From the NCBI GenBank assembly GCA_028284945.1, contig JANQQJ010000023.1, positions 62,001-126,000 of the forward strand: a DNA stretch of 64,000 nt. Reading direction: 5' to 3'. The DNA comes from Alphaproteobacteria bacterium. Its GTDB lineage: Bacteria; Pseudomonadota; Alphaproteobacteria; SMXS01. The notes under the pieces are model-generated. The model was not told the origin of the DNA. It worked only from the letters and a program-made list of their open reading frames with translations, and did no database searches. Position numbers and translations under genes: made by a program. This document shows, piece by piece, positions 1 to 64,000 of the stretch. How positions within the stretch are numbered: the first letter of the stretch is position 1; each line of letters opens with the position of its first letter.

Positions 1-106
1 CGAAAAGTGAAACCGCTGGCGTTGCGCCGTTCAAAGACCCAACATAGTCCTGGATACCCGTCGTTGTCTTCGCGGCGCCGTTGACCAGAGATACTTCCAG
101 GCCCAT
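1..106 (-). CDS. Hypothetical protein, 5' fragment
   Basis: Only the first 35 codons are present; the gene runs off the left edge. It starts with ATG three bases after the stop of the upstream gene (110–427), so the two are almost certainly co-transcribed and perhaps translationally coupled. The visible residues (MGLEVSLVNGAAKTTTGIQD and on) show no signal peptide, membrane segment or motif I recognise. The Ala/Thr/Gly-rich composition would fit a small structural or secreted repeat protein, but that is a guess. The rest of the gene is needed for any family assignment. Confidence 0.5.
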   Translation of the reverse strand, partial: MGLEVSLVNGAAKTTTGIQDYVGSLNGATPAVSLF

Positions 107-109
107 CGC

Positions 110-427
110 TTAAGCTGCAGCACTTGTAATCAGATCAAGCGCAGCCGCGAAGGTTGCTTTTGTCCGAAGCCCAAACCGGTCGCCTTCAGCCAGTACCATC
201 AGGCTCTTGAGCATGGAGACAAACGCTTTCTTGTCTGCCGCCGCTGTGTACCGTCCCTTGATATAGACCCAGTCCGAATCAACCGGGTCGATATCGAATT
301 CGGTTTCGATCTGGCCGACCGTGATGACGCCCGATAAAAATAAATCGAACGCGCTGCCCAAACGGTCAACGGCGATCGTATCGCCTTGGGCGGAATCGTC
401 GTGAACCAGTTGCTCGAAAAATGCCAT
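110..427 (-). CDS. Hypothetical protein, 105 aa
   Basis: A soluble, acidic, Asp/Ala-rich protein that begins MAFFEQLVHDDSAQ. It has no signal peptide and no transmembrane run. Its C-terminal half (LKSLMVLAEGDRFGLRTKAT onward) looks helical. I do not recognise the family. It is the first gene of a leftward pair with the fragment at 1–106. The 170 bp upstream, before the regulator at 598–1398, hold no obvious gene and probably contain its promoter. Normal codon use and tight spacing to the next start favour a real gene. Confidence 0.55.
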   Translation of the reverse strand: MAFFEQLVHDDSAQGDTIAVDRLGSAFDLFLSGVITVGQIETEFDIDPVDSDWVYIKGRYTAAADKKAFVSMLKSLMVLAEGDRFGLRTKATFAAALDLITSAAA

Positions 428-597
428 GGAACACCCTGTCGATATCGCAGGCAGCCATACGTCGCAGCGCGGTTGCTGCGTTGGCCGTCATGCATAGGAA
501 TGTGAGGATGTCCTGAAGGTACTGTTTGCGGTGGCAGCCGTCTAATCACCATATGCGGTGGTGACCCTAACTCACTGATTTTATGTAACCTATCCGC

Positions 598-1398
598 CTA
601 TACACTTTTCAGAAATGCTTCCGACTGAACATCCGCCGGGAACAAAAGCTCGATGCGCAGTTCTTCGACCGTAACGTCCTGCGGCGTCCCAAACGTTGTC
701 ACTGCGGAAACAAGCGAGACCTCGTTGCCACCAAGGTTCAAGGTCAACGGCATGACCGGACTTAGCTCATGGGTGACATCGAGCGACCACCAGTCTTCGG
801 GGATGCCGGGGTAGTCCATCAACCTCTTGAGATTGGCTGAAGCCTGACGGTCATCCAGCGCCTCGCGGTGAACCCTTTGAATCATGTGACCCGCGGCCTC
901 GTCCCAATTGACCACAAACGGCCGCAATCCTTCAGGGTGAAAGGTTAGGTCGAGCACGTTGATCGAGCCCTCGCGCGCGATGCGGCTAAAGTCGATCAAC
1001 CCGGCAAGGATGCGCTGCATCGCCCCGTTGCTATAGAGCAGCGTCCAGGTCCGGTCGATCACCAGCCCGGGATAGGGTTCATGATTCTCAAGAATCATAT
1101 CGACGATTTGCTTCACCTGCCGCATCTGGTCTGAGTCGATTGCCGATTCCTGATAGGGCTCTGCATAGCCGGCTGCCCGGAACAGCGTATTTCGTTCCCG
1201 CATCGGGATTTCGAGCGCACCGGAGAGGCGGACAATCATGTCTCTGGACGGATTTGACCGTCCGGTTTCGAGAAAGCTCAAATGCCGCGTGGTTGTACCG
1301 ATCAACAGAGCCAAGTCCAATTGAGAATGGCGTTTGGCCCGGCGCCAGCCGCGCAGAAGATCACCAAACACTGCTTTACCAACGGCCGCTTCGCTCAT
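598..1398 (-). CDS. XRE-family regulator with MmyB-like ligand-binding domain
   Basis: A 266-residue DNA-binding regulator. Residues ~9–65 are a Cro/CI helix-turn-helix (LRGWRRAKRHSQLDLALLIG, then HLSFLETGRSNPSRDMIVRL). The remainder (EPYPGLVIDRTWTLLYSNGA onward) matches the MmyB-like PAS-type domain that usually follows this HTH and is thought to bind a small hydrophobic ligand. Such proteins often control an adjacent oxidoreductase, but none lies beside this one; the divergent neighbour is a TPR gene at 1560. A perfect 15 bp palindrome at 1450–1464, 52 bp upstream of the start, is a natural autoregulatory operator. The family call is firm; ligand and targets are unknown. Confidence 0.85.
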   Translation of the reverse strand: MSEAAVGKAVFGDLLRGWRRAKRHSQLDLALLIGTTTRHLSFLETGRSNPSRDMIVRLSGALEIPMRERNTLFRAAGYAEPYQESAIDSDQMRQVKQIVDMILENHEPYPGLVIDRTWTLLYSNGAMQRILAGLIDFSRIAREGSINVLDLTFHPEGLRPFVVNWDEAAGHMIQRVHREALDDRQASANLKRLMDYPGIPEDWWSLDVTHELSPVMPLTLNLGGNEVSLVSAVTTFGTPQDVTVEELRIELLFPADVQSEAFLKSV

Positions 1399-1449
1399 CT
1401 CTTCCTCCAGGATTTATCGTCATCATAGAACAAAGAGTCGCTAATTCGT

Positions 1450-1464
1450 TTCCCTGTCAGGGAA
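1450..1464. promoter_or_regulatory. Perfect 7-1-7 palindrome, probable regulator operator
   Basis: TTCCCTGTCAGGGAA is a perfect inverted repeat with a one-base centre. It lies between the divergent MmyB-type regulator (start 1398) and the TPR gene (start 1560). The position and symmetry suit a dimeric HTH protein, most simply the adjacent regulator. The assignment to that protein is inference. Confidence 0.5.
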
Positions 1465-1559
1465 TGGAATGGCGTACGGCACCAAAGGTTGTAATCCGCC
1501 CGGCGCATCTTCTCCGCGGTTACAGGTGACGCTATGCTTGGCGAAAAAGGACATACCCC

Positions 1560-2108
1560 GTGAAATCTCATCGAGACGTGCTCGACCTGATTCTGACGTC
1601 CAGTGATCGGCAGCCCTCGTCACATCTTCCTCAGGTCCTCAACCGCTTATTCGACGAGTTGGCACAGGCAGGTGTTGGATCGTCCATCGACGAGACTGAA
1701 TCAATGATCTGGAGCGTCTGGACCGGGCACGACGACCCAGCCGCTGTTGAGGGGATGGGCCGCGCGTTGCGCATGATGAGCGCTAATTCCCTCGAGGTGG
1801 CCGAACGGGTACTGGACAAACTGGTTCAGGACTTTCCGGACTGGGCAGAAGCCTGGAACAAGCGCGCAACCCTCCACTTTATGATGGACCGCGATGAAGC
1901 CAGCACAAGCGATATCGCTGCGACGCTGCGGCTGGAGCCCCGCCACTTCGGCGCCCTGTCAGGGTTCGGCCAGATCTGCCTACGGCGGGGAGACGAAGCC
2001 GGTGCTCTCATTGCGTTCGAGGAAGCGCTGCGCGTTCATCCCGGCCTGGATGGCCTTCGTGAGGTCATCGATGATCTGAGCCAGAAATTCGGTGGTGCGA
2101 TCAACTAG
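1560..2108 (+). CDS. TPR-repeat protein, 182 aa
   Basis: The C-terminal two thirds contains three tandem tetratricopeptide-like helical pairs: SLEVAERVLDKLVQDFPDWA, then EAWNKRATLHFMMDRDEAST, then FGQICLRRGDEAGALIAFEE followed by ALRVHPGL. TPRs usually act as protein-interaction scaffolds. There is no signal peptide, so it is probably cytoplasmic. The GTG start is chosen because AAAAGG lies 9 bases upstream and no in-frame ATG precedes it. The 3' end overlaps the convergent gene at 2101–2652 by 8 bases. Very similar short TPR proteins are common in alphaproteobacteria without assigned function. Confidence 0.75.
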   Translation: MKSHRDVLDLILTSSDRQPSSHLPQVLNRLFDELAQAGVGSSIDETESMIWSVWTGHDDPAAVEGMGRALRMMSANSLEVAERVLDKLVQDFPDWAEAWNKRATLHFMMDRDEASTSDIAATLRLEPRHFGALSGFGQICLRRGDEAGALIAFEEALRVHPGLDGLREVIDDLSQKFGGAIN

Positions 2109-2652
2109 CCGCCTTTCGGCGCCGGGCCACATCAGACCAACAGTCCAATCCCTGCAACAAAAGGCGCTTGGCCGTTCGTTTGTCCATGCGTCGTGTCCGG
2201 GCGAGATCATTCAGGCTGATGCCTTCGACGGCCACATCCAGAACGATGGGCATCACCCGCTGAAGGCTGTTGTCACACAATTCCTGCCACCAGGCGGCAT
2301 AATGATGCAGCAGCCGAACTTCACCCGGCATCGCCTCCGTCGGCAACCGGCCACCATCAACCCGCTCCCACGAGGACAGACGTACATTGGTCCCCATAGT
2401 GATCAACACATAGGCCCGGGCGATCTGATCCAGCATGCCAGCCTGTGATTCATCGATCACGCCACGGTCTAGCAGTGTTTCGATGGCATGTGGCTTTAAC
2501 TTTTTTGCGGTTTGGCTGGTGGGGCCTGGCCGCCCCGTCTTGGCGATGCGATTGGCTTCATCACGGTCCAGGCGCAACAATCGCCGCACACGCTTTTCTT
2601 CTGTGCGGCCAGCGCGGCGCGCCGCCTCTAATCGGGATTCCGGTTTCGTCAT
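2101..2652 (-). CDS. Hypothetical DNA-binding-like protein, 183 aa
   Basis: Second gene of a leftward operon; its ATG overlaps the stop of the upstream 71-aa gene by four bases (ATGA), so translation is coupled. The N-terminus is very basic (RRAGRTEEKRVRRLLRLDRD). The C-terminus has a helix-turn-helix-like stretch (GISLNDLARTRRMDKRTAKR). The central part is rich in Trp and His (WERVDGGRLP, HHYAAWWQEL). The layout recalls phage or alphaproteobacterial HTH proteins with a C-terminal helical module such as DUF6456, but I cannot confirm membership. Its control by the divergent S24 repressor suggests a regulator or effector of that switch. Confidence 0.6.
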   Translation of the reverse strand: MTKPESRLEAARRAGRTEEKRVRRLLRLDRDEANRIAKTGRPGPTSQTAKKLKPHAIETLLDRGVIDESQAGMLDQIARAYVLITMGTNVRLSSWERVDGGRLPTEAMPGEVRLLHHYAAWWQELCDNSLQRVMPIVLDVAVEGISLNDLARTRRMDKRTAKRLLLQGLDCWSDVARRRKAAS

Positions 2653-2864
2653 CGCCCCGCCTCGCTGAAGTCGCTACCGGCCAGGGTCGAAGTGATAGGG
2701 CTTTGTGCCTCTGTCACAGGCCGAGCGGCCTGAAACCGGCAACCCGCGCGCAAGCAGGGGCTGGGCGGGCGGCCCTTCACAAGGACAATGCGGCAGTCGC
2801 GGCAACGGGTCTTATTGTCTGCCCACCGGCCACGGGAGTTGGAAAATGAACTGGTTCGATGCAA
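2649..2864 (-). CDS. Small Cys-rich protein, possible zinc ribbon, 71 aa
   Basis: A short basic protein with four cysteines in a zinc-knuckle-like arrangement: CRDC, then a gap, then CLRAGC. The likely start is TTG, preceded by AGGGAG with a 6-base spacer. It is the first gene of the operon opposite the S24 repressor; its stop overlaps the next start (ATGA). A minus-strand promoter at 2900–2928 is flanked by two operators, the position that cro-like or early genes occupy in phage switches. The Cys pattern suggests metal binding, but no family is recognised. Confidence 0.55.
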   Translation of the reverse strand: MHRTSSFSNSRGRWADNKTRCRDCRIVLVKGRPPSPCLRAGCRFQAARPVTEAQSPITSTLAGSDFSEAGR

Positions 2865-2887
2865 TGGCGTCTCCCTAAGTGAATCTT

Positions 2888-2901
2888 ACAATATTTCTTG
2901 T
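2888..2901. promoter_or_regulatory. Operator 1 (ACAA-N6-TTGT)
   Basis: ACAATATTTCTTGT. It is one of three copies of the same half-site pair between the divergent repressor and Cys-rich gene. It overlaps the downstream edge of the leftward -10 box (2900–2905), where a bound repressor would block that promoter. Confidence 0.6.
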
Positions 2902-2928
2902 TATACCAATCCACGAAAGTTCGATCAA
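2900..2928 (-). promoter_or_regulatory. Sigma70-like promoter for the leftward operon
   Basis: Reading the minus strand: -35 TTGATC (2928–2923), a 17-base spacer, and -10 TATAAC (2905–2900). Transcription would start near 2893 and run into the 71-aa gene (start 2864). Operator 2 touches the -35 and operator 1 overlaps the -10, so repression by the divergent S24 protein is expected. Confidence 0.55.
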
Positions 2929-2941
2929 CAAGATTTTTTGT
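2928..2941. promoter_or_regulatory. Operator 2 (ACAA-N6-TTGT)
   Basis: ACAAGATTTTTTGT, extended by one further symmetric base on each side (AACAA…TTGTT). It lies 40 bp from operator 1 and abuts the -35 of the leftward promoter. Confidence 0.6.
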
Positions 2942-2968
2942 TATATGGGTGGTGGCTTGGCGATATCC

Positions 2969-2997
2969 TTGAAGGCTAACAATAATTTTTGTATATT
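2969..2997 (+). promoter_or_regulatory. Sigma70-like promoter of the S24 repressor; near-leaderless mRNA
   Basis: -35 TTGAAG (2969–2974), a 17-base spacer, -10 TATATT (2992–2997). The expected transcription start is at about 3004, one base from the repressor ATG at 3005, so the mRNA would be leaderless or nearly so, as for lambda cI made from PRM. Operator 3 fills the spacer, implying autorepression. Confidence 0.55.
2979..2992. promoter_or_regulatory. Operator 3 (ACAA-N6-TTGT)
   Basis: ACAATAATTTTTGT. It occupies the spacer of the repressor promoter and ends on the first base of its -10 box. The same placement is seen for the copy at 7444–7457. Confidence 0.6.
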
Positions 2998-3004
2998 ATG
3001 TCTC

Positions 3005-3664
3005 ATGACGACGCTGGCAGAACGCGTGACCAGGGCACGCGACGCAAAAGGATGGAGCCAATCGGAACTGGCGCGGCAGGTTAGCCTGCGCCGTACCGCG
3101 CTGGGTAAATCTGCCGTAAAGCAGCAGTCCATTAATCAACTGGAAGCCGGGGGCGTCGACAGCCCGCGCTATTTGATTGAGTTGGCGGACGCGCTCGACG
3201 TCGAGGTCGGCTGGCTCGCTGGTTACGAGGCAGAGCCGGAATCAGGCACAAAAACCGATATCGTCAGGTCAAGAACCCAGGTGGTCGAAGCACCGCTGAT
3301 CAGTTGGGTCGCAGCTGGCGAACTGGCGGATACCAGCGACCCCTATACGACAGGCGATGCAGAGACCTGGATACCAATCGCTTACCGGCATTCAAACCTG
3401 ATCGCACTGAGCGTACGCGGTGGCAGCATGGACCAGGTGGCGACGGAGGGGTCCGTAATCATCGTTGATCTCAACGACCGGTCACTGGTCGACGGTCGCC
3501 ATTATGTGTTCCGGCACGAAGGCCGCGCTACATTTAAGACTTATCGCCGGGGCCCGCCTGAACGGCTGGAGCCAAGAAGCTCGGACCCCGACTATCTGCC
3601 GATCTACCCGGATGATGGCGTTGAAGTCGTCGGGCGCGTCGTACAGAAAGTTGAAGATATTTAG
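3005..3664 (+). CDS. S24-family repressor (HTH plus LexA/CI-type autoprotease)
   Basis: 219 residues. Residues 4–70 form an XRE helix-turn-helix (GWSQSELARQVSL, then SINQLEAGG). Residues ~95–219 form the S24 peptidase fold. The nucleophile is S141 (GGSMD) and the general base K178 (ATFKTY). A canonical Ala104–Gly105 cleavage bond lies in WVAAGELAD. All elements for RecA-stimulated self-cleavage are present, so it probably derepresses its targets on DNA damage. The ATG at 3005 is chosen over upstream starts because the HTH begins right after it and the promoter would initiate one base away. Three operators lie immediately upstream and a fourth at 7444. No prophage genes surround it, so it may be a domesticated or remnant switch. 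Confidence 0.85.
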   Translation: MTTLAERVTRARDAKGWSQSELARQVSLRRTALGKSAVKQQSINQLEAGGVDSPRYLIELADALDVEVGWLAGYEAEPESGTKTDIVRSRTQVVEAPLISWVAAGELADTSDPYTTGDAETWIPIAYRHSNLIALSVRGGSMDQVATEGSVIIVDLNDRSLVDGRHYVFRHEGRATFKTYRRGPPERLEPRSSDPDYLPIYPDDGVEVVGRVVQKVEDI

Positions 3665-3744
3665 CGCACTCGTTGATCCACTGCTCTAGGCTGCAGGTCC
3701 AACAGAGCAACCAATTACTCTTGTAAGTGAGGAGCCCAGCAGGG

Positions 3745-4989
3745 ATGGGACGCTGGTACTACGGGTGGAACGTAATCGGTACCGCCATGGCGTTCCAAGC
3801 GATCTCGTTTGGCTTAACGATCTACACCTTCGGCCTGTGGGTCGCGCCGCTCGGCGCCGAATTCGGCGCCAGCCGGGCCGAAATTATGATCGGGTTCACG
3901 CTGCTCAGCGTCGTCATGGGGACACTCTCTCCCTTCGCTGGCCGCGCCATGGACCGGCAATCGATACGCACCCTGGTAACGGCTGGAACAATCCTTATGG
4001 CCCTTGGGTTCTTCCTGGCCTCCCTTGCCCAAGCCGTATGGATGTTTATTGCCGCCTACGCCATCTTTGTAGCAATCGGCATGCTTCTGGCTGGCCCCTT
4101 ACCGGCGTCAACCCTGGCAGCAAAATGGTTCAACGGCCGCCGGGGCCTGGCGATCGGACTATCGTCGGTTGGTACCTCAATTGGCGGACTGACCTTGCCC
4201 CTGCTCTCTGCATTTCTATTGGTCGACCTTGGCTTGGGATGGCGCGGGGCACACCAGGTTCTCGCGGTGCTCATACTCGTGCTGATCCTGCCACCGGTCT
4301 TTCTGTTCGTCGCCAATCGACCGGAAGACAAAGGTGTTGAGCCCGATCCGGACCTCGTCCCTGGCCATGGCGGACCGGCCGCGCATAGCGCCTGGACCTA
4401 TAAAGAAATCCTTCATGACCGGACGTTTTGGGCCACCGCCATCGCCTTCGGCACCCTCACCATGGTGTTCGGCGGGGCACAGGCTAATCTGATTCCCTAT
4501 GCTCAGGACCATGGGCTTTCGGTGTCGAGCGCGGCGAGTCTTATGTCCGTACTGGCCGCTGCCGGCATCCTCGGCAAAATCATCTATGGCGGTCTTGCCG
4601 ACCGCATCAGCCACCGGATCTTGTTCTGGTCAGCAGGTGCGGTTCTTGTCCTTCCTCTCGCGCTGATGATGGGTGACCCTGGTTACCTCGAAATGATCGG
4701 GCTTAGTTTGTTGCTGGGCTTCTCGACCGGCGGTTTCCTACCATTGATGGGCGCAATTATCGGTCGCCGGTTCGGTCCCGTCGCGTTTGGACAGGTAATG
4801 GGCCTGCTGGGACCGTTTACCATGCCGCTGGCGGTCATTGGCCCACCTCTCGCCGGCTATATCCATGACCAGACCGGCAGCTATGTCCTGGCGTTCGAGA
4901 TCTTTATCGGCGTCATTGTACTGGCTTGTGCGGCAATGGCCTTTCTTGACGAGCGGCCTCGCGCGACAACCACACCCGTTCCGGCCTGA
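3745..4989 (+). CDS. MFS transporter, copy 1
   Basis: A twelve-helix major facilitator protein (414 aa from this start). It shows paired 6-helix halves, the first-loop motif GRAMDR, and a matching GGLADR in the second half. The closest general match in style is the monocarboxylate/oxalate-formate (OFA) type MFS carriers. ATG 3745 is preferred over the GTG at 3727: AGGAG lies 11 bases upstream and the alignment with copy 2 (WYYGWN versus WYFGWN) begins there. The substrate is not evident. It is followed 73 bp later by a clear paralogue (5063–6346). Both probably sit in the inner membrane and exchange small organic anions. Confidence 0.85.
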   Translation: MGRWYYGWNVIGTAMAFQAISFGLTIYTFGLWVAPLGAEFGASRAEIMIGFTLLSVVMGTLSPFAGRAMDRQSIRTLVTAGTILMALGFFLASLAQAVWMFIAAYAIFVAIGMLLAGPLPASTLAAKWFNGRRGLAIGLSSVGTSIGGLTLPLLSAFLLVDLGLGWRGAHQVLAVLILVLILPPVFLFVANRPEDKGVEPDPDLVPGHGGPAAHSAWTYKEILHDRTFWATAIAFGTLTMVFGGAQANLIPYAQDHGLSVSSAASLMSVLAAAGILGKIIYGGLADRISHRILFWSAGAVLVLPLALMMGDPGYLEMIGLSLLLGFSTGGFLPLMGAIIGRRFGPVAFGQVMGLLGPFTMPLAVIGPPLAGYIHDQTGSYVLAFEIFIGVIVLACAAMAFLDERPRATTTPVPA

Positions 4990-5062
4990 CCCGACAATTC
5001 AGTAGACGCTCTAAGGGACGTCGCCCTAAGCTTGACCCTGCTAGTGGGGGAGGCGGGCACAA

Positions 5063-6346
5063 ATGCCCAGACAGATTACGCCGTGGTATTTCGGCTGGAA
5101 CATCGTTGCCGTCAGCCTGGTTTTTCAGGCGGTCCTGTTCGGGTCGATTTTCTTTTCCTACACACTTTGGGTGGGCGAATGGCGTGAGGATGCCAGTCTG
5201 GGTGTCAGCCTGACCGGCCTGATGATTCCCATTACCATCCTGAATCTCGCTCAGAGTTTCATTGCACCCTTCGCCGGCCACGCGATGGACCGCCACTCTA
5301 TTCGAGGACTGGTCTGCACCGGCGGGATCTGCGCCGGACTGGGCTTTGCCGCCATCTCCCAGGTCACAGCTTTCTGGCAGATCAGCCTGATTTACGGAAC
5401 ACTGTTGACCATAGGGGTTCTGCTGGCTGGTCCGCTGGCAGCTCAGACACTGGCAGCAAAGTGGTTTCGGGGCCGCCGCGGTTTTGCAATCGGCCTTTCT
5501 ACGGTCGGCACGTCACTTGGCGGCATGGTCATGGCGCCTCTAGTAACCCTACTGTATCAAGCAGAGGGCTGGAGGACGGCGCATCTGATCCTGGGCGGCG
5601 TGTTCATTTTGGTGATTGTGCCCATGGTCTGGCTCGTTGTCCGAAACGCACCCGAAGACTGGGGGCTGGAACCGGAGCCAGAATCCAAAGCGCATCAAGC
5701 TGGCGGCGGTGTCAGGTTCCCAACATGGACCACGGCAACCATCCTCAAAGAACGCACATTCTGGATCATGATTCTGGCGTTCACACCCTTGGTGATGGTG
5801 TTCGGTAGCATCCAGCAGAACCTTCAGCCATTTGCCGCGGACCTCGGCATAGGCAAGCTGGATACCGCCTTCCTTGTCTCCGTCTTCGCCGGCGTAATGA
5901 TTGCCGGTAAATTGTTCTTTGGTGGCATGGCGGACCGGTTCGACCACAGGCATCTGTTCTGGCTTGCGGCCCTTGCGCTCTCAGTCACCACCCTGTTGAT
6001 GATGACGGAGCCGAATTACGAACTGATGATCTTCATCAGCGCCCTGCTTGGATTTGCAGCAGGCGGCTTCCTACCGTTGCTAGGCGCCATTGTGGCGAGC
6101 CGGTTTGGACCGGCAGCATTCGGCAGCGTCATGGGTCTGATCGGCCCGTTCCTCGCCATCAATGCACTGGGCCCAATGGCAGCATCGGCGCTTAGGGAAT
6201 CTTCTGGCAATTATGACCTCTTCCTGACGGTCTCTGTCGCCATCATGATTCCCTCTGTGATTGCCATCGCGTTCCTGAAACCGCCACCTGGTGCGACAGA
6301 CCCTGTTTCTGACCCCACCGCACGAGCCCCTGCCGCCGGCGAATAG
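5063..6346 (+). CDS. MFS transporter, copy 2 (tandem paralogue)
   Basis: 427 residues with twelve predicted helices. It aligns end to end with the preceding gene: WYFGWNIVAVSLVFQAVLFG at the start, GHAMDRHSIRGLVCTGGICAG, then AAGGFLPLLGAIVASRFGP near the end. The shared order and spacing show a tandem duplication, while overall divergence is high, so the duplication is old. GGGGAGG lies 9 bases before ATG. A proline-rich hydrophilic tail (DPVSDPTARAPAAGE) is absent from copy 1. Substrate unknown; two specificities or a heteromeric arrangement are possible. Confidence 0.85.
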   Translation: MPRQITPWYFGWNIVAVSLVFQAVLFGSIFFSYTLWVGEWREDASLGVSLTGLMIPITILNLAQSFIAPFAGHAMDRHSIRGLVCTGGICAGLGFAAISQVTAFWQISLIYGTLLTIGVLLAGPLAAQTLAAKWFRGRRGFAIGLSTVGTSLGGMVMAPLVTLLYQAEGWRTAHLILGGVFILVIVPMVWLVVRNAPEDWGLEPEPESKAHQAGGGVRFPTWTTATILKERTFWIMILAFTPLVMVFGSIQQNLQPFAADLGIGKLDTAFLVSVFAGVMIAGKLFFGGMADRFDHRHLFWLAALALSVTTLLMMTEPNYELMIFISALLGFAAGGFLPLLGAIVASRFGPAAFGSVMGLIGPFLAINALGPMAASALRESSGNYDLFLTVSVAIMIPSVIAIAFLKPPPGATDPVSDPTARAPAAGE

Positions 6347-6422
6347 AGGGGTTGAAAAGACCTAAACGACCAATTATTTCTGTTTTACGATAATTAATCA
6401 TCGCTTAACAGATAGATTAGTC

Positions 6423-6959
6423 ATGACCATCCATCCGCGCTTTATCCGGCTGAGCCTGCTGCTCAAACACGTCATTACACTTTCCCTGATTCTGCTCCCC
6501 ACCCTTTTTGCCGCCCTATGGTGGCAATTCGACTGGCTGGCGGCCAACGCACCAGAGCTGAACAGACTAGCGGTCGACGCCCAATCAGTCGGGCCGGGCA
6601 GACGCGTTCTCGGCTTCCTGATCAGCATGCTACCCGTCAGCCTCTTGCTATACGGTCTTTGGCGCCTTCGTGAGGCGTTCGAGCGATTTAGCCAAGGAGA
6701 ATTCTTCACTTACGAAACCATTACCTGCATCCGCAGTTTCGCATTGATGGTCATGCTTCAGTCGCTCATGCGACCGGTGGCCACCACACTGTTGAGTGTG
6801 CTCCTCACTATGTCTAATCCACCAGGGCAGAGGACTTTGGCCATCAGTATCGGCAGCGGTGAATTGGAAATGTTGTTCGTCGGTGCGGTCTTCTTCGCCG
6901 TCGCCCATCTTATGGTCGAAGGGCGCCGCCTGGCCGACGACAATGCACAGATTATCTAG
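6423..6959 (+). CDS. DUF2975 family membrane protein
   Basis: 178 residues with four hydrophobic segments (about residues 12–35, 58–82, 102–125 and 140–163) and a conserved-looking loop ALFERFSQGE-like stretch, here EAFERFSQGEFF. This fits DUF2975 (YoaS-like) inner-membrane proteins of unknown function. The pairing with the YozG-type Cro/CI gene starting 11 bp downstream is the classic genomic context of this family and strongly supports the call. The leader upstream is AT-rich and contains possible promoter elements. Confidence 0.75.
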   Translation: MTIHPRFIRLSLLLKHVITLSLILLPTLFAALWWQFDWLAANAPELNRLAVDAQSVGPGRRVLGFLISMLPVSLLLYGLWRLREAFERFSQGEFFTYETITCIRSFALMVMLQSLMRPVATTLLSVLLTMSNPPGQRTLAISIGSGELEMLFVGAVFFAVAHLMVEGRRLADDNAQII

Positions 6960-6970
6960 CCGGTCGATCT

Positions 6971-7186
6971 GTGCCCATCCAAGTCAACCTCGATGTCATG
7001 CTGGCCCGCCGCAAGGTCAAGTCAAAAGACCTGGCTGCCCATATCGGCATTACTGAAGCCAATCTGTCATTACTCAAATCGGGCAAGGTCAAAGGCGTGC
7101 GTTTTGAAACACTGGCAAAAATCTGCGCCTATCTCGACTGCCAGCCCGGCGACATTCTGGAGTTTCTCCCCGATGAAGATGATTAA
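6971..7186 (+). CDS. YozG-like Cro/CI transcriptional regulator, 71 aa
   Basis: A single-domain XRE helix-turn-helix: KVKSKDLAAHIGITEANLSL, then LLKSGKVKGVRFETLAKICA, then YLDCQPGDILEF. The length and the C-terminal CQPGDILE signature are typical of YozG/HigA-like solitary regulators next to DUF2975 genes. It starts with GTG at 6971, 11 bp after the DUF2975 stop, so the two form one operon. It probably regulates its own operon. Its last 14 bases overlap the next gene. Confidence 0.8.
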   Translation: MPIQVNLDVMLARRKVKSKDLAAHIGITEANLSLLKSGKVKGVRFETLAKICAYLDCQPGDILEFLPDEDD

Positions 7187-7403
7187 CCTGTGCCTGGCGG
7201 TCCTGCTTGTGACGGCCTGCACACAACAACAGACGCGCGATTCTCTACACCGCTTCCCCTATGATTTTGCCAAGAGCGCGTGCAAAGGGTCCAGTAGCTG
7301 TGAAGTAACTGAACCGGACAAACCCCGCGGCGGCGCCGAGCCTGCCCCGGATCACTGGTATGAAGACGGCTATGGCCGCGATGAAAGAGCGCCCCGCCGG
7401 TAA
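7173..7403 (+). CDS. Small lipoprotein, 76 aa
   Basis: Begins MKMINLCLAVLLVTAC with a good lipobox (VTAC), so it is predicted to be lipid-anchored at Cys16. The mature part is short and hydrophilic, with two further cysteines (KSACKGSSSCE) and an acidic/aromatic tail (DHWYEDGYGRDERAPRR). The start overlaps the HTH gene by 14 bases, making it the third member of that operon. No family is recognised. Confidence 0.6.
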   Translation: MKMINLCLAVLLVTACTQQQTRDSLHRFPYDFAKSACKGSSSCEVTEPDKPRGGAEPAPDHWYEDGYGRDERAPRR

Positions 7404-7433
7404 GAGATCCATACATACATGCCTACAATTTAA

Positions 7434-7462
7434 TAGACGTGTTACAATATTATTTGTATAAT
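7434..7462 (+). promoter_or_regulatory. Promoter with operator 4 (ACAA-N6-TTGT) in its spacer
   Basis: -35 TAGACG (7434–7439, weak), a 17-base spacer, perfect -10 TATAAT (7457–7462). ACAATATTATTTGT (7444–7457) starts four bases into the spacer and ends on the first base of the -10, exactly as operator 3 does in the S24 repressor promoter. The gene at 7495 is therefore a probable repressor target. Confidence 0.55.
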
Positions 7463-7494
7463 GGACTCATTATGGGCACTCAAGGATTTAGGGC

Positions 7495-7944
7495 ATGTTT
7501 TCGGAAGAGTTGGACTCTGCCGAGTCCGAGTCATATGACCGACAGATCAACGCATTAGTGGGCGGCATCGCCGCTGAACGCCAGGGAGAAACCGCGGGTG
7601 CCAATGCGTCGCTCGATATGTTCTGCCAGGCGGCTGACGTGCCGCCCGACATTCAAGAGAGCATGAAAAATGCTCTATCCGTAGGGGGAACGCTGATCAA
7701 AACCGTCTGGGCCGAAACGGGCGGATGTCCACTCTCGCTGTTTGCCTTCTTGCCCGGCTGCCAGCACTGCTTGACCCAGGCAAAAAGCGCCTATGGCATG
7801 GGGGCTGAATCCGATTGGTACGTTGAACAGCTGGGAATCATCGATAATCCGAATGTGCCCAGCACCCCCGATCAAATCTCGGTTGAGCTGTTGCCGGAAT
7901 TCGCCAGATTGCAGACGAGGGCGAGGATGTTGGCGCGGTCATGA
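7495..7944 (+). CDS. Hypothetical protein, 149 aa, probable S24-repressor target
   Basis: A soluble acidic protein starting MFSEELDSAESESYDRQINA. It contains five cysteines, including CPLSLFAFLPGCQHC and MFCQAA. There is no signal peptide. I do not recognise the family. A promoter with a copy of the ACAA-N6-TTGT operator lies 33 bp upstream, so expression is probably released together with the leftward operon when the S24 repressor is cleaved. Its stop overlaps the start of the next ORF (ATGA). Confidence 0.6.
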   Translation: MFSEELDSAESESYDRQINALVGGIAAERQGETAGANASLDMFCQAADVPPDIQESMKNALSVGGTLIKTVWAETGGCPLSLFAFLPGCQHCLTQAKSAYGMGAESDWYVEQLGIIDNPNVPSTPDQISVELLPEFARLQTRARMLARS

Positions 7945-8147
7945 CTAAGGTATCAGCCATCGCTTCGCTCAGCGATTCGTCGCTGGCGGCAAGGAAGCAG
8001 AACGCCGCATATCGATGCGAGAGCATGCTGAACGGTCAGAGCCTATTACGACCCGGCGCAAAGCGACGCCTGAAGTACTGGCAACAGATGCAGCTGTCCT
8101 GCGACATTGAGTCACGGCGGCGAAATCGCACGGACCAAGCAAAATAA
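7941..8147 (+). CDS. Possible small basic protein, 68 aa
   Basis: Starts in an ATGA overlap with the preceding gene, which favours coupled translation. The product is basic, with a C-terminal Arg-rich tail (ESRRRNRTDQ). No motif is recognised and no separate ribosome-binding site is obvious. It may be real or a chance reading frame; the overlap is the main support. Confidence 0.35.
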   Translation: MTKVSAIASLSDSSLAARKQNAAYRCESMLNGQSLLRPGAKRRLKYWQQMQLSCDIESRRRNRTDQAK

Positions 8148-8216
8148 TGCACCTTTGACCATGGCCGGGCTGGGCGTAGGCTGATCCCTCAACATCACGC
8201 AAGAGGAGCATCACCC

Positions 8217-8510
8217 ATGCCCGCCTACATGATTGGCCGACTAACAATCACAAATCCTGAATGGATTGCAGAGTATCAACCCAAGACACAGGCGCTTGTC
8301 GAAAAGCATGGCGGCAAGTATCTGGTCGCCGGCGCTGACTTTGAGCGCGTGGAAGGCAGTGGTGAACCGCCAAGCGCGCTGGTTGTATTGGAATTCCCGA
8401 CGGTGGAAGCGGCCAAGGCCTGGCATAGCGACCCGGAATACCAGCCGATGATCGAGCTTCGGCAGACAGGCGCCGAAACGGAAGCGTTTATCGCCCAGGG
8501 TGCGGGCTAG
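8217..8510 (+). CDS. DUF1330 domain protein
   Basis: 97 residues that match DUF1330, a small ferredoxin-like alpha/beta dimeric fold: GRLTITNPEWIAEYQ, then HGGKYLVAGADFERVEG, then LVVLEFPTVEAAKAWHSDPE. AGAGGAG-like purines (aagaggagcat) precede the ATG. The biochemical role of the family is unknown; members often lie in catabolic clusters. It stands alone, convergent with the lipoprotein gene at 8515. Confidence 0.85.
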   Translation: MPAYMIGRLTITNPEWIAEYQPKTQALVEKHGGKYLVAGADFERVEGSGEPPSALVVLEFPTVEAAKAWHSDPEYQPMIELRQTGAETEAFIAQGAG

Positions 8511-8514
8511 CCCC

Positions 8515-8763
8515 CTACTCTTCCGACATTTCTTCGATCTTCTGGCCGGCGTCCTGCAGCGCCTGGCCCGTTGCCTTGCCGGCGTCACGGGCAGCCTCTT
8601 CCAGCTGCTCGCCGGTTTCCTTCAGCTCTTCTTTGGCCTGTTCGACGGCTTCGTCGACCTGCTTGCCGGCTTGTTCGAACGTGCCCTCTTCAGCCTGATC
8701 ACAGGCCGATACGCTGGCAGCAAAGCCAATGATCAAGGCCCCGATCCAATTTGATTTACGCAT
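8515..8763 (-). CDS. Helical lipoprotein, 82 aa
   Basis: The signal peptide ends in SVSAC, a plausible lipobox with Cys21. The mature part is an uninterrupted run of Glu/Lys/Gln/Ala heptads (QAGKQVDEAVEQAKEELKET, then QLEEAARDAGKATGQALQDA), predicted as one long amphipathic helix or coiled coil, resembling entericidin-adjacent or apolipoprotein-like small lipoproteins. It is probably anchored in the outer or inner membrane. Function unknown. Confidence 0.7.
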   Translation of the reverse strand: MRKSNWIGALIIGFAASVSACDQAEEGTFEQAGKQVDEAVEQAKEELKETGEQLEEAARDAGKATGQALQDAGQKIEEMSEE

Positions 8764-8892
8764 GTCATACTCTCATTCTGGGTGAGGCACTAAGATAGGT
8801 ATTTGAATGTAGGGAGGAAAGTCCGCCACGCGCGATATGTCAAAATCGACCGCGATAAATCGAACATCCGTTGCCGCGGAAACCACTATCGT

Positions 8893-8903
8893 TTACAGTG
8901 TAA
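8893..8903. promoter_or_regulatory. Palindrome upstream of the carotenoid oxygenase
   Basis: TTACAGTGTAA is a perfect 5-1-5 inverted repeat 27 bp before the carotenoid-oxygenase ATG. Its place in the promoter region suggests a binding site, possibly for the TetR protein at 13653–14312, but no second copy was noticed. Confidence 0.3.
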
Positions 8904-8930
8904 GCAATCTTTAGTCAGGGGAAGAATGTC

Positions 8931-10355
8931 ATGTCGACACAAATGAAGACAGAAGAAGAGTTTAACCCGTATCTCTCCGGTAATTATGCGCCGGTAATGG
9001 ACGAGCATGTCTGGGAAGATATGGAAGTGATCGGGGAAATCCCGAAAGATATCAGCGGCAATTTCCTGCGCATCGGGCCGAACCCGGTCTATGTGCCCGA
9101 TGTCGCCACCTATCACATCTTCGACGGCGACGGGATGATCCACGGCGTCGAGATCAAGGATGGCAAGGCGACCTATCGCAACAAATTCGTCGATACGGAA
9201 GGCCTGCGTCTGGAACGCGAAAAAGGCACCTGGATCTGGAAGGGCATGGCGTCCATGGCTGACCTGGCGAAAGGCGTCGCGCCGCCCGAAGAAGGCCTGA
9301 TGAAGAATACCGCCAATACGGCGATGGTCTATCACAGCAACACGCTCTACGCGCTGATGGAAGCCGCCCCGCCGCACGAAATGAAGCTACCCAGCCTGGA
9401 GACGGTGGGCGAACACGACTTTAACGGTAAGCTGACCCATCCGTTCACCGCGCACCCCAAGGTCGATGCCGTTACCGGTGAGATGATCACCTTTGGCTAT
9501 TCGCCGATGCCGCCTTACCTGACCTATAGTGTCATCAATCCGGAAGGCGAGATCGTCCACACAGCCCCGATCACCATGCCCAAGGGCATCATGATGCATG
9601 ACTGTGCGATCACGGAAAATCACACGATCTTCCTCGACACGCCGATCACCTTCGACTTCCAACGCGCCATGGAAGGCGGCCTGATGCTGGATTGGGAGCC
9701 GGAGAACGGCACCCGCCTCGGCGTGGTGCCCCGCATGGGCAGCGATGAAGACGTGAAATGGTTCGACGTTGATACCTCGATGTGCTTCCACGTCGCCAAT
9801 GCCTGGGAGGAAGGCGATGAGATCGTCGTCCAGGCCAGCCGCTCACTGAAGTCCAACGTTGCTTCGGCCACCGAAAACGCCCGGGAAGGCGTTGTTGATC
9901 CGGACGAAATGGGCAAGCTCTACGAGTGGCGGCTCAACATGAAGACCGGCGAGTCCAGCGAGCGCTATTTGAACGACGTGCATCACTGCGACTTCACCCG
10001 CATCAATGACGATCTGATGGGCCGCAAGACCCGCTACATCTACGCATCACGCTTCGATCTGGATCATGGCGCCAAGTTCAATGCCGAACTCAAATATGAC
10101 AATGAGTCTGAAACGGTTCAGGTCCATGAACTGGGTGCTGGTCGCTGGGGCGGTGAAGGCGTGTTCGCCAAACGCCACGGCGCCGCAGCAGAAGACGATG
10201 GTTATGTCGTTCTTTTCGTCTGGGACGAGAACGAGCAGCAGAGCGAATGCGTGATCATCGATGCGCAGAACTTCGAAGCCGACCCCGTGGCACGGATCAA
10301 GATTCCGTCACGGGTACCCTTCGGCTTCCATGCGGGCTGGGCGCCCGACGCTTAA
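8931..10355 (+). CDS. Carotenoid oxygenase (RPE65/CCD/lignostilbene dioxygenase family)
   Basis: 474 residues, the normal length for a seven-bladed propeller dioxygenase that cleaves C=C bonds of carotenoids or stilbenes using Fe(II). All four iron-binding histidines are recognisable: FTAHPK, MMHDCA, CFHVAN and the C-terminal GFHAGW. The opening FLRIGPNPVYVP and FDGDGMIHGV are family signatures. GGGGAAG precedes the ATG. The gene faces a leftward cluster with a TonB receptor, SDR and TetR regulator, which suggests degradation of an imported hydrophobic polyene, terpenoid or aromatic compound. Substrate cannot be told from sequence. Confidence 0.9.
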   Translation: MSTQMKTEEEFNPYLSGNYAPVMDEHVWEDMEVIGEIPKDISGNFLRIGPNPVYVPDVATYHIFDGDGMIHGVEIKDGKATYRNKFVDTEGLRLEREKGTWIWKGMASMADLAKGVAPPEEGLMKNTANTAMVYHSNTLYALMEAAPPHEMKLPSLETVGEHDFNGKLTHPFTAHPKVDAVTGEMITFGYSPMPPYLTYSVINPEGEIVHTAPITMPKGIMMHDCAITENHTIFLDTPITFDFQRAMEGGLMLDWEPENGTRLGVVPRMGSDEDVKWFDVDTSMCFHVANAWEEGDEIVVQASRSLKSNVASATENAREGVVDPDEMGKLYEWRLNMKTGESSERYLNDVHHCDFTRINDDLMGRKTRYIYASRFDLDHGAKFNAELKYDNESETVQVHELGAGRWGGEGVFAKRHGAAAEDDGYVVLFVWDENEQQSECVIIDAQNFEADPVARIKIPSRVPFGFHAGWAPDA

Positions 10356-10381
10356 GACGTCGTCCAAAAGGGGCTAAAACG

Positions 10382-10412
10382 AAAAGGGCCGCTGAAAAGC
10401 GGCCCTTTTTTT
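10382..10412 (+). terminator. Rho-independent terminator after the carotenoid oxygenase
   Basis: A perfect 8 bp stem (GGGCCGCT/AGCGGCCC) with a GAAA tetraloop, flanked by AAAA on the left and T7 on the right. The flanking A and T runs make it bidirectional, serving also the convergent PPOX gene ending at 10433. Confidence 0.93.
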
Positions 10413-10432
10413 GACGGTCTTTTACGGCAACA

Positions 10433-10993
10433 CTACTCGTTTTCAGCTGCCGCCTCAGCCGCGAACTTGGCGTAGGCTTCTGCTGTTCCTTGGGCCATCT
10501 TGTCACCGTCAAAAGGAATCATCATTTCCGGCGTGAATTCCATGATCACGCGGTCGGGCGTATCGAGGAACTTCACGAAAAGATCCGGGATAAGACCGCT
10601 GGAGAATTCATTGCCTTCATCCCCCTCCCGGCCGGCGACACCCTTCGCCAACATCGGGTAGTACCAGGCTTTCACCTCGGGATTGTCATCGTGGATGATT
10701 GTGTGACCCTTGAGCGTGACGGTCTTGCCGCCGCCCATGGCGGTGCCTTTGGACGTGATCACGATCGAGCTGCGTCCGTCGCGGCGAATTGCCGGCACAC
10801 GAACCCGCTGCTTCGCCGACGTCAACCAGATTTTCCCGTCCTTATAGACATAGGCCATGATCACGCCGATCGGATGACCGGCCTTGTTGGCCCAGATGAA
10901 CGTGCACTCCCCGCCGGTCCGCAGAAGTTCTTCGGTCCGTTCGGGATCAAGTCTGTATTGCGACACGTCGTCGTAGTTTTTTTCCTCGCTCAT
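10433..10993 (-). CDS. Pyridoxamine 5'-phosphate oxidase-like flavin-binding protein
   Basis: 186 residues with a split-barrel FMN-binding fold. The segments GHPIGVIMAYVYKDGKIWLT, SAKQRVRVPAIRRDGRSSIV and GGKTVTLKGHTIIHDDNPEV follow the strand order of the PPOX/F420-like family. Such proteins reduce or oxidise small substrates or bind FMN/F420/heme. It is the last gene of the leftward series, 42 bp after the TonB receptor stop, and so probably belongs to the same catabolic function. It is not likely to be the biosynthetic PdxH, which has a different C-terminal signature. Confidence 0.8.
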   Translation of the reverse strand: MSEEKNYDDVSQYRLDPERTEELLRTGGECTFIWANKAGHPIGVIMAYVYKDGKIWLTSAKQRVRVPAIRRDGRSSIVITSKGTAMGGGKTVTLKGHTIIHDDNPEVKAWYYPMLAKGVAGREGDEGNEFSSGLIPDLFVKFLDTPDRVIMEFTPEMMIPFDGDKMAQGTAEAYAKFAAEAAAENE

Positions 10994-11035
10994 AGAGCTC
11001 CCCTCTCTTTCAGAGTTTGAGTAATTGATGTTGTT

Positions 11036-13456
11036 TCAGATTTCGATGTCGAGTTCGAAACCCCAAATGCGGCCGGGCGCGGGAACACCGAAGTAGAATG
11101 GGCCGGCGTCCAGGGTCGCACCCAACCGCCCTGACCCGTGAAAGGCATCTTTCACGAACACCGAGATTCGATAGTCGGCATCGCCGCCACCGACCGCGCC
11201 ACGATAGGACACCGCAAAATCCGTCCGCCCGTAGGACGTGATGATGTTACGTGGGGCCAGTCCGTTAAGCGGCCCGAACTGGTCTTCAAAAGGTGAAGTG
11301 CTGAACTCATCCGACCAGGCGTAGTTGACATTGAAGGTCAACTCGCCGCCATTGCCCAGGGCCAGAATCACATCCGCGCCGACATTGACACTCCACTCAG
11401 GGGCACGCCGCAGCGTGGCAATATCACTCACGTCGATGAAGTCGCCGATATCCGCATCGAAGATGACATATTCCTTGTAGTCCGCATCGAGATACCCAAG
11501 CGACCCATAGAGGTTGAGCCATTCCGTGGGCAGGGCCTGGAATTCGATCTCGAAACCCTTCAGGTCAACGCTGGCTGCATTCTGCACCGTCGTTTCCGTT
11601 GCAAGGCCATTGGGTGACGGCGTGATCACCTCTTCCTGCTTGTCCTTATACTTGGAATAGAAAGCCGCGAAGTTGAACCGAAGCGTATTGTCGAACCAGT
11701 CCGACTTCAGGCCGATCTCGAAGTTGTCCACCGTTTCCGGATCATACGGCGTCACGCAGGCCGAGAATGTCGCACAACGGCCATTAAACCCGCCGGATCG
11801 GAAACCACGTGAATAGGTGAAATAGACCAGCACATCTTCTGTAACCTGATAGTCGAGGCCCGCGCGCCAGGTCGGCTCTGACCATGTTTCGCTGACGGTC
11901 AGCGGCCAGCCGGGAAGTGACGGGAATTCCTGTGTCAGGATCCCGGGCAGAACAAAGGGCGCGTTGTTGACCGCGAGGTTGTCATTGTAGAAGACCTTCT
12001 TTTCCCAGGTCATCCGAATGCCGCCGGTGAACCGCAGACGATCCGTGATGTTATAGGTGCCTTCACCGAAAACAGCATAGGCGTCAGCATCCTGCTCAGC
12101 GACAAACCGCTGCGCCAGACCACCGAATACTGCGAAGGCGCCAGGCTCGAGCAGATAGTCGGAGTGGTAGTAGTAAACGCCAGCGACGAAGTTGAATGGG
12201 CCTGACAGGTTCGACGCGATCCGCAATTCCTGTGAGAACTGCTCGAATTCCTGGTCGCGGATCGCCCGGGCAAGGCCAGTCGTCGCACCGAGGACAACGC
12301 CTGGTGCTACAGGAAGGCCGGCAAAGGGAGAGCCGGTATTTTCTTCATCAAGCAGCTCGTTTTGCTCTTTATAGCCAGTGATCGAGGTAATGGTGTAATC
12401 GCCGACATCCCAGTTGATCTCCAGCGAATAGAAATTGCTCTTGATCTTGCTGACGAACGGGATGTCCGGCGGTGCAAAATCGATCTTGAAGTTGTTGTTC
12501 TGCGCAATCGTCAGGGACGATGTGAAACAACCAGCGGGCCCGAACCCTGTCGGGAAACCAAACAGGTCACAGAATGTCGGGGCGCCGCCCAACGCAGCTT
12601 GCGGCACCGTCAGATCAACCGGGCTCTCAAACAGCGAATTATTGTTGTAGTGATCGAACGTGAACAGAATTTCCAAATTGTCATTCGGTGTGAACAACAC
12701 TGCTGTGTTGAACGATTGGATATCCTGACCGTCGCGCCGCGAGCCGCCTTCATAGGTCACGCCATCGCTGGTGGTTGAATCAAAGATGCTTCGTGTGAAC
12801 TGATCATCCTTTTTGATGAATCCCGCCACCTTGATCGCCAGTTTGTCCTCGGCGATCGGCGCATTGATGACCAGCTTGTAATCCTGCCGATTATAGCTGC
12901 CGTAGCGGAAGCCCAGCTTGGCGCCGAACTCACCGGTCGGGCGCGTGCGCCGAATATTGATGACCCCACCAATGGTGTTGCGGCCAAAGAGCGTACCCTG
13001 CGGGCCGCGCAGAATTTCGATCGACTCAATGTCGAACATGTCAATCAGGACGCCGGAATTCGAGCCCAGGAAAACTCCATCAATGGCAACACCGACGGAC
13101 GGCTCAAAGGTCTTTTCCAAATCGGCGAAACTGATGCCGCGTATGCTGGCGGACAACCCGGACCCCGTGAAGTTGATCCCGGCCAGATCCACATTGGGCG
13201 CATATTTGGCGATGTCGGCCAGATCGGTCTCGAGTTTCTCCTCGAGGAAGGTCTCGCTAAACGAGGACTGCGCGATCGGCACCGATTGTGCCTCTTCGGT
13301 CCGCTTCCGCGCGGTCGTGGTGACGGTCTCAAGCTTGCGCCCTTGAGTCTGAGCAGCAGCTACGCCAGACGATGTTGCGCCATCGGATTGCGCTGAAGCC
13401 GGAGCAAAAGAAAACAGGAATGCGGCACTGGCCGCGGTCATCGCCAAACGAAGCAT
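11036..13456 (-). CDS. TonB-dependent outer-membrane receptor
   Basis: 806 residues from the ATG at 13456, chosen because GGGGAG lies five bases upstream. A signal peptide ends at APASAQ. The plug domain has ETVTTTARKR (TonB-box region), then SIRGIS and VLRGPQGTLFGRNTIGGVIN-like residues (here ILRGPQGTLFGRNTIGGVIN). The long barrel closes on an aromatic-rich end (RIWGFELDIEI). These large receptors of the Caulobacter/Sphingomonas type import hydrophobic organic substrates as often as iron complexes. The neighbourhood (SDR, TetR, PPOX, carotenoid oxygenase) favours an organic substrate. Confidence 0.92.
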   Translation of the reverse strand: MLRLAMTAASAAFLFSFAPASAQSDGATSSGVAAAQTQGRKLETVTTTARKRTEEAQSVPIAQSSFSETFLEEKLETDLADIAKYAPNVDLAGINFTGSGLSASIRGISFADLEKTFEPSVGVAIDGVFLGSNSGVLIDMFDIESIEILRGPQGTLFGRNTIGGVINIRRTRPTGEFGAKLGFRYGSYNRQDYKLVINAPIAEDKLAIKVAGFIKKDDQFTRSIFDSTTSDGVTYEGGSRRDGQDIQSFNTAVLFTPNDNLEILFTFDHYNNNSLFESPVDLTVPQAALGGAPTFCDLFGFPTGFGPAGCFTSSLTIAQNNNFKIDFAPPDIPFVSKIKSNFYSLEINWDVGDYTITSITGYKEQNELLDEENTGSPFAGLPVAPGVVLGATTGLARAIRDQEFEQFSQELRIASNLSGPFNFVAGVYYYHSDYLLEPGAFAVFGGLAQRFVAEQDADAYAVFGEGTYNITDRLRFTGGIRMTWEKKVFYNDNLAVNNAPFVLPGILTQEFPSLPGWPLTVSETWSEPTWRAGLDYQVTEDVLVYFTYSRGFRSGGFNGRCATFSACVTPYDPETVDNFEIGLKSDWFDNTLRFNFAAFYSKYKDKQEEVITPSPNGLATETTVQNAASVDLKGFEIEFQALPTEWLNLYGSLGYLDADYKEYVIFDADIGDFIDVSDIATLRRAPEWSVNVGADVILALGNGGELTFNVNYAWSDEFSTSPFEDQFGPLNGLAPRNIITSYGRTDFAVSYRGAVGGGDADYRISVFVKDAFHGSGRLGATLDAGPFYFGVPAPGRIWGFELDIEI

Positions 13457-13522
13457 CGAGGCTCCCCAAATTCTGGTTCTTGCCATGCTACGAGCAAAAA
13501 ACTCTCATGGACTGGTTCTAAA

Positions 13523-13545
13523 GACCGTAGACTAAGCGAACGGTC
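13523..13545. promoter_or_regulatory. Inverted repeat in the TonB receptor promoter region
   Basis: GACCGT, 11 bases, ACGGTC: a perfect 6-11-6 inverted repeat 67 bp upstream of the receptor start. TetR-type repressors bind repeats of this kind, and the TetR gene lies just upstream (13653–14312). The assignment is inference. Confidence 0.4.
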
Positions 13546-13652
13546 AATAAATTACGCAGTAAATTAATCGGCGGAGATTATTTTTTTAAAGGCTGTGGCA
13601 TTTCTGCAAACCACGCCCGTCCACCGCAAGCCATTATTTAGGCAGGTCAGCT

Positions 13653-14312
13653 CTAGAGGAATCGTGTCGCGGCGCTGCCATTCTCGAAAATGTCACGGAT
13701 ACAGACGCTGAGATAATCCCGAAGAGCCCGCGAGAGTGCGGGATTTGTCTGCCCTGTCATATCGCGCAGCCTCAGACCCTCCAGAAGCGTTTGCGAGAAC
13801 CCGCAGGCCAATTCGAGTTCGGCCCGCTTATCACGCCACTCCGGATAGGTCATCATGGCCCTGCTGACCCAACGCTCCCAGAACCGCTCCTGCGCTGCAT
13901 GCATCGTCGCGTTGAGGCCCGGATCGGACCGCGAAGCAACCGATAGCTCGAAAAAGGCCATGCTGGCCGGTTCATGCAGAAACGCCCAAAGCGCATCGAC
14001 CCGGTCCTCAAAGTGATCCTCACCCGGGCCACGTCGCGCAAGACGCCCGCCGACAGCCTCCAGCTCTTCAAGGCGCAGCACTTCAATGTGTTCAATAGTT
14101 GCCAGCAGTACATCCTGCATGGTCTCGAAGTGATACTGCATGGCGCCACGCGACAATCCGGCGCGTTTGGCAATCGCCGTCATTGTCGTTTTGGTGTACC
14201 CGGCTTCAGCAAGGCATTGAATGGATGCGTCAAGGATCGACGTTCTGGTCTGATCACTCTTTTGCGCCTGCCGCGTCAGCGGTCGTTGTGCGCTATCGAC
14301 ACTGTGAGACAC
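13653..14312 (-). CDS. TetR-family transcriptional regulator
   Basis: 219 residues from the GTG at 14312, chosen for a strong GGGAGG five bases upstream. The N-terminal HTH is typical: RTSILDASIQCLAEAGYTKT, then TMTAIAKRAGLSRGAMQYHF. The C-terminal ligand-binding part is all-helical. It lies in one direction between the SDR gene (60 bp upstream) and the TonB receptor, so it probably represses this cluster and is relieved by the transported or degraded compound. Confidence 0.88.
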   Translation of the reverse strand: MSHSVDSAQRPLTRQAQKSDQTRTSILDASIQCLAEAGYTKTTMTAIAKRAGLSRGAMQYHFETMQDVLLATIEHIEVLRLEELEAVGGRLARRGPGEDHFEDRVDALWAFLHEPASMAFFELSVASRSDPGLNATMHAAQERFWERWVSRAMMTYPEWRDKRAELELACGFSQTLLEGLRLRDMTGQTNPALSRALRDYLSVCIRDIFENGSAATRFL

Positions 14313-14372
14313 GTTGGCCTCCCTCTGGATGTTCGCGGGACCAGCCCGCCCCTCTTGCCTGCCCAAGGTCTT

Positions 14373-15191
14373 CTAGTTTGCCCCAAAGTCGAACGACTTA
14401 TCAATCCTGTCGAATCGACGGCGAATGAACTCACGGCTGTCGTCATGGGTTAGAATATATAGCTCGCGATTTTTGATCGCCCGGACAACCCGTTGGGCGA
14501 CCTCAGGCGCTTCAATAACGCCGCCGGATAGTTGTTCTTGTTCTTCAGGGCTCCTGCGCTTCACGACTGCCGGACCACCAAGTTCCTCCGGACGATTGCG
14601 GGCGCTTTGCCCAATATTGGTCTTCACGATCATCGGGCACAGAACCGATGCGCCAATATCCGTTTCCCGAAGGTCGCGCCATAGGCATTCCGACAGAGCA
14701 ACCACGCCATATTTGGTCACGCAGTAGACGCCCAATCCGCTGTTCGGCACCAAGCCGGCAAACGACGCGGTACTGACGATGTGGCCCTCATGGCCATCCT
14801 CGATCATCCGGGGCAGAAACGCCTCAACCCCATGGATCACACCCCAAAGGTTAACCTTGATCGACCATTCCCAATCGGCGTGGCTCATATCCTGAATTTT
14901 GCCGTTAAGCGCCACACCAGCATTGTTGAAAAGAACGTTCACCTTGCCAAAGCGATCCCAGGCGGCATCGGCCATCTCCTTGACCGAGTCCAGATCACCC
15001 ACATCCGTCTTGACGCCCAGCACGGGGACGTCCTTTCCTTCAAATTCGGCAACCGCTTGATCCAACGGACCCTGCTCAATATCGGCCAGAACAAGCGCCA
15101 TACCTTCTGACGCCAGATCTCTTGCCGTCGCAAGTCCGATACCACTCGCGCCGCCCGTAATTACCGCGACACCACCTGCCAGATTTTCCAT
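14373..15191 (-). CDS. Short-chain dehydrogenase/reductase (classical SDR)
   Basis: 272 residues. It has the NAD(P)-binding motif TGGASGIG, the structural NNAG (LFNNAGVALNG), the catalytic Ser region (VSTASFAG) and YxxxK (YCVTK). The acidic residue after beta-2 (VLADIE) favours NAD(H). It is the first gene of the leftward series SDR–TetR–TonB receptor–PPOX and is a candidate for oxidising or reducing an alcohol/ketone intermediate. Confidence 0.92.
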   Translation of the reverse strand: MENLAGGVAVITGGASGIGLATARDLASEGMALVLADIEQGPLDQAVAEFEGKDVPVLGVKTDVGDLDSVKEMADAAWDRFGKVNVLFNNAGVALNGKIQDMSHADWEWSIKVNLWGVIHGVEAFLPRMIEDGHEGHIVSTASFAGLVPNSGLGVYCVTKYGVVALSECLWRDLRETDIGASVLCPMIVKTNIGQSARNRPEELGGPAVVKRRSPEEQEQLSGGVIEAPEVAQRVVRAIKNRELYILTHDDSREFIRRRFDRIDKSFDFGAN

Positions 15192-15258
15192 ATCGTCCCC
15201 CTTGTTCAGTCTGGCGCCATGATGGACCTACATGCAGAACAAGCCAAGCATGCCTGGC

Positions 15259-16698
15259 CTACTCTTTGACAACCAGGTGGTCCGCGGCCTCAAGCATCAG
15301 ATCGATATCCATTACCGGCGGTTTCCCCTCGAACCGGCAGGTTGCAACGACGTGACGCATCATAAACGCCGGGTGGAACCGGGCCAGGACCATATTGTTC
15401 TTGGCATAGAAGTCCTGCAAAAGTCGTTCGAGGACCAGCGGGTCGAATTCCACGCCGTTCTCTTCACAAACCTTCATGAAAATCTGTCCATATTCTTCGA
15501 TATGGGGCGAACTGATCCGGAACTTGTATGGAATTCGCCGCAGCATGGCGTCATCCATCAACTTGCTGGGGGGCTTGTTGGTCGAAAAAATGATCAGACC
15601 ATCGAACGGAACCGTGAAGGTCTTGCCGGTTGGTAGGGTCAGATAGTCTACCCGTCGCTCCAGCGGAAAAATCCAGCGATTGAGGATATCCTCCACCCGG
15701 ACAGCCTGACGGCCTAGATCGTCGATCAAAAACACGCCGCCCAGTGCCTTCAGCTGCATGGGCGCCTCACTGAAGCGCAGATTGGCATCGTGCGATACGT
15801 CAAGCATATCCAGCGTCAGTTCACCGCCCGTGATCGCCACCGGCCGTTGACACCGAACCCATCTGGGATCCTCATCCGAGCGCCGCAGCCGACTGCTTGA
15901 AACCGGTTTGTCATTCGCCGCCGGCGCACCCACTACGGTATGAATCGTGCGGTCATAGATGTTGATGATATGCCCGCTGACATAAACCGCATGGGGCACA
16001 TAGACATATTGCTCGAAACTACGGGTGATACCGACTGCGAGGGTTGTCTTACCGTTGCCCGGCGCGCCATAGAGCAGCATGGCGCGGCCCGAATTCACCG
16101 AAGGCCCCAACTGATTGAGCAAATCGTCATCCAAAACCAGGTGGCTGAGCGACCGTTGCAATCTTTCGTGGTCAACCCGGTCGTTGACGATCCGCTGCCG
16201 AAGAATTTGATCCCGGTAGTTTTCCAGCGTAACCGGCGCTGGACCGGCATATTGCGATCGCGAAAGCGCTCGGTTTGCCGCTTCCCGGCCAATGTCGCTG
16301 AGTCCATAGCGAATGTCTGTGATCAGGGTTGACCCCTCTGAGGAGCCCAAAGCCTCGATAAGCCGTCTCTCGCGGGCAATTTCGACGAGCTCTTCGACAA
16401 CGCCGAAGGGCAGCTTGATTTCATCACAAATCGCTGATTTGGACTCATGGCCGTAAACGAACATGATCTTGACCAGCAAATCGAGCAGGAACGCCGTTTC
16501 GAGCCCCGTGTCCTGCAACCTCGTGATCGGTGGCACGGCATAGCTGAAAAAGGTGTCGAGCTGATCGGTGGTTATCGCGCCCACGGCAAGCAAGCACTCG
16601 CCCAAGGGCAGCCCGGACTGGTCCTGTTCTTCAAGAGCCGCGTTCAGGCCTTCCTGGCTGATCAGGCCCGCGTCAATTAACTCGTTACCAAGTGCCAC
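15259..16698 (-). CDS. AAA ATPase with GspE-N (MSHEN)-like N-terminal domain
   Basis: 479 residues from the GTG at 16698 (AGGAGG six bases upstream; another GTG lies directly against the SD). Residues ~1–50 resemble the GspE/PilB N-terminal domain (LGNELIDAGLISQEGLNAAL, then PLGECLLAVGAITTDQL). Residues ~70–170 form a helical/winged-helix linker ending SQYAGPAPVTLENYRDQI. The AAA module follows: Walker A GAPGNGKTT (211–219), Walker B VFLIDDLG, and sensor IIFSTN. The family is widespread in alphaproteobacteria, planctomycetes and myxobacteria without a firm role. It diverges from the repeat-protein operon at 16851 across a 152 bp promoter region. Confidence 0.8.
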   Translation of the reverse strand: MALGNELIDAGLISQEGLNAALEEQDQSGLPLGECLLAVGAITTDQLDTFFSYAVPPITRLQDTGLETAFLLDLLVKIMFVYGHESKSAICDEIKLPFGVVEELVEIARERRLIEALGSSEGSTLITDIRYGLSDIGREAANRALSRSQYAGPAPVTLENYRDQILRQRIVNDRVDHERLQRSLSHLVLDDDLLNQLGPSVNSGRAMLLYGAPGNGKTTLAVGITRSFEQYVYVPHAVYVSGHIINIYDRTIHTVVGAPAANDKPVSSSRLRRSDEDPRWVRCQRPVAITGGELTLDMLDVSHDANLRFSEAPMQLKALGGVFLIDDLGRQAVRVEDILNRWIFPLERRVDYLTLPTGKTFTVPFDGLIIFSTNKPPSKLMDDAMLRRIPYKFRISSPHIEEYGQIFMKVCEENGVEFDPLVLERLLQDFYAKNNMVLARFHPAFMMRHVVATCRFEGKPPVMDIDLMLEAADHLVVKE

Positions 16699-16850
16699 CG
16701 GCACCCTCCTTCGTTGGACGGTTCCAGCTCCCTTTGATGGCGCATAGTGGCACACACCACAACAACATAGGAACCCTGCGTGAACAGCAGTTGCCAATCA
16801 GCGACGAAAACAATACTTTCCCATCAGAAGTTCATTGAATGAGGTTAGCC

Positions 16851-17099
16851 ATGACCAAAAAGCTTATTGCAACGCAACCGATCTCATCTGATCGCAAGGG
16901 TGTCCGCCTGAGCGCAGGGTCGTCGACGGCGACAAAAAGTGGTGGTTACGGCGACGCATATGGCTATGGCGATGCCTATGGTACAGCCGAAAACTATAGC
17001 GGCGCCTACGGTTATGGCGATGCGTATGGTTACGGCGACGCATATGGGTACGGGTACGGCGACGCCTATGGCTATGGCGATACCCCGACAAAAACCTAG
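16851..17099 (+). CDS. GYGDAY-repeat protein, 82 aa
   Basis: A basic 31-residue N-terminus (MTKKLIATQPISSDRKGVRL, then SAGSSTATKSG) is followed by ~46 residues of GYGDAY repeats and a short TPTKT tail. Five full GYGDAY units, one GYGD, one extra GY and one diverged insert (GTAENYSGAY) are present. There is no signal peptide and no cysteine. ATG 16851 is preferred to 16839 because GAGGTT lies before it. The leader-plus-repetitive-core layout recalls precursors of modified peptides or a Tyr/Gly-rich structural protein. The gene is 8 bp upstream of the unknown 243-aa protein and divergent from an AAA ATPase. Function unknown. Confidence 0.7.
   Translation: MTKKLIATQPISSDRKGVRLSAGSSTATKSGGYGDAYGYGDAYGTAENYSGAYGYGDAYGYGDAYGYGYGDAYGYGDTPTKT
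16944..17081 (+). repeat. In-frame GYGDAY-coding repeat tract
   Basis: An 18-bp unit encoding GYGDAY repeated with different synonymous codons (GGTTACGGCGACGCATAT, GGCTATGGCGATGCCTAT, GGTTATGGCGATGCGTAT). Two copies are identical in DNA (from 16944 and from 17028 approximately). The codon variation shows that the protein sequence, not the DNA, is being kept. Confidence 0.85.
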
Positions 17100-17107
17100 C
17101 AACACCA

Positions 17108-17839
17108 ATGGCACCGGCGCCGGACAAGTCTCCGGTCAAGATCGGCTGGTTAGTCGATACACCTAAGGCCGGTTTTCTCTATTCAGCCCCCCGCCCCGTC
17201 AAAGCGCAGCGGATCGTGCCCCTCTCGGCACGGGCCGTGCAATCCTGCCCGGCAGTCAACGAGATCGAGCGGCGCCTGTTCGAAGTAACCTTCCCGTTTG
17301 ACCTGCGCTTGCGCTACGAGCGCGATGGCGACGAGCACCATCTCTATTCTGTTCCGGAAGGGACCCGTATTGACGACGATCTGGTGCCCCAGCACGTCTT
17401 CTTAATGAAGCCGGATCATTGGCGGGATCCAGCGCGTCCAGTCATCCAAATCCGCGCGCCCTATGTTTTCGTCGCTGATGAGCGTGTCTATCTCAATCAA
17501 CTACCGCCATTTCTGAGCCGGTCGTTTGCGCGCTGGCCGGGGACAATGACCGCGGGCCGATTTCCCACCGACATTTGGCCGCGGATTTTGTCATGGGGGT
17601 TTGAATGGGAAGATATTGATCGGGATTTGGTCTTTCGGCGCGGCGACCCATGGTTTTATCTGCAGTTTGAGACTGAACACCCAGACCAGCGGATCGATTT
17701 GGTACCGGCTGAAAATACCGCGGAACTGCAGACCTATCGCCAAGGGTTGGCCGACGTCGTGAAATATACATCAAATACATTCGCACTCTTCGATACGGCA
17801 ACAGCGCGCCGGCCAAAGAAACTGCTTCAAGAACGCTGA
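17108..17839 (+). CDS. Unknown protein linked to the GYGDAY-repeat protein, 243 aa
   Basis: Begins 8 bp after the repeat-protein stop, so the two are co-transcribed. It is soluble, without a signal peptide, and very rich in Trp, Phe, Pro and Arg. Notable stretches are IERRLFEVTFPFDLRLRYER, VIQIRAPYVFVADERVYLNQ, RFPTDIWPRILSWGFEWEDI and FRRGDPWFYLQFET. The order 'small aromatic motifs, then W..F, then (K/R)GxPxxYLxF' vaguely recalls DUF6065-type proteins, but I cannot establish homology. No cofactor motif (radical SAM, kinase, ATP-grasp, P450) is visible. It could be a modifying enzyme, chaperone or partner of the repeat protein. Confidence 0.65.
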   Translation: MAPAPDKSPVKIGWLVDTPKAGFLYSAPRPVKAQRIVPLSARAVQSCPAVNEIERRLFEVTFPFDLRLRYERDGDEHHLYSVPEGTRIDDDLVPQHVFLMKPDHWRDPARPVIQIRAPYVFVADERVYLNQLPPFLSRSFARWPGTMTAGRFPTDIWPRILSWGFEWEDIDRDLVFRRGDPWFYLQFETEHPDQRIDLVPAENTAELQTYRQGLADVVKYTSNTFALFDTATARRPKKLLQER

Positions 17840-18033
17840 AGATCTGTTTTGAAAGAACCCTCTATCCGATGGCGCGCCAATCGAACCGTTACATTTCTTT
17901 ACTTTGAATTTACTTTACGAACACTTGATTATAATATTTAAAACAAATTTTACCAAAAAGAAATCATTTGAATACCTGAAGTTGCGAGAGTATCGGTAGG
18001 TAAATTAGCAACCGATCAGGCGGCCCCTATTCA

Positions 18034-20175
18034 ATGACAAGTGGCACGGGTCTCGAAGGCATTAGCAGCGTAGCGGCCATCTTATGGGCCGCTGTCGCTT
18101 GCGTTTCGCTCTACGTCATGGTTCCCACACGACCTGCCCGCACCGTGCTGGGCTGTGTTTCGGCATTTTTGATCGGCGTGGCGCTGATCTTGCAGCTCGG
18201 GATGTTTGGGGAACCGGCGATAATCGGCACGGGCACCTTTAATTCCCACACATTCGTCCTGCTCGGCGCATTACCTCTGTTATTGGCTGTATTACTCGGC
18301 GCGCGCTATCGTCAGGACCGTGCGATTCAGGATCAGGCCCTCGCCCGCACTGACGGCGCTGTCGCGGTGTTTGATGTTAAGGGAAAGCTGCAATACGTGA
18401 ACGCCGCCTTCCTTCGCCTTGTTGGATTATCTGATGCGAGGGAAGCGCTTGGGCGTCAGGCACAGGACTTTTTTTCAAATCGCGAAGACGCGGATCTCGC
18501 CCTCGACGCTGTTCTGACAGCCGGCAACTGGCACGGTGAAGTCGCGACTGTCACGCCAGACGGAACACAAAAAGAGGCAGAGATCGGCATGTCGCTGGCC
18601 CGTGATTCAGAGGGAACACCCACTGCAATCATTGGCTCCTTTGCTGATGTCGGCGAACGAAAGCTTGCTGTCCAAGAACTTAAACTCAATCAAACCCTTC
18701 TTACCGCCGTAGGCGAGGTTGCGCCCGTCGTTCTCTGGTCAGCCGACGATCAGGACAGGATTCAGTTTTCCACCGGTATTGGGCTTGATGCGTGGCAGAC
18801 CGACGGGCCCGGCGATGAAAGCAACGGCCCCTTCGCCATCGGAACAACGCTGGCCGACCTCTTCGCGGACAATCAAGATGCCACAATAAGTTTAGAGCGG
18901 GCCAAAGGCGGGCATTCCTCTCGATTTGCCCACACATTGTTTCAAGTGCCGGTTCAAACGAACATCGGCCCGCAGGTAAATTCATCGGGACGCGTTATCG
19001 GCGTCGTTGGGGTAAGCCTCGTTGAGGCGCCGGCATCTCCAGCCATTGAACAAGACGAAAGCGTCGATACAACCGATCTGAGGGATCAGCAGCTACAGAT
19101 TGTGGGCCGGCTTACCGACGGTATCGCGCACGACTTCAATAACCTCTTAACCACTATGCTGGGCAATCTGGACATGGTTGTTGAGCAAACCAGCAAGGAA
19201 TCGGACCTACACCAGTTTGCCAGTGCGGCCGCTCGCGCCGCAGAACGCGGCGCCGAACTGACACAACGGCTTATCGACTTCGCAAAGCGCCTACCGCCTG
19301 AGCCATCGGATACGGACATCAATGACCTACTTATCGGCATGCAGGCGCTGCTGAAACCGGCTCTACCACCCTTTGTATCGCTGAATATCCGCCCTGCGGT
19401 CGATCCTATTTCTGCCAATGTGGATGCCATGCAGCTCGAAGCGGCCATCATAAGTATCGCACTCGATGCCGGCGACGTTGTACCGCGTGGCGGCAAAATT
19501 GAGATTTCAGTCTCTGAAAACGGGCCCGATCAGCGCGGTTCGGCTGATCGTCACGAAAACGGTGCGTCCAATGCGGTCATCGCGATCACCATATCCAACA
19601 CTGTCGGTGAACAAACCGCAGTAGCCGACCACAGCCCCCATTCATATCCACGAGATAATTTTGCACTGGTGCGCCGTTTCGTCGAAGAGTCGAATGGTTC
19701 AATACATGTAACGTGTGAACCTGGCCAGAATGCCTCGGTTACGCTGGTCCTGCCTCGCGCCGCGTCACATCAAGAACCCGCCCAAAACTGTGATCCCGCC
19801 AAGCGCCGCATTATGGTTGTCGAGGATGACCCGGACGTGCGGGATTTCGTCGTCAATGCATTGACCCGCATGGGATACAGCGTCATCTGGGCCGCCGATG
19901 GCCACGAAGCCCTGAACGTTGCAGAAGACAATGAAACCATAGACATGTTGATCTCGGACGTTGTCCTGCCCGGCGAAATGACCGGTCCTGATGTCGTCGA
20001 CCGGCTTCTTCACCGCTTCCCGGATACAAAGGTCCTTTTCACCTCCGGATATCTGGGCGACGACCTGAAGATTCACGGGCGGTTCGAAGAAGACGCCGAA
20101 TTGCTCAGCAAGCCTTATACGATCCAGGCGCTGTCAGATAAGGTCAAGCAGGCGCTGGAACCGACAATCCATTAA
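18034..20175 (+). CDS. Hybrid histidine kinase with degenerate ATPase domain
   Basis: 713 residues. There are three or so N-terminal transmembrane helices (to ~residue 100), a PAS domain (~110–210, [20 protein letters not shown]), a second PAS-like region, a HisKA dimerisation helix with phospho-acceptor His366 ([11 protein letters not shown]), and a C-terminal receiver with Asp642 (LISDVVLPG). The catalytic ATP-binding part is eroded. The N-box NxxxNARDAM-type motif reads [14 protein letters not shown], the DxGxG box reads ISNTVGE, and no GTGLGL G2 box is present. It may therefore be a pseudokinase or act by phosphotransfer with a partner kinase. A 194 bp AT-rich region upstream carries no gene. 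The 3' end overlaps ivd by 4 bases. Confidence 0.85.
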
Positions 20176-21338
20176 GCCGTCTCGGCGAACAATTCGCGGC
20201 CAATCAGCATCCGCCTGATTTCACTTGTGCCGGCCCCGATCTCATACAGTTTTGCATCGCGCAGCAATCGACCGGTTGGGTACTCGTTGATATAGCCGTT
20301 TCCGCCCAGCGCCTGAATCGCGTCCAGCGCCATGGCCGTCGCCTTCTCCGCAGCATAAAGAATACAGCCGGCAGCGTCTTTTCGCGTCGTCTCCCCACGG
20401 TCACAGGCCTGAGCAACCGCGTAGACATAAGAACGGCAAGCCCCCCAGGTGGTGTACATATCCGCCAACTTGGCCTGCATGAGCTGGAACGTTCCAATGG
20501 GCCTGCCGAATTGTTCGCGTTCGTGAACATAGGGAACAACCGCATCCAGACAGGCTGCCATGATACCCAGCGGGCCACCGGCAAGAACCACGCGTTCGTA
20601 GTCAAGACCGGACATCAATACATGGACCCCACCATTTTCTTCACCAAGGATGTTATCGAACGGAAGCTCACAGTCCTCAAATACAAGCTCACAGGTATTC
20701 GAGCCGCGCATCCCGAGCTTGTCGAGCTTTTGCGCTGTTGAGAACCCGACCATCCCTTTCTCAACCAGAAACGCGGTTATCCCGCCGGATCCGGCATCAG
20801 GATCTGTCTTTGCATAGACCACCAGAACGTCAGCATCCGGGCCGTTGGTAATCCACATCTTCGACCCGTTCAGCACGAAGCCTGTGTTCCTTTTCTCGGC
20901 CCTCAGACGCATGCTGACGACATCGGAGCCGGCGCCTGGTTCGCTCATCGCCAATGCGCCGACAGAGGTTCCCGCGATCAGGCCGGGTAAATACCGCTCT
21001 TTCTGTTCGGCGGTCCCGTTTCTCACAATCTGGTTCACACAAAGATTTGAATGGGCGCCATAGGAAAGCCCAATGCTTGCCGAAGCCCTGGAGATCTCTT
21101 CCATGACGATCACATGAGCCAGATAACCGAGATTGGCGCCACCAAACTGGTCCGGCGCTGTAACGCCCAGGACCCCGAGTTCTCCTAGCTTTTCCCACAT
21201 GCCCTCAGGGAATTCGTTTCGTTCATCTATCTCGGCAGCCAAGGGCGCCAGTTCAGCTTCGGAAAAACGCCGCACACTGTCACGCAACATGTCGACTTCG
21301 TCGCCATGATCGAAACGAAGGTTTGGGAAGTGTTGCAT
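20172..21338 (-). CDS. ivd: Isovaleryl-CoA dehydrogenase
   Basis: 388 residues of the acyl-CoA dehydrogenase family, FAD-dependent, oxidising isovaleryl-CoA to 3-methylcrotonyl-CoA in leucine breakdown. Signatures: [30 protein letters not shown], and the C-terminal [20 protein letters not shown] followed by [10 protein letters not shown]. The catalytic Glu sits in [20 protein letters not shown], the arrangement specific to the IVD subgroup, which takes its base from this helix and not from the C-terminal position. No methylcrotonyl-CoA carboxylase genes follow in this window. Convergent overlap of 4 bp with the kinase gene. Confidence 0.9.
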
Positions 21339-21423
21339 CGATATTTCTCTCTCAGCCTCTGCCTCATATGCTATTCGACAATACCCGAACCAAAAAGCGC
21401 TTAGAGAAAGGGCCTGGAGTGGG

Positions 21424-21783
21424 ATGAAAACCGGGATCTATGCCGTGATGATCACGATCATGCTGGCAAACTTCGCGACGGCCCGTGCGGAATGCTTCGC
21501 TGATGGCCACAAATGGGATGAATGGAATCGCGCGCCTGAAAACCTCGGTGAGGTGATGCAACTGGGCTTCACCCGGGGCTTTGTCGACACAATGGTGCTT
21601 TGGCACAAGAACGCGGGCATCGAGCCCAGCTGGGTCGAAACCTGTGTTGTCCCGAAATCGGCCAGCGAAGTTCGCAATATATTTACCGCCTATGTTGCCA
21701 AGAATCCGCGCAACAAGGATCAGTGTATGTCTGATTTGGCACTGGCGGCCCTAACAGAAGCCTGCAGCACGCAGGAGAATTGA
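21424..21783 (+). CDS. Exported Rap1a/Tai-like protein, 119 aa
   Basis: A cleavable signal peptide ([21 protein letters not shown]) precedes a small all-helical domain with four cysteines. The pattern [11 protein letters not shown], then [20 protein letters not shown] and [20 protein letters not shown] fits Rap1a/Tai family periplasmic proteins. Some members are immunity proteins to T6SS amidases, but most in alphaproteobacteria are solitary with unknown role. No toxin or secretion gene is nearby, so an immunity function is not supported here. Confidence 0.6.
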
Positions 21784-21859
21784 GAAGCCTCAGCCGCTGG
21801 CATTCATCTGCTTAATCATCTAGTCTCACGTCTCCTTCCGAAACGGCGACGCCGCAGCT

Positions 21860-22885
21860 TTGCTCAGGCAGATCAAAAACAAACTGACACGTACCCGCGC
21901 AGGGTCGGCATTTGCCGCGTCCGTTCTTCGCCAGAAGTCGGATAAGCAGACAAAGAGCCTTCGACCGCTGCGCACCCTGCCGCAGCCAAGCCAAAATGAC
22001 CTGGTTTGCATTACGTGTTTGCTGAACGAACGCGCGCGCCTGCCTGAATTCCTGCGTCACTATCGTGAAATGGGCATATCCAGATTTTCGCTCGTCGACC
22101 ACAACTCGAATGACGGTAGCCAAGAGTATCTGCTGCAACAGCCGGATGTGGAGTTGTTCACCACTGACATCCCATTTCCCAAGACACGCTTTGGAACGTT
22201 ACTGCTGACCGGACTGGCCAGGCGCTATGGCCTGAACCGATGGTACCTGCACGCGGACATAGATGAACATCTAGTGTTTGATGGGTCAGAGCAGCATTCA
22301 CTCCACGACCTCATCCCGCAACTCGAAGCCCATGGCCAGCGGGCACTGCCTGCAATGCTGCTCGATATGTATCCCGATGGCCCGCTGAAACAGAGCGCTA
22401 CTCCAGACGACTCGCGGCTGCTCGACATATGCCCGATGTTTGATGGAACCGGATACGTGGCCTCAGAAGCCGCCCCCCAGCACCGCACCAAAACACGGGT
22501 GATCGACTACCAGGGCGGCCCGCGGCAACGGCTCTTCAGCACACCGGATGAAGACTTTCATCCGGTCTTGGCCAAAACGGCGCTTGTAAAGTGGGACCGC
22601 TGGACGGTCCAGACGTGGTCACATGGCGTCTATCCGGTCTCACGCAACTTTGGACCAGTCAGAGGCTGTCTGCTGCACTTCAAGCTGATGGCGGACCTTC
22701 AACAGCGTGCAGCGGCGGCGACGGCCAGCCAAAACTATTACCGCGGGTCGTATGAGCAGAAGCGGTATCGGGACGGTATCACTGAAAACCCCGAAATCAG
22801 CTTCTTGTATTCGGGCTCAAGGCGCTATGAATCCAGCAAGACCCTTGTCGATGCGGGGCTTATGCCGGCAATCAAATGGGACTAA
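21860..22885 (+). CDS. Glycosyltransferase, family 2-like (PF13704 type)
   Basis: 341 residues. The catalytic GT-A region carries CITCLLNERARLPEFLRHYR, FSLVDHNSNDGSQEYL and the metal-binding HADIDEHLVF (DxD equivalent). These are hallmarks of the Glyco_tranf_2_4/GT92-like group that transfers sugars to surface glycans. The best start is TTG 21860: a stop lies 39 bases upstream in frame and no ATG occurs before the catalytic core. No other polysaccharide genes are adjacent, and tRNA-Lys lies just downstream on the other strand. Acceptor and sugar are unknown. Confidence 0.8.
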   Translation: MLRQIKNKLTRTRAGSAFAASVLRQKSDKQTKSLRPLRTLPQPSQNDLVCITCLLNERARLPEFLRHYREMGISRFSLVDHNSNDGSQEYLLQQPDVELFTTDIPFPKTRFGTLLLTGLARRYGLNRWYLHADIDEHLVFDGSEQHSLHDLIPQLEAHGQRALPAMLLDMYPDGPLKQSATPDDSRLLDICPMFDGTGYVASEAAPQHRTKTRVIDYQGGPRQRLFSTPDEDFHPVLAKTALVKWDRWTVQTWSHGVYPVSRNFGPVRGCLLHFKLMADLQQRAAAATASQNYYRGSYEQKRYRDGITENPEISFLYSGSRRYESSKTLVDAGLMPAIKWD

Positions 22886-22915
22886 AACGGCGTCACTGAA
22901 TCTAGCGAGTGATAT

Positions 22916-22991
<76 letters not shown>

Positions 22992-23070
22992 GCCTGATGC
23001 AGGGGGCGGCTTATAGCGAAAGCCTTTGCTCTTGTCGACGCCCTGCGTTCGGCCAAGATAATCAAGCGTT

Positions 23071-23622
23071 ATGGCAGATCAAGACAGAGAACGGAATTTC
23101 TGGCGATCGGTCCGGCGCAAACGGCCCGGCCCCGCTGAGATCGTCAAACCAGGCCCTGGCCAGGAATCGGTCTGGGACTATCCGCGCCCACCGAGGCTGG
23201 AGCCGGTTATGGTTCCCTTAAAAGTGGAGCATGGCGACGCGGTTATCGCCGACACCAACAGGGGCCTTCGGGTGGTCGAAACAGCCGGTGCGCCCGTGTA
23301 CTACTTTCCGCCTTCAGACGTGGATTTAGACGTCATTCGCCCGTCGCCCGGGTCCAGCTTTTGCGAATGGAAGGGGGCGGCAGTCTATTGGGCGGTCACG
23401 ATTGCCGGCGTCACGATCGAACAGGCGGCCTGGTCCTACCCTACTCCAGACGCTGACTTTGTTGGCCTGAAAGACTACCTGGCCTTCTATGCGCAGAAAA
23501 TGGATGCGTGTTACGTCGATGGCGAGCGCGCAACGCCACAGCCAGGCCGCTTCTATGGCGGGTGGGTGACACCAAATATCGTTGGGCCCATCAAAGGCGA
23601 ACCCGGCAGCGAGTTCTGGTAA
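23071..23622 (+). CDS. DUF427 domain protein
   Basis: 183 residues. The DUF427 beta-tent fold is recognisable: VKVEHGDAVIADTNRGLRVV-like strands, APVYYFPPSDVDLDVIRPSP, SFCEWKGAAVYWAV, and ending FYGGWVTPNIVGPIKGEPGS. The family has no established biochemical role. A ~40-residue Pro-rich N-terminus (GPAEIVKPGPGQESVWDYPR) precedes the domain, a common layout. It is followed by the katG regulatory region with two ICE-type palindromes. Confidence 0.88.
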   Translation: MADQDRERNFWRSVRRKRPGPAEIVKPGPGQESVWDYPRPPRLEPVMVPLKVEHGDAVIADTNRGLRVVETAGAPVYYFPPSDVDLDVIRPSPGSSFCEWKGAAVYWAVTIAGVTIEQAAWSYPTPDADFVGLKDYLAFYAQKMDACYVDGERATPQPGRFYGGWVTPNIVGPIKGEPGSEFW

Positions 23623-23666
23623 TGAAACCCGTTCTTGATGACCCAATCCCATCACCATGAGAGTTT

Positions 23667-23683
23667 TTTAGAATTATTCTAAA
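23667..23683. promoter_or_regulatory. ICE-type box 1 (TTTAGAA-N3-TTCTAAA)
   Basis: TTTAGAATTATTCTAAA is a perfect match to the iron control element bound by Irr in alphaproteobacteria. The symmetry extends to 23 bp (T6…A6, 23664–23686). It lies just upstream of the likely katG -35 (TTGCCT, 23691–23696). Confidence 0.75.
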
Positions 23684-23690
23684 AAAGTAG

Positions 23691-25967
<2,277 letters not shown>

Positions 25968-25996
25968 GCTGATTGCAAATCTTGCACCGCATAGAA

Positions 25997-26024
25997 GGGC
26001 GGTCCTTCGGGGCCGCCCATTTTA
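25997..26024 (+). terminator. Terminator after katG
   Basis: A GC-rich hairpin GGGCGGTCC-TTCG-GGGCCGCCC (with one mismatch/wobble and a stable TTCG tetraloop), followed by ATTTTAT. It sits between convergent katG and rodA and may act in both directions. Confidence 0.8.
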
Positions 26025-27173
26025 TGTCTGGCGTATGTGCCCCTGCCGCGAGATCGGGACGTATTTGTGCACGTGAACGCACATCAACAGCCCCATCCCG
26101 AGCATCAATGTCATGACCGCCGACCCGCCATAGGACACCAGCGGAAGCGGCACGCCGACCACAGGTATTAGTCCCATCACCATGGCCAGGTTGATAAAGA
26201 CATAGAGGAAGAAGGTTGTCGTCACACCCAGCGCCAGCAGACGGGCAAATTGGCTGCGGGCGGTCAAAGCGATGATGAAGCCGTAGATAATCACCATGGT
26301 GTAAAGCGCCAGCATGGTCACCGCGCCAATAAACCCGAATTCTTCGGCCAGCACCGTGGCGATGAAATCGGTGTCGCCCTCCGGCAAGAACTCCAAATGC
26401 GCCTGTGTGCCCTGGCGGAACCCCTTGCCGCTCAACCCGCCGGATCCCAGAGCAATTTTCGATTGCTGGATGTGATAGCCAGCGCCCAGCGGGTCGGTGC
26501 TGGGATCTAGAAATGTCAGAATACGTTTTTTCTGATAATCGCGAAGCTGGTAGTAGCCGACAACACCGGCAGCGATGGCGCCCAGCGCACCGACCGCAAA
26601 CACACGCCGCGGCACCCCGGCCAGAAACATGACCGTAACGCCACCCGCCACCATCAACAGGGTCGTGCCAAGGTCTGGCTGTCGAATGACGAGCGCGGCG
26701 GGCAGTACAATCAACAAGAGCGGCACGGCCAGATTGCGCAGCTTGCTGACCTCCGTGATCGTCAGCCCATGGTAATAGCGCGCCAGGGCCAGAACGAGCG
26801 TCAGCTTCATGATTTCGGATGGCTGCAACCGAACCGGGCCAAAGTCCAGCCAGCGGGTTGCCCCGCCGCCGGTCTGGCCCATCACCTCGACAGCGATCAG
26901 CAAAGCCAGCACACCGGCATAGATGACATATGACATCTGCCACCAGACGCGGATGTGGACCATCGCAACAGCGATCATGAGGCCGAGTCCTGCACCGAAA
27001 TAGATCATCTGTCTGAGCGGCCGGCCGCCGAACTCACCCTGCGACGCGGAATAGAGCATGGCAAAGCCAATTGACGCGATGGCGCAGATGACGAGCACCA
27101 GCACCCAATGCAGCCCCAGGAACTTGGAGACCAGCACAGGCTGACGGTATGCGCGGCCGGCGGCCCTAGGCAT
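26022..27173 (-). CDS. rodA: Rod-shape peptidoglycan glycosyltransferase RodA
   Basis: 383 residues of the SEDS family with about ten transmembrane helices. It polymerises lipid II into glycan strands for lateral wall growth. Recognisable segments: AIASIGFAMLYSASQGEFGG, GATRWLDFGPVRLQPSEIMK (which contains the conserved PSE motif), RQPDLGTTLLM and LPEGDTDFIATVLAEEFGF, with the catalytic Asp region and the late VSYGGS. It is the last gene of the mreBCD-mrdA-rodA operon and overlaps mrdA by 8 bases, so it is translated together with its partner transpeptidase. Confidence 0.96.
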   Translation of the reverse strand: MPRAAGRAYRQPVLVSKFLGLHWVLVLVICAIASIGFAMLYSASQGEFGGRPLRQMIYFGAGLGLMIAVAMVHIRVWWQMSYVIYAGVLALLIAVEVMGQTGGGATRWLDFGPVRLQPSEIMKLTLVLALARYYHGLTITEVSKLRNLAVPLLLIVLPAALVIRQPDLGTTLLMVAGGVTVMFLAGVPRRVFAVGALGAIAAGVVGYYQLRDYQKKRILTFLDPSTDPLGAGYHIQQSKIALGSGGLSGKGFRQGTQAHLEFLPEGDTDFIATVLAEEFGFIGAVTMLALYTMVIIYGFIIALTARSQFARLLALGVTTTFFLYVFINLAMVMGLIPVVGVPLPLVSYGGSAVMTLMLGMGLLMCVHVHKYVPISRQGHIRQT

Positions 27174-29034
27174 CCTGGACGTCCTCCAACCCTGGTGGAC
27201 GATTCGCGACCTGTTGACACGGGTCCTTCACCAGCACTTGTCGCATCACGTCACTAGCGATAGGGGCAGCAACCTTCGACCCACCGCCACCGTGCTGAAC
27301 AATCACAGCCACAGCATAGGCTGGGTCTTCAATGGGCCCATATCCGACAAACAGGGAATGATCCCGCTCCTGCCATGGCAGGTCTTCATTCTTCAACAGG
27401 CCCGCGCGGCGTTGTGACGCCGTAATGCGCCTGACCTGTGCAGTACCGGTCTTACCGGCCAGGCCGCCGGGCCAATCCTTGATGCGCGAGCCGCGGGCTG
27501 TTCCGCGCCCGCCTTCCATAACCGCGATCATGCCTTCCTGGGCCACCGCAAGAGCCTCTTGCGAAACCCCAACCGAGCCGAACTCCGGGACGGGTGCGTT
27601 AGCATCCCTCGCGACCAGGCTGGGCATCACGGCAATGCCCCCATTGGCGATGCGCGACGTCATAACCGCCAATTGCAGCGGCGTCGCCAACAGATATCCC
27701 TGCCCAATCCCTATGCTCAGGTTTTCGCCCTGATGCCAGGGCTCGTTATAGGCGCGGCGTTTCCATTCTGTTGTCGGTACAAGTCCGGCCGCTTCGTGGT
27801 CCAGCTCAATACCCAGGCGCTGCCCCAGCCCGAACCGTTTCGACATGTCGGCAATCCGGTCGACACCCAGTTTCAGCGCCATTTCATAGAAATAGACATC
27901 GCAGGACTGTTCCATGGCCTGCACCATGTTGAGAGACCCGTGCCCACCGCGCTTCCAGCAATGGAATCGCCGATTGCCGAAGCGCATGTGGCCGCCACAG
28001 TGAACCCGGTGCTCTGGTGCGGCCAACCCGGCCTCGACCGCCGCCATCGAGACCAGCATCTTGAACGTCGACGCCGGCGGAAACTGGCCCTGGATCGCTT
28101 TGTTGAGCAGCGGTTTTCGAGGGTCCGCCAACAACCCCTTCCAATTTTCCGAACTGATCCCGAAATTGAACTCGTTCGGGTCATAACCAGGCGAGGACGC
28201 CAACACCACAACCTCGCCCGAGTGAACATTCATCACCACAACACCGGCACTTTGTTCACCCAGACGCTCCATGGTGAACCGTTGCGCCTCCATATCGATG
28301 GAAAGGTGTAGGTCTTGTCCGGGATCACCCCCGTCACGGGTCAATTCGCGAATCTCGCGCCCCAACGCGTTGACTTCGACCCGGCGGGCACCGGCCGTGC
28401 CTCTCAGACTGTCTTCGAACTCCGCCTCGAGGCCACGTTTGCCGATACGGAAGTCCGGCAACATAAAGGTCGGGTCTTTGGGCAGTTCCTTCAGTTCTTC
28501 TTCGGTGACAGGGCCGACATATCCGACGACCGGCGAGCCAACACGCGCGGCAGGGTAAAACCGGCTGGGGCCCACATCGGGATAAACACCGGGAAGATCG
28601 GCCAATTGCGTGTTCACCCGGGCAAAGTCATTCCACGACACGTTTTCCGACACGATGACCGGCAGAAAACTTCGAGACCGTTTCGCGTCACGGAGCACTT
28701 CGCTGACTTGCGACGGCCTGAGCGACATCAGCTGAGCCAGCTGCACCATTGTGGCTTCGACATCGGTGGTCTGTTCCGGGATAATGGAAACTCGGTAGCT
28801 CAGCCTGTTGGTCGCCAGCTCTTTACCAAACCGGTCGACGATCCGTCCCCGCAACGGCGCCATTAGCCGCAGGTCGATCCGGTTCTCCTCCGCGAGCATC
28901 TGATACTGGTCTGATTCCAGAATCTGCAGCTGGTACATCCGGCCGACCAGCGCCGAAAGCAACAAGGCCTGGCCACCGCCGAGCAAGAGAGCCCGCCTGG
29001 TCAACCGTTCGTGGCGTTCGCTTTCCTGATCCAA
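27166..29034 (-). CDS. mrdA: Penicillin-binding protein 2, elongasome transpeptidase
   Basis: 622 residues; class B PBP that cross-links new wall during elongation with RodA. An N-terminal membrane anchor (ALLLGGGQALLLSALVGRMY) is followed by the pedestal domain (PLRGRIVDRFGKELATNRLS). The transpeptidase motifs are STFK (nucleophile Ser, PPASTFKMLVSM), SCD (SxN-type position) and KTG (LAGKTGTAQV). It starts 3 bp after the mreD stop. Length and order are normal for the family. Confidence 0.96.
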   Translation of the reverse strand: MDQESERHERLTRRALLLGGGQALLLSALVGRMYQLQILESDQYQMLAEENRIDLRLMAPLRGRIVDRFGKELATNRLSYRVSIIPEQTTDVEATMVQLAQLMSLRPSQVSEVLRDAKRSRSFLPVIVSENVSWNDFARVNTQLADLPGVYPDVGPSRFYPAARVGSPVVGYVGPVTEEELKELPKDPTFMLPDFRIGKRGLEAEFEDSLRGTAGARRVEVNALGREIRELTRDGGDPGQDLHLSIDMEAQRFTMERLGEQSAGVVVMNVHSGEVVVLASSPGYDPNEFNFGISSENWKGLLADPRKPLLNKAIQGQFPPASTFKMLVSMAAVEAGLAAPEHRVHCGGHMRFGNRRFHCWKRGGHGSLNMVQAMEQSCDVYFYEMALKLGVDRIADMSKRFGLGQRLGIELDHEAAGLVPTTEWKRRAYNEPWHQGENLSIGIGQGYLLATPLQLAVMTSRIANGGIAVMPSLVARDANAPVPEFGSVGVSQEALAVAQEGMIAVMEGGRGTARGSRIKDWPGGLAGKTGTAQVRRITASQRRAGLLKNEDLPWQERDHSLFVGYGPIEDPAYAVAVIVQHGGGGSKVAAPIASDVMRQVLVKDPCQQVANRPPGLEDVQDA

Positions 29035-29037
29035 TGT

Positions 29038-29550
29038 CTAAGCCTGCTCAAACAAAAAGTGATTGAGGCGGCCGAACAGCAAGCCCAGCACACCGTATAG
29101 CAAGACACCCAATCCCCAGTGGCCAATGAAGCTGAACACATCAAAGAACTGCCCTGCCCAGATACTGGCGATAACCCAGCCCAATGCTGTCAAAGCCAGC
29201 GACAGGATCGCATAGCCGAACCATTGGAACAGGGCGGATTGCGGCAGGAGCACAGGGCGCTGTGTTTCCGCGGCCCCACGCATCAACACCAAAAGCAAGG
29301 CCATCAGCCCCAGCGGCCCACCGATCAAGATGTCCTGCCACAGCCCGATCAGAAAAACCGCCCAGGACGGCAGCAATTCAGGCTGCCGCAGCGTCCAATA
29401 GTAGATGACGGGGAGCGTCAGAGACGGGGTGACCAGGCTGAACTCCGGCGCGCCGTAGCGGGCAAATGTCAGGCTGGCCAACAAAAACCCGATCAAAAAC
29501 GGTATCGACCCGCGAATGGCAACCAGCGCTCTATATATCAGGCCGCCCAT
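29038..29550 (-). CDS. mreD: Rod-shape protein MreD
   Basis: 170 residues, nearly all membrane-embedded (about five helices), which fits MreD of the elongation machinery. PSWAVFLIGLWQDILIGGPL is the most family-like stretch. MreD sequences diverge, so position between mreC and mrdA is the strongest support. Its ATG shares the final A of the mreC stop (TGATG), which indicates translational coupling. Confidence 0.9.
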   Translation of the reverse strand: MGGLIYRALVAIRGSIPFLIGFLLASLTFARYGAPEFSLVTPSLTLPVIYYWTLRQPELLPSWAVFLIGLWQDILIGGPLGLMALLLVLMRGAAETQRPVLLPQSALFQWFGYAILSLALTALGWVIASIWAGQFFDVFSFIGHWGLGVLLYGVLGLLFGRLNHFLFEQA

Positions 29551-30467
29551 CAGGGACCCTCAACTTGGTCAGTCGCCACTTCCGAGCCATCACCGCCAAG
29601 GTCATCGCCATCCGCTGTCATAGTTTCAGGCGTCGGCGGCGGGGTGTAGGCCAGCACATTGACGAAGTCCAACCGCGACAGGTCAGCGGCCAATCTTACG
29701 CGGGCGACATTTTTCTCGATGAAGTCGACGGTTCCGACCGCCAGTCGTGGGGGAAAGACACCACCATCGCCGGATGTCGATACCCGGTCACCCAGGCGGA
29801 TATCGGCACCCATAGGCAGGAAAGCCAGCCGCGGCCTGGAACTATTGTCGCCCGACAAAATCGCGCGTTCACCGGTTCGGTCAATTGTGACTGGAATCCG
29901 GCTGTTTAGGTCAGTGATAAGTAAGACCCGGCTGGTCTCACGGCCAAGCGTCACCACGCGGCCGACCAGTCCCATTTCGTCAATGACGGGTTGATGCCGG
30001 TCTACGCCATGGCGTTCACCGGCATTAAGCAACACAGCCCGCAAAAAGGGGCCGCCTGGTTCACTAATCACGCGGGCCGTCGATGTCGGAATGTTCTTTT
30101 CACGCTTAACATCCATGAGGGCGCGCAGTTGCGCGTTCTCCGCATCGAGCCGCAGTGCCGTTTCCCGCCATTGGCTGAGTTTTCGATTGCGCTCTTCAAG
30201 CCGTTCAACACGGTCAGCTGCGTCTGTCAGCGCCCCCATCCGGTCACCCAAGGACCGGGCGGCCACCACGGGGCGACCAACAAATTCAACGACGGGTGCA
30301 GCCACATCGAGCAGCGCCCCCTGGACGCGGCTGGTCAGGCCGGGATCAACCCGGCTAAAAATAAGAAGAGCGATCGAAAGGCCGAGAAAAGCAAGAAACG
30401 ATACGCGCTGCGCCAGCATGCGCAGAGGATTGATCGTGCCGGACGCGCGACTGATCGTCCGATTCAA
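29550..30467 (-). CDS. mreC: Rod-shape protein MreC
   Basis: 305 residues. An N-terminal anchor (RVSFLAFLGLSIALLIFSRV) is followed by a coiled coil (DRVERLEERNRKLSQWRETA onward) and the beta-rich periplasmic domain (ARVISEPGGPFLRAVLLNAG, then GLVGRVVTLGRETSRVLLIT). A C-terminal Pro/Thr/Asp-rich tail of about 25 residues (PPPTPETMTADGDDLGG) is species-specific. MreC links MreB to PBP2/RodA. It lies 53 bp downstream of mreB. Confidence 0.95.
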   Translation of the reverse strand: MNRTISRASGTINPLRMLAQRVSFLAFLGLSIALLIFSRVDPGLTSRVQGALLDVAAPVVEFVGRPVVAARSLGDRMGALTDAADRVERLEERNRKLSQWRETALRLDAENAQLRALMDVKREKNIPTSTARVISEPGGPFLRAVLLNAGERHGVDRHQPVIDEMGLVGRVVTLGRETSRVLLITDLNSRIPVTIDRTGERAILSGDNSSRPRLAFLPMGADIRLGDRVSTSGDGGVFPPRLAVGTVDFIEKNVARVRLAADLSRLDFVNVLAYTPPPTPETMTADGDDLGGDGSEVATDQVEGP

Positions 30468-30520
30468 CTTTTCTCTCTCCCGAACTCCATTCGGCCCCGA
30501 AGCGAGACCGGAGGTTCAAT

Positions 30521-31564
<1,044 letters not shown>

Positions 31565-31722
31565 CTACACCTCTCCGTTGGGGAGCTGCCTACTATACCG
31601 GCGCCGAAGCACACGTTTGGTTCAGAAATGCGAAATCCACGAGTCGGCCTTCGCTTTCGATACCTTATACCATCTTGCTGAAGGGGCGACGCAAATGTTG
31701 GGCTCAAGGCCCCAATATTGCT

Positions 31723-31754
31723 GCCCCGCAGGCTCTTTTTCAGGCCCGCGGGGC
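31723..31754 (-). terminator. Hairpin downstream of leuA
   Basis: GCCCCGC, an 18-base loop that can pair further (GGC…GCC), and GCGGGGC. It lies 14 bp past the leuA stop. No U-tract follows on the minus strand, so it may be only a stability hairpin or part of a Rho-dependent end. Confidence 0.35.
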
Positions 31755-31767
31755 AAAGATTGCCGAA

Positions 31768-33318
31768 TTAGGCACTCAACGCAGCAGGTGCGGTCTTCTC
31801 GCGCTTCAACAGCAGTTTATTGAGGGCGTTGATATAGGCCCGCGCACTGGCCACCAGCGTGTCCGTATCGGCACCCTGACCATTGGTGGTCTTTCCGTCT
31901 TCCTCAAGCCGGACGGTGACCTCGGCCTGGGCATCAGTGCCCTGCGTGACCGAGTGCACCTGATAGAGCTGCAGGTGCGGTGTAAAGTCGACCAACGCCT
32001 TGATCGCGTTAAACGTCGCATCCACCGGACCGTCTCCTGTCTGCACGGTTTCACGGGTGTCGCCGTCGACTTCCATCACCAGACGGGCTTCCGGCGGCTC
32101 TTCCGAACCACAGGCAATCCGGAGTGAAACGAACCGGATCCGGTCGTTCTCTTCTGACGTCACCGCATCATCGACGATGGCAATAATGTCATCGTCATAG
32201 ACATCCTTCTTCTTATCGGCCAGATCCTTGAACCGGCGGAAGGCATCCTCGACGGAATTCTGGCCCAGCTCATAGCCCATTTCCTTCAGCTTTTCGCGGA
32301 ACGCGTGACGGCCCGAATGCTTGCCCATGACCAGTTTGGATTCCGTCAAACCAACAGACTCAGGCGTCATGATCTCATAGGTATCCGCATTCTTCAGCAT
32401 GCCGTCCTGATGAATGCCCGATTCATGCGCAAAGGCATTGGCGCCCACAATGGCTTTGTTGTTCTGGACCGTGAACCCGGTGATCGCCGACACCAACCGT
32501 GAGGCCGGCATGATCTTGGTCGTGTCAACCTGGGTCTGGTAGGGCATCAGATCGTTGCGCGTCTTCAGCGCCATGACGATCTCTTCCATCGCCGCGTTGC
32601 CAGCGCGTTCGCCCAGGCCATTGATTGTACATTCGACCTGGCGCGCGCCAGCACGCACACCGGCCAAGGAATTCGCGACCGCCAGCCCCAGATCGTTATG
32701 GCAATGGGTCGAGAGCACGGCCTTGTCGATATTCGGGACCCGGTTGAGCAAAATGGAGATGATCTCCGTATACTCTTCTGGCAGCGTATAACCGACCGTA
32801 TCCGGAATATTGATCGTGGTTGCCCCGGCCTTGATGGCGACCTCGACCGTGCGGCACAAAAAGTCGCGCTCAGTACGGGTGCCGTCTTCCGGACTCCACT
32901 CAACATCATCGGTGTAGCCGCGCGCGCGTTCGACGCTGGCATGAACCGCTTCGACGACCTCTTCCGGCTCCATCTGAAGTTTGTACTTCATGTGGATGGG
33001 ACTGGTGGAAATAAAGGTATGGATGCGCGACCGCGGCGCTGGTTTCAACGCCTCTGCCGCCCGGTCAATATCGGCAAACCCGGACCGCGCCAGACCGCAA
33101 ATGACAATGCCATCGCCGGCCCGTTTCGACACTTCGGTTACCGCTTCGAAATCGCCGTTGGAGGCAATCGGGAAACCGGCTTCGATGATGTCAACGCCCA
33201 TCGCCTCAAGCAATTCGGCAATGCGCAGTTTTTCGCCCAGATTCATACTCGCGCCGGGCGACTGTTCGCCATCGCGCAAGGTGGTATCAAAGATTCGTAC
33301 GTGGTTGTCGGAAGTCAT
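31768..33318 (-). CDS. leuA: 2-isopropylmalate synthase
   Basis: 516 residues; condenses acetyl-CoA with 2-ketoisovalerate, the first committed step of leucine synthesis. Active-site motifs: [16 protein letters not shown], the metal-binding HCHNDLG, and [13 protein letters not shown]. The C-terminal ~130 residues form the leucine-binding regulatory domain. AAGGAG precedes the ATG. The upstream leader carries a peptide with six consecutive Leu codons (33407–33520), so expression is probably tuned by leucyl-tRNA supply in addition to allosteric feedback. ilvC, ilvN and ilvB lie just beyond, in the same direction. Confidence 0.97.
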
Positions 33319-33357
33319 CTGACTTAGCTCCTTGGGTATCTAATCGTAATCCTAAAC

Positions 33358-33391
33358 GCCGCCGGCTTTGCCCCCAAAACGCGGTGGCGGC
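33358..33391 (-). promoter_or_regulatory. Candidate attenuator hairpin of the leuA leader
   Basis: On the minus strand, GGCGGC/GCCGCC-type arms (33386–33391 and 33358–33363) enclose a loop that includes TTTTGGGGGCAAAG. The hairpin lies between the leader-peptide stop (33407) and the leuA start (33318). The following T-run is short (GTTTAGGATT), so the mechanism may be weak intrinsic, Rho-dependent or translational. Confidence 0.45.
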
Positions 33392-33406
33392 CGATAGGCG
33401 ATGCGT

Positions 33407-33520
33407 TCAGGGGCGACTAAGTCGGTCGTTTCCGAGAAGCAGAAGTAGAAGTGAGGCACGGCAAGCCGTTCCGGCGGACCGGGCGGTTTGAAACTCCAAT
33501 GATTTCATCGTCTCGTGCAT
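33407..33520 (-). CDS. leuL: leuA leader peptide (six consecutive Leu codons)
   Basis: A 37-residue ORF starting ATG 33520 (or in-frame ATG 33508), ending ...RASLLLLLLGNDRLSRP. The Leu run uses CTT CTA CTT CTG CTT CTC, including the rare CTA codon. It ends 88 bp upstream of leuA in the same direction. Ribosome stalling here under leucine starvation is the classic control of leucine operons. This gene is too short for ordinary ORF calling. The codon run makes chance very unlikely. Confidence 0.85.
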   Translation of the reverse strand: MHETMKSLEFQTARSAGTACRASLLLLLLGNDRLSRP

Positions 33521-33623
33521 GCGATCACTCTTAGCTCACCACCGGCTCATGCCGATGGCGACCTCGACGATGTAGTTAAATTCCTGGCGTCCGGCAAGGA
33601 TTTTAAGTGTCTGCAATGCTGAC

Positions 33624-34670
33624 CTAAATTTCACCGTCGCCAAAGGTTCGCCCATACCAGTCCGCGAGCCATTGACCAATTTCGTCTGCATGGTCTTCCT
33701 GGACGAAATGTCGCCCTTCGCCCAGATTAACAATCTCCAGATTAGGCAACGCCGCCTTTAGCGTTTCAGCCAGTTCCGGACCCGCGATAGCCCCCGGTTC
33801 CACGTAAAACATCAGCTTGGGAACCTCTGACTCGGCCAGAGCGTCCATATAGTCATTCACCCGCGCAACCACATCCGCCGGTTCGCCATCGATCGGTACC
33901 TGACGCGGCCAGACCAATAGCGGCTTGCGTGTCTCCTTGACCAGAAACGGCTGGCGATAGGCATTCATCTCGCCCTCCGAAAGGGTTCGGATGATCGCCC
34001 CAGGCAACATCTGCTCAATGAACATGTTCTGTTCGATCACCATCTGCTCACCAACACCGGGGGTGCGAAATGCGCCGAAGACCTCGCGGAATTGTTCAGG
34101 CATGTCTGCCATGGAAATTGCCCCGGTGATCGCCTCCATAAAGACGATTCCTTTGATCCGCTCCGGATGCTTGGCAGCATAGTCAAAGCCCAGCGCCGAG
34201 CCCCAGTCATGGATCACCAGGATGATGTTGTTCAGGTCAAGCGCCTCGACAAAGCCCTCAAGATATTCAGCGTGTTCGGCGAATGTGTAGCCAATGTCCG
34301 GCTTGTCGGACCGGCCGAAGCCGATATTGTCTGGCGCAACAGCGCGGCCTTCGCCGGTGACATAGGGAATGATGTTGCGCCACAGATAAGACGATGTGGG
34401 ATTGCCGTGGAGGAAGAGAAAGACGTCACCATCCTTGGGCCCCTCGTCTACATAGTGCATGCGGGACCCTTTGACCTCGACGAAGTTGGGTTCGAAGTCA
34501 TAGCCAGCCCATGGGACAACGGTCTCGGCATCCGCTATGGATTCCGGCTGCTGATCCGCTGTCTCCTCGACACCAGGCTTTACCTCCGGCGTGTCGGACT
34601 CAGCCTGTTCGCTGCATCCTGCCAGGACCGCAAGGCCCGCGGCAAAACAGAATATGTGAAGGCGCGTCAT
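33624..34670 (-). CDS. Haloalkane dehalogenase-like alpha/beta hydrolase, lipoprotein
   Basis: 348 residues. The catalytic domain follows subfamily II haloalkane dehalogenases: HGNPTSSYLWRNIIP (oxyanion/halide Asn90), VIHDWGSALGFDYA (nucleophile Asp155, halide Trp156), FYVEPGA (acid Glu) and EGRHFVQEDH (base His). It is preceded by a lipoprotein signal peptide (FCFAAGLAVLAGC, Cys19) and a ~35-residue acidic linker, which is not usual for the family, whose members are cytoplasmic. ATG 34670 is chosen: GGGGGAAAA lies in front and the signal peptide begins there. It is predicted to face the periplasm. The native substrate may not be a haloalkane. Confidence 0.85.
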   Translation of the reverse strand: MTRLHIFCFAAGLAVLAGCSEQAESDTPEVKPGVEETADQQPESIADAETVVPWAGYDFEPNFVEVKGSRMHYVDEGPKDGDVFLFLHGNPTSSYLWRNIIPYVTGEGRAVAPDNIGFGRSDKPDIGYTFAEHAEYLEGFVEALDLNNIILVIHDWGSALGFDYAAKHPERIKGIVFMEAITGAISMADMPEQFREVFGAFRTPGVGEQMVIEQNMFIEQMLPGAIIRTLSEGEMNAYRQPFLVKETRKPLLVWPRQVPIDGEPADVVARVNDYMDALAESEVPKLMFYVEPGAIAGPELAETLKAALPNLEIVNLGEGRHFVQEDHADEIGQWLADWYGRTFGDGEI

Positions 34671-34767
34671 GGTTTTCCCCCAAAATCCAACAGGACAATT
34701 GGGGGCACCCTGCGCCATAGGCCACCCGCGCGCAACGGCGCAGGCGACACATCTTCGTGAGGAGACG

Positions 34768-35835
<1,068 letters not shown>

Positions 35836-35866
35836 CTAACGGCCAGACCGGCCTTTGGCAAGGTTC

Positions 35867-36379
35867 TCACATGGCTTCCGGGCCGCGTTTGATGGCGACG
35901 ACACCGGTTCGCGATACGTCAACCAACCCGAGCGGCTTCATTAAGTCGACAAATGCGTCGATCTTGGCTGAATCGCCTGTTATCTCGAAGGTGAATGAGC
36001 CTGTCGTCGTGTCGATAACCCGCGCACGGAATGCGTCCGCCAAGCGCAGGCTTTCGACCCGGTGATCGCCGGTCGACGCGACCTTGACCAACGCCATCTC
36101 ACGTTCCACAGACGGGCCCTCTGTTGTCAGGTCACCGACCTTGTGAACCGGCACCAGCCTTTCAAGCTGGGCCTTGATCTGTTCGATCACGGCGGGCGTG
36201 CCGGACGTGACGATCGTTATCCGCGACAAGCCTTCGGTGTGGTTCACTTCGGCCACCGTCAGGCTTTCAATATTATAGCCCCGGCCCGAAAACAGGCCGA
36301 TGACGCGCGCCAGTACCCCCGCCTCATTATCGACGAGGACGGCAATAGTGTGCTTTTCGATCGGTTCGTCCCGATGCAT
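35867..36379 (-). CDS. ilvN: Acetolactate synthase small (regulatory) subunit
   Basis: 170 residues. The N-terminal ACT domain (TIAVLVDNEAGVLARVIGLF, then SGRGYNIESLTVAEV) binds valine for feedback inhibition, and the C-terminal domain contacts the large subunit. It lies 24 bp downstream of ilvB, the usual pairing. Also named ilvH in many genomes. Confidence 0.97.
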   Translation of the reverse strand: MHRDEPIEKHTIAVLVDNEAGVLARVIGLFSGRGYNIESLTVAEVNHTEGLSRITIVTSGTPAVIEQIKAQLERLVPVHKVGDLTTEGPSVEREMALVKVASTGDHRVESLRLADAFRARVIDTTTGSFTFEITGDSAKIDAFVDLMKPLGLVDVSRTGVVAIKRGPEAM

Positions 36380-36403
36380 GGCTTCAGTCCTGTTGGTTGG
36401 ATA

Positions 36404-38170
36404 TCAGACGAGGCTGAGATCGTCCTGGCGCTCGAGGCCAGCCTGCTCCGCCGACAATAGGATCTCGTTATGGGCAGCGCCCGACGGCACCATCGGGAAA
36501 CAGTTTTCCAGCTTGGCAACCTGACAATCGACGATCACCGGCCGGTCAATCGACATCATTTCGTTGATAACATCGTCGACTTCACCCGGCTTTTCAGCGC
36601 GAAGGCCGACCCCGTGCATGGCTTCCGCCAATTTGACGAAGTCGGGCAGTGAATCCGAGTAGCTGTGCGAATAACGCCCGTCATAGGTGATGTCCTGCCA
36701 TTGCCGGACCATCCCCATATATTCGTTGTTCAGGATGAAGATCTTGATCGGCAACTCGTGCTGAACGGCCGTGCTGAACTCTTGAATGTTCATGAGGATC
36801 GACGCCTCACCGGCAACATCGATAACCAGCGCATCGGGATGCGCAAGCTGTACGCCAATGGCCGCCGGCATGCCGTAGCCCATGGTGCCGAGCCCGCCTG
36901 ATGTCATCCAATGGTTGGGATCGTCGAACTCAATAAACTGGGCCGCCCACATCTGATGTTGGCCAACCTCGGTCGTGATGAACGGCTTTTTGTCCCGGGT
37001 CAGCGCGTTAAGCCGCTGCAATGCATATTGCGGCATGATGACCTCATCGCTGTTCTGATAGGCAAGGCAGTCTGCCCCGCGCCATTCATCGATCTGTGCC
37101 CACCAGGCCTCAAGCGCTTTTGCATCCGGCTTATGGACCTTCGACTTCCAGACCTTGATCATATCTTCAATGACGTGACCGGCATCGCCGACAATGCCGA
37201 CATCAACATGAACATTCTTATTGATGCTCGACCGGTCGATATCGACATGGATTTTCTTCGACCCCGGCGAGAACGCATCCAGGCGCCCGGTGATCCGGTC
37301 GTCAAAGCGCGCACCGATATTGATCATGACATCGCAGTCATGCATCGCCAGGTTGGCCTCATAGGTGCCGTGCATGCCCAACATGCCCAGCCATTGTTTG
37401 TCAGACGCCGGATAACAACCCAGCCCCATCAACGTGCTGGTGATCGGGTAGCCCGTCATGCGGACAAATTCGCGCAGCAATTGGGATGCGCCAGGCCCGG
37501 AATTGATGATCCCGCCGCCGGTGTAGAAAATCGGCCGCTTGGCTGAAGCAATCAGTTCGACCGCTTCCGTGATCGCGGCAAGATCGCCCTTCACCTGCGG
37601 CTGGTAACTGCGATGACGGGTCTGAGGCGACCCCAGATAGTCACCCTTTTCGATCTGAATGTCCTTCGGCAGGTCGACAACGACAGGCCCTGGGCGGCCA
37701 TTGGTCGCGACGAAAAACGCCTCGTGGATGGTCTCACTCAGCTTGTTAACGTCCTTGACCAGATAATTGTGCTTAGTCCCCGCCCGGGTAATGCCGACGG
37801 TATCGGCTTCCTGAAACGCGTCGCTGCCGATCAGATGCGTCGGCACCTGGCCAGTCAGGCAGACGATGGGTACTGAATCCATCAGCGCATCGACCAGGCC
37901 GGTGACCGCATTGGTGGCACCCGGCCCCGACGTCACAAGAACAACCCCGGGCTTGCCGGTCGACCGCGCATAGCCCTCCGCGGCATGAACCGCGCCCTGT
38001 TCGTGCCTGACCAGAATGTGGCGAATGCTGTTCTGTTGAAACAGCGCATCGTAGATCGGCAGGACCGCGCCGCCGGGATACCCGAAAATGGTATCCACGC
38101 CCTGATCGATCAGCGCTTTGATGACCATTTCTGCACCTGACAGGCGGCGATCCGTTGCTTCCGGCGGCAT
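36404..38170 (-). CDS. ilvB: Acetolactate synthase large subunit
   Basis: 588 residues; ThDP- and FAD-dependent. It makes acetolactate from pyruvate, or acetohydroxybutyrate from pyruvate and 2-ketobutyrate. The glutamate that activates ThDP is in VRHEQGAVHAAEGYAR. The ThDP/Mg motif GDASFLM-type region reads VIDVAGEASILMNIQEFST. The C-terminal NNEYMGMVRQWQDITYDGRY is typical of AHAS. No leader peptide was found upstream, unlike leuA. Also called ilvI. Confidence 0.97.
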   Translation of the reverse strand: MPPEATDRRLSGAEMVIKALIDQGVDTIFGYPGGAVLPIYDALFQQNSIRHILVRHEQGAVHAAEGYARSTGKPGVVLVTSGPGATNAVTGLVDALMDSVPIVCLTGQVPTHLIGSDAFQEADTVGITRAGTKHNYLVKDVNKLSETIHEAFFVATNGRPGPVVVDLPKDIQIEKGDYLGSPQTRHRSYQPQVKGDLAAITEAVELIASAKRPIFYTGGGIINSGPGASQLLREFVRMTGYPITSTLMGLGCYPASDKQWLGMLGMHGTYEANLAMHDCDVMINIGARFDDRITGRLDAFSPGSKKIHVDIDRSSINKNVHVDVGIVGDAGHVIEDMIKVWKSKVHKPDAKALEAWWAQIDEWRGADCLAYQNSDEVIMPQYALQRLNALTRDKKPFITTEVGQHQMWAAQFIEFDDPNHWMTSGGLGTMGYGMPAAIGVQLAHPDALVIDVAGEASILMNIQEFSTAVQHELPIKIFILNNEYMGMVRQWQDITYDGRYSHSYSDSLPDFVKLAEAMHGVGLRAEKPGEVDDVINEMMSIDRPVIVDCQVAKLENCFPMVPSGAAHNEILLSAEQAGLERQDDLSLV

Positions 38171-38316
38171 TGTTACTTCCTCTGGTTCTCTTTACCCGGG
38201 CGTAGAGCCGGTTGGTCGTTTATTCGGGCGCGTTACCTAACACTCGCAAAGGCCCCGCGCAAACCCTTTGCCAGGACCAGTTTGGCCCAAAGCGCGCGGA
38301 CACTAGCGGTCAAAAA

Positions 38317-39273
38317 TTACGGCGTCAAGCGTTCTGTGATAATATTCGAAAAGATAAATTCCAAAATTCTTTCCGATTCTTTCTCATTAGTTGAATCCCA
38401 ATTGGCGCACTGGTTGCGGAACCAGGTCATTTGGCGCTTAGCATATTGCCGGGTCCCGGTTTTCGCCTGTTCAACGGCCGCATCGCGCGGGCATTCTCCC
38501 GACAAATGCGCCCGCAGGGGCGTGACACCAAGTGCTTTAAGTGCGGGAAGATTTTGATTTACCGGGGGTAGTGCTCGAACTTCATCAAGCGCACCAGCAT
38601 CCAGCATCGCGTCGAACCGGTCATTGCATCGCTGATAGAGCCAATCGCGGGGTGGGAGCAGCAATATCTTGGCGACCCGACCCAGCTTGTCCAGATCCGC
38701 TAGGGGCCCAGGGCGGGTCGCGCTCTGCCAGTCGGCCAAAGAGCGGCCGGATGATCGAACAACCTCCAGGGCACGCGATATGCGTTGCCCATCTGCAGGG
38801 TTAAGCCGGCCCGCCATAACCGGATCTTCGCGAACCAACGCCGCATGCGCGGCCACCGTCCCTTCCTTATCGACAAAATGTCTGACCGTGGTGCGAACCT
38901 CTGCGTCAATGTCAGGGACTTCCGACAGACCCTCCAGAAGCGCGCGAAAATAGAGGCCGGTGCCGCCGGTAACGATCGGAATATGGTCCCGGCTAAGAAT
39001 ATCATCGATGACCTTCTCCGCCGCTTCAGCCCACAGGGCAACAGAGAAGACTTCCTCCACTGAAGCGACGCCATAGAGATGATGAGGAATCCCCAACATC
39101 TCGTCTTCGCCAGGGCGCGCGGTAAGGACCGAAAGCTCACGATAGACCTGCATGCTGTCGGCATTGACGATTTCGCCATCCAATCGCCGGGCAAGTTCGA
39201 CAGCTATCGCCGATTTGCCACTTGCGGTCGGACCGGCAAGAAGAATAACTTTAGGCCGCACAGGGAAAACCAT
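38317..39273 (-). CDS. miaA: tRNA dimethylallyltransferase
   Basis: Adds a dimethylallyl group to A37 of tRNAs reading UNN codons. The P-loop GPTASGKS opens the protein; NADSMQVYRELSVLTARPGE and VTGGTGLYFRALLEGLSEVP are family signatures; RQYAKRQMTWFRNQ lies near the end. ATG 39273 gives 318 residues with the P-loop near residue 13, the normal layout; an upstream ATG at 39351 would add an unlikely extension into the divergent gene's 5' region. It is divergent from the serB fragment pair. Confidence 0.93.
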   Translation of the reverse strand: MVFPVRPKVILLAGPTASGKSAIAVELARRLDGEIVNADSMQVYRELSVLTARPGEDEMLGIPHHLYGVASVEEVFSVALWAEAAEKVIDDILSRDHIPIVTGGTGLYFRALLEGLSEVPDIDAEVRTTVRHFVDKEGTVAAHAALVREDPVMAGRLNPADGQRISRALEVVRSSGRSLADWQSATRPGPLADLDKLGRVAKILLLPPRDWLYQRCNDRFDAMLDAGALDEVRALPPVNQNLPALKALGVTPLRAHLSGECPRDAAVEQAKTGTRQYAKRQMTWFRNQCANWDSTNEKESERILEFIFSNIITERLTP

Positions 39274-39328
39274 GCCGCGGTATATCGGCAAAACTGCCGA
39301 GGCGGCAAGAGACGCAGGGGTTTCGAAT

Positions 39329-39616
39329 ATGTCTGACGAAAAAGAAAGCATTACACCAAGCTATGCAGGGACGGCTGAGGCGCCGACCGGTAAGGTCTTG
39401 AAATTCACATGCACGCCAGGCATCGCTCGGCTTACGCCTGTTCACCTCGAATTGGTTTCCAGCGCTCTGAAACGAGCCGGCGCTACGGGCCTGAAGCCGA
39501 AATGGGTTGAAAAACACGTCAAAGCCGAACTGAAGTTCGAAGGCATCGAAGCCGATCAGGCAATTGAAGTTGCCAATGCCGCCGTCGTGGGCTCCGGCTT
39601 GGAGATCGTGACCTAA
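39329..39616 (+). CDS. serB: SerB N-terminal domain as a separate ORF
   Basis: 95 residues. LTPVHLELVSSALKRAGATG, then KWVEKHVKAELKFEGIEADQ resembles the N-terminal ~85 residues of alphaproteobacterial phosphoserine phosphatases, where it is fused to the catalytic domain. Here it ends with TAA at 39614 and the catalytic domain restarts in another frame 22 bases on. Either a genuine fission or a frameshift. The ATG at 39329 is preferred over an upstream in-frame start that would run through miaA. Confidence 0.7.
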   Translation: MSDEKESITPSYAGTAEAPTGKVLKFTCTPGIARLTPVHLELVSSALKRAGATGLKPKWVEKHVKAELKFEGIEADQAIEVANAAVVGSGLEIVT

Positions 39617-39638
39617 TCAGCGATTAAGACATCCAACC

Positions 39639-40286
39639 GTGACCATCCGCCTGATGATCGCAGACATGGATTCGACGATCATTGAAAACGAATGTATCGA
39701 CGAGCTGGCCGACGCCGTCGGTGTCGGCGCACAGGTGGCTGAAATCACCGAACGCGCCATGCGTGGCGAGCTCGACTTCGATGACGCGCTGCGTGAACGT
39801 GTTGCGATGCTGAAGGGACTTCCTCAAGCAGCATTACAAGAAGTCTACGATATACGTATCAAGTTGACCGCCGGAGCACGGGAGCTGACCGCGGGCCTGC
39901 ACGCTGCTGGTGCCAAGTGCGTCCTTGTTTCAGGTGGTTTTACGTTCTTCACCAGCCGTGTCGCAGAAGCCGCAGGCTTTGACGGCCATCACGCCAATAC
40001 CCTCGAAATTGACGACGGGATTCTGACCGGCCGGGTGGTTGAGCCCATTCTGGGCGCGGATGCCAAGGTGGAGGCCATGAAAGCGCATATGGCGGATTTG
40101 GGTATCAACGCAGCTAGTGTTCTCGCCGTTGGGGACGGCGCTAACGATGCGCCGATGCTGCGCGCTGCAGGCTTGGGGGTTGCTTTCTGCCCCAAACCGA
40201 TAGCTGCTGAAGCCGCCGATGTGGTCGTTAGTGACCGTGACCTGAGGTTGGTGCTGGATGCAGCAGGAGTGCCGCGTCCAGCCTGA
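39639..40286 (+). CDS. serB: Phosphoserine phosphatase, catalytic domain
   Basis: 215 residues of the HAD superfamily; the last step of serine synthesis. Motif I DMDSTIIENECIDELAD (nucleophile and acid Asp), motif II SGGFTFF, motif III Lys and motif IV VGDGANDAPML are all intact, so the enzyme should be active. It starts with GTG 39639; an in-frame TGA at 39609 prevents extension back to the N-terminal ORF. The cap-region sequence ITERAMRGELDFDDALRERV is typical. It should work alone, since compact SerB forms lacking the N-terminal domain exist. Confidence 0.93.
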   Translation: MTIRLMIADMDSTIIENECIDELADAVGVGAQVAEITERAMRGELDFDDALRERVAMLKGLPQAALQEVYDIRIKLTAGARELTAGLHAAGAKCVLVSGGFTFFTSRVAEAAGFDGHHANTLEIDDGILTGRVVEPILGADAKVEAMKAHMADLGINAASVLAVGDGANDAPMLRAAGLGVAFCPKPIAAEAADVVVSDRDLRLVLDAAGVPRPA

Positions 40287-40293
40287 GCGCGAT

Positions 40294-41784
40294 TTATTCG
40301 TCGTCTTCCAAACGAAGCGCGATGAACAGATAATTTTCGCCCCGGCGCACCCGAACTAGCACTGACTTGCGATCATCATCACGAGCAGATTTTACCGCTG
40401 TCTCGACGTCACCCGGTTCTTCGATGTCCCGGCGGTTGACCTCGACAATCAGATCACCCCGGCGAATACCCTCTTGGGCTGCATGGCTGGTCCGGCGCAC
40501 CTGGGCGACAACAACGCCGGTGGCATCATCGGGGAGATTGAAGCGGTCACGTGCCTCATCTGTGATTTCGGCAAGCGTCATGCCCAATGCGTCGACAAAG
40601 CCGTCATTACCGTCAGACTCGTCCCCATCGTCGCCGGACGCGATCCGTGAGGGCCGCTCTTCGTCCGGCTTCATTTCACCGACGGAGACCGTCAGGTTCT
40701 TTCTGCGGCCGTCACGCCAGACAACGATCTCGCTGCTCTTTCCGGTCGGTGTATCGGCAACTACGCGCAAAAGGGTCCGCGTATCCGGTACCGGCTGGCC
40801 ATCGAACTCGAGAATCACGTCACCACTCTCAACACCGGCTTTATCGGCAGGATCGCCTTCGACCACGTTTGAGACCATGACCCCTTCCGCGGTCTCGAGA
40901 CCGACGCTCTCTGCAATTTCTTCCGTGACCGGCTGAATGCCGACGCCCAGCCAGCCCCGGCGGACCTGACCATGTTTCTGCAGATCAGCCGCGACACGCT
41001 GTACCTGATTGGCAGGGATTGAAAAGCCGATCCCGACATTGCCGCCCGTCCGAGAGAAAATCATGCTGTTGACGCCGATGACCTTGCCATCCATATCAAA
41101 CAAGGGGCCGCCGGAATTACCCTGATTGATCGCCGCGTCCGTCTGGATGAAGGCATCATAGGGACCTGCGTTGATGTTGCGGTCGATCGCCGAGATGATC
41201 CCGGCGGTTACCGTGCCCCCCAGTCCAAAGGGGTTGCCGACCGCCATTACCCACTGACCGACCTTGACCACGTCAGAATCGGCAAACTCGACGGCAGGAA
41301 GCGGGTCATCGCTCTCAACCTTCAACACCGCGATATCGGTACGCGAGTCCCGGCCAACAATTTCAGCATCGAGTTCGGTTCCATCATCAAGTATGACGAC
41401 AATTTCATCCGCGTTCTCGACCACATGGTTGTTGGTGATAATCAATCCATCTTCGTCGATGATGAACCCTGACCCCATGGCTTGCGCGCGCCGTGGCGGG
41501 CCCTGCCGGTCTTCGAAGAATCGCCTGAAGAAATCGGGCATGCCCTCAGGTAATTCGGGGGAACCCTCTTCTCCATTACCGAAGGGGCTTTTGACCTCCT
41601 GGCTGATCGAAATATTAACCACCGAGGGCACGACCTGTTCGGCAAGCGCCGAAAAGCTCTCGGGCGCTGAGCGCGCGTCTGCCGGCATTACAATGCCAAA
41701 GGCAACAATCAGCGCCAGCAAGGCGAACGCCGCCTGGCGAATGGGGGAGACCTGGGGAACTGAAAGGGCTGCGATGGGGCTCAA
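40294..41784 (-). CDS. degP: Periplasmic Do-type serine protease DegP/HtrA
   Basis: 496 residues. A signal peptide ends at MPADARS. The trypsin-like triad is His in ITNNHVVEN, Asp in SRTDIAVLKV and Ser in INQGNSGGPLF. Two PDZ domains follow (RRGWLGVGIQPVTEEIAESV onward, and the C-terminal GVVVAQVRRTSHAAQEGIRR). It degrades or refolds damaged envelope proteins. The gene lies downstream of DUF2065–hflC–hflK in one direction, a conserved alpha/betaproteobacterial arrangement of membrane quality-control genes. Confidence 0.95.
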   Translation of the reverse strand: MSPIAALSVPQVSPIRQAAFALLALIVAFGIVMPADARSAPESFSALAEQVVPSVVNISISQEVKSPFGNGEEGSPELPEGMPDFFRRFFEDRQGPPRRAQAMGSGFIIDEDGLIITNNHVVENADEIVVILDDGTELDAEIVGRDSRTDIAVLKVESDDPLPAVEFADSDVVKVGQWVMAVGNPFGLGGTVTAGIISAIDRNINAGPYDAFIQTDAAINQGNSGGPLFDMDGKVIGVNSMIFSRTGGNVGIGFSIPANQVQRVAADLQKHGQVRRGWLGVGIQPVTEEIAESVGLETAEGVMVSNVVEGDPADKAGVESGDVILEFDGQPVPDTRTLLRVVADTPTGKSSEIVVWRDGRRKNLTVSVGEMKPDEERPSRIASGDDGDESDGNDGFVDALGMTLAEITDEARDRFNLPDDATGVVVAQVRRTSHAAQEGIRRGDLIVEVNRRDIEEPGDVETAVKSARDDDRKSVLVRVRRGENYLFIALRLEDDE

Positions 41785-41926
41785 GAAGCCACTCCTTTAT
41801 AGTCTTCTTATTTTCAAGAAGTTGGGCATGTCGCCGTCACACAACATGCCATGGGTTGACCTATGTTGTCGGACTAGGAAGTAAGTAGGCAAGAATTCTC
41901 CTGCTTTCAAGCCGTCCGCCGATGCT

Positions 41927-42112
41927 TCACTTGACGAGCCAAACGACGACGACGCCCACAAATGCCGCCACCAAACCGGTAATTCTAACACTCTCGGTCG
42001 GCTGAGATAGAACCGCCTGCAAGGCGCGTCGCATCCAGTCCGGCGCAATCGCATAGAGGATGCCCTCAATAACCAGCAACAGCCCGAAGGCGACGCCTAA
42101 GTCCTGCCACAT
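41927..42112 (-). CDS. DUF2065 small membrane protein
   Basis: 61 residues with two transmembrane helices (VAFGLLLVIEGILYAIAP and ITGLVAAFVGVVVVWL) separated by a short basic loop (DWMRRALQAV). It matches DUF2065, found almost always directly downstream of hflC. Its role is unknown; the conserved position suggests an accessory to the HflKC complex. It starts 26 bp after the hflC stop. Confidence 0.88.
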   Translation of the reverse strand: MWQDLGVAFGLLLVIEGILYAIAPDWMRRALQAVLSQPTESVRITGLVAAFVGVVVVWLVK

Positions 42113-42138
42113 CCGCCAATCGCCCGCTGTCCCCGCGA

Positions 42139-43008
42139 TCAGTTCTCCAGCCTGCGAAGAAACTTGAAGAACTCGCTGTCGGGTGACAGCACCAAAGTCG
42201 TGTCATCACTGCCGACGGTCTGTTGGTAAGCCTGCATTGTCCGGTAGAACTCGAAGAAGTCGACGTCACGGCCAAACGCTTCAGCAAAAATCCGGACCGC
42301 CTCACTGTCGCCTTCACCGCGCGTGATCTGCGAGTCACGATTGGCCTCTGCCAGGATGATAGCCCGCTCGCGATCTGCATCCGCGCGGATCCGCTGCGCT
42401 TCTTCCTGGCCACTGGCCCGGCGTTCTGCGGCCTGCTCGTTATAGTTCCGCTGCATACGGTTAAACACGGCCTGGCTGATCTCGGGCGGCAGGTCGGCGC
42501 GTTTGATACGCACGTCGATAATCTCCATCCCGAGAGGTTCTATCGCCGTGGCGACCTGATCACGAATCTGCGCCATCAGCCCGGCACGCTCTTCCGTCAG
42601 CAAAGTGGCAAAGGTCGCCCGCGCCAAGGCGGCGCGAAGATTGGCCTGCACCGTGGTGGCAAGCCGGTTTCGGGCGATGACTTCACTACCCTGCACGGTC
42701 TTGTAGAACTCAAGCGGATCGGCAATACGGAAGCGCACAAGCGCGTCCACAACCAACCGGCGTTCATCGGAGGCAATCACTTCCTGCGGCGCAAGGTCCA
42801 GCGACAGCACGCGCTTATCCATATAGATGACGTTCTGCACGAACGGCGTCTTGATATGAAGGCCGGGTTCCCGGACCGTGCGCTTAAAGTCACCAAACTG
42901 AAGCACGATGGCCTGATGCGTCTCACGCACCGTGTAAAGCGCCTGAGTCGCCGTCACGACAACGATGCCCAGGATGACAAGCCCTGCGATTACAAGTCCT
43001 CTGCTCAT
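42139..43008 (-). CDS. hflC: HflC, FtsH-modulating SPFH protein
   Basis: 289 residues. An N-terminal signal anchor (LVIAGLVILGIVVVTATQAL) precedes the SPFH/prohibitin domain (TVRETHQAIVLQFGDFKRTV) and a long coiled coil (QRNYNEQAAERRASGQEEAQ). With HflK it builds the cage around the FtsH protease. ATG overlaps the hflK stop by four bases (ATGA). Confidence 0.96.
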   Translation of the reverse strand: MSRGLVIAGLVILGIVVVTATQALYTVRETHQAIVLQFGDFKRTVREPGLHIKTPFVQNVIYMDKRVLSLDLAPQEVIASDERRLVVDALVRFRIADPLEFYKTVQGSEVIARNRLATTVQANLRAALARATFATLLTEERAGLMAQIRDQVATAIEPLGMEIIDVRIKRADLPPEISQAVFNRMQRNYNEQAAERRASGQEEAQRIRADADRERAIILAEANRDSQITRGEGDSEAVRIFAEAFGRDVDFFEFYRTMQAYQQTVGSDDTTLVLSPDSEFFKFLRRLEN

Positions 43009-44099
43009 TGGCCTGTCCCTTCCTGCCGGCGATTCTGAATTTCAGGTAATGGCAAATAGGGCACCACACCGGACCCGGAGTCGCCATCGATAATCACTTT
43101 GTTCACATCGCGCAGAATCTGTTCCATCGTCTCGAGATAGATGCGTTTCTTGGTGACGTCTTCTGCCTGGCTGTACTCGTTGTAGACCGCAACAAACCGG
43201 GATGCCTCACCTTGAGAGCGGGCAACAACCTCAGCCTTATAGGCTTCTGACTGCTGTTGAATCTGGGCCGCTTGACCACGCGCCACCGGAATAATCTCAG
43301 CGCGGTATCGTTGCGCTTCGTTGATCAGCGCTTCACGGTCGGCGCCAGCCGCCTGCACATCGCGGAAATCGTCAATAACCTCAGGCGGCGTATCTGACTT
43401 CTTCAAGTTTACTTCGGTGACCGTTACCCCGGACTCATAATCGTCAAGCATCTCTTGCATCAGGGCCATAGTCTTTTGCTGGACGTCTTCGCGCCCTTGA
43501 GTCAAGGCGACTTCCAAAGTCGTCTGTCCCACCACTTCACGCATCGCGCTTTCAGAGACGCCCTTAACCGTTTCTTCCTGTTCTTGAATGTTGAACAGGT
43601 ACTTGCCGGCATCATTAATGACCCAGAAGACTTCGAAATCGATGTCGATGATGTTTTCATCGCCAGTCAGCATCAGGCTTTCTGATGCGACTTCGGTCTC
43701 AACATCGCCATTGCGGCTGGGCCGCGACTGGAAGCCAACCTCTGTGCGCCGAACCTCGGCAACACGCGGCGTAAAGACCTCACCGATCGGTGTCGGCCAG
43801 GCCCAGTGCAGACCTTCGGGCGCCAGATTGCCGTCCCATTTTCCAAAAATCAGGACCACGCCCTGCTCGCCGGGTTGAACGCGATAAAGTCCGGAAAATG
43901 CCCAAAGACCAACCAGGACCAGAATAATCAGTCCAATCGCCTTGCCGCCAAGGCCGCCGGGGAAAATCCCCCGCATGCGATCCTGACCCTTCTTGAGAAT
44001 GTCGTCCAAATTGGGGGGCGTAGGTCCTGTTGGCCGAGGTCCCTGGCCCCATGGGCCACCGCCGTTTCCCCGGTTTCCGGGGTTGTTTTCCCAAGGCAT
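43005..44099 (-). CDS. hflK: HflK, FtsH-modulating SPFH protein
   Basis: 364 residues. A Gly/Asn/Pro-rich cytoplasmic N-terminus (NNPGNRGNGGGPWGQGPRP) is followed by one transmembrane helix (AIGLIILVLVGLWAFSGLYR), the SPFH domain (VQPGEQGVVLIFGKWDGNLA) and a coiled coil. It is the HflC partner and the first gene of the block hflK–hflC–DUF2065–degP. It diverges from mrp across 148 bp that hold no further gene. Confidence 0.96.
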   Translation of the reverse strand: MPWENNPGNRGNGGGPWGQGPRPTGPTPPNLDDILKKGQDRMRGIFPGGLGGKAIGLIILVLVGLWAFSGLYRVQPGEQGVVLIFGKWDGNLAPEGLHWAWPTPIGEVFTPRVAEVRRTEVGFQSRPSRNGDVETEVASESLMLTGDENIIDIDFEVFWVINDAGKYLFNIQEQEETVKGVSESAMREVVGQTTLEVALTQGREDVQQKTMALMQEMLDDYESGVTVTEVNLKKSDTPPEVIDDFRDVQAAGADREALINEAQRYRAEIIPVARGQAAQIQQQSEAYKAEVVARSQGEASRFVAVYNEYSQAEDVTKKRIYLETMEQILRDVNKVIIDGDSGSGVVPYLPLPEIQNRRQEGTGQ

Positions 44100-44247
44100 G
44101 CGTCAACCGTCCTTGCTTGTTGTTGGTCGCGGGAGAAGTCTGTGGCTCCCGTTCGGACCTTCTATATAGGGGCTTACCCCCCTTAGACCAGAGACCTCTT
44201 ACCAACACCCGTCGTTCAGTCTATATCAAAGGCCCTTCGGAGGCGGC

Positions 44248-45369
44248 ATGACGAACCTTTCAAAGCAAACCGTTCAAGAGACCCTTGCGAAAATCATCGA
44301 CCCGGATACGGGCCGCGATGTGATCAGCGACGGTCGGGTGCAAGGCATTCACATTCAAGAAGGCAAGGTTCGTTTTGCGGTTGTTGTGAGCCCGGACGAG
44401 GGGCCATCCAAGGAATCTCTGCGGCAAGCCTGCGAGAACGCGGTTGCAGCCATGCCTGGCGTCGGGTCAGTGACCGCTGTCTTGACCGCCGAACGGTCCG
44501 GCGGCGGCCCGCCACCACAGCGGCAAAAGCCGACACCACTGGACGCCCCGCCCAAATCCGCTGGCGGCATCGACAACGTGAAGGCCGTGATCGCCGTAGC
44601 CAGCGGCAAAGGCGGCGTGGGCAAATCCACGACTGCGGTCAACCTGGCGCTCGCGCTGAAAGCGCTGGGCCGCAGAGTCGGCCTGCTGGACACCGACATC
44701 TATGGCCCCTCCATCCCGCGCCTCATGGGACTGTCCGGCAAACCTGAAACCGACGGCAAAGTGCTGAAGCCGATGGAGAATTACGGCATCAAGTGCATGT
44801 CCATCGGATTTTTGGTGGAAGAAAAAACCGCCATGATCTGGCGTGGGCCGATGGTGGTTAGCGCGATCAACCAGATGATCAGTGAGGTCAAGTGGGGCGA
44901 GCTTGACGTACTTGTCCTCGATCTGCCGCCAGGTACGGGCGATGCGCAACTGACAATCGCCCAGAAGGTGCCGCTTAATGGCGCCGTCATCGTCTCGACA
45001 CCGCAGGACATTGCCCTGCTGGATGCCAGGCGCGGTATCGGCATGTTCGACAAGGTCAAGGTCCCGACGTTCGGCATTGTCGAGAATATGAGCTATTTCG
45101 TGTGCCCGCATTGCGGTCAACCGTCGCACATATTCGGGCACGGCGGCGCCGAAACCGAGGCGCAGGCGCGCGATGTTCCCTTCCTGGGGGCTATACCGCT
45201 TCATATCGACATCCGCACAACGTCGGATGCTGGTACGCCCATCGTTGCAACCGATCCAGCCGGCGAGCATGCTCAATGTTATCTGGAAGTCGCCAGCCGC
45301 GTTGCCGAACAAATCGACGCCAGTCTGGGGGCCGGGGCACGTAAGGCCCCGGTCATCCGGTTTGAGTAG
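44248..45369 (+). CDS. mrp: Mrp/ApbC-type Fe-S carrier ATPase
   Basis: 373 residues. The N-terminal MIP18/DUF59 domain (~1–85) is linked by a Pro-rich segment to the deviant Walker A P-loop (ASGKGGVGKSTTAVNLALAL). LDLPPGTGDAQLTI and the metal-binding CPHC (FVCPHCGQPSHIFG) follow. It holds and transfers [4Fe-4S] clusters to apoproteins. It is the first of two rightward genes, 5 bp from the methyltransferase start. Confidence 0.95.
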   Translation: MTNLSKQTVQETLAKIIDPDTGRDVISDGRVQGIHIQEGKVRFAVVVSPDEGPSKESLRQACENAVAAMPGVGSVTAVLTAERSGGGPPPQRQKPTPLDAPPKSAGGIDNVKAVIAVASGKGGVGKSTTAVNLALALKALGRRVGLLDTDIYGPSIPRLMGLSGKPETDGKVLKPMENYGIKCMSIGFLVEEKTAMIWRGPMVVSAINQMISEVKWGELDVLVLDLPPGTGDAQLTIAQKVPLNGAVIVSTPQDIALLDARRGIGMFDKVKVPTFGIVENMSYFVCPHCGQPSHIFGHGGAETEAQARDVPFLGAIPLHIDIRTTSDAGTPIVATDPAGEHAQCYLEVASRVAEQIDASLGAGARKAPVIRFE

Positions 45370-45374
45370 ATTTT

Positions 45375-45992
45375 ATGGCGACAGGCGTCAGCGGCACTGA
45401 AGGATACGCCGAAGAGGCCGAAGACCTTTTGAAGCGCTATGAGAGCGTCCCTTTCGAGGCTTCGCATCGGGCCGTCATGCATCTAATGCCGCAGACCCCA
45501 AGCCGTGTGCTCGACATCGGCGCCGGGACAGGCCGCGACGCGGGCTACTTTGCAGATCAGGGCCACGAAGTCGTCGCTGTGGAACCCACCGATGCGCTTC
45601 GGCTGCCCGCTATGGCGCTTCATCCGTCCCCCGACATCGAATGGGTCGACGACTACCTACCAGACCTGACAACGATTAGACACTATCGCGGCACCTTCGA
45701 CTTGGTGACCCTGTCACCGGTTTGGATGCATCTCGATGAGGTGCAGCGCGAATGCGGCATGGCCGAAGTCGCTCAGCTTGTGAAACCCGGCGGTACATTG
45801 ATTCTAACGCTTCGGCATGGCTCCGTGCCGGAGGGCCGCAGAATGTTCGACGTATCTGCCGCTGAAACCATCGAGTTGGCTGCTAAGCACAGCCTGGAAA
45901 GCCTGCTCAATCTGGAACAAGAGTCGGTCTCCGAATGGAACCGCAAAAAGGGGATCACATGGTCCCGTCTGGCATTTGAAAAAACCGGCTAG
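45375..45992 (+). CDS. Class I SAM-dependent methyltransferase
   Basis: 205 residues. The SAM-binding glycine loop reads RVLDIGAGTGRDAGYFADQG with the acidic residue after strand 2 (VAVEPTD). The later strands are recognisable (TFDLVTLSPVWMHLDEVQRE, then VKPGGTLILTLRHGSVPEGR). It begins 5 bp after mrp, so the pair is co-transcribed. The substrate cannot be told. Convergent 4-base overlap with the cupin gene. Confidence 0.88.
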   Translation: MATGVSGTEGYAEEAEDLLKRYESVPFEASHRAVMHLMPQTPSRVLDIGAGTGRDAGYFADQGHEVVAVEPTDALRLPAMALHPSPDIEWVDDYLPDLTTIRHYRGTFDLVTLSPVWMHLDEVQRECGMAEVAQLVKPGGTLILTLRHGSVPEGRRMFDVSAAETIELAAKHSLESLLNLEQESVSEWNRKKGITWSRLAFEKTG

Positions 45993-46504
45993 CCGTTCTC
46001 ATCCTCAATATGCGTATCGAGCCAGGGTTCCTGGCCTGTTATCTCCGCTGAGTCTGCGTCAAAGAACTGAATTCCTTCGGGCCGGAAGACACCCACTTTG
46101 CCCAAGGTCGGGAACTGGCTGACCTCGACGTCCGTCCGCTCGCCGCCCATCAGAACAAGTAAATCCTCGGTACCGGAATTGATCAGATGATGCGCAGGGC
46201 TGTCGGTCGGATACCCAATGTAGTCGCCGGGTCCGATAGAAATTTCGTCCTCGCCGATAAGGGCCGTGCCCTGCCCTTCCAGGACAAAGACGAACTCTTC
46301 CTGAACAGAATGAGTATGAGGGACAAAGGCTTCTTTGCCTGGCGGGATTCGCGCCATGTTCATCATCACCCGCTTCATGCCAGCCCGGTCACCCAGAGGC
46401 CAAAGTGTCAGCTTGGAATTGGGATTGTGCGGATGCTTGATGGGCAAGCCGTCCGCTGCTGACAGCTGCGACGTCCGGATCAGGTTTTTAGGATTATCAC
46501 TCAT
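45989..46504 (-). CDS. Cupin-domain protein
   Basis: 171 residues. One conserved cupin barrel: the metal-binding motif reads VPHTHSVQEEFVFVLEGQGT, then GPGDYIGYPTDSPAHHLINS. The His/Glu ligands are intact. ATG 46504 overlaps the folA stop (ATGA), and so it is the third gene of thyA–folA–cupin; the longer start inside folA is less likely. Enzymatic role unknown; dioxygenase, isomerase or sensor functions are possible. Confidence 0.85.
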   Translation of the reverse strand: MSDNPKNLIRTSQLSAADGLPIKHPHNPNSKLTLWPLGDRAGMKRVMMNMARIPPGKEAFVPHTHSVQEEFVFVLEGQGTALIGEDEISIGPGDYIGYPTDSPAHHLINSGTEDLLVLMGGERTDVEVSQFPTLGKVGVFRPEGIQFFDADSAEITGQEPWLDTHIEDENG

Positions 46505-46998
46505 CGTCCCGTCCGCTCCAAAACAACCCAACTGAAGCCAGGATCTCCATCGTGGTCATCACGCGACGTTTCCTGCCACGCCCCTTCATTGAATTCTGGA
46601 AAGAAGACATCGCCATCATATTCCCGGTGTACCTCTGTCAAATAGATCCTTCCAGCGTGGGGCAGCGCGCGTTCATAGACCGCCGCCCCGCCCATCACGA
46701 TCACTTCGCCCGCGCCTGTAGCATCGGCCATGGTCTCAGCGACGCTGAGCGCTTTTGAGAACGTGTTTACGGTTGTCGCACCATCCGCCTCGAAGACCGG
46801 ATCGCGGCTGACAACAATGCTGGCCCGCCCGGGCAACGGCCGGCCAATCGAGTCCCAGGTCTTGCGGCCCATGATCATCGGTTTGCCCATGGTGACTTTC
46901 TTAAAATACTTGAGGTCCTCGCTGATATGCCACGGCAGGCCGCCATCGCGACCGATCACCCGGTTGGTCGCCATCGCGACAATGAGCGAAACAGTCAT
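46501..46998 (-). CDS. folA: Dihydrofolate reductase
   Basis: 165 residues; reduces dihydrofolate with [25 protein letters not shown], then [20 protein letters not shown] is the textbook N-terminus, with the catalytic acid in [23 protein letters not shown] binds the cofactor. ATG overlaps the thyA stop by four bases. Regenerates the folate that ThyA oxidises. Confidence 0.97.
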
Positions 46999-47789
46999 AC
47001 GGCCACCGGCGCGGCGATGTGACCGTGCGCCTGATAGTTTTCGATCGCGATGTCGTCAAACGTGAACGCGAACAAATCCGTGACATCGGGGTTCAGACGC
47101 AAGGTCGGTAAGGGAAGCTGCTCCCGGCTGAGCTGAAGGTCGGCCTGCTCTAAATGATTCAAATAGAGATGCGCATCCCCGAACGTGTGGATGAACTCGC
47201 CCGGCTTCAGGTCACAGACCTGCGCTACCATCTCCGTCAAAAGCGCGTATGATGCGATGTTGAAGGGCACGCCTAAAAAAATGTCCGCGCTGCGCTGATA
47301 GAGCTGACACGAAAGCCGGCCATCGGCCACATAGAACTGGAACAGGCAGTGGCAGGGTGGCAGTGCCATCCCATCCACATCCGCGACATTCCAGGCGCTG
47401 ACAATATGCCGGCGGCTATCCGGGTTGGTCTTGATCTGATGGAGAAGCGCGGCAATCTGGTCAATATGACCTCCGTCCGGCGTCGGCCAACTACGCCACT
47501 GGTGGCCATAGACAGGCCCGAGGTCACCATTCTCATCCGCCCACTCGTCCCAGATCGAGACACCATTGGCCTTCAAATACGCGATATTCGTATCGCCAGC
47601 CAAAAACCAAAGCAGCTCGTGGATAATTGATTTCAAATGCAGTTTCTTGGTGGTGACCAGAGGAAACCCTTCGGCCAGATCAAAGCGCATTTGGTAGCCG
47701 AACACGCTTCTAGTACCCGTTCCGGTACGGTCAGACTTCACGGCGCCGTGATCGCGGACATGCCGCAAAAGATCAAGATATTGTTTCAT
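46995..47789 (-). CDS. thyA: Thymidylate synthase
   Basis: 264 residues, the canonical ThyA length, from ATG 47789 (GGGGGAAA directly upstream). It methylates dUMP using methylene-tetrahydrofolate. The nucleophile Cys lies in [33 protein letters not shown] and the dUMP-binding arginines ([13 protein letters not shown]) are present. First gene of thyA–folA–cupin. Confidence 0.97.
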
Positions 47790-47903
47790 TTTCCCCCGCC
47801 ACCACAAGGTGTGGTGAGGCAGTGTAACCGAGTCGCCTTGGAGTTCGCCAGAGGCTTTGCGGCTTCTCTTTCAAATAGTCCCGCGAATGCCTATATTGGG
47901 GAC

Positions 47904-48201
47904 GTCGGGTAACCGACTATAGCGATAAACGGCCTATGGAATAGGCGTTGCGGACCCGGGGGCGGTACCCGGCGCCTCCACCACAAGCCAGCGGCACACG
48001 GGGGCAACCTTGCGGCTGGTTTCTGATGGGGGCGAAATAGGATCGACGCGCGTAATAAAGATAGTCTTTTCGCTCGGCATGGTACCACCGATATCGGGCC
48101 ATTCTTAGAGATGCCAATGATAATGAGGCACTCGCTGTAGCAGCCTAATAGGCTGATGCTAGCGCGGTTTCGGCGGGGCACCGGGCAACAGAAGCCCCGC
48201 C
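47904..48201 (+). ncRNA. ssrA: Two-piece (permuted) tmRNA gene
   Basis: The acceptor piece comes first and ends CGGCGCCTCCACCA at 47983. After a ~44-base intervening segment the coding piece begins at about 48028 with GGGGGCGAAATAGGATCGAC, whose first seven bases pair with the acceptor 3' strand. The tag frame is GCC AAT GAT AAT GAG GCA CTC GCT GTA GCA GCC TAA (48113–48148), giving ANDNEALAVAA. A -10-like TATATT lies at 47892–47897. The outer limits are approximate. It rescues stalled ribosomes; tagged proteins would be fed to ClpXP by the SspB encoded at 52649. Confidence 0.95.
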
Positions 48202-48207
48202 ACTTTA
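48172..48207 (+). terminator. Terminator at the 3' end of ssrA
   Basis: A 7-bp GC stem GGCGGGG/CCCCGCC with a 16-base loop, followed by ACTTTATCGTTT. It may double as the 3' structural helix of the tmRNA coding piece. Confidence 0.6.
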
Positions 48208-48327
48208 TCGTTTCGAAATAAATGAGATCCTGCCTGGCCCACGGGGTGGCCTTGCAGCTGTATTCACTTGTCGTCGGCTCGATTCTCCGTGAATATGCGG
48301 CGCTTTGTAGCTCTTGGGGGAAAGTTT

Positions 48328-51090
48328 GTGTTTATCCCTTCACAATCTGTCGACTATTCCGAAAATATTCTTCGCACCGCAGCCCTGACATCACTGACTT
48401 TGGCCTGGCTTTCAGGCCCTGCGCTGGCGCAAACCGCATCACCTTTGCCGCCTGTTCTGCCCACGGTCGACCTGACAGATCCGACCAGCTTTCGCAGCAT
48501 TGATGGGACAGGCAACAATCTGGACGATCCACTGCTGGGTTCAGCCGGCACGCCCCTGATCCGGTTGTTTGATGCAGACTATGAGGATGGCACCACGCCC
48601 TCGGGCGGTGACCGGCCATCGACCCGGGCTGTCAGCAACGCAGTGGGCAACCAGACCGAGAACTTCCCCAGCGATAAGGGCCTGACGGCGCTGTTCTGGT
48701 CCTGGGGACAACTCCTGGCGCACGACATTACGCTTGTCCCCACGGGTGATGAGGACTTCAACATCCCGATTGAACCGGATGATTTCGGTGGCGCGATTAC
48801 AGAAATCCCGATGTCGAGGTCGCTTTTCGCAGACGGAACCGGGACGGATGCTGATAATCCCCGGCAGCAGATAAACAATATCACCAGTTTCATTGACGCG
48901 AGCTTTGTCTATGGCTCGGATGATGCGACAGCCAGCCTGCTGCGGCGGGAAGATGGGACCGGACTTTTGTGGGAGGGCCCCGGCAATACGCTGCCGACCA
49001 ATGGCCAATTGGGCATCGACGATAACCCCGCCAATGATGCGCTGTTTGTCGCCGGTGATGTTCGCGCCAACGAGCAACTTGCGCTGGCTGCGATGCACAC
49101 AATTTTTCTTCGCGAGCACAATCGCCTTGCTGACTATATCAGCTCCACCGACACAGCGCTTACCGGCGACGAAATCTATCACATGGCGCGGATGATCGTC
49201 GGCGCCGAAGTGCAGGCGATCACCTATAATGAGTTTATCCCCATCCTGTTGGGCAGCGAAGATGGGCTGGCCCCTTACGCGGGCTATGATCCGACAGTCG
49301 ATCCAAGCATCAGCAACGAGTTCGCCACCAGTGCGTTCCGGCTTGGCCACACATTGTTGCAGAACGAATTCCTGCTGGTGGAGATGGATGGCGGCGAAAC
49401 AATCCCGCTGGCCGACTGCTTCTTCAACCCGGCTTGCCTGAACAGCGCAGGACTTGAAGCAACCATTCTGGGATTGGGTGGACAGGATGCCCAGGTGTTT
49501 GACTCTCTATTCGTCGACGCGGTGCGCAACCAGTTGATCACCGACTTCGGGATCAGTTTCGGCGTCGATCTGCCTGCACTCAATATGCAACGGGGCCGCG
49601 ACCACGGCCTTCCATCCTTCCAGAGTGCCCGGGCGCAACTGATTGCCATGGGCTTGATCGAAGGTACCGGCACGCTGCCGCAAGAATTGCTCGACGTTTA
49701 TGGCGATGCCGAGGTCGATCTGTTCATCGGTGGGGTTGCCGAAACCCCTTATCTTGATGCCTTAGTCGGGGAAGTCGTTCACGCGATTCTGGCGGAGCAG
49801 TTCTATCGCCTGCGTGCCGGGGACCGCTTCTGGTACGAAAGGCCCGGCCTGTTCGATCCCGAATTGGTTGCCTGGCTCAATGAAATCACCCTGGCTGACA
49901 TCCTGCTATGGAACACCGATCTGGAGTTCTTCCAGCAATACGCGTTCTTCGCTGTCGATTTCGGTGCATCACAGGCGCAGACCCTCAGTCAATTGACCGT
50001 TGCAACCTACCTGGACGGTATGACCATCGATGGATTGAGTGACTACGCACTTTACGAAGTCGGGGTCCAGATTCAGGCCGCGGCGGACGTACCTGTTGCG
50101 CTCGATCAGGTTCACGGTGAGTGGTTCAACACCTTTAATGAAGCCGGACTGGCGCAGGCCCGCTCGGCGATCCATCAAATCGGTCTGCGTACAAGAGAAG
50201 CGCGGAACGGTGGGCGCACGGATTCAGCGTCCTCCGTTGGCAGCTCTGAGGACTCACGGCTGATGTTCTGGATTGCGGGCCAGGGACGCTTTGACGACGT
50301 CAACGGCAATGCAGGGTTCATATCCTACGATATCGACACCTATAGCGGTTACCTTGGGATTGATTACCAAGCGACCGAGACCATCCTGATCGGCCTGATG
50401 GGCGGCGGTGGCAGCAGTGATATTGATGTCGACAACCGCGCCGGTGATGCCGATGTCGATACCTGGCAGATCGCCGGCTATGCGACTTTTTCTTCAGGTG
50501 CCTGGTATGCTGATCTGAGCGGCGGCTTCGGTGATCTGAATATCAGCTCACAACGGGGCATCCTCTTCGGCACGGTCAACCGGGTGGCCAGCGCTGACTA
50601 TGATGGTGATTTCCACTATATCAGCGGCCAGACCGGGTACCAGTTCAGCGCCGGTGACTGGTTGATCGCACCGGAGGTTGGCCTGGCCTATGCCCAGGTC
50701 AAACAGGACGCTTTTACCGAGACAGGCGCAGATAATCTGAACCTGTCCGTCGACGCGCAAAAGGCGGACTCACTCAGGCTCAGCGGGGTGATACGCGTTT
50801 CCCGGGTCATGCAATCCGGCAACGCCAATGGGGCAATCACACCCCACCTGAAGCTGGGGGTCTCTCATGAATTCGAAGACGACTTGCGGCCGATCACCGC
50901 ACGGATGGATGGCGGTGCCGGGTCATTTACGGTGTTCGGTGAGGTGGCGGCCCGCACAGTTGCGGTATTCGGAGCCGGACTCGCCGTTCGCGTAACCGAT
51001 TCGCTGTCTCTGTTCCTTGACTATGCTGGCGAAGCCGGTGGCGGTTACACCAGCCATACCGGCGCCGGTGGCGCGCGGGTGCGTTTCTAG
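48328..51090 (+). CDS. Animal-type heme peroxidase fused to an autotransporter barrel
   Basis: About 920 residues. A signal peptide (RTAALTSLTLAWLSGPALAQ) precedes an An_peroxidase domain (~60–600): distal His in SWGQLLAHDITLV, Ca-site-like FIDASFVYGSDDA, and the proximal His in TSAFRLGHTLLQNEF, with NMQRGRDHGLPSF. A ~40-residue linker leads to a C-terminal ~280-residue beta-barrel of alternating strands, ending in GARVRF with terminal Phe, typical of a type Va autotransporter. It is thus a surface-displayed or secreted peroxidase. GTG 48328 is preferred for its GGGGGA ribosome-binding site; ATG 48295 is an alternative. Confidence 0.85.
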   Translation: MFIPSQSVDYSENILRTAALTSLTLAWLSGPALAQTASPLPPVLPTVDLTDPTSFRSIDGTGNNLDDPLLGSAGTPLIRLFDADYEDGTTPSGGDRPSTRAVSNAVGNQTENFPSDKGLTALFWSWGQLLAHDITLVPTGDEDFNIPIEPDDFGGAITEIPMSRSLFADGTGTDADNPRQQINNITSFIDASFVYGSDDATASLLRREDGTGLLWEGPGNTLPTNGQLGIDDNPANDALFVAGDVRANEQLALAAMHTIFLREHNRLADYISSTDTALTGDEIYHMARMIVGAEVQAITYNEFIPILLGSEDGLAPYAGYDPTVDPSISNEFATSAFRLGHTLLQNEFLLVEMDGGETIPLADCFFNPACLNSAGLEATILGLGGQDAQVFDSLFVDAVRNQLITDFGISFGVDLPALNMQRGRDHGLPSFQSARAQLIAMGLIEGTGTLPQELLDVYGDAEVDLFIGGVAETPYLDALVGEVVHAILAEQFYRLRAGDRFWYERPGLFDPELVAWLNEITLADILLWNTDLEFFQQYAFFAVDFGASQAQTLSQLTVATYLDGMTIDGLSDYALYEVGVQIQAAADVPVALDQVHGEWFNTFNEAGLAQARSAIHQIGLRTREARNGGRTDSASSVGSSEDSRLMFWIAGQGRFDDVNGNAGFISYDIDTYSGYLGIDYQATETILIGLMGGGGSSDIDVDNRAGDADVDTWQIAGYATFSSGAWYADLSGGFGDLNISSQRGILFGTVNRVASADYDGDFHYISGQTGYQFSAGDWLIAPEVGLAYAQVKQDAFTETGADNLNLSVDAQKADSLRLSGVIRVSRVMQSGNANGAITPHLKLGVSHEFEDDLRPITARMDGGAGSFTVFGEVAARTVAVFGAGLAVRVTDSLSLFLDYAGEAGGGYTSHTGAGGARVRF

Positions 51091-51093
51091 AGC

Positions 51094-51717
51094 CTATTCA
51101 GCCGGGCTAGGCATTCGCTCGTCACGTAACTCACCCAGCGCCTGACGGATAATCTGCCAGGCGCTGTGCAATGCAAGTCCAGCCATGAAAAAGCCGACAA
51201 TGAGATCCGGCCAGTGGGTTTCTGTCAGATAGACCAGACCCGCGGCAATGATCACCGCGACATTGGCGATTGCGTCATTGCGGCTGCACAGCCAGACAGA
51301 CTGACGGTTTGAGTCACCTTCCCGGTGGCGAAACAACAGTACAGCACTCACCACATTGGCGATCAGCGCCAGAAAGCCGACCGCGCCCATCACCGGGGCC
51401 AGCGGCACGGTGCCAGAAAACAGCTGATAGGCTGAGTATCCAAGGACATAGAGGCCAAAAAGGCCCATGGCGCCGCCCTTGGCAAGTGCCGCCCCGGCGC
51501 GCCAGCGGATCGACCGCTCCAAAACAAACAACGCGACAAGGTAGTTCGCCGCGTCGGCGAAAAAGTCGAGTGCGTCAGCTTGTAACGAAACAGATCCGGC
51601 GATAGCGCCCGCGACAATTTCAACGCCGAACATGCCCGCGTTGATGGCGAAGACGAGCCAAAGAATGTTGCGGTACTTGATGGTCTCTAATTCATGATGC
51701 CCGCACCCGGCACTCAT
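51094..51717 (-). CDS. Cation diffusion facilitator (CDF) family transporter
   Basis: 207 residues with five or six transmembrane helices. Metal-site helices: SLQADALDFFADAANYLVAL (the CDF HxxxD/DxxxD-type motif) and SRNDAIANVAVIIAAGLVYL. It has an N-terminal CGHHE metal-binding start. The C-terminal cytoplasmic domain of long CDFs is absent, so it is a compact member. Directly downstream of the ArsR repressor with a 4-base overlap, it should export Zn, Cd or Co when the repressor is released. Confidence 0.85.
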   Translation of the reverse strand: MSAGCGHHELETIKYRNILWLVFAINAGMFGVEIVAGAIAGSVSLQADALDFFADAANYLVALFVLERSIRWRAGAALAKGGAMGLFGLYVLGYSAYQLFSGTVPLAPVMGAVGFLALIANVVSAVLLFRHREGDSNRQSVWLCSRNDAIANVAVIIAAGLVYLTETHWPDLIVGFFMAGLALHSAWQIIRQALGELRDERMPSPAE

Positions 51718-52034
51718 GCGACTTTCTTTCCGCTTTCGATGCCGGCTTCTTCGGCAGCATGCTCCAGCATATCGACCACAATCCCTTCAATGTGGTGATC
51801 GTTGACCGAGTAAAATACCTGCTTGCCCCGGCGTTCTGCCCGTACCAGCCGGCCAGCGCGCAGCAATCGCAGATGATGGCTGACCAGCGACTGAGACAGT
51901 CCCTGGCGCAACGCGATTTCACCGACGGACATTGGCCCTTCCAGACACGCAACCAGAATGCCCAGCCGCGACGGATCACCCATCAGCTTGAACATCTCCG
52001 CTACATCAGGAACCAGATCTGCTTTATCGGTCAT
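51714..52034 (-). CDS. ArsR/SmtB-family metal-responsive repressor
   Basis: 106 residues with a winged helix. PSRLGILVACLEGPMSVGEI, then RQGLSQSLVSHHLRLLRAGR is the recognition helix (SQSLVSHHLRLL). The C-terminal DHHIEGIVVDMLEHAAEEAG carries the alpha5 metal site residues (DxxH…HxxE). It heads a two-gene operon with the CDF exporter; a 20-bp dyad at 52048–52067 lies immediately before its start. Confidence 0.92.
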   Translation of the reverse strand: MTDKADLVPDVAEMFKLMGDPSRLGILVACLEGPMSVGEIALRQGLSQSLVSHHLRLLRAGRLVRAERRGKQVFYSVNDHHIEGIVVDMLEHAAEEAGIESGKKVA

Positions 52035-52047
52035 TTTAACTCACAAT

Positions 52048-52067
52048 ATATGAACATCTATTCATAT
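52048..52067. promoter_or_regulatory. ArsR/SmtB operator (ATATGAA-N6-TTCATAT)
   Basis: A perfect inverted repeat of 7-bp arms around six bases (ATATGAACATCTATTCATAT), the form typical of SmtB/CzrA sites. It lies 13 bp upstream of the repressor ATG, where it would cover the promoter. Confidence 0.8.
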
Positions 52068-52148
52068 GATAAAATATAATTCTCTGAAGTCAACTCTGGG
52101 CTTGCGCCCGGATGTGACACCACATCCAACACATGCGAGAATCCGTCC

Positions 52149-52571
52149 ATGACCTACAGCCCATTCCAGGACGAGGCCGTCAAGGCGGTCTTTGAGGCGT
52201 ACACTGTATCCCTTCGCGAACCCTTGCTGGATATGCGCGAACTGATTCTGCGCACGCACCGGGAAACTGCTGAAGCTGGTCCATTAATCGAGACATTAAA
52301 GTGGGGGCAGCCCGCCTATCTGACCGAACAACCGAGTACAGGCACAACAATCCGTATCGATGCCATCAAGGGGCACCAGGATAAGTTTGCAATGTTTGTA
52401 CATTGCCAGACGCGACTTATCGCCGCTTATCGCGAGCTTTATCCGGACAGATTTGAATTCGAGGGCAACCGGGCGATACATTTCTCTGTCAATCGGCCAA
52501 TGCCGGAAGCTGAACTGGCTCACTGCATCTCCATGGCGCTGACGTACAAGGTCAAACCTCTGCCCGTTTAG
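52149..52571 (+). CDS. DUF1801 domain protein
   Basis: 140 residues. TLKWGQPAYLTEQPSTGTTI, then KGHQDKFAMFVHCQTRLIAA and HFSVNRPMPEAEL fit DUF1801 (YdhG/YjbR-like), small soluble proteins of unknown function. It starts at an ATG 115 bp from the divergent ArsR gene. No operon partner. Confidence 0.8.
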   Translation: MTYSPFQDEAVKAVFEAYTVSLREPLLDMRELILRTHRETAEAGPLIETLKWGQPAYLTEQPSTGTTIRIDAIKGHQDKFAMFVHCQTRLIAAYRELYPDRFEFEGNRAIHFSVNRPMPEAELAHCISMALTYKVKPLPV

Positions 52572-52648
52572 GCACCCCAGACGCTTTTTGACCAATAAAT
52601 GACAGCGTCGAATTGACTCCAGCGGCTGCCGAACTAGTCTAAGAAATC

Positions 52649-53137
52649 ATGCCTTCAAACCAGAATCCCATGAGCGGAGACACAATCGACTATGACGCCC
52701 TGTTGCGGCGCTCATTGACATCGCTTGTGCGCGACATTTTGACGGACGCGGCAGAAAACGGCCTACGCGGAAATCACCACTATTTCGTCGCGTTCTCAAC
52801 CACGCATCCAGACGTGAACATCCCGCAATCGCTGCGCGAGAAGCACCCCAAGGATATGACCATCGTGCTGCAGAATCAGTTTTGGGACCTGGCCGTGGGC
52901 GAGGACAGCTTTTCGGTGAAACTGAATTTTGCAGGACGCACAGAGCTACTCGAAATTCCCTTCGATGCTCTGCTTGGTTTCCTCGACCCCAGTGTTCAGT
53001 TCGCCCTGCCGTTCAAGGAACCCGAGCCTGAGGCCTATAGCGAAGCGCCCGCCCAGACATCCGAACCGGAGCCCGCTCCGGTTGAGAGCAACGAAGATAA
53101 CGTCGTCACCCTCGACTCCTTCCGCAACCAACGATAA
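52649..53137 (+). CDS. sspB: SspB-family ClpXP adaptor
   Basis: 162 residues of the alphaproteobacterial SspB type. The N-terminal domain (RRSLTSLVRDILTDAAENGL, then FVAFSTTHPDVNIPQSLREK and HPKDMTIVLQNQFWDLAVGE) binds ssrA tags. A flexible acidic/Pro-rich linker follows, and the C-terminal tail NVVTLDSFRNQR is the ClpX-binding motif. It delivers tagged products of the tmRNA encoded at 47904. ATG 52670 is an alternative start. Confidence 0.93.
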   Translation: MPSNQNPMSGDTIDYDALLRRSLTSLVRDILTDAAENGLRGNHHYFVAFSTTHPDVNIPQSLREKHPKDMTIVLQNQFWDLAVGEDSFSVKLNFAGRTELLEIPFDALLGFLDPSVQFALPFKEPEPEAYSEAPAQTSEPEPAPVESNEDNVVTLDSFRNQR

Positions 53138-53188
53138 TTCTGATCCGCGCTCGCCAGGCGCCGTCGACATCCAGCCGAAAGGGTCGAG

Positions 53189-54799
53189 ATGACCAGCTTC
53201 GCTTATCAAGACCTGTTCCCGCTTGCGGAAGACTCCACACCTTATAAACAACTGACCAGCGACTTCGTCTCGCGGCAGGACATCGGCGGCAAGTCCGTGC
53301 TGATGGTCGACGCTGAAGGCTTGTCCCTAGTGGCGCGCGAGGCGATGCACGATATCGCCCATCTGCTGCGTCCCGGACATTTGCATCAGCTCCGGTCGAT
53401 CCTTGACGATCCCGAGGCATCTGAAAATGACCGCTTTGTCGCGCTAGAGCTCCTGAAGAACGCAAATGTGGCTGCCGGCATGGTGCTCCCCAGCTGTCAG
53501 GACACCGGCACCGCCATCGTTGTCGGCAAGAAGGGCCAATATGTCTGGACCAGCGAAGACGATTCGGTTGCTCTCTCCAAAGGCGTCTTCGATACCTATA
53601 CCGGCACCAACTTGCGCTATTCGCAGATGGCGCCGGTCAGCATGTTTGAAGAGGTCAACACCAAGAACAACCTGCCCGCACAGATCGACATCTTTTCGAC
53701 ACCCGGTGACGCATACAAGTTCCTGTTTATGGCCAAGGGCGGCGGGTCTGCCAACAAGACATTCCTGTACCAAGCAACGCCCGCCGTCCTGCGCGAAGAC
53801 AAACTGCTTGAGTTCCTCGACGAGAAGATCAAAACCCTGGGCACGGCCGCCTGCCCGCCCTATCACCTGGCAATCGTGATCGGCGGATTGAGTGCCGAGA
53901 TGACCTTGAAGACGGTCAAGCTGGCATCCGCGCGCGATCTTGACGGTCTACCCACGTCAGGCAGCGAAAGTGCGCACGCATTCCGCGACCTCGAGATGGA
54001 AGCCAAAATCCATCAACTGACTCAGCGCACCGGGATCGGCGCCCAGTTTGGTGGCAAATATTTCTGCCACGACGTGCGCGTGATCCGGCTGCCGCGCCAT
54101 GGCGCATCCGTGCCCATTGGGATCGGCGTATCCTGTTCTGCCGACCGGCAGGCCAAAGCGAAAATCACAGATCAGGGCATCTTCCTGGAACAGTTGGAAA
54201 CCGACCCCGCGAAATATCTGCCAGAACCCACCGAAGACGATCTGGAGGGAGAGGTTGTTCAGATCGACCTCAACCGGCCGATGCCGGAAATCCTGGAGAC
54301 GCTGAACCGCTACCCGATCAAAACCAGGCTATCGCTCAGCGGTCCAATCGTTGTCGCGCGCGACCTGGCCCACGCGGCGATCTTGGCAAAGATCGAAGCT
54401 GGCGAGCCGATGCCGGACTATTTCAAGGATCACATGATCTATTACGCCGGCCCGGCCAAACGCCCAGAAGGATTGGCCAGCGGCTCATTCGGTCCGACGA
54501 CAGCGGGCCGCATGGACAGTTACGTGCCGCAGTTCCAGCCGCTGGGCGGTAGCATGGTCATGTTGGCCAAGGGCAACCGCAGCAAACAGGTCACAACGAG
54601 CTGCGCCGAAAATGGCGGATTTTATCTCGGCTCGATTGGCGGTCCCGCCGCGATCCTGGCGCAGAACAATATCCGCAAGGTCGAAGTACTCGACTTTGAA
54701 GACTTCGGCATGGAAGCCGTTTGGAAAATCGAGGTCGAGAATTTCCCGGCTTTCATCGTCTGCGACAATAAGGGCAACGACTTTTTCGCCAATATCTAG
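53189..54799 (+). CDS. fumA: Fumarate hydratase class I
   Basis: 536 residues; iron–sulphur fumarase of the TCA cycle. The [4Fe-4S] cysteines lie in [20 protein letters not shown], in [15 protein letters not shown] and in [35 protein letters not shown] is near the C-terminus. Single-subunit form (N- and C-terminal domains fused). The oxygen-stable class II enzyme follows 27 bp downstream, so both isoenzymes are made from one transcript. Confidence 0.96.
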
Positions 54800-54826
54800 G
54801 CGGTCAATTGCGTTACACTGCGCGTC

Positions 54827-56239
54827 ATGGCCAGCATGGGAAAGATACGCGTAGAACGGGACGGTTTCGGGACGCTTGATGTGCCGGCCGACCGCTATTG
54901 GGGTGCCCAGACCCAGCGGTCGCTTCAGAATTTTCCCATCGGCACGGAACGCATGCCCGTCGGGATCATCCGCGCGCTGGGCACCATCAAGCAGGCGGCT
55001 GCCAAGGCCAACCGCGACCTTGGCGTACTGGGCGACGACCAGGCCGAGGCCATTGCAGCAGCCGCGTCCGAAGTCGCGGCAGGCCGCCATGACGATCACT
55101 TTCCGCTTGTGGTCTGGCAGACGGGCTCAGGCACCCAGACCAACATGAATGCCAATGAGGTGATCGCCAACCGGGCCAGCGAGATCATGGGTGGACCCAT
55201 TGGCGAAGACCGGTTGATTCATCCCAATGACGATGTAAATCGGTCCCAATCGTCGAACGATACGATTCCCAGCGCGATGCATCTGGCAGCTTGTCAGGCA
55301 CTCCATGACACCTTGTTTCCCGTCCTCGATGCCCTAGTCACCACGCTGGATGACAAGATTGCCCAGTGGGACGGGGCCGTCAAAATCGGCCGCACCCACA
55401 TGCAGGACGCGACACCGCTCACCTTGCCGCAGGAATTCTCCGGCTACCGGGAACAGCTATCGACAGCATCCGGGCGGATCTGGGATTTGCTTCACGAACT
55501 CTATGCTTTACCCCAAGGCGGCACTGCGGTCGGTACTGGCATTAACGCGCCTGAAGGCTTCGACGTGGCGGTCGCCCTGGAAATCGCCGCGCTGACCGGG
55601 CTGCCATTCACGGCCGCCGGCAACAAATTTGCCGGGATCGCGGCCCATGACGCGCTGGTCGCCCTCTCAGGCGCATTAAACGCGCTGGCGGTGACGCTCA
55701 ACAAAGTGGCCAACGACATCCGCATTCTGGCCTCGGGGCCCCGTGCTGGTATCGGTGAACTCAACCTGCCTGCCAACGAGCCCGGTTCATCCATTATGCC
55801 CGGCAAGGTCAATCCAACCCAGATTGAGGCGCTCACGATGGTCTGCGCCCAGGTGATGGGCAACAATTTGACCGTGACGATTGCGGGCACGCAGGGACAG
55901 CTGGAGCTGAACGCATTCAAACCGGTGATTGCCTATAACGTCCTGCAGTCGATCCAACTGTTGAGCGAGGCGACGGAGAGTTTCCGGCTTCGCTGCCTGG
56001 ACGGCATGACACGCAACCCTGAACGCATGGCCGAGCTGGTGGATCGATCCCTGATGCTGGTGACCGCACTGGCCCCGGAAATTGGCTATGACAAAGCCAC
56101 GGAAATCGCCAAACACGCTCACAATATGGGGCTGACCTTGCGCGAGGCCGCGCTTGAACTTGGGCATGTTGATGCGTCGACCTTCGACCGGCTGGTCCGG
56201 CCGGAGGCAATGACAAGACCGGGCTCTCCACGGGAATGA
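54827..56239 (+). CDS. fumC: Fumarate hydratase class II
   Basis: 470 residues, tetrameric and cofactor-free. It belongs to the aspartase/fumarase superfamily: GSSIMPGKVNPTQ is the signature loop with the catalytic Ser, KIGRTHMQDATPLTLPQEFS contributes the active site, and WQTGSGTQTNMNANEVIANR the substrate pocket. It shares 27 bp of spacing with fumA and 4 bp overlap with the ribbon-helix-helix gene. It is expected to replace FumA under oxidative or iron-poor conditions. Confidence 0.97.
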   Translation: MASMGKIRVERDGFGTLDVPADRYWGAQTQRSLQNFPIGTERMPVGIIRALGTIKQAAAKANRDLGVLGDDQAEAIAAAASEVAAGRHDDHFPLVVWQTGSGTQTNMNANEVIANRASEIMGGPIGEDRLIHPNDDVNRSQSSNDTIPSAMHLAACQALHDTLFPVLDALVTTLDDKIAQWDGAVKIGRTHMQDATPLTLPQEFSGYREQLSTASGRIWDLLHELYALPQGGTAVGTGINAPEGFDVAVALEIAALTGLPFTAAGNKFAGIAAHDALVALSGALNALAVTLNKVANDIRILASGPRAGIGELNLPANEPGSSIMPGKVNPTQIEALTMVCAQVMGNNLTVTIAGTQGQLELNAFKPVIAYNVLQSIQLLSEATESFRLRCLDGMTRNPERMAELVDRSLMLVTALAPEIGYDKATEIAKHAHNMGLTLREAALELGHVDASTFDRLVRPEAMTRPGSPRE

Positions 56240-56490
56240 CCGGGCCAAAAAAGCGCTCCGTCTCGATCGCCGGACATCGGACGAGTATTTCGCTGGAACC
56301 GATCTTTTGGGAACTACTTCAGGAAGCAGCTGAACAAGAAGGCCTAAGCCTGGCCGGTTTGGTCCGCCGCATTGACGCTGAGCGCGAAACCAACCTGTCG
56401 AGCGCCATCCGCACCTGGCTGGTGACCCGATTGCGGGACAATGAGCCGCGCCCAGGGTCTACTGACGGCCCTGACGCACCTGATCCATGA
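56236..56490 (+). CDS. Ribbon-helix-helix domain protein, 84 aa
   Basis: A small protein with the layout of the RHH_4 family: KRSVSIAGHRTSISLEPIFW (strand), then ELLQEAAEQEGLSLAGLVRR (helices) and NLSSAIRTWLVTRLRDNE. It is probably a DNA-binding dimer. Its ATG overlaps the fumC stop by four bases. Its end overlaps the convergent AsmA gene by 32 bases. RHH_4 genes commonly follow fumC in alphaproteobacteria, but the target is unknown. Confidence 0.85.
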   Translation: MTGPKKRSVSIAGHRTSISLEPIFWELLQEAAEQEGLSLAGLVRRIDAERETNLSSAIRTWLVTRLRDNEPRPGSTDGPDAPDP

Positions 56491-59400
56491 TGCCCCGGAA
56501 CAGCTGCTCCATCGGGTTTGGTTGCGGTGGACCGCCATCACCGTCTTGATCGCCAGGGCCGCCACCCAATAGCTGCTCTAGGCCGCTGCCGCCGTCTTCA
56601 CTCTGCCCAAGAACGTCCTCCAGGACACGCTTGGCGAGGCGGGAGCCAATATAGGAAGTCAGCTCTCGGATCCGGCGCTCCTGCCTGGGGGCGTCGATAT
56701 CACCGTAAATGCGCAGGCCTGCAGGGGGAATACCGGCATAGTCAGCCCCGGAAAACCGCACCTCCATATGTGCATCCATCTGCCACAACGGCAGATTGAC
56801 GTCTGCAATCAGCGACCCTTCGGCATTTGTCAGTTCAGCACGGCCATTCTCGATGACGGCAATGCCATTGGTCATGGTGAGAGGCGCAGAGATCAACCGA
56901 TAGGGTGTTTCACCACCGTCAAAGGCCGCGTCCGCCAAACCGATAAAATCATCATAGCTGACCAGGCTGAGCATCTGTTCACCAAGCCGCGACAGATCGA
57001 ACCCACGGATAACCCCGTCGCGTGCTTCCAGCGTCCCGCGGCCGCGTAAGCTTGAGACGATAGCCATCTCGCTATCACCCTGGCCGGCAAATTTGGCGTT
57101 CATCTGAAACGTACCGGTCGCGCTTTGCAGATCTGCCGTTGTCTGGAGCGCCTGGGCAACCGATGCATCGTTCAGATCGATATCGATCGTAAAGACCGGT
57201 ACCGATGACACATCCAGAAAGCCTGAAAAGGACGCCGCACCACCGAACAAAAATCCCGAAAGCGTTTTGAGCTGCAAAACACCTTCGTTCAGGTCGATCG
57301 ACAGTTTCGGCTCGTCGAAGACATATCGCCGAAACCGCAGTTCCCGGGCTTCCAGACTCAGTTCGCCGTCAAAGCTCTTGAGGAAATCGAGCCCGATCGG
57401 TTCCGATGACCACCGCTGTCCACCGCGCTGACGCACCTGTTGGGGGCCTGTATCGACCGGTTCAAGGAAAGGATCAGCGTCAAATTTCTCTGTTGTGAAC
57501 CGTGCCATGACACGTGGCCTTTTGCCGGACATATCAACGGCAAACTCGCCGGCAATCGTCGCCGCGCCCAGCCTTGCCGTCAATTCCTCGGCATTGAGCA
57601 AAGCCTCGCCGCCCGTAACTTTACTCGACACCTCGAAAGCGACGTCGTCATTGGCCGGGCTGTAATCCACACCCAGGCCGCGAACCAGTGCCGGAAGGCT
57701 GGTCCCCCGTGCGTCGACCTGAAGGTCATAGGTGACACCTGCTTCTGCCACAACGACCTGCCCGCTTCCGGCAACTGCAGCGCCCGCCAGTTGAACTTCA
57801 AGGTTCGCGTCGTAGGTGCCAGCTTGGGACACCACTGTACCCTTCAAGGTCGCTGGACTGTCGCTGCCATCCACAGGCGCAAGGTCGGCTAAATCGATCT
57901 GCCGAGCGAAGGCAGCCCAGCTTGGATTCTGCAAATCGATTCGAAGATTGACGCTGCGGCTATCTTTCATCAGGTCCGTGCTGTCTCCCGACAGCGTAAG
58001 GGCCGTGTCTCCTAACCCGCCGGTCACGGATAGACGTGTCGAAGCGAGAGTCCCGCTCAACGACGCTTCAAGGTCGAGCGCCTCGTCGGCTGCACCGCCT
58101 GCAAGCGTTCCAATTCCGAACACGTCCAACAGGCTACCGGCCCTGGGTCCACGGGTGGTAACGGAGAGGTCCAATACAGGATCCGCTGAAAACGCCTCCC
58201 CCGTTCCCGTCGCACTTATTGCCGTGCCGCCGAAATCCTGTGCGGCCAACTGTTTGAGCGCGAGCGCGCCGTCCACCAAATCCAGCTCTGCCGTAACGCC
58301 ACTGACCGGCGTTCGGTTGTAGGTCAGGCGGTCGACCGAGAGCCGCACGCGCGTATCGAAGCTATCCAGAACCGAAAGCGACTCGGCAAGGTCAACTTCT
58401 TCTTCTACCGGGCCATCTGACAAATAGGCGTCCAGGTTAAGACGATCCATCGACAGGTCAGCGCTGAACGATGGCCGATCCTGCAAGGCATAAGCGAACG
58501 CGCCGGTCACCGTCGACGTATCAAGAACCAGATTCATGCCTTGCAGTTGAACAAGTGCCGGCGAAATGGTGACGCCACTGTCCAGACTCAACTGGCCCAA
58601 TCGGTCAGCCGGAACGCTTTGGAGATCCAGCCCGGCCCAGCCCAGCAGTGCCCGCGCACTCGACGAAGCGAGTCGAAGACGCCCGGTCAATTCTACCGGC
58701 CCGTCGCCTGATCCCGTCGCGCCGCTAAACGCCAGGTCTGAACCACCCGGCAATAGCGCGGACGCGGATCCGATCGTCAGCCGCCCGTCTTCTACCGATG
58801 CAATAATCCTGACCTGACGCACATTACCGCCCATATAGGTCATCGCGTCGACGGTCACTTCAGCCGTGCCGTTGATCCCGTCTGGAACGTCAAAGCCCTG
58901 CTGAGCATCGTCGCCACTGCTCGGCTCTGACACGTCTTGATATGCCTCGCCCAGCAGCGAATCGAGGTCGAGTGACGACACATTGAGCAAAAGCTTTAGA
59001 TCTGGCTGCTCACCAAACTCGATGCTTGCACCACCCTTGCCTGAAAGTGCCCCGAGTGACAGCGTCATCGCATCCAGCGAGACACGGTCCGCAGACCCGG
59101 AAACTTCTGCAGCAATTTTAAGCTCATCCTGCAGGAACCCGCTTGGCTGTTCGCCATCCGCCATCGCCGCCATCAGCGCTGCAGGATCGGCTACGGTCAG
59201 GTCCAGTTTGCCTTCAATATCCGGTGCGGCGGCCTGCAATGCCGCTGACCCGCTAAAGGCGCCGACAAGCCCGCCGGTATCGGCCGTGAGGTTCGCCCTT
59301 AAAGGTGTACGCTGATTGTCCAATCGCCCGATATTGGCCTTCAGCGCATAAGGCACTTTGTTGAGATCAAGATCGCCTTCGATTTCGAACGGGCCGGACA

Positions 59401-59941
59401 GAGACTTGGCCGATATTTCAAGATCAAGCCCATCGAGCCGCTGCGCCTCTCCCCCGCTACGGTAAAGCACCGTGCCGTTTGAAATGAGGAACCGGTCGAC
59501 AGAAACATCAATAGAAGAGCCGGATGTCTCTGCTGTATCCGCTGCAGGCGTTTCATCCGCGAAAACCCAGTTCTGCCGCCCATCCGGCAGAACTTCCAGA
59601 TCGATGACGGCGTCAACCAGTACAATGCGCTCAACCTGTACCGTCCCGGTCAAAAGTGGAAACAGCGCGACTTCAACGTCGAGCGACCCCAATGTCACCA
59701 GATCGACAGAGGTGGCGCCGGGAAGGTTGGCAATGCGCATATCTGCAATGGACAGAGCGGGCGACGGCAACACACCGAAGCTGACTTCGCCGTCAATTGA
59801 TACACGTCTGCCCGTTGCGTCCTCGATCTGATTTGCGATCTCATCGCGATACTGGTTCCAGTCGACAAAACTGGGCACCACCAATATCAGCGCGATGATC
59901 AGGACCAGCACAGCCGCAAGGGCGATCAGAACACGCTTCAA
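56459..59941 (-). CDS. AsmA-family envelope protein, 1160 aa
   Basis: One N-terminal transmembrane helix (KRVLIALAAVLVLIIALILV) anchors a very long periplasmic beta-rich chain. The AsmA head is clear (VPSFVDWNQYRDEIANQIED, then GEVSFGVLPSPALSIADMRI), and the C-terminal AsmA_2 region (VTGTFQMNAKFAGQGDSEMA-type, then GRGTLEARDGVIRGFDLSRL) is typical. Such proteins bridge inner and outer membranes and are implicated in lipid transport. The start is TTG 59941: GGAGG lies five bases upstream and the anchor begins right after it. Confidence 0.88.
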   Translation of the reverse strand: MKRVLIALAAVLVLIIALILVVPSFVDWNQYRDEIANQIEDATGRRVSIDGEVSFGVLPSPALSIADMRIANLPGATSVDLVTLGSLDVEVALFPLLTGTVQVERIVLVDAVIDLEVLPDGRQNWVFADETPAADTAETSGSSIDVSVDRFLISNGTVLYRSGGEAQRLDGLDLEISAKSLSGPFEIEGDLDLNKVPYALKANIGRLDNQRTPLRANLTADTGGLVGAFSGSAALQAAAPDIEGKLDLTVADPAALMAAMADGEQPSGFLQDELKIAAEVSGSADRVSLDAMTLSLGALSGKGGASIEFGEQPDLKLLLNVSSLDLDSLLGEAYQDVSEPSSGDDAQQGFDVPDGINGTAEVTVDAMTYMGGNVRQVRIIASVEDGRLTIGSASALLPGGSDLAFSGATGSGDGPVELTGRLRLASSSARALLGWAGLDLQSVPADRLGQLSLDSGVTISPALVQLQGMNLVLDTSTVTGAFAYALQDRPSFSADLSMDRLNLDAYLSDGPVEEEVDLAESLSVLDSFDTRVRLSVDRLTYNRTPVSGVTAELDLVDGALALKQLAAQDFGGTAISATGTGEAFSADPVLDLSVTTRGPRAGSLLDVFGIGTLAGGAADEALDLEASLSGTLASTRLSVTGGLGDTALTLSGDSTDLMKDSRSVNLRIDLQNPSWAAFARQIDLADLAPVDGSDSPATLKGTVVSQAGTYDANLEVQLAGAAVAGSGQVVVAEAGVTYDLQVDARGTSLPALVRGLGVDYSPANDDVAFEVSSKVTGGEALLNAEELTARLGAATIAGEFAVDMSGKRPRVMARFTTEKFDADPFLEPVDTGPQQVRQRGGQRWSSEPIGLDFLKSFDGELSLEARELRFRRYVFDEPKLSIDLNEGVLQLKTLSGFLFGGAASFSGFLDVSSVPVFTIDIDLNDASVAQALQTTADLQSATGTFQMNAKFAGQGDSEMAIVSSLRGRGTLEARDGVIRGFDLSRLGEQMLSLVSYDDFIGLADAAFDGGETPYRLISAPLTMTNGIAVIENGRAELTNAEGSLIADVNLPLWQMDAHMEVRFSGADYAGIPPAGLRIYGDIDAPRQERRIRELTSYIGSRLAKRVLEDVLGQSEDGGSGLEQLLGGGPGDQDGDGGPPQPNPMEQLFRGIMDQVRQGRQ

Positions 59942-60074
59942 GAATACCTCCGGAAATGCCGCGCCTGCCGGGCTGTGGGACAAGGCAACAGGGCACATTG
60001 CGTGTCCTTTGCCGATGACTAACATATATATAGCCTAAGCTGATCAGTTCACCACAGACCCTATCGAAAGGACC

Positions 60075-60509
60075 ATGATGCGACGTGCCCTACTAACCGG
60101 CGTTTTGGCGCTGTTTGTGACAATGCCCGCGACAGCCGACGAGATGGACGACTTCCGCCAACCGTCGCCGGAGGGGGCCGCCGTATTCATCATTTCCCCG
60201 GCTGATGGCGCGACGGTTCAAAGCCCGGTCACCGTACAATTCGGGCTGAAGGGCATGGGCGTTGCACCGGCCGGCGTCGACATGCCTAATACGGGACATC
60301 ACCACCTGCTGATCAACGAAGATCTCCCCGACCTGACCGTGTCGATGCCTGCCGGGCCCGGCCTTATCCACTATGGTGGAGGCCAGACCCAGGCCACCAT
60401 TGAACTGGAACCAGGCACGCACACCCTGCAATTGATCCTGGGCGACATGAACCATATACCCCACAAACCACCGGTCATTTCCGATAAGATCACCATTACG
60501 GTAGAGTAG
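60075..60509 (+). CDS. DUF4399 periplasmic protein
   Basis: 144 residues. A signal peptide ends at MPATADE. The domain contains VFIISPADGATVQSPVTVQF, GVDMPNTGHHHLLINEDLPD and TLQLILGDMNHIPHKPPVIS, with a His-rich loop (GHHHL) that could bind metal. This is DUF4399, an exported Ig-like fold of unknown role. It precedes the CLC gene by 27 bp. Confidence 0.88.
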   Translation: MMRRALLTGVLALFVTMPATADEMDDFRQPSPEGAAVFIISPADGATVQSPVTVQFGLKGMGVAPAGVDMPNTGHHHLLINEDLPDLTVSMPAGPGLIHYGGGQTQATIELEPGTHTLQLILGDMNHIPHKPPVISDKITITVE

Positions 60510-60536
60510 TGGTTTAGCAGGCCAAGGGGGCAAGGT

Positions 60537-62294
60537 ATGGCGCAGGAGGGCAACTGGTTTCGCTTCCTGCGCCTTAACCAGCACGTCCGGCTTTATGTTC
60601 TCGCAGTCCTGATCGGCCTGGTTGTCGCCTATGGCGCGATCGGGTTCCGGCTGCTGATCGACCTGGTTCAGACCGGCATCATGGGGTTTGGTGGCGAAAA
60701 CGTCGCGAGCCAGGCGGCTGAGCAGCCATTCTGGCGAATCATGCTCGCTCCGGTCATTGGTGGCGTGATTGTCGCGGCCATGTTGCGGGTATTCATGAAA
60801 GACCGGCGGGCGCTGGGCATCGCCGATGTGATTGCCGCCAACGCCATTTCCAACACGCGAATGTCGTTCAGACAGGGGATCGCGTCTGCCGTGATCTCGG
60901 CGACCAGCATGGGCGCCGGGGCATCGACCGGCCGTGAAGGCCCTATCGTTCATCTTGGCGCAACGTTGGCCTCAAGCGCTGCTGAGCGGATGCGCCTGGC
61001 GCCAAGCCAGGGCCGCACATTGCTGGGCTGTGGTGTTGCTGCAGCGGTGGCGGCCTCGTTTAATGCCCCCATCGCCGGTGTGTTTTTCGCGCTTGAGGTC
61101 GTATTGGGCCACTACGCACTTCGTGCCTTTGCACCGATCGTCATGGCCAGCGTCGTCGGCACGCTTGTCACCCGTGCGCATTACGGCAACTTCCCCGCCT
61201 TTATTATTCCCGAATACGCCATCGTCTCATTCTGGGAATTTCCAGCTTTCATTTTGCTCGGCGCTGTCTGCGCGCTGGCCGCAATAGTGTTCACCCGAAG
61301 TGTGTTTTTCGTCGAAGACACGATGGTGAAACATGTCCCGATGCCACGCTGGACCCATCCCGTGATTGGCGGATTATTGGTTGGGATCATCGCGATCCAG
61401 TTTCCCCATGTGCTGGGTGTGGGTTACGAAGCAACGGACGCGGCACTGCGTGAACAGTTGAGCCTGACGCTCATGCTGGCGTTGATCGTGTTCAAGACAG
61501 CGGCAACCGCCATCAGCCTTGGATCGGGTTTTGGTGGCGGGGTCTTCACGCCATCACTCTTTATCGGCGCAATGACGGGCAGCGCGTTCGGGATTGTTGC
61601 CTCCATGGCGTTCCCCGAACTGTCAGCCTCTCACGGACTCTATGCCATTGTCGGCATGGGCGCGGTCGCAGGCGCGGTCCTGGGCGCACCGATCTCGACC
61701 TTCCTAATCGTCTTTGAGCTTGTCGCGGATTACGAACTTTCCATCGCGGTGATGGTCGCCACCGCGACCGCCAGCGTTATCATGCAGCAAACCTATAGCC
61801 GGTCATTCTTTAGCAGGCAGCTAGAGCGACGCGGCCTCGACCTGCGCGGCGGCCGCGCCGGCCACGTGCTTCAGACCCTGCCTGTTGGCGATGTGATGTC
61901 GAGTGACTATCGAACCGCACGGGAGGACGAAAAACTGGCCCAACTTCGGGTCAAGCTCGCCCTGTCTCCGCATGGCACTGTGTTTGTTCAGTCAAGCGAC
62001 GGCACGTTTGTCGGTCAGATCGCGCCACACGACATCGACGAGGGCACCTTCGATCAGGACCTGGAACACGTCGCCTGCGTGGCCGACGTCGTACATCCAG
62101 CCCATCAGATTCTGTTCGAGAACGATAACCTGCAAAAGGCCCTATCGATCATGGACGTCACGCATGAGGACCATATTCCGGTCCTCGATAATCCCGAGAC
62201 ACGAAAGATCGTCGGCATTCTGCACCACCGCGACGCCCTGGCCGCCTATAACCGCGCCCTGCTGGACGAACGCCGTGAAGAACACGGCGATTAA
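60537..62294 (+). CDS. CLC-type chloride channel/antiporter with CBS domains
   Basis: 585 residues. The CLC core (~1–430) shows the selectivity motifs GREGPIVHLGA (gating Glu), FNAPIAGVFFALEVVLGHYA (the proton Glu position) and GSGFGGGVFTPSLFIGAMTG. Two CBS domains occupy ~445–580 (LPVGDVMSSDYRTAREDEKL, then VADVVHPAHQILFENDNLQK), which sense nucleotides. The presence of both glutamates predicts a Cl-/H+ exchanger. It overlaps the convergent gene by four bases. Confidence 0.93.
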   Translation: MAQEGNWFRFLRLNQHVRLYVLAVLIGLVVAYGAIGFRLLIDLVQTGIMGFGGENVASQAAEQPFWRIMLAPVIGGVIVAAMLRVFMKDRRALGIADVIAANAISNTRMSFRQGIASAVISATSMGAGASTGREGPIVHLGATLASSAAERMRLAPSQGRTLLGCGVAAAVAASFNAPIAGVFFALEVVLGHYALRAFAPIVMASVVGTLVTRAHYGNFPAFIIPEYAIVSFWEFPAFILLGAVCALAAIVFTRSVFFVEDTMVKHVPMPRWTHPVIGGLLVGIIAIQFPHVLGVGYEATDAALREQLSLTLMLALIVFKTAATAISLGSGFGGGVFTPSLFIGAMTGSAFGIVASMAFPELSASHGLYAIVGMGAVAGAVLGAPISTFLIVFELVADYELSIAVMVATATASVIMQQTYSRSFFSRQLERRGLDLRGGRAGHVLQTLPVGDVMSSDYRTAREDEKLAQLRVKLALSPHGTVFVQSSDGTFVGQIAPHDIDEGTFDQDLEHVACVADVVHPAHQILFENDNLQKALSIMDVTHEDHIPVLDNPETRKIVGILHHRDALAAYNRALLDERREEHGD

Positions 62295-62818
62295 TTGATC
62301 TCGATCACGACCTTGTCTTTGTCGTTGCCACTTGTGCGACGCGTACGATTGCCGTTGTCATTGTCTGTGGCTTCAACAATGCCCCAGATTGCGCCCCCGA
62401 CCAGAAGAACGACTAGCCCGATGCACAGCAGGTAGCAGCTCATCTCCTCACGTTCCCCGTCGGCATTGTAACGGGGCATGAACATCGACTCGCCATGGTC
62501 GTAGCGATAAGCATCAAGCCCGCCGAGATTGACGCGGAGCTGTTCGCCCATATCCCATTGAAGGCCGGTCAACGAGGCGGCCCGATAAACCCGGTCATCG
62601 GCCAGAACACCAACACCATGCTGGGATCCAGCTTCAACAGCCAGACGGAATTGCGGACCGCGTTCATCGCGCTTGGTCTCACCAAATTTCAGCGAAAACC
62701 CTGCTTTGATACTAACCCCCTCAAAGGGCTGGCCGAACCGAAAGTCCTGCGCAACAGCGTAAGACGAAGACAGTGCAATCGCGGCCGAACACAGAACAGC
62801 CAAGACATGCTTGATCAT
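62291..62818 (-). CDS. Hypothetical exported protein, 175 aa
   Basis: A cleavable signal peptide (LCSAAIALSSSYAVAQ) is followed by a mature domain that resembles short outer-membrane-type beta strands (GVSIKAGFSLKFGETKRDER, FRLAVEAGSQHGVGVLADDR). A transmembrane helix (CYLLCIGLVVLLVGGAIWGI) precedes a basic/Asp-rich tail (RTRRTSGNDKDKVVIEIN). No family recognised. The signal peptide plus late helix suggests a type I inner-membrane protein with a short cytoplasmic tail. Confidence 0.7.
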   Translation of the reverse strand: MIKHVLAVLCSAAIALSSSYAVAQDFRFGQPFEGVSIKAGFSLKFGETKRDERGPQFRLAVEAGSQHGVGVLADDRVYRAASLTGLQWDMGEQLRVNLGGLDAYRYDHGESMFMPRYNADGEREEMSCYLLCIGLVVLLVGGAIWGIVEATDNDNGNRTRRTSGNDKDKVVIEIN

Positions 62819-62909
62819 GATATCCCCTCCTCGACGATTTTCGTCGTTTAACGCCCTCTACGGTAATACGACTGGTGTGAAGAACGCCACCATGTTGTAG
62901 AAGGAGAAG

Positions 62910-64000
62910 ATGTCCGACCCTTTCGATCTCAACGCTATTTCTGACGTTCAACAGGCGGCCGCGCCTCAGGAAGCGCCCTATTTGACAAGCCTCAACCCGC
63001 CGCAGCGTGAAGCCGTGACCACACTGGATGGCCCGGTTCTGGTGCTCGCCGGCGCAGGCACAGGCAAGACCCGCGCACTGACGACGCGGCTGGCGCACAT
63101 TCTGCACTCAGGCAAAGCCTGGCCCAGCCAGATGCTGGCCGTCACGTTCACCAACAGGGCCGCCCGCGAGATGCAGAACCGGGTCGCAGAACTTGTGGGA
63201 CAAACGGTCGAAGGGATGCCCTGGCTGGGTACCTTTCATTCTGTCGCGGCGCGCATCTTAAGGCGCCATGCCGAATTGGTCGGCCTGCGCAGCAACTTCA
63301 CAATCCTGGATACGGATGACCAGATCAGGCTGTTGAAACAATTGATCCAGGCCGAGGGCATCGACGACAAACGCTGGCCGCCACGGGTGTTCGCCGGGAT
63401 TGTCGACCGCTGGAAGAACCGCGGCCTGACACCGGACAAAATTCCGGAAGAGGATTCCTATGCTTTTGCCGATGGCCGCGGGGGGTTGCTCTACCGCACC
63501 TATCAAGAGCGCCTGAAGACGTTAAACGCCGCGGATTTCGGCGATCTGCTGATGCACAATCTGACGCTCTTTACCGAGCATCCCGACGTGCTGGCCGAGT
63601 ATCACAAGCGCTTCAAGTACATCCTGGTCGACGAATACCAGGACACCAATGTCGCGCAATATTTGTGGCTGCGGCTGTTGGCGCAGGCGCATCACAACAT
63701 CTGCTGTGTCGGCGATGATGACCAGAGCATCTATGGCTGGCGCGGTGCGGAAGTCGGCAACATTCTGCGCTTTGAAGAAGACTTTCCCGGCGCCAAGGTG
63801 ATACGGCTGGAGCAGAATTACCGCTCGACGCCGCATATTCTGGGCGCGGCCTCCGGCCTGATCAGTGCAAACCAAAGCCGGCTGGGCAAGACGCTCTGGA
63901 CCGACGCCAATGGGGGCGACAAGGTTCAGGTGCTGGGCGTCTGGGACGGCGAGGAAGAAGCCCGTTCGATCGGCGAGAGCATTGAGAACCTGCACAGGCA
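62910..64000 (+). CDS. uvrD: UvrD/PcrA superfamily DNA helicase, 5' part
   Basis: 363 codons are present and the gene runs off the right edge. Motifs of superfamily 1A helicases are clear: Q-motif LNPPQREAV, Walker A LAGAGTGKTRAL, motif Ia AVTFTNRAAREMQ, motif II LVDEYQDTN, motif III GDDDQSIYGWRGAEV and motif IV LEQNYRST. It unwinds DNA 3' to 5' in repair and removes RecA. AAGGAG precedes the ATG. Whether UvrD or PcrA cannot be settled from the fragment. Confidence 0.92.
   Translation, partial: MSDPFDLNAISDVQQAAAPQEAPYLTSLNPPQREAVTTLDGPVLVLAGAGTGKTRALTTRLAHILHSGKAWPSQMLAVTFTNRAAREMQNRVAELVGQTVEGMPWLGTFHSVAARILRRHAELVGLRSNFTILDTDDQIRLLKQLIQAEGIDDKRWPPRVFAGIVDRWKNRGLTPDKIPEEDSYAFADGRGGLLYRTYQERLKTLNAADFGDLLMHNLTLFTEHPDVLAEYHKRFKYILVDEYQDTNVAQYLWLRLLAQAHHNICCVGDDDQSIYGWRGAEVGNILRFEEDFPGAKVIRLEQNYRSTPHILGAASGLISANQSRLGKTLWTDANGGDKVQVLGVWDGEEEARSIGESIENLHR

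Follow-up and report, generated by a model that had tools for sequence, protein, structure and literature searches.

A Tyr/Gly tandem-repeat protein and a partner of predicted dUTPase-like fold form a candidate transferable two-gene module in SAR11 and another alphaproteobacterial lineage

In the window, the whole 64,000-nucleotide stretch of alphaproteobacterial DNA that was analysed, two forward-strand genes lie between a divergently oriented ATPase gene and a histidine kinase gene (Table 1). The first encodes the repeat protein P0002, whose ATG start at 16851 is preceded by a GAGG ribosome-binding-like site; the second encodes P0003 and begins after a gap of 8 bp. No obvious Shine-Dalgarno site lies at the P0003 ATG, which makes translational coupling to P0002 likely. 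The ATPase most likely starts at the GTG at 16698, behind an AAGGAGG, giving a protein of 479 aa. The sequence-only reading of this DNA had described an 82-residue protein with a basic leader and a GYGDAY repeat, an 8-bp spacing to a 243-aa second protein and a 152-bp divergent region; all are present, the last when the GTG is taken as the ATPase start. The neighbours nearest the pair in the window are an SDR gene, the AAA ATPase and the histidine kinase.

Table 1. Features of the repeat-protein locus, in window coordinates.
Feature	Coordinates	Strand	Basis or remarks
AAA ATPase with MshEN (c-di-GMP-type) front, 479 aa, placed outside the module	15259..16698	-	NF053729 E=3e-13; orthologue context
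Divergent intergenic region between ATPase and P0002, 152 bp	16699..16850	.	ATPase GTG start
P0002, 82-aa GYGDAY tandem-repeat protein, first gene of the pair	16851..17099	+	Translation
Repeat tract within P0002	16944..17081	+	Units at residues 32, 38, 54, 60 and 68; partial to residue 77
P0003, 243 aa, unnamed family, dUTPase-like (beta-clip) predicted fold, second gene of the pair	17108..17839	+	Translation, alignment, model
PAS hybrid histidine kinase, putative ancestral divergent neighbour of the ATPase, placed outside the module	18034..20175	+	Pfam PAS/HisKA/Response_reg

The first 30 or so residues of P0002 form a basic, hydrophilic leader; the repeats follow, with five exact GYGDAY units and additional partial ones. 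When the five units were compared pairwise, all 27 differences fell at codon position 3 and 0 at positions 1 or 2. This pattern is not expected from a non-coding repeat and is direct evidence, at the level of codons, for translation of the reading frame and for selection on its protein; the sequence-only reading had named an untranslated repeat frame as grounds for rejecting its proposal, and every unit difference is synonymous. As had also been stated there, P0002 lacks a signal peptide, because hydrophobic segments are missing (the highest hydropathy over 11 residues is 0.29), and so the protein may stay inside the cell or leave by another route in this organism. A single-sequence AF2 model of P0002 is disordered (pLDDT 48.7). 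The GGNTAYGGNGAYGCNTAYGG pattern occurs five times in the genome, each time at P0002, and a DNA search of 385 alphaproteobacterial genomes found no second locus with GYGDAY as a repeat, only one single-copy chance match (G159, L220). In 61 viral-contig stretches, GYGDAY is mostly present as a single copy in an ordinary ORF, together with some low-complexity GYGDG ORFs. GYGDAY belongs to a class of tandem repeats built on Tyr and Gly, of which it is one form.

P0003 is matched by no model in Pfam, NCBIfam or PADLOC. Across 64 relatives, no Pfam family matches more than three members, all with weak scores; DUF6065 was considered as a similar family and rejected (0 of 64 members match), and a PDB sequence search returned nothing convincing. 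Relatives are present in 14 of 385 sampled alphaproteobacterial genomes and in at least 362 stretches of a genome collection, which were retrieved with an alignment query, a single-sequence P0003 query having returned none. They include members from Rhodobacterales, Rhodospirillales, Sphingomonadales, Pirellulaceae and SAR11, one on a plasmid of Paracoccus aminophilus, and remote relatives in viral contigs and Synechococcus phages. C47, P63, G150, W157 and R159 are invariant across 64 bacterial and phage sequences, and E166 is conserved in at least 90%. An apparent link to ClpB in Rhodobacterales (33 of 80 loci) was discarded as regional synteny, with a distance that varies widely. The phage homologues have mixed neighbours with no common theme; in phage S-SM2, the homologue lies near thymidylate synthase, phoH and an exonuclease.

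The sequence-only reading had proposed predicting the structure of the 243-aa protein alone, and doing so from the family alignment yields a confident, dUTPase-like model (pLDDT 93.2, pTM 0.89). VIA-align lists 50 PDB entries, every one a dUTPase, the best being 3ecy (Z 8.5, just above background; 2.6 A over 110 residues, P0003 residues 7-193), and nearly all matches shown by Foldseek against the PDB are dUTPases or dCTP deaminases (best E 1e-3). In the viral library, the structures closest to the model belong to uncharacterised phage proteins (E 1e-14, TM 0.7). The predicted fold of P0003 resembles the beta-clip of the dUTPase/dCTP deaminase superfamily, and P0003 differs from dUTPases in having no catalytic motifs, extra C-terminal helices and longer loops. 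The PRSG, GTIDxDY and GFGSTG motifs, all present in 12 compared dUTPases, are absent from P0003. P0003 has no PF00692 match, 63 relatives have no dUTPase match, and an hhalign comparison with 12 alphaproteobacterial dUTPases was not significant (probability <1%). Aligned by eye, IQIRAPY...WPGTMTAGRFP...DLVFRRGDPWFYLQFE of P0003 can be placed in register with QIRPRSG...APGTIDADYRG...FxIxRGDRIAQ of dUTPases. In this tentative register, PGTMTAGRFP would stand where dUTPases have PGTIDxDYRG, and the catalytic Asp of GTID would fall on a non-acidic residue.

These comparisons bear on an explanation in which P0003 is a nucleotide-binding or nucleotide-hydrolysing relative of dUTPases and dCTP deaminases and the repeat gene is incidental. 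The structural matches to both enzyme groups and the neighbours of the S-SM2 homologue favour it; the missing motifs, the lack of a PF00692 match and the non-significant profile comparison speak against it. In addition, the genome has a separate dUTPase (G000:C35:234304-234693), and a separate PF00692 gene is present in all 12 genomes tested. We consider this explanation quite unlikely; a neighbour by chance is conceivable, but it agrees poorly with the recurrence of a repeat gene at the window locus and at all five SAR11 loci described below.

The best P0003 relative in the genome collection (51% identity) belongs to a Pelagibacteraceae single-cell genome (G917, locus L062). The gene immediately upstream of it encodes a protein of 117 aa that has a signal peptide and a body rich in Tyr, Gly, Ser and Asn. 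Homologues occur in four other genomes of this genus (G412, L291; G525, L292; G421, L293; G633, L294), so that 5 of 397 SAR11-order genomes have one. All five loci share a single arrangement: a Tyr/Gly-rich protein of 117-121 aa, a gap of 0-12 bp, the P0003 homologue and a protein of about 100 aa. We scored this pairing as at least 10% Tyr and at least 12% Gly, thresholds chosen after the pattern had been seen, with a contrast that is independent of fine tuning: exactly 5 of the 82 called genes at the SAR11 loci qualify, each directly upstream of the P0003 homologue, compared with 0 of 8168 ORFs in other loci of the family. In the window, which has 395 ORFs of 50 aa or longer, only P0002 qualifies. 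The third SAR11 gene has no family match and was not found by similarity in the window or the genome; its SAR11 versions themselves diverge beyond detection.

The SAR11 operons resemble the window in having a small Tyr/Gly-rich protein directly upstream of a P0003-type gene, and differ from it in that their repeat proteins carry predicted signal peptides (hydropathy 1.75-2.48, compared to 0.29 in P0002). Their repeats are also of a different type. The L292 units are 14-residue YSYGNSxYGNDGxS and the L293 units are YSLGNSxYGNDGxS; the Y-to-L change is present in every L293 unit relative to L292, a pattern of concerted evolution as judged from these sequences. The L294 units, also of 14 residues, are of STYGNTTYGSDGSTW type and differ from those of L292 and L293. 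Synonymous and nonsynonymous codon differences between units number 33 and 9 (L292), 17 and 8 (L293) and 28 and 16 (L294), which points to selection on the protein in these repeats as well. The YGNTTYGSDG-type repeat of the L294 partner recurs in a small, apparently exported protein on a viral-collection contig (L298) that has no P0003 homologue on the stretch examined; P0002 differs from such proteins by its shorter hexapeptide repeat and its lack of a signal peptide. The P0002 repeat is not alignable with the SAR11 repeats, and the proposed link between them consists of composition, position and the phylogeny of the partner. The sequence-only reading had suggested a search for YGDAYG repeats beside P0003 homologues: the SAR11 homologues have Tyr/Gly repeat genes of other types beside them, and GYGDAY repeats were seen at no second locus in the 385 alphaproteobacterial genomes.

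A maximum-likelihood tree of 81 P0003-family sequences places P0003 as the sister of L292 and L293 (97/87), inside a clade with L062 and L291 (100/99). Because P0003 is nested within the SAR11 clade, the window pair and the SAR11 pairs share ancestry through gene 2. A repeat gene accompanies every sampled member of this closest clade (L062, L291, L292 and L293) as well as the L294 homologue, which is distant from the clade in the tree; the L294 pairing is either much older or independent. Two further sequences, L046 and L048, are placed close to the SAR11 clade, though weakly supported. Contig edges lie just upstream of both, and sampling of their families yielded no additional copies. The patchy distribution of the pair (5 of 397 SAR11-order genomes and 1 of 10 in the family of this genome) speaks for its spread by transfer.

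A distribution of this kind could also belong to a toxin-antitoxin, immunity or phage-related module, and P0003 does have distant phage homologues. PADLOC, however, has no match for P0002 or P0003, no Tyr/Gly repeat gene was seen beside the phage homologues, and the SAR11 repeat protein carries a signal peptide. We regard such a module as highly improbable.

The sequence-only reading had grouped the pair with the ATPase as a three-gene system. In its favour, the genes share the 152-bp divergent promoter region in this genome, and the ATPase has a c-di-GMP-type domain that could regulate its driving of assembly or export of the repeat protein together with the 243-aa protein. The front of the ATPase, originally called GspE-N-like, is present in front of an AAA ATPase and is refined here to an MshEN c-di-GMP-binding domain (NF053729, 49.2 bits against a cut-off of 38), with PDB matches to PilF, PilB and MshE; the rest of the protein is an AAA P-loop domain. 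No T2SSE match was found, Pfam listing AAA-type and other P-loop families only, none above cut-off. The ATPase is therefore like MshE and PilB in its front, whereas its catalytic part is AAA and not of the GspE/PilB secretion type. Identity with the anti-phage ATPase IetA was examined and rejected, as only the P-loop segment matches (29 bits against a cut-off of 510; the PADLOC match is 32 bits over 52 residues).

The gene context in relatives separates the ATPase from the pair. Orthologues of the ATPase (48-63% identity) are present in 8 of the 10 genomes of the family, this one counted. In five of them (G001, G002, G004, G005 and G006), the orthologue and a PAS histidine kinase diverge across a gap of about 240-300 bp that holds no further gene. 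In G001 and G003 the kinase shares about 40% identity with that at 18034; the other genomes have a more distantly related one. Between ATPase and kinase, the window has a gap of 1335 bp, which contains P0002 and P0003; in G003, the gap is about 2.2 kb and contains a different insert, an ORF of 613 aa that matches ATP-grasp. None of the nine other genomes of this family has P0003. With pair-free gaps in the relatives and no P0003 there, P0002-P0003 are best seen as an insert into the intergenic site between ATPase and histidine kinase. The ATPase is on this evidence outside the two-gene unit: its orthologues are kept beside the kinase where the pair is missing, and no SAR11 locus has the ATPase beside the pair. 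Thus, the joining of the repeat protein and the 243-aa protein stands, with a pairing that recurs in SAR11, while the co-occurrence of the ATPase as a third component falls; we judge a three-gene system to be very unlikely.

We found that the wider P0003 family also has repeat-protein neighbours, though of another kind. Of the flank bands reaching up to 1.5 kb from a family gene, 12 of 177 contain the start or end of an RTX (GGxGxD) ORF, compared to 6 of 565 bands at 1.5-7.5 kb (Fisher p=1.2e-4, which is indicative, as the loci are related to differing degrees). The adjacency occurs in both orientations and on several branches of the tree (L037 and L118; L038-L040; L075; L077; L136). At L071, an RTX-like gene, an ABC transporter, an HlyD-type gene and a P0003 homologue follow one another on one strand. 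The enrichment and the L071 series suggest that members across the family tend to have genes for exported Gly-rich repeat proteins as neighbours. Dedicated cytosolic partners, such as HlyC-type activators, are known for RTX proteins secreted by type I systems. This arrangement, with a partner gene alongside the repeat protein, is a known likeness, and P0003 homologues adjoin such genes in several lineages. The likeness has limits: P0003 has no Pfam match to any acyltransferase, and P0002 has GYGDAY hexapeptides instead of GGxGxDxUx nonapeptides, with no PF00353 (RTX) match. Most members of the family, in Rhodobacterales and other groups, have no adjoining repeat gene, and so the gene-2 partner may have a wider task.

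Based on this evidence, we propose, with a probability of about 0.5, that P0002-P0003 is a transferable module of a repeat protein and a cytosolic accessory factor of dUTPase-like fold, a chaperone or maturation factor dedicated to the repeat protein. Gene 1 would supply the tandem-repeat protein, which is small, rich in Tyr and Gly and apparently disordered, and which in SAR11 is exported through its signal peptide. Gene 2 would supply a cytosolic beta-clip-fold protein without dUTPase motifs, which as the dedicated accessory would keep the repeat protein competent, or mature it, before export or assembly. Family members outside the P0003/SAR11 clade appear to work for RTX repeat proteins and the accompanying type I secretion genes. 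We infer that P0003 physically interacts with the repeat protein, that its role is that of a chaperone or maturation factor and that the repeat protein has an extracellular or surface destination.

The main rival to an accessory factor is an enzyme: gene 2 would modify the Tyr, Asp/Asn or Gly residues of the repeats, with the repeat protein as the precursor and the basic P0002 N-terminus as its leader. A small precursor gene directly upstream of the partner gene would fit, as would the leader-like P0002 N-terminus without a signal peptide, and the invariant Cys47 and Arg159 and the conserved Glu166 (at least 90%) across bacteria and phages could be catalytic. However, the SAR11 repeat proteins have ordinary signal peptides rather than RiPP leaders, no protease, transporter or cofactor-binding motif lies beside the pair, no modification enzyme is among the P0003 fold-search matches, and the family also adjoins large RTX genes. 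We consider this rival unlikely. Of the functions offered in the sequence-only reading, neither the modified peptide nor the metal/redox material gained positive evidence; its observation that no known RiPP enzyme lies near the pair was borne out, with no Pfam family involved, and the structural or exported repeat protein is the best fit to the SAR11 signal peptides.

No known system accommodates the pair or the P0003 family, and searches of open-access papers returned no description of either. A broader proposal, plausible but tentative, is a new two-component system in which a dUTPase-fold protein, no longer carrying out nucleotide chemistry, has become the dedicated chaperone or modifier of Gly/Tyr/Asp-rich repeat proteins, with spread between SAR11 and other alphaproteobacteria and with cyanophage relatives. 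If this is true, a nucleotide-enzyme fold would have been recruited to serve repeat proteins. SAR11 bacteria rank with the ocean's most abundant cells, and their genomes are very small, so that an exported Tyr/Gly tandem-repeat protein kept with its own partner gene is unexpected there. The pairing consequently offers a direct, testable handle on the large P0003 family, which has no known function.

We found that the P0003 homologue (the 243-aa protein's counterpart) is followed by a third small gene, encoding 91–112 aa, in all five SAR11 loci where it lies behind a Tyr/Gly-rich repeat gene. No Pfam family was found for this third gene in any of the five, and its sequence diverges strongly among them. 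The repeat genes of two of these loci show concerted evolution, the unit reading YSYGNS throughout one genome (L292) and YSLGNS throughout the other (L293). Repeats of the YRQYGNTTYGSDGSS type, which the SAR11 protein of L294 also has, make up part of a small and apparently exported protein encoded on a viral-collection contig (L298); the stretch of L298 examined contains no P0003 homologue.

Features and their coordinates
Feature	Coordinates	Position or note
Third small gene of SAR11 operon	L062:8716-9054; counterparts in L291, L292, L293, L294	3′ of P0003 homologue
SAR11 repeat genes	L292:4490-4855; L293:3972-4337
YRQYGNTTYGSDGSS repeat protein	L298:9180-9548	Viral-collection contig
613-aa ORF with ATP-grasp matches	L050:4989-6830 (G003)	Inside ATPase/histidine-kinase gap
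Main MshEN-AAA ATPase	window 15259-16698
Second MshEN-AAA ATPase (L013/L058)	G000:C35:282396-283817	Source genome
Permuted tmRNA gene	window 47889-48239	Tag ANDNEALAVAA

Extra, truncated P0003-family copies occur at L044, L045 and L047 (genomes G285 and G371), where they adjoin RTX sequence or are fused to it in frame, an arrangement that suggests recombination at RTX loci. Separately, in an Aestuariispira genome (L033) the region some 4 kb upstream of the P0003 homologue has a short ORF of tandem repeats, reading KSNFKAKSNFKA on one strand and LALKFDLALKFD on the opposite strand. The window also contains a permuted tmRNA gene.

The source genome encodes a second MshEN-AAA ATPase, 43% identical to the main copy, and two copies are also present in four other genomes of the same family. 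Across these family genomes, a PAS histidine kinase is usually divergent from the main copy, and together they look like an undescribed pairing of a c-di-GMP-type AAA ATPase with a histidine kinase. The gap between the two genes holds P0002 (the GYGDAY repeat protein) and P0003 in the window, whereas in the relative G003 it holds an ORF with ATP-grasp matches. Because its contents differ in this way, this intergenic position may accept insertions of varied cargo.
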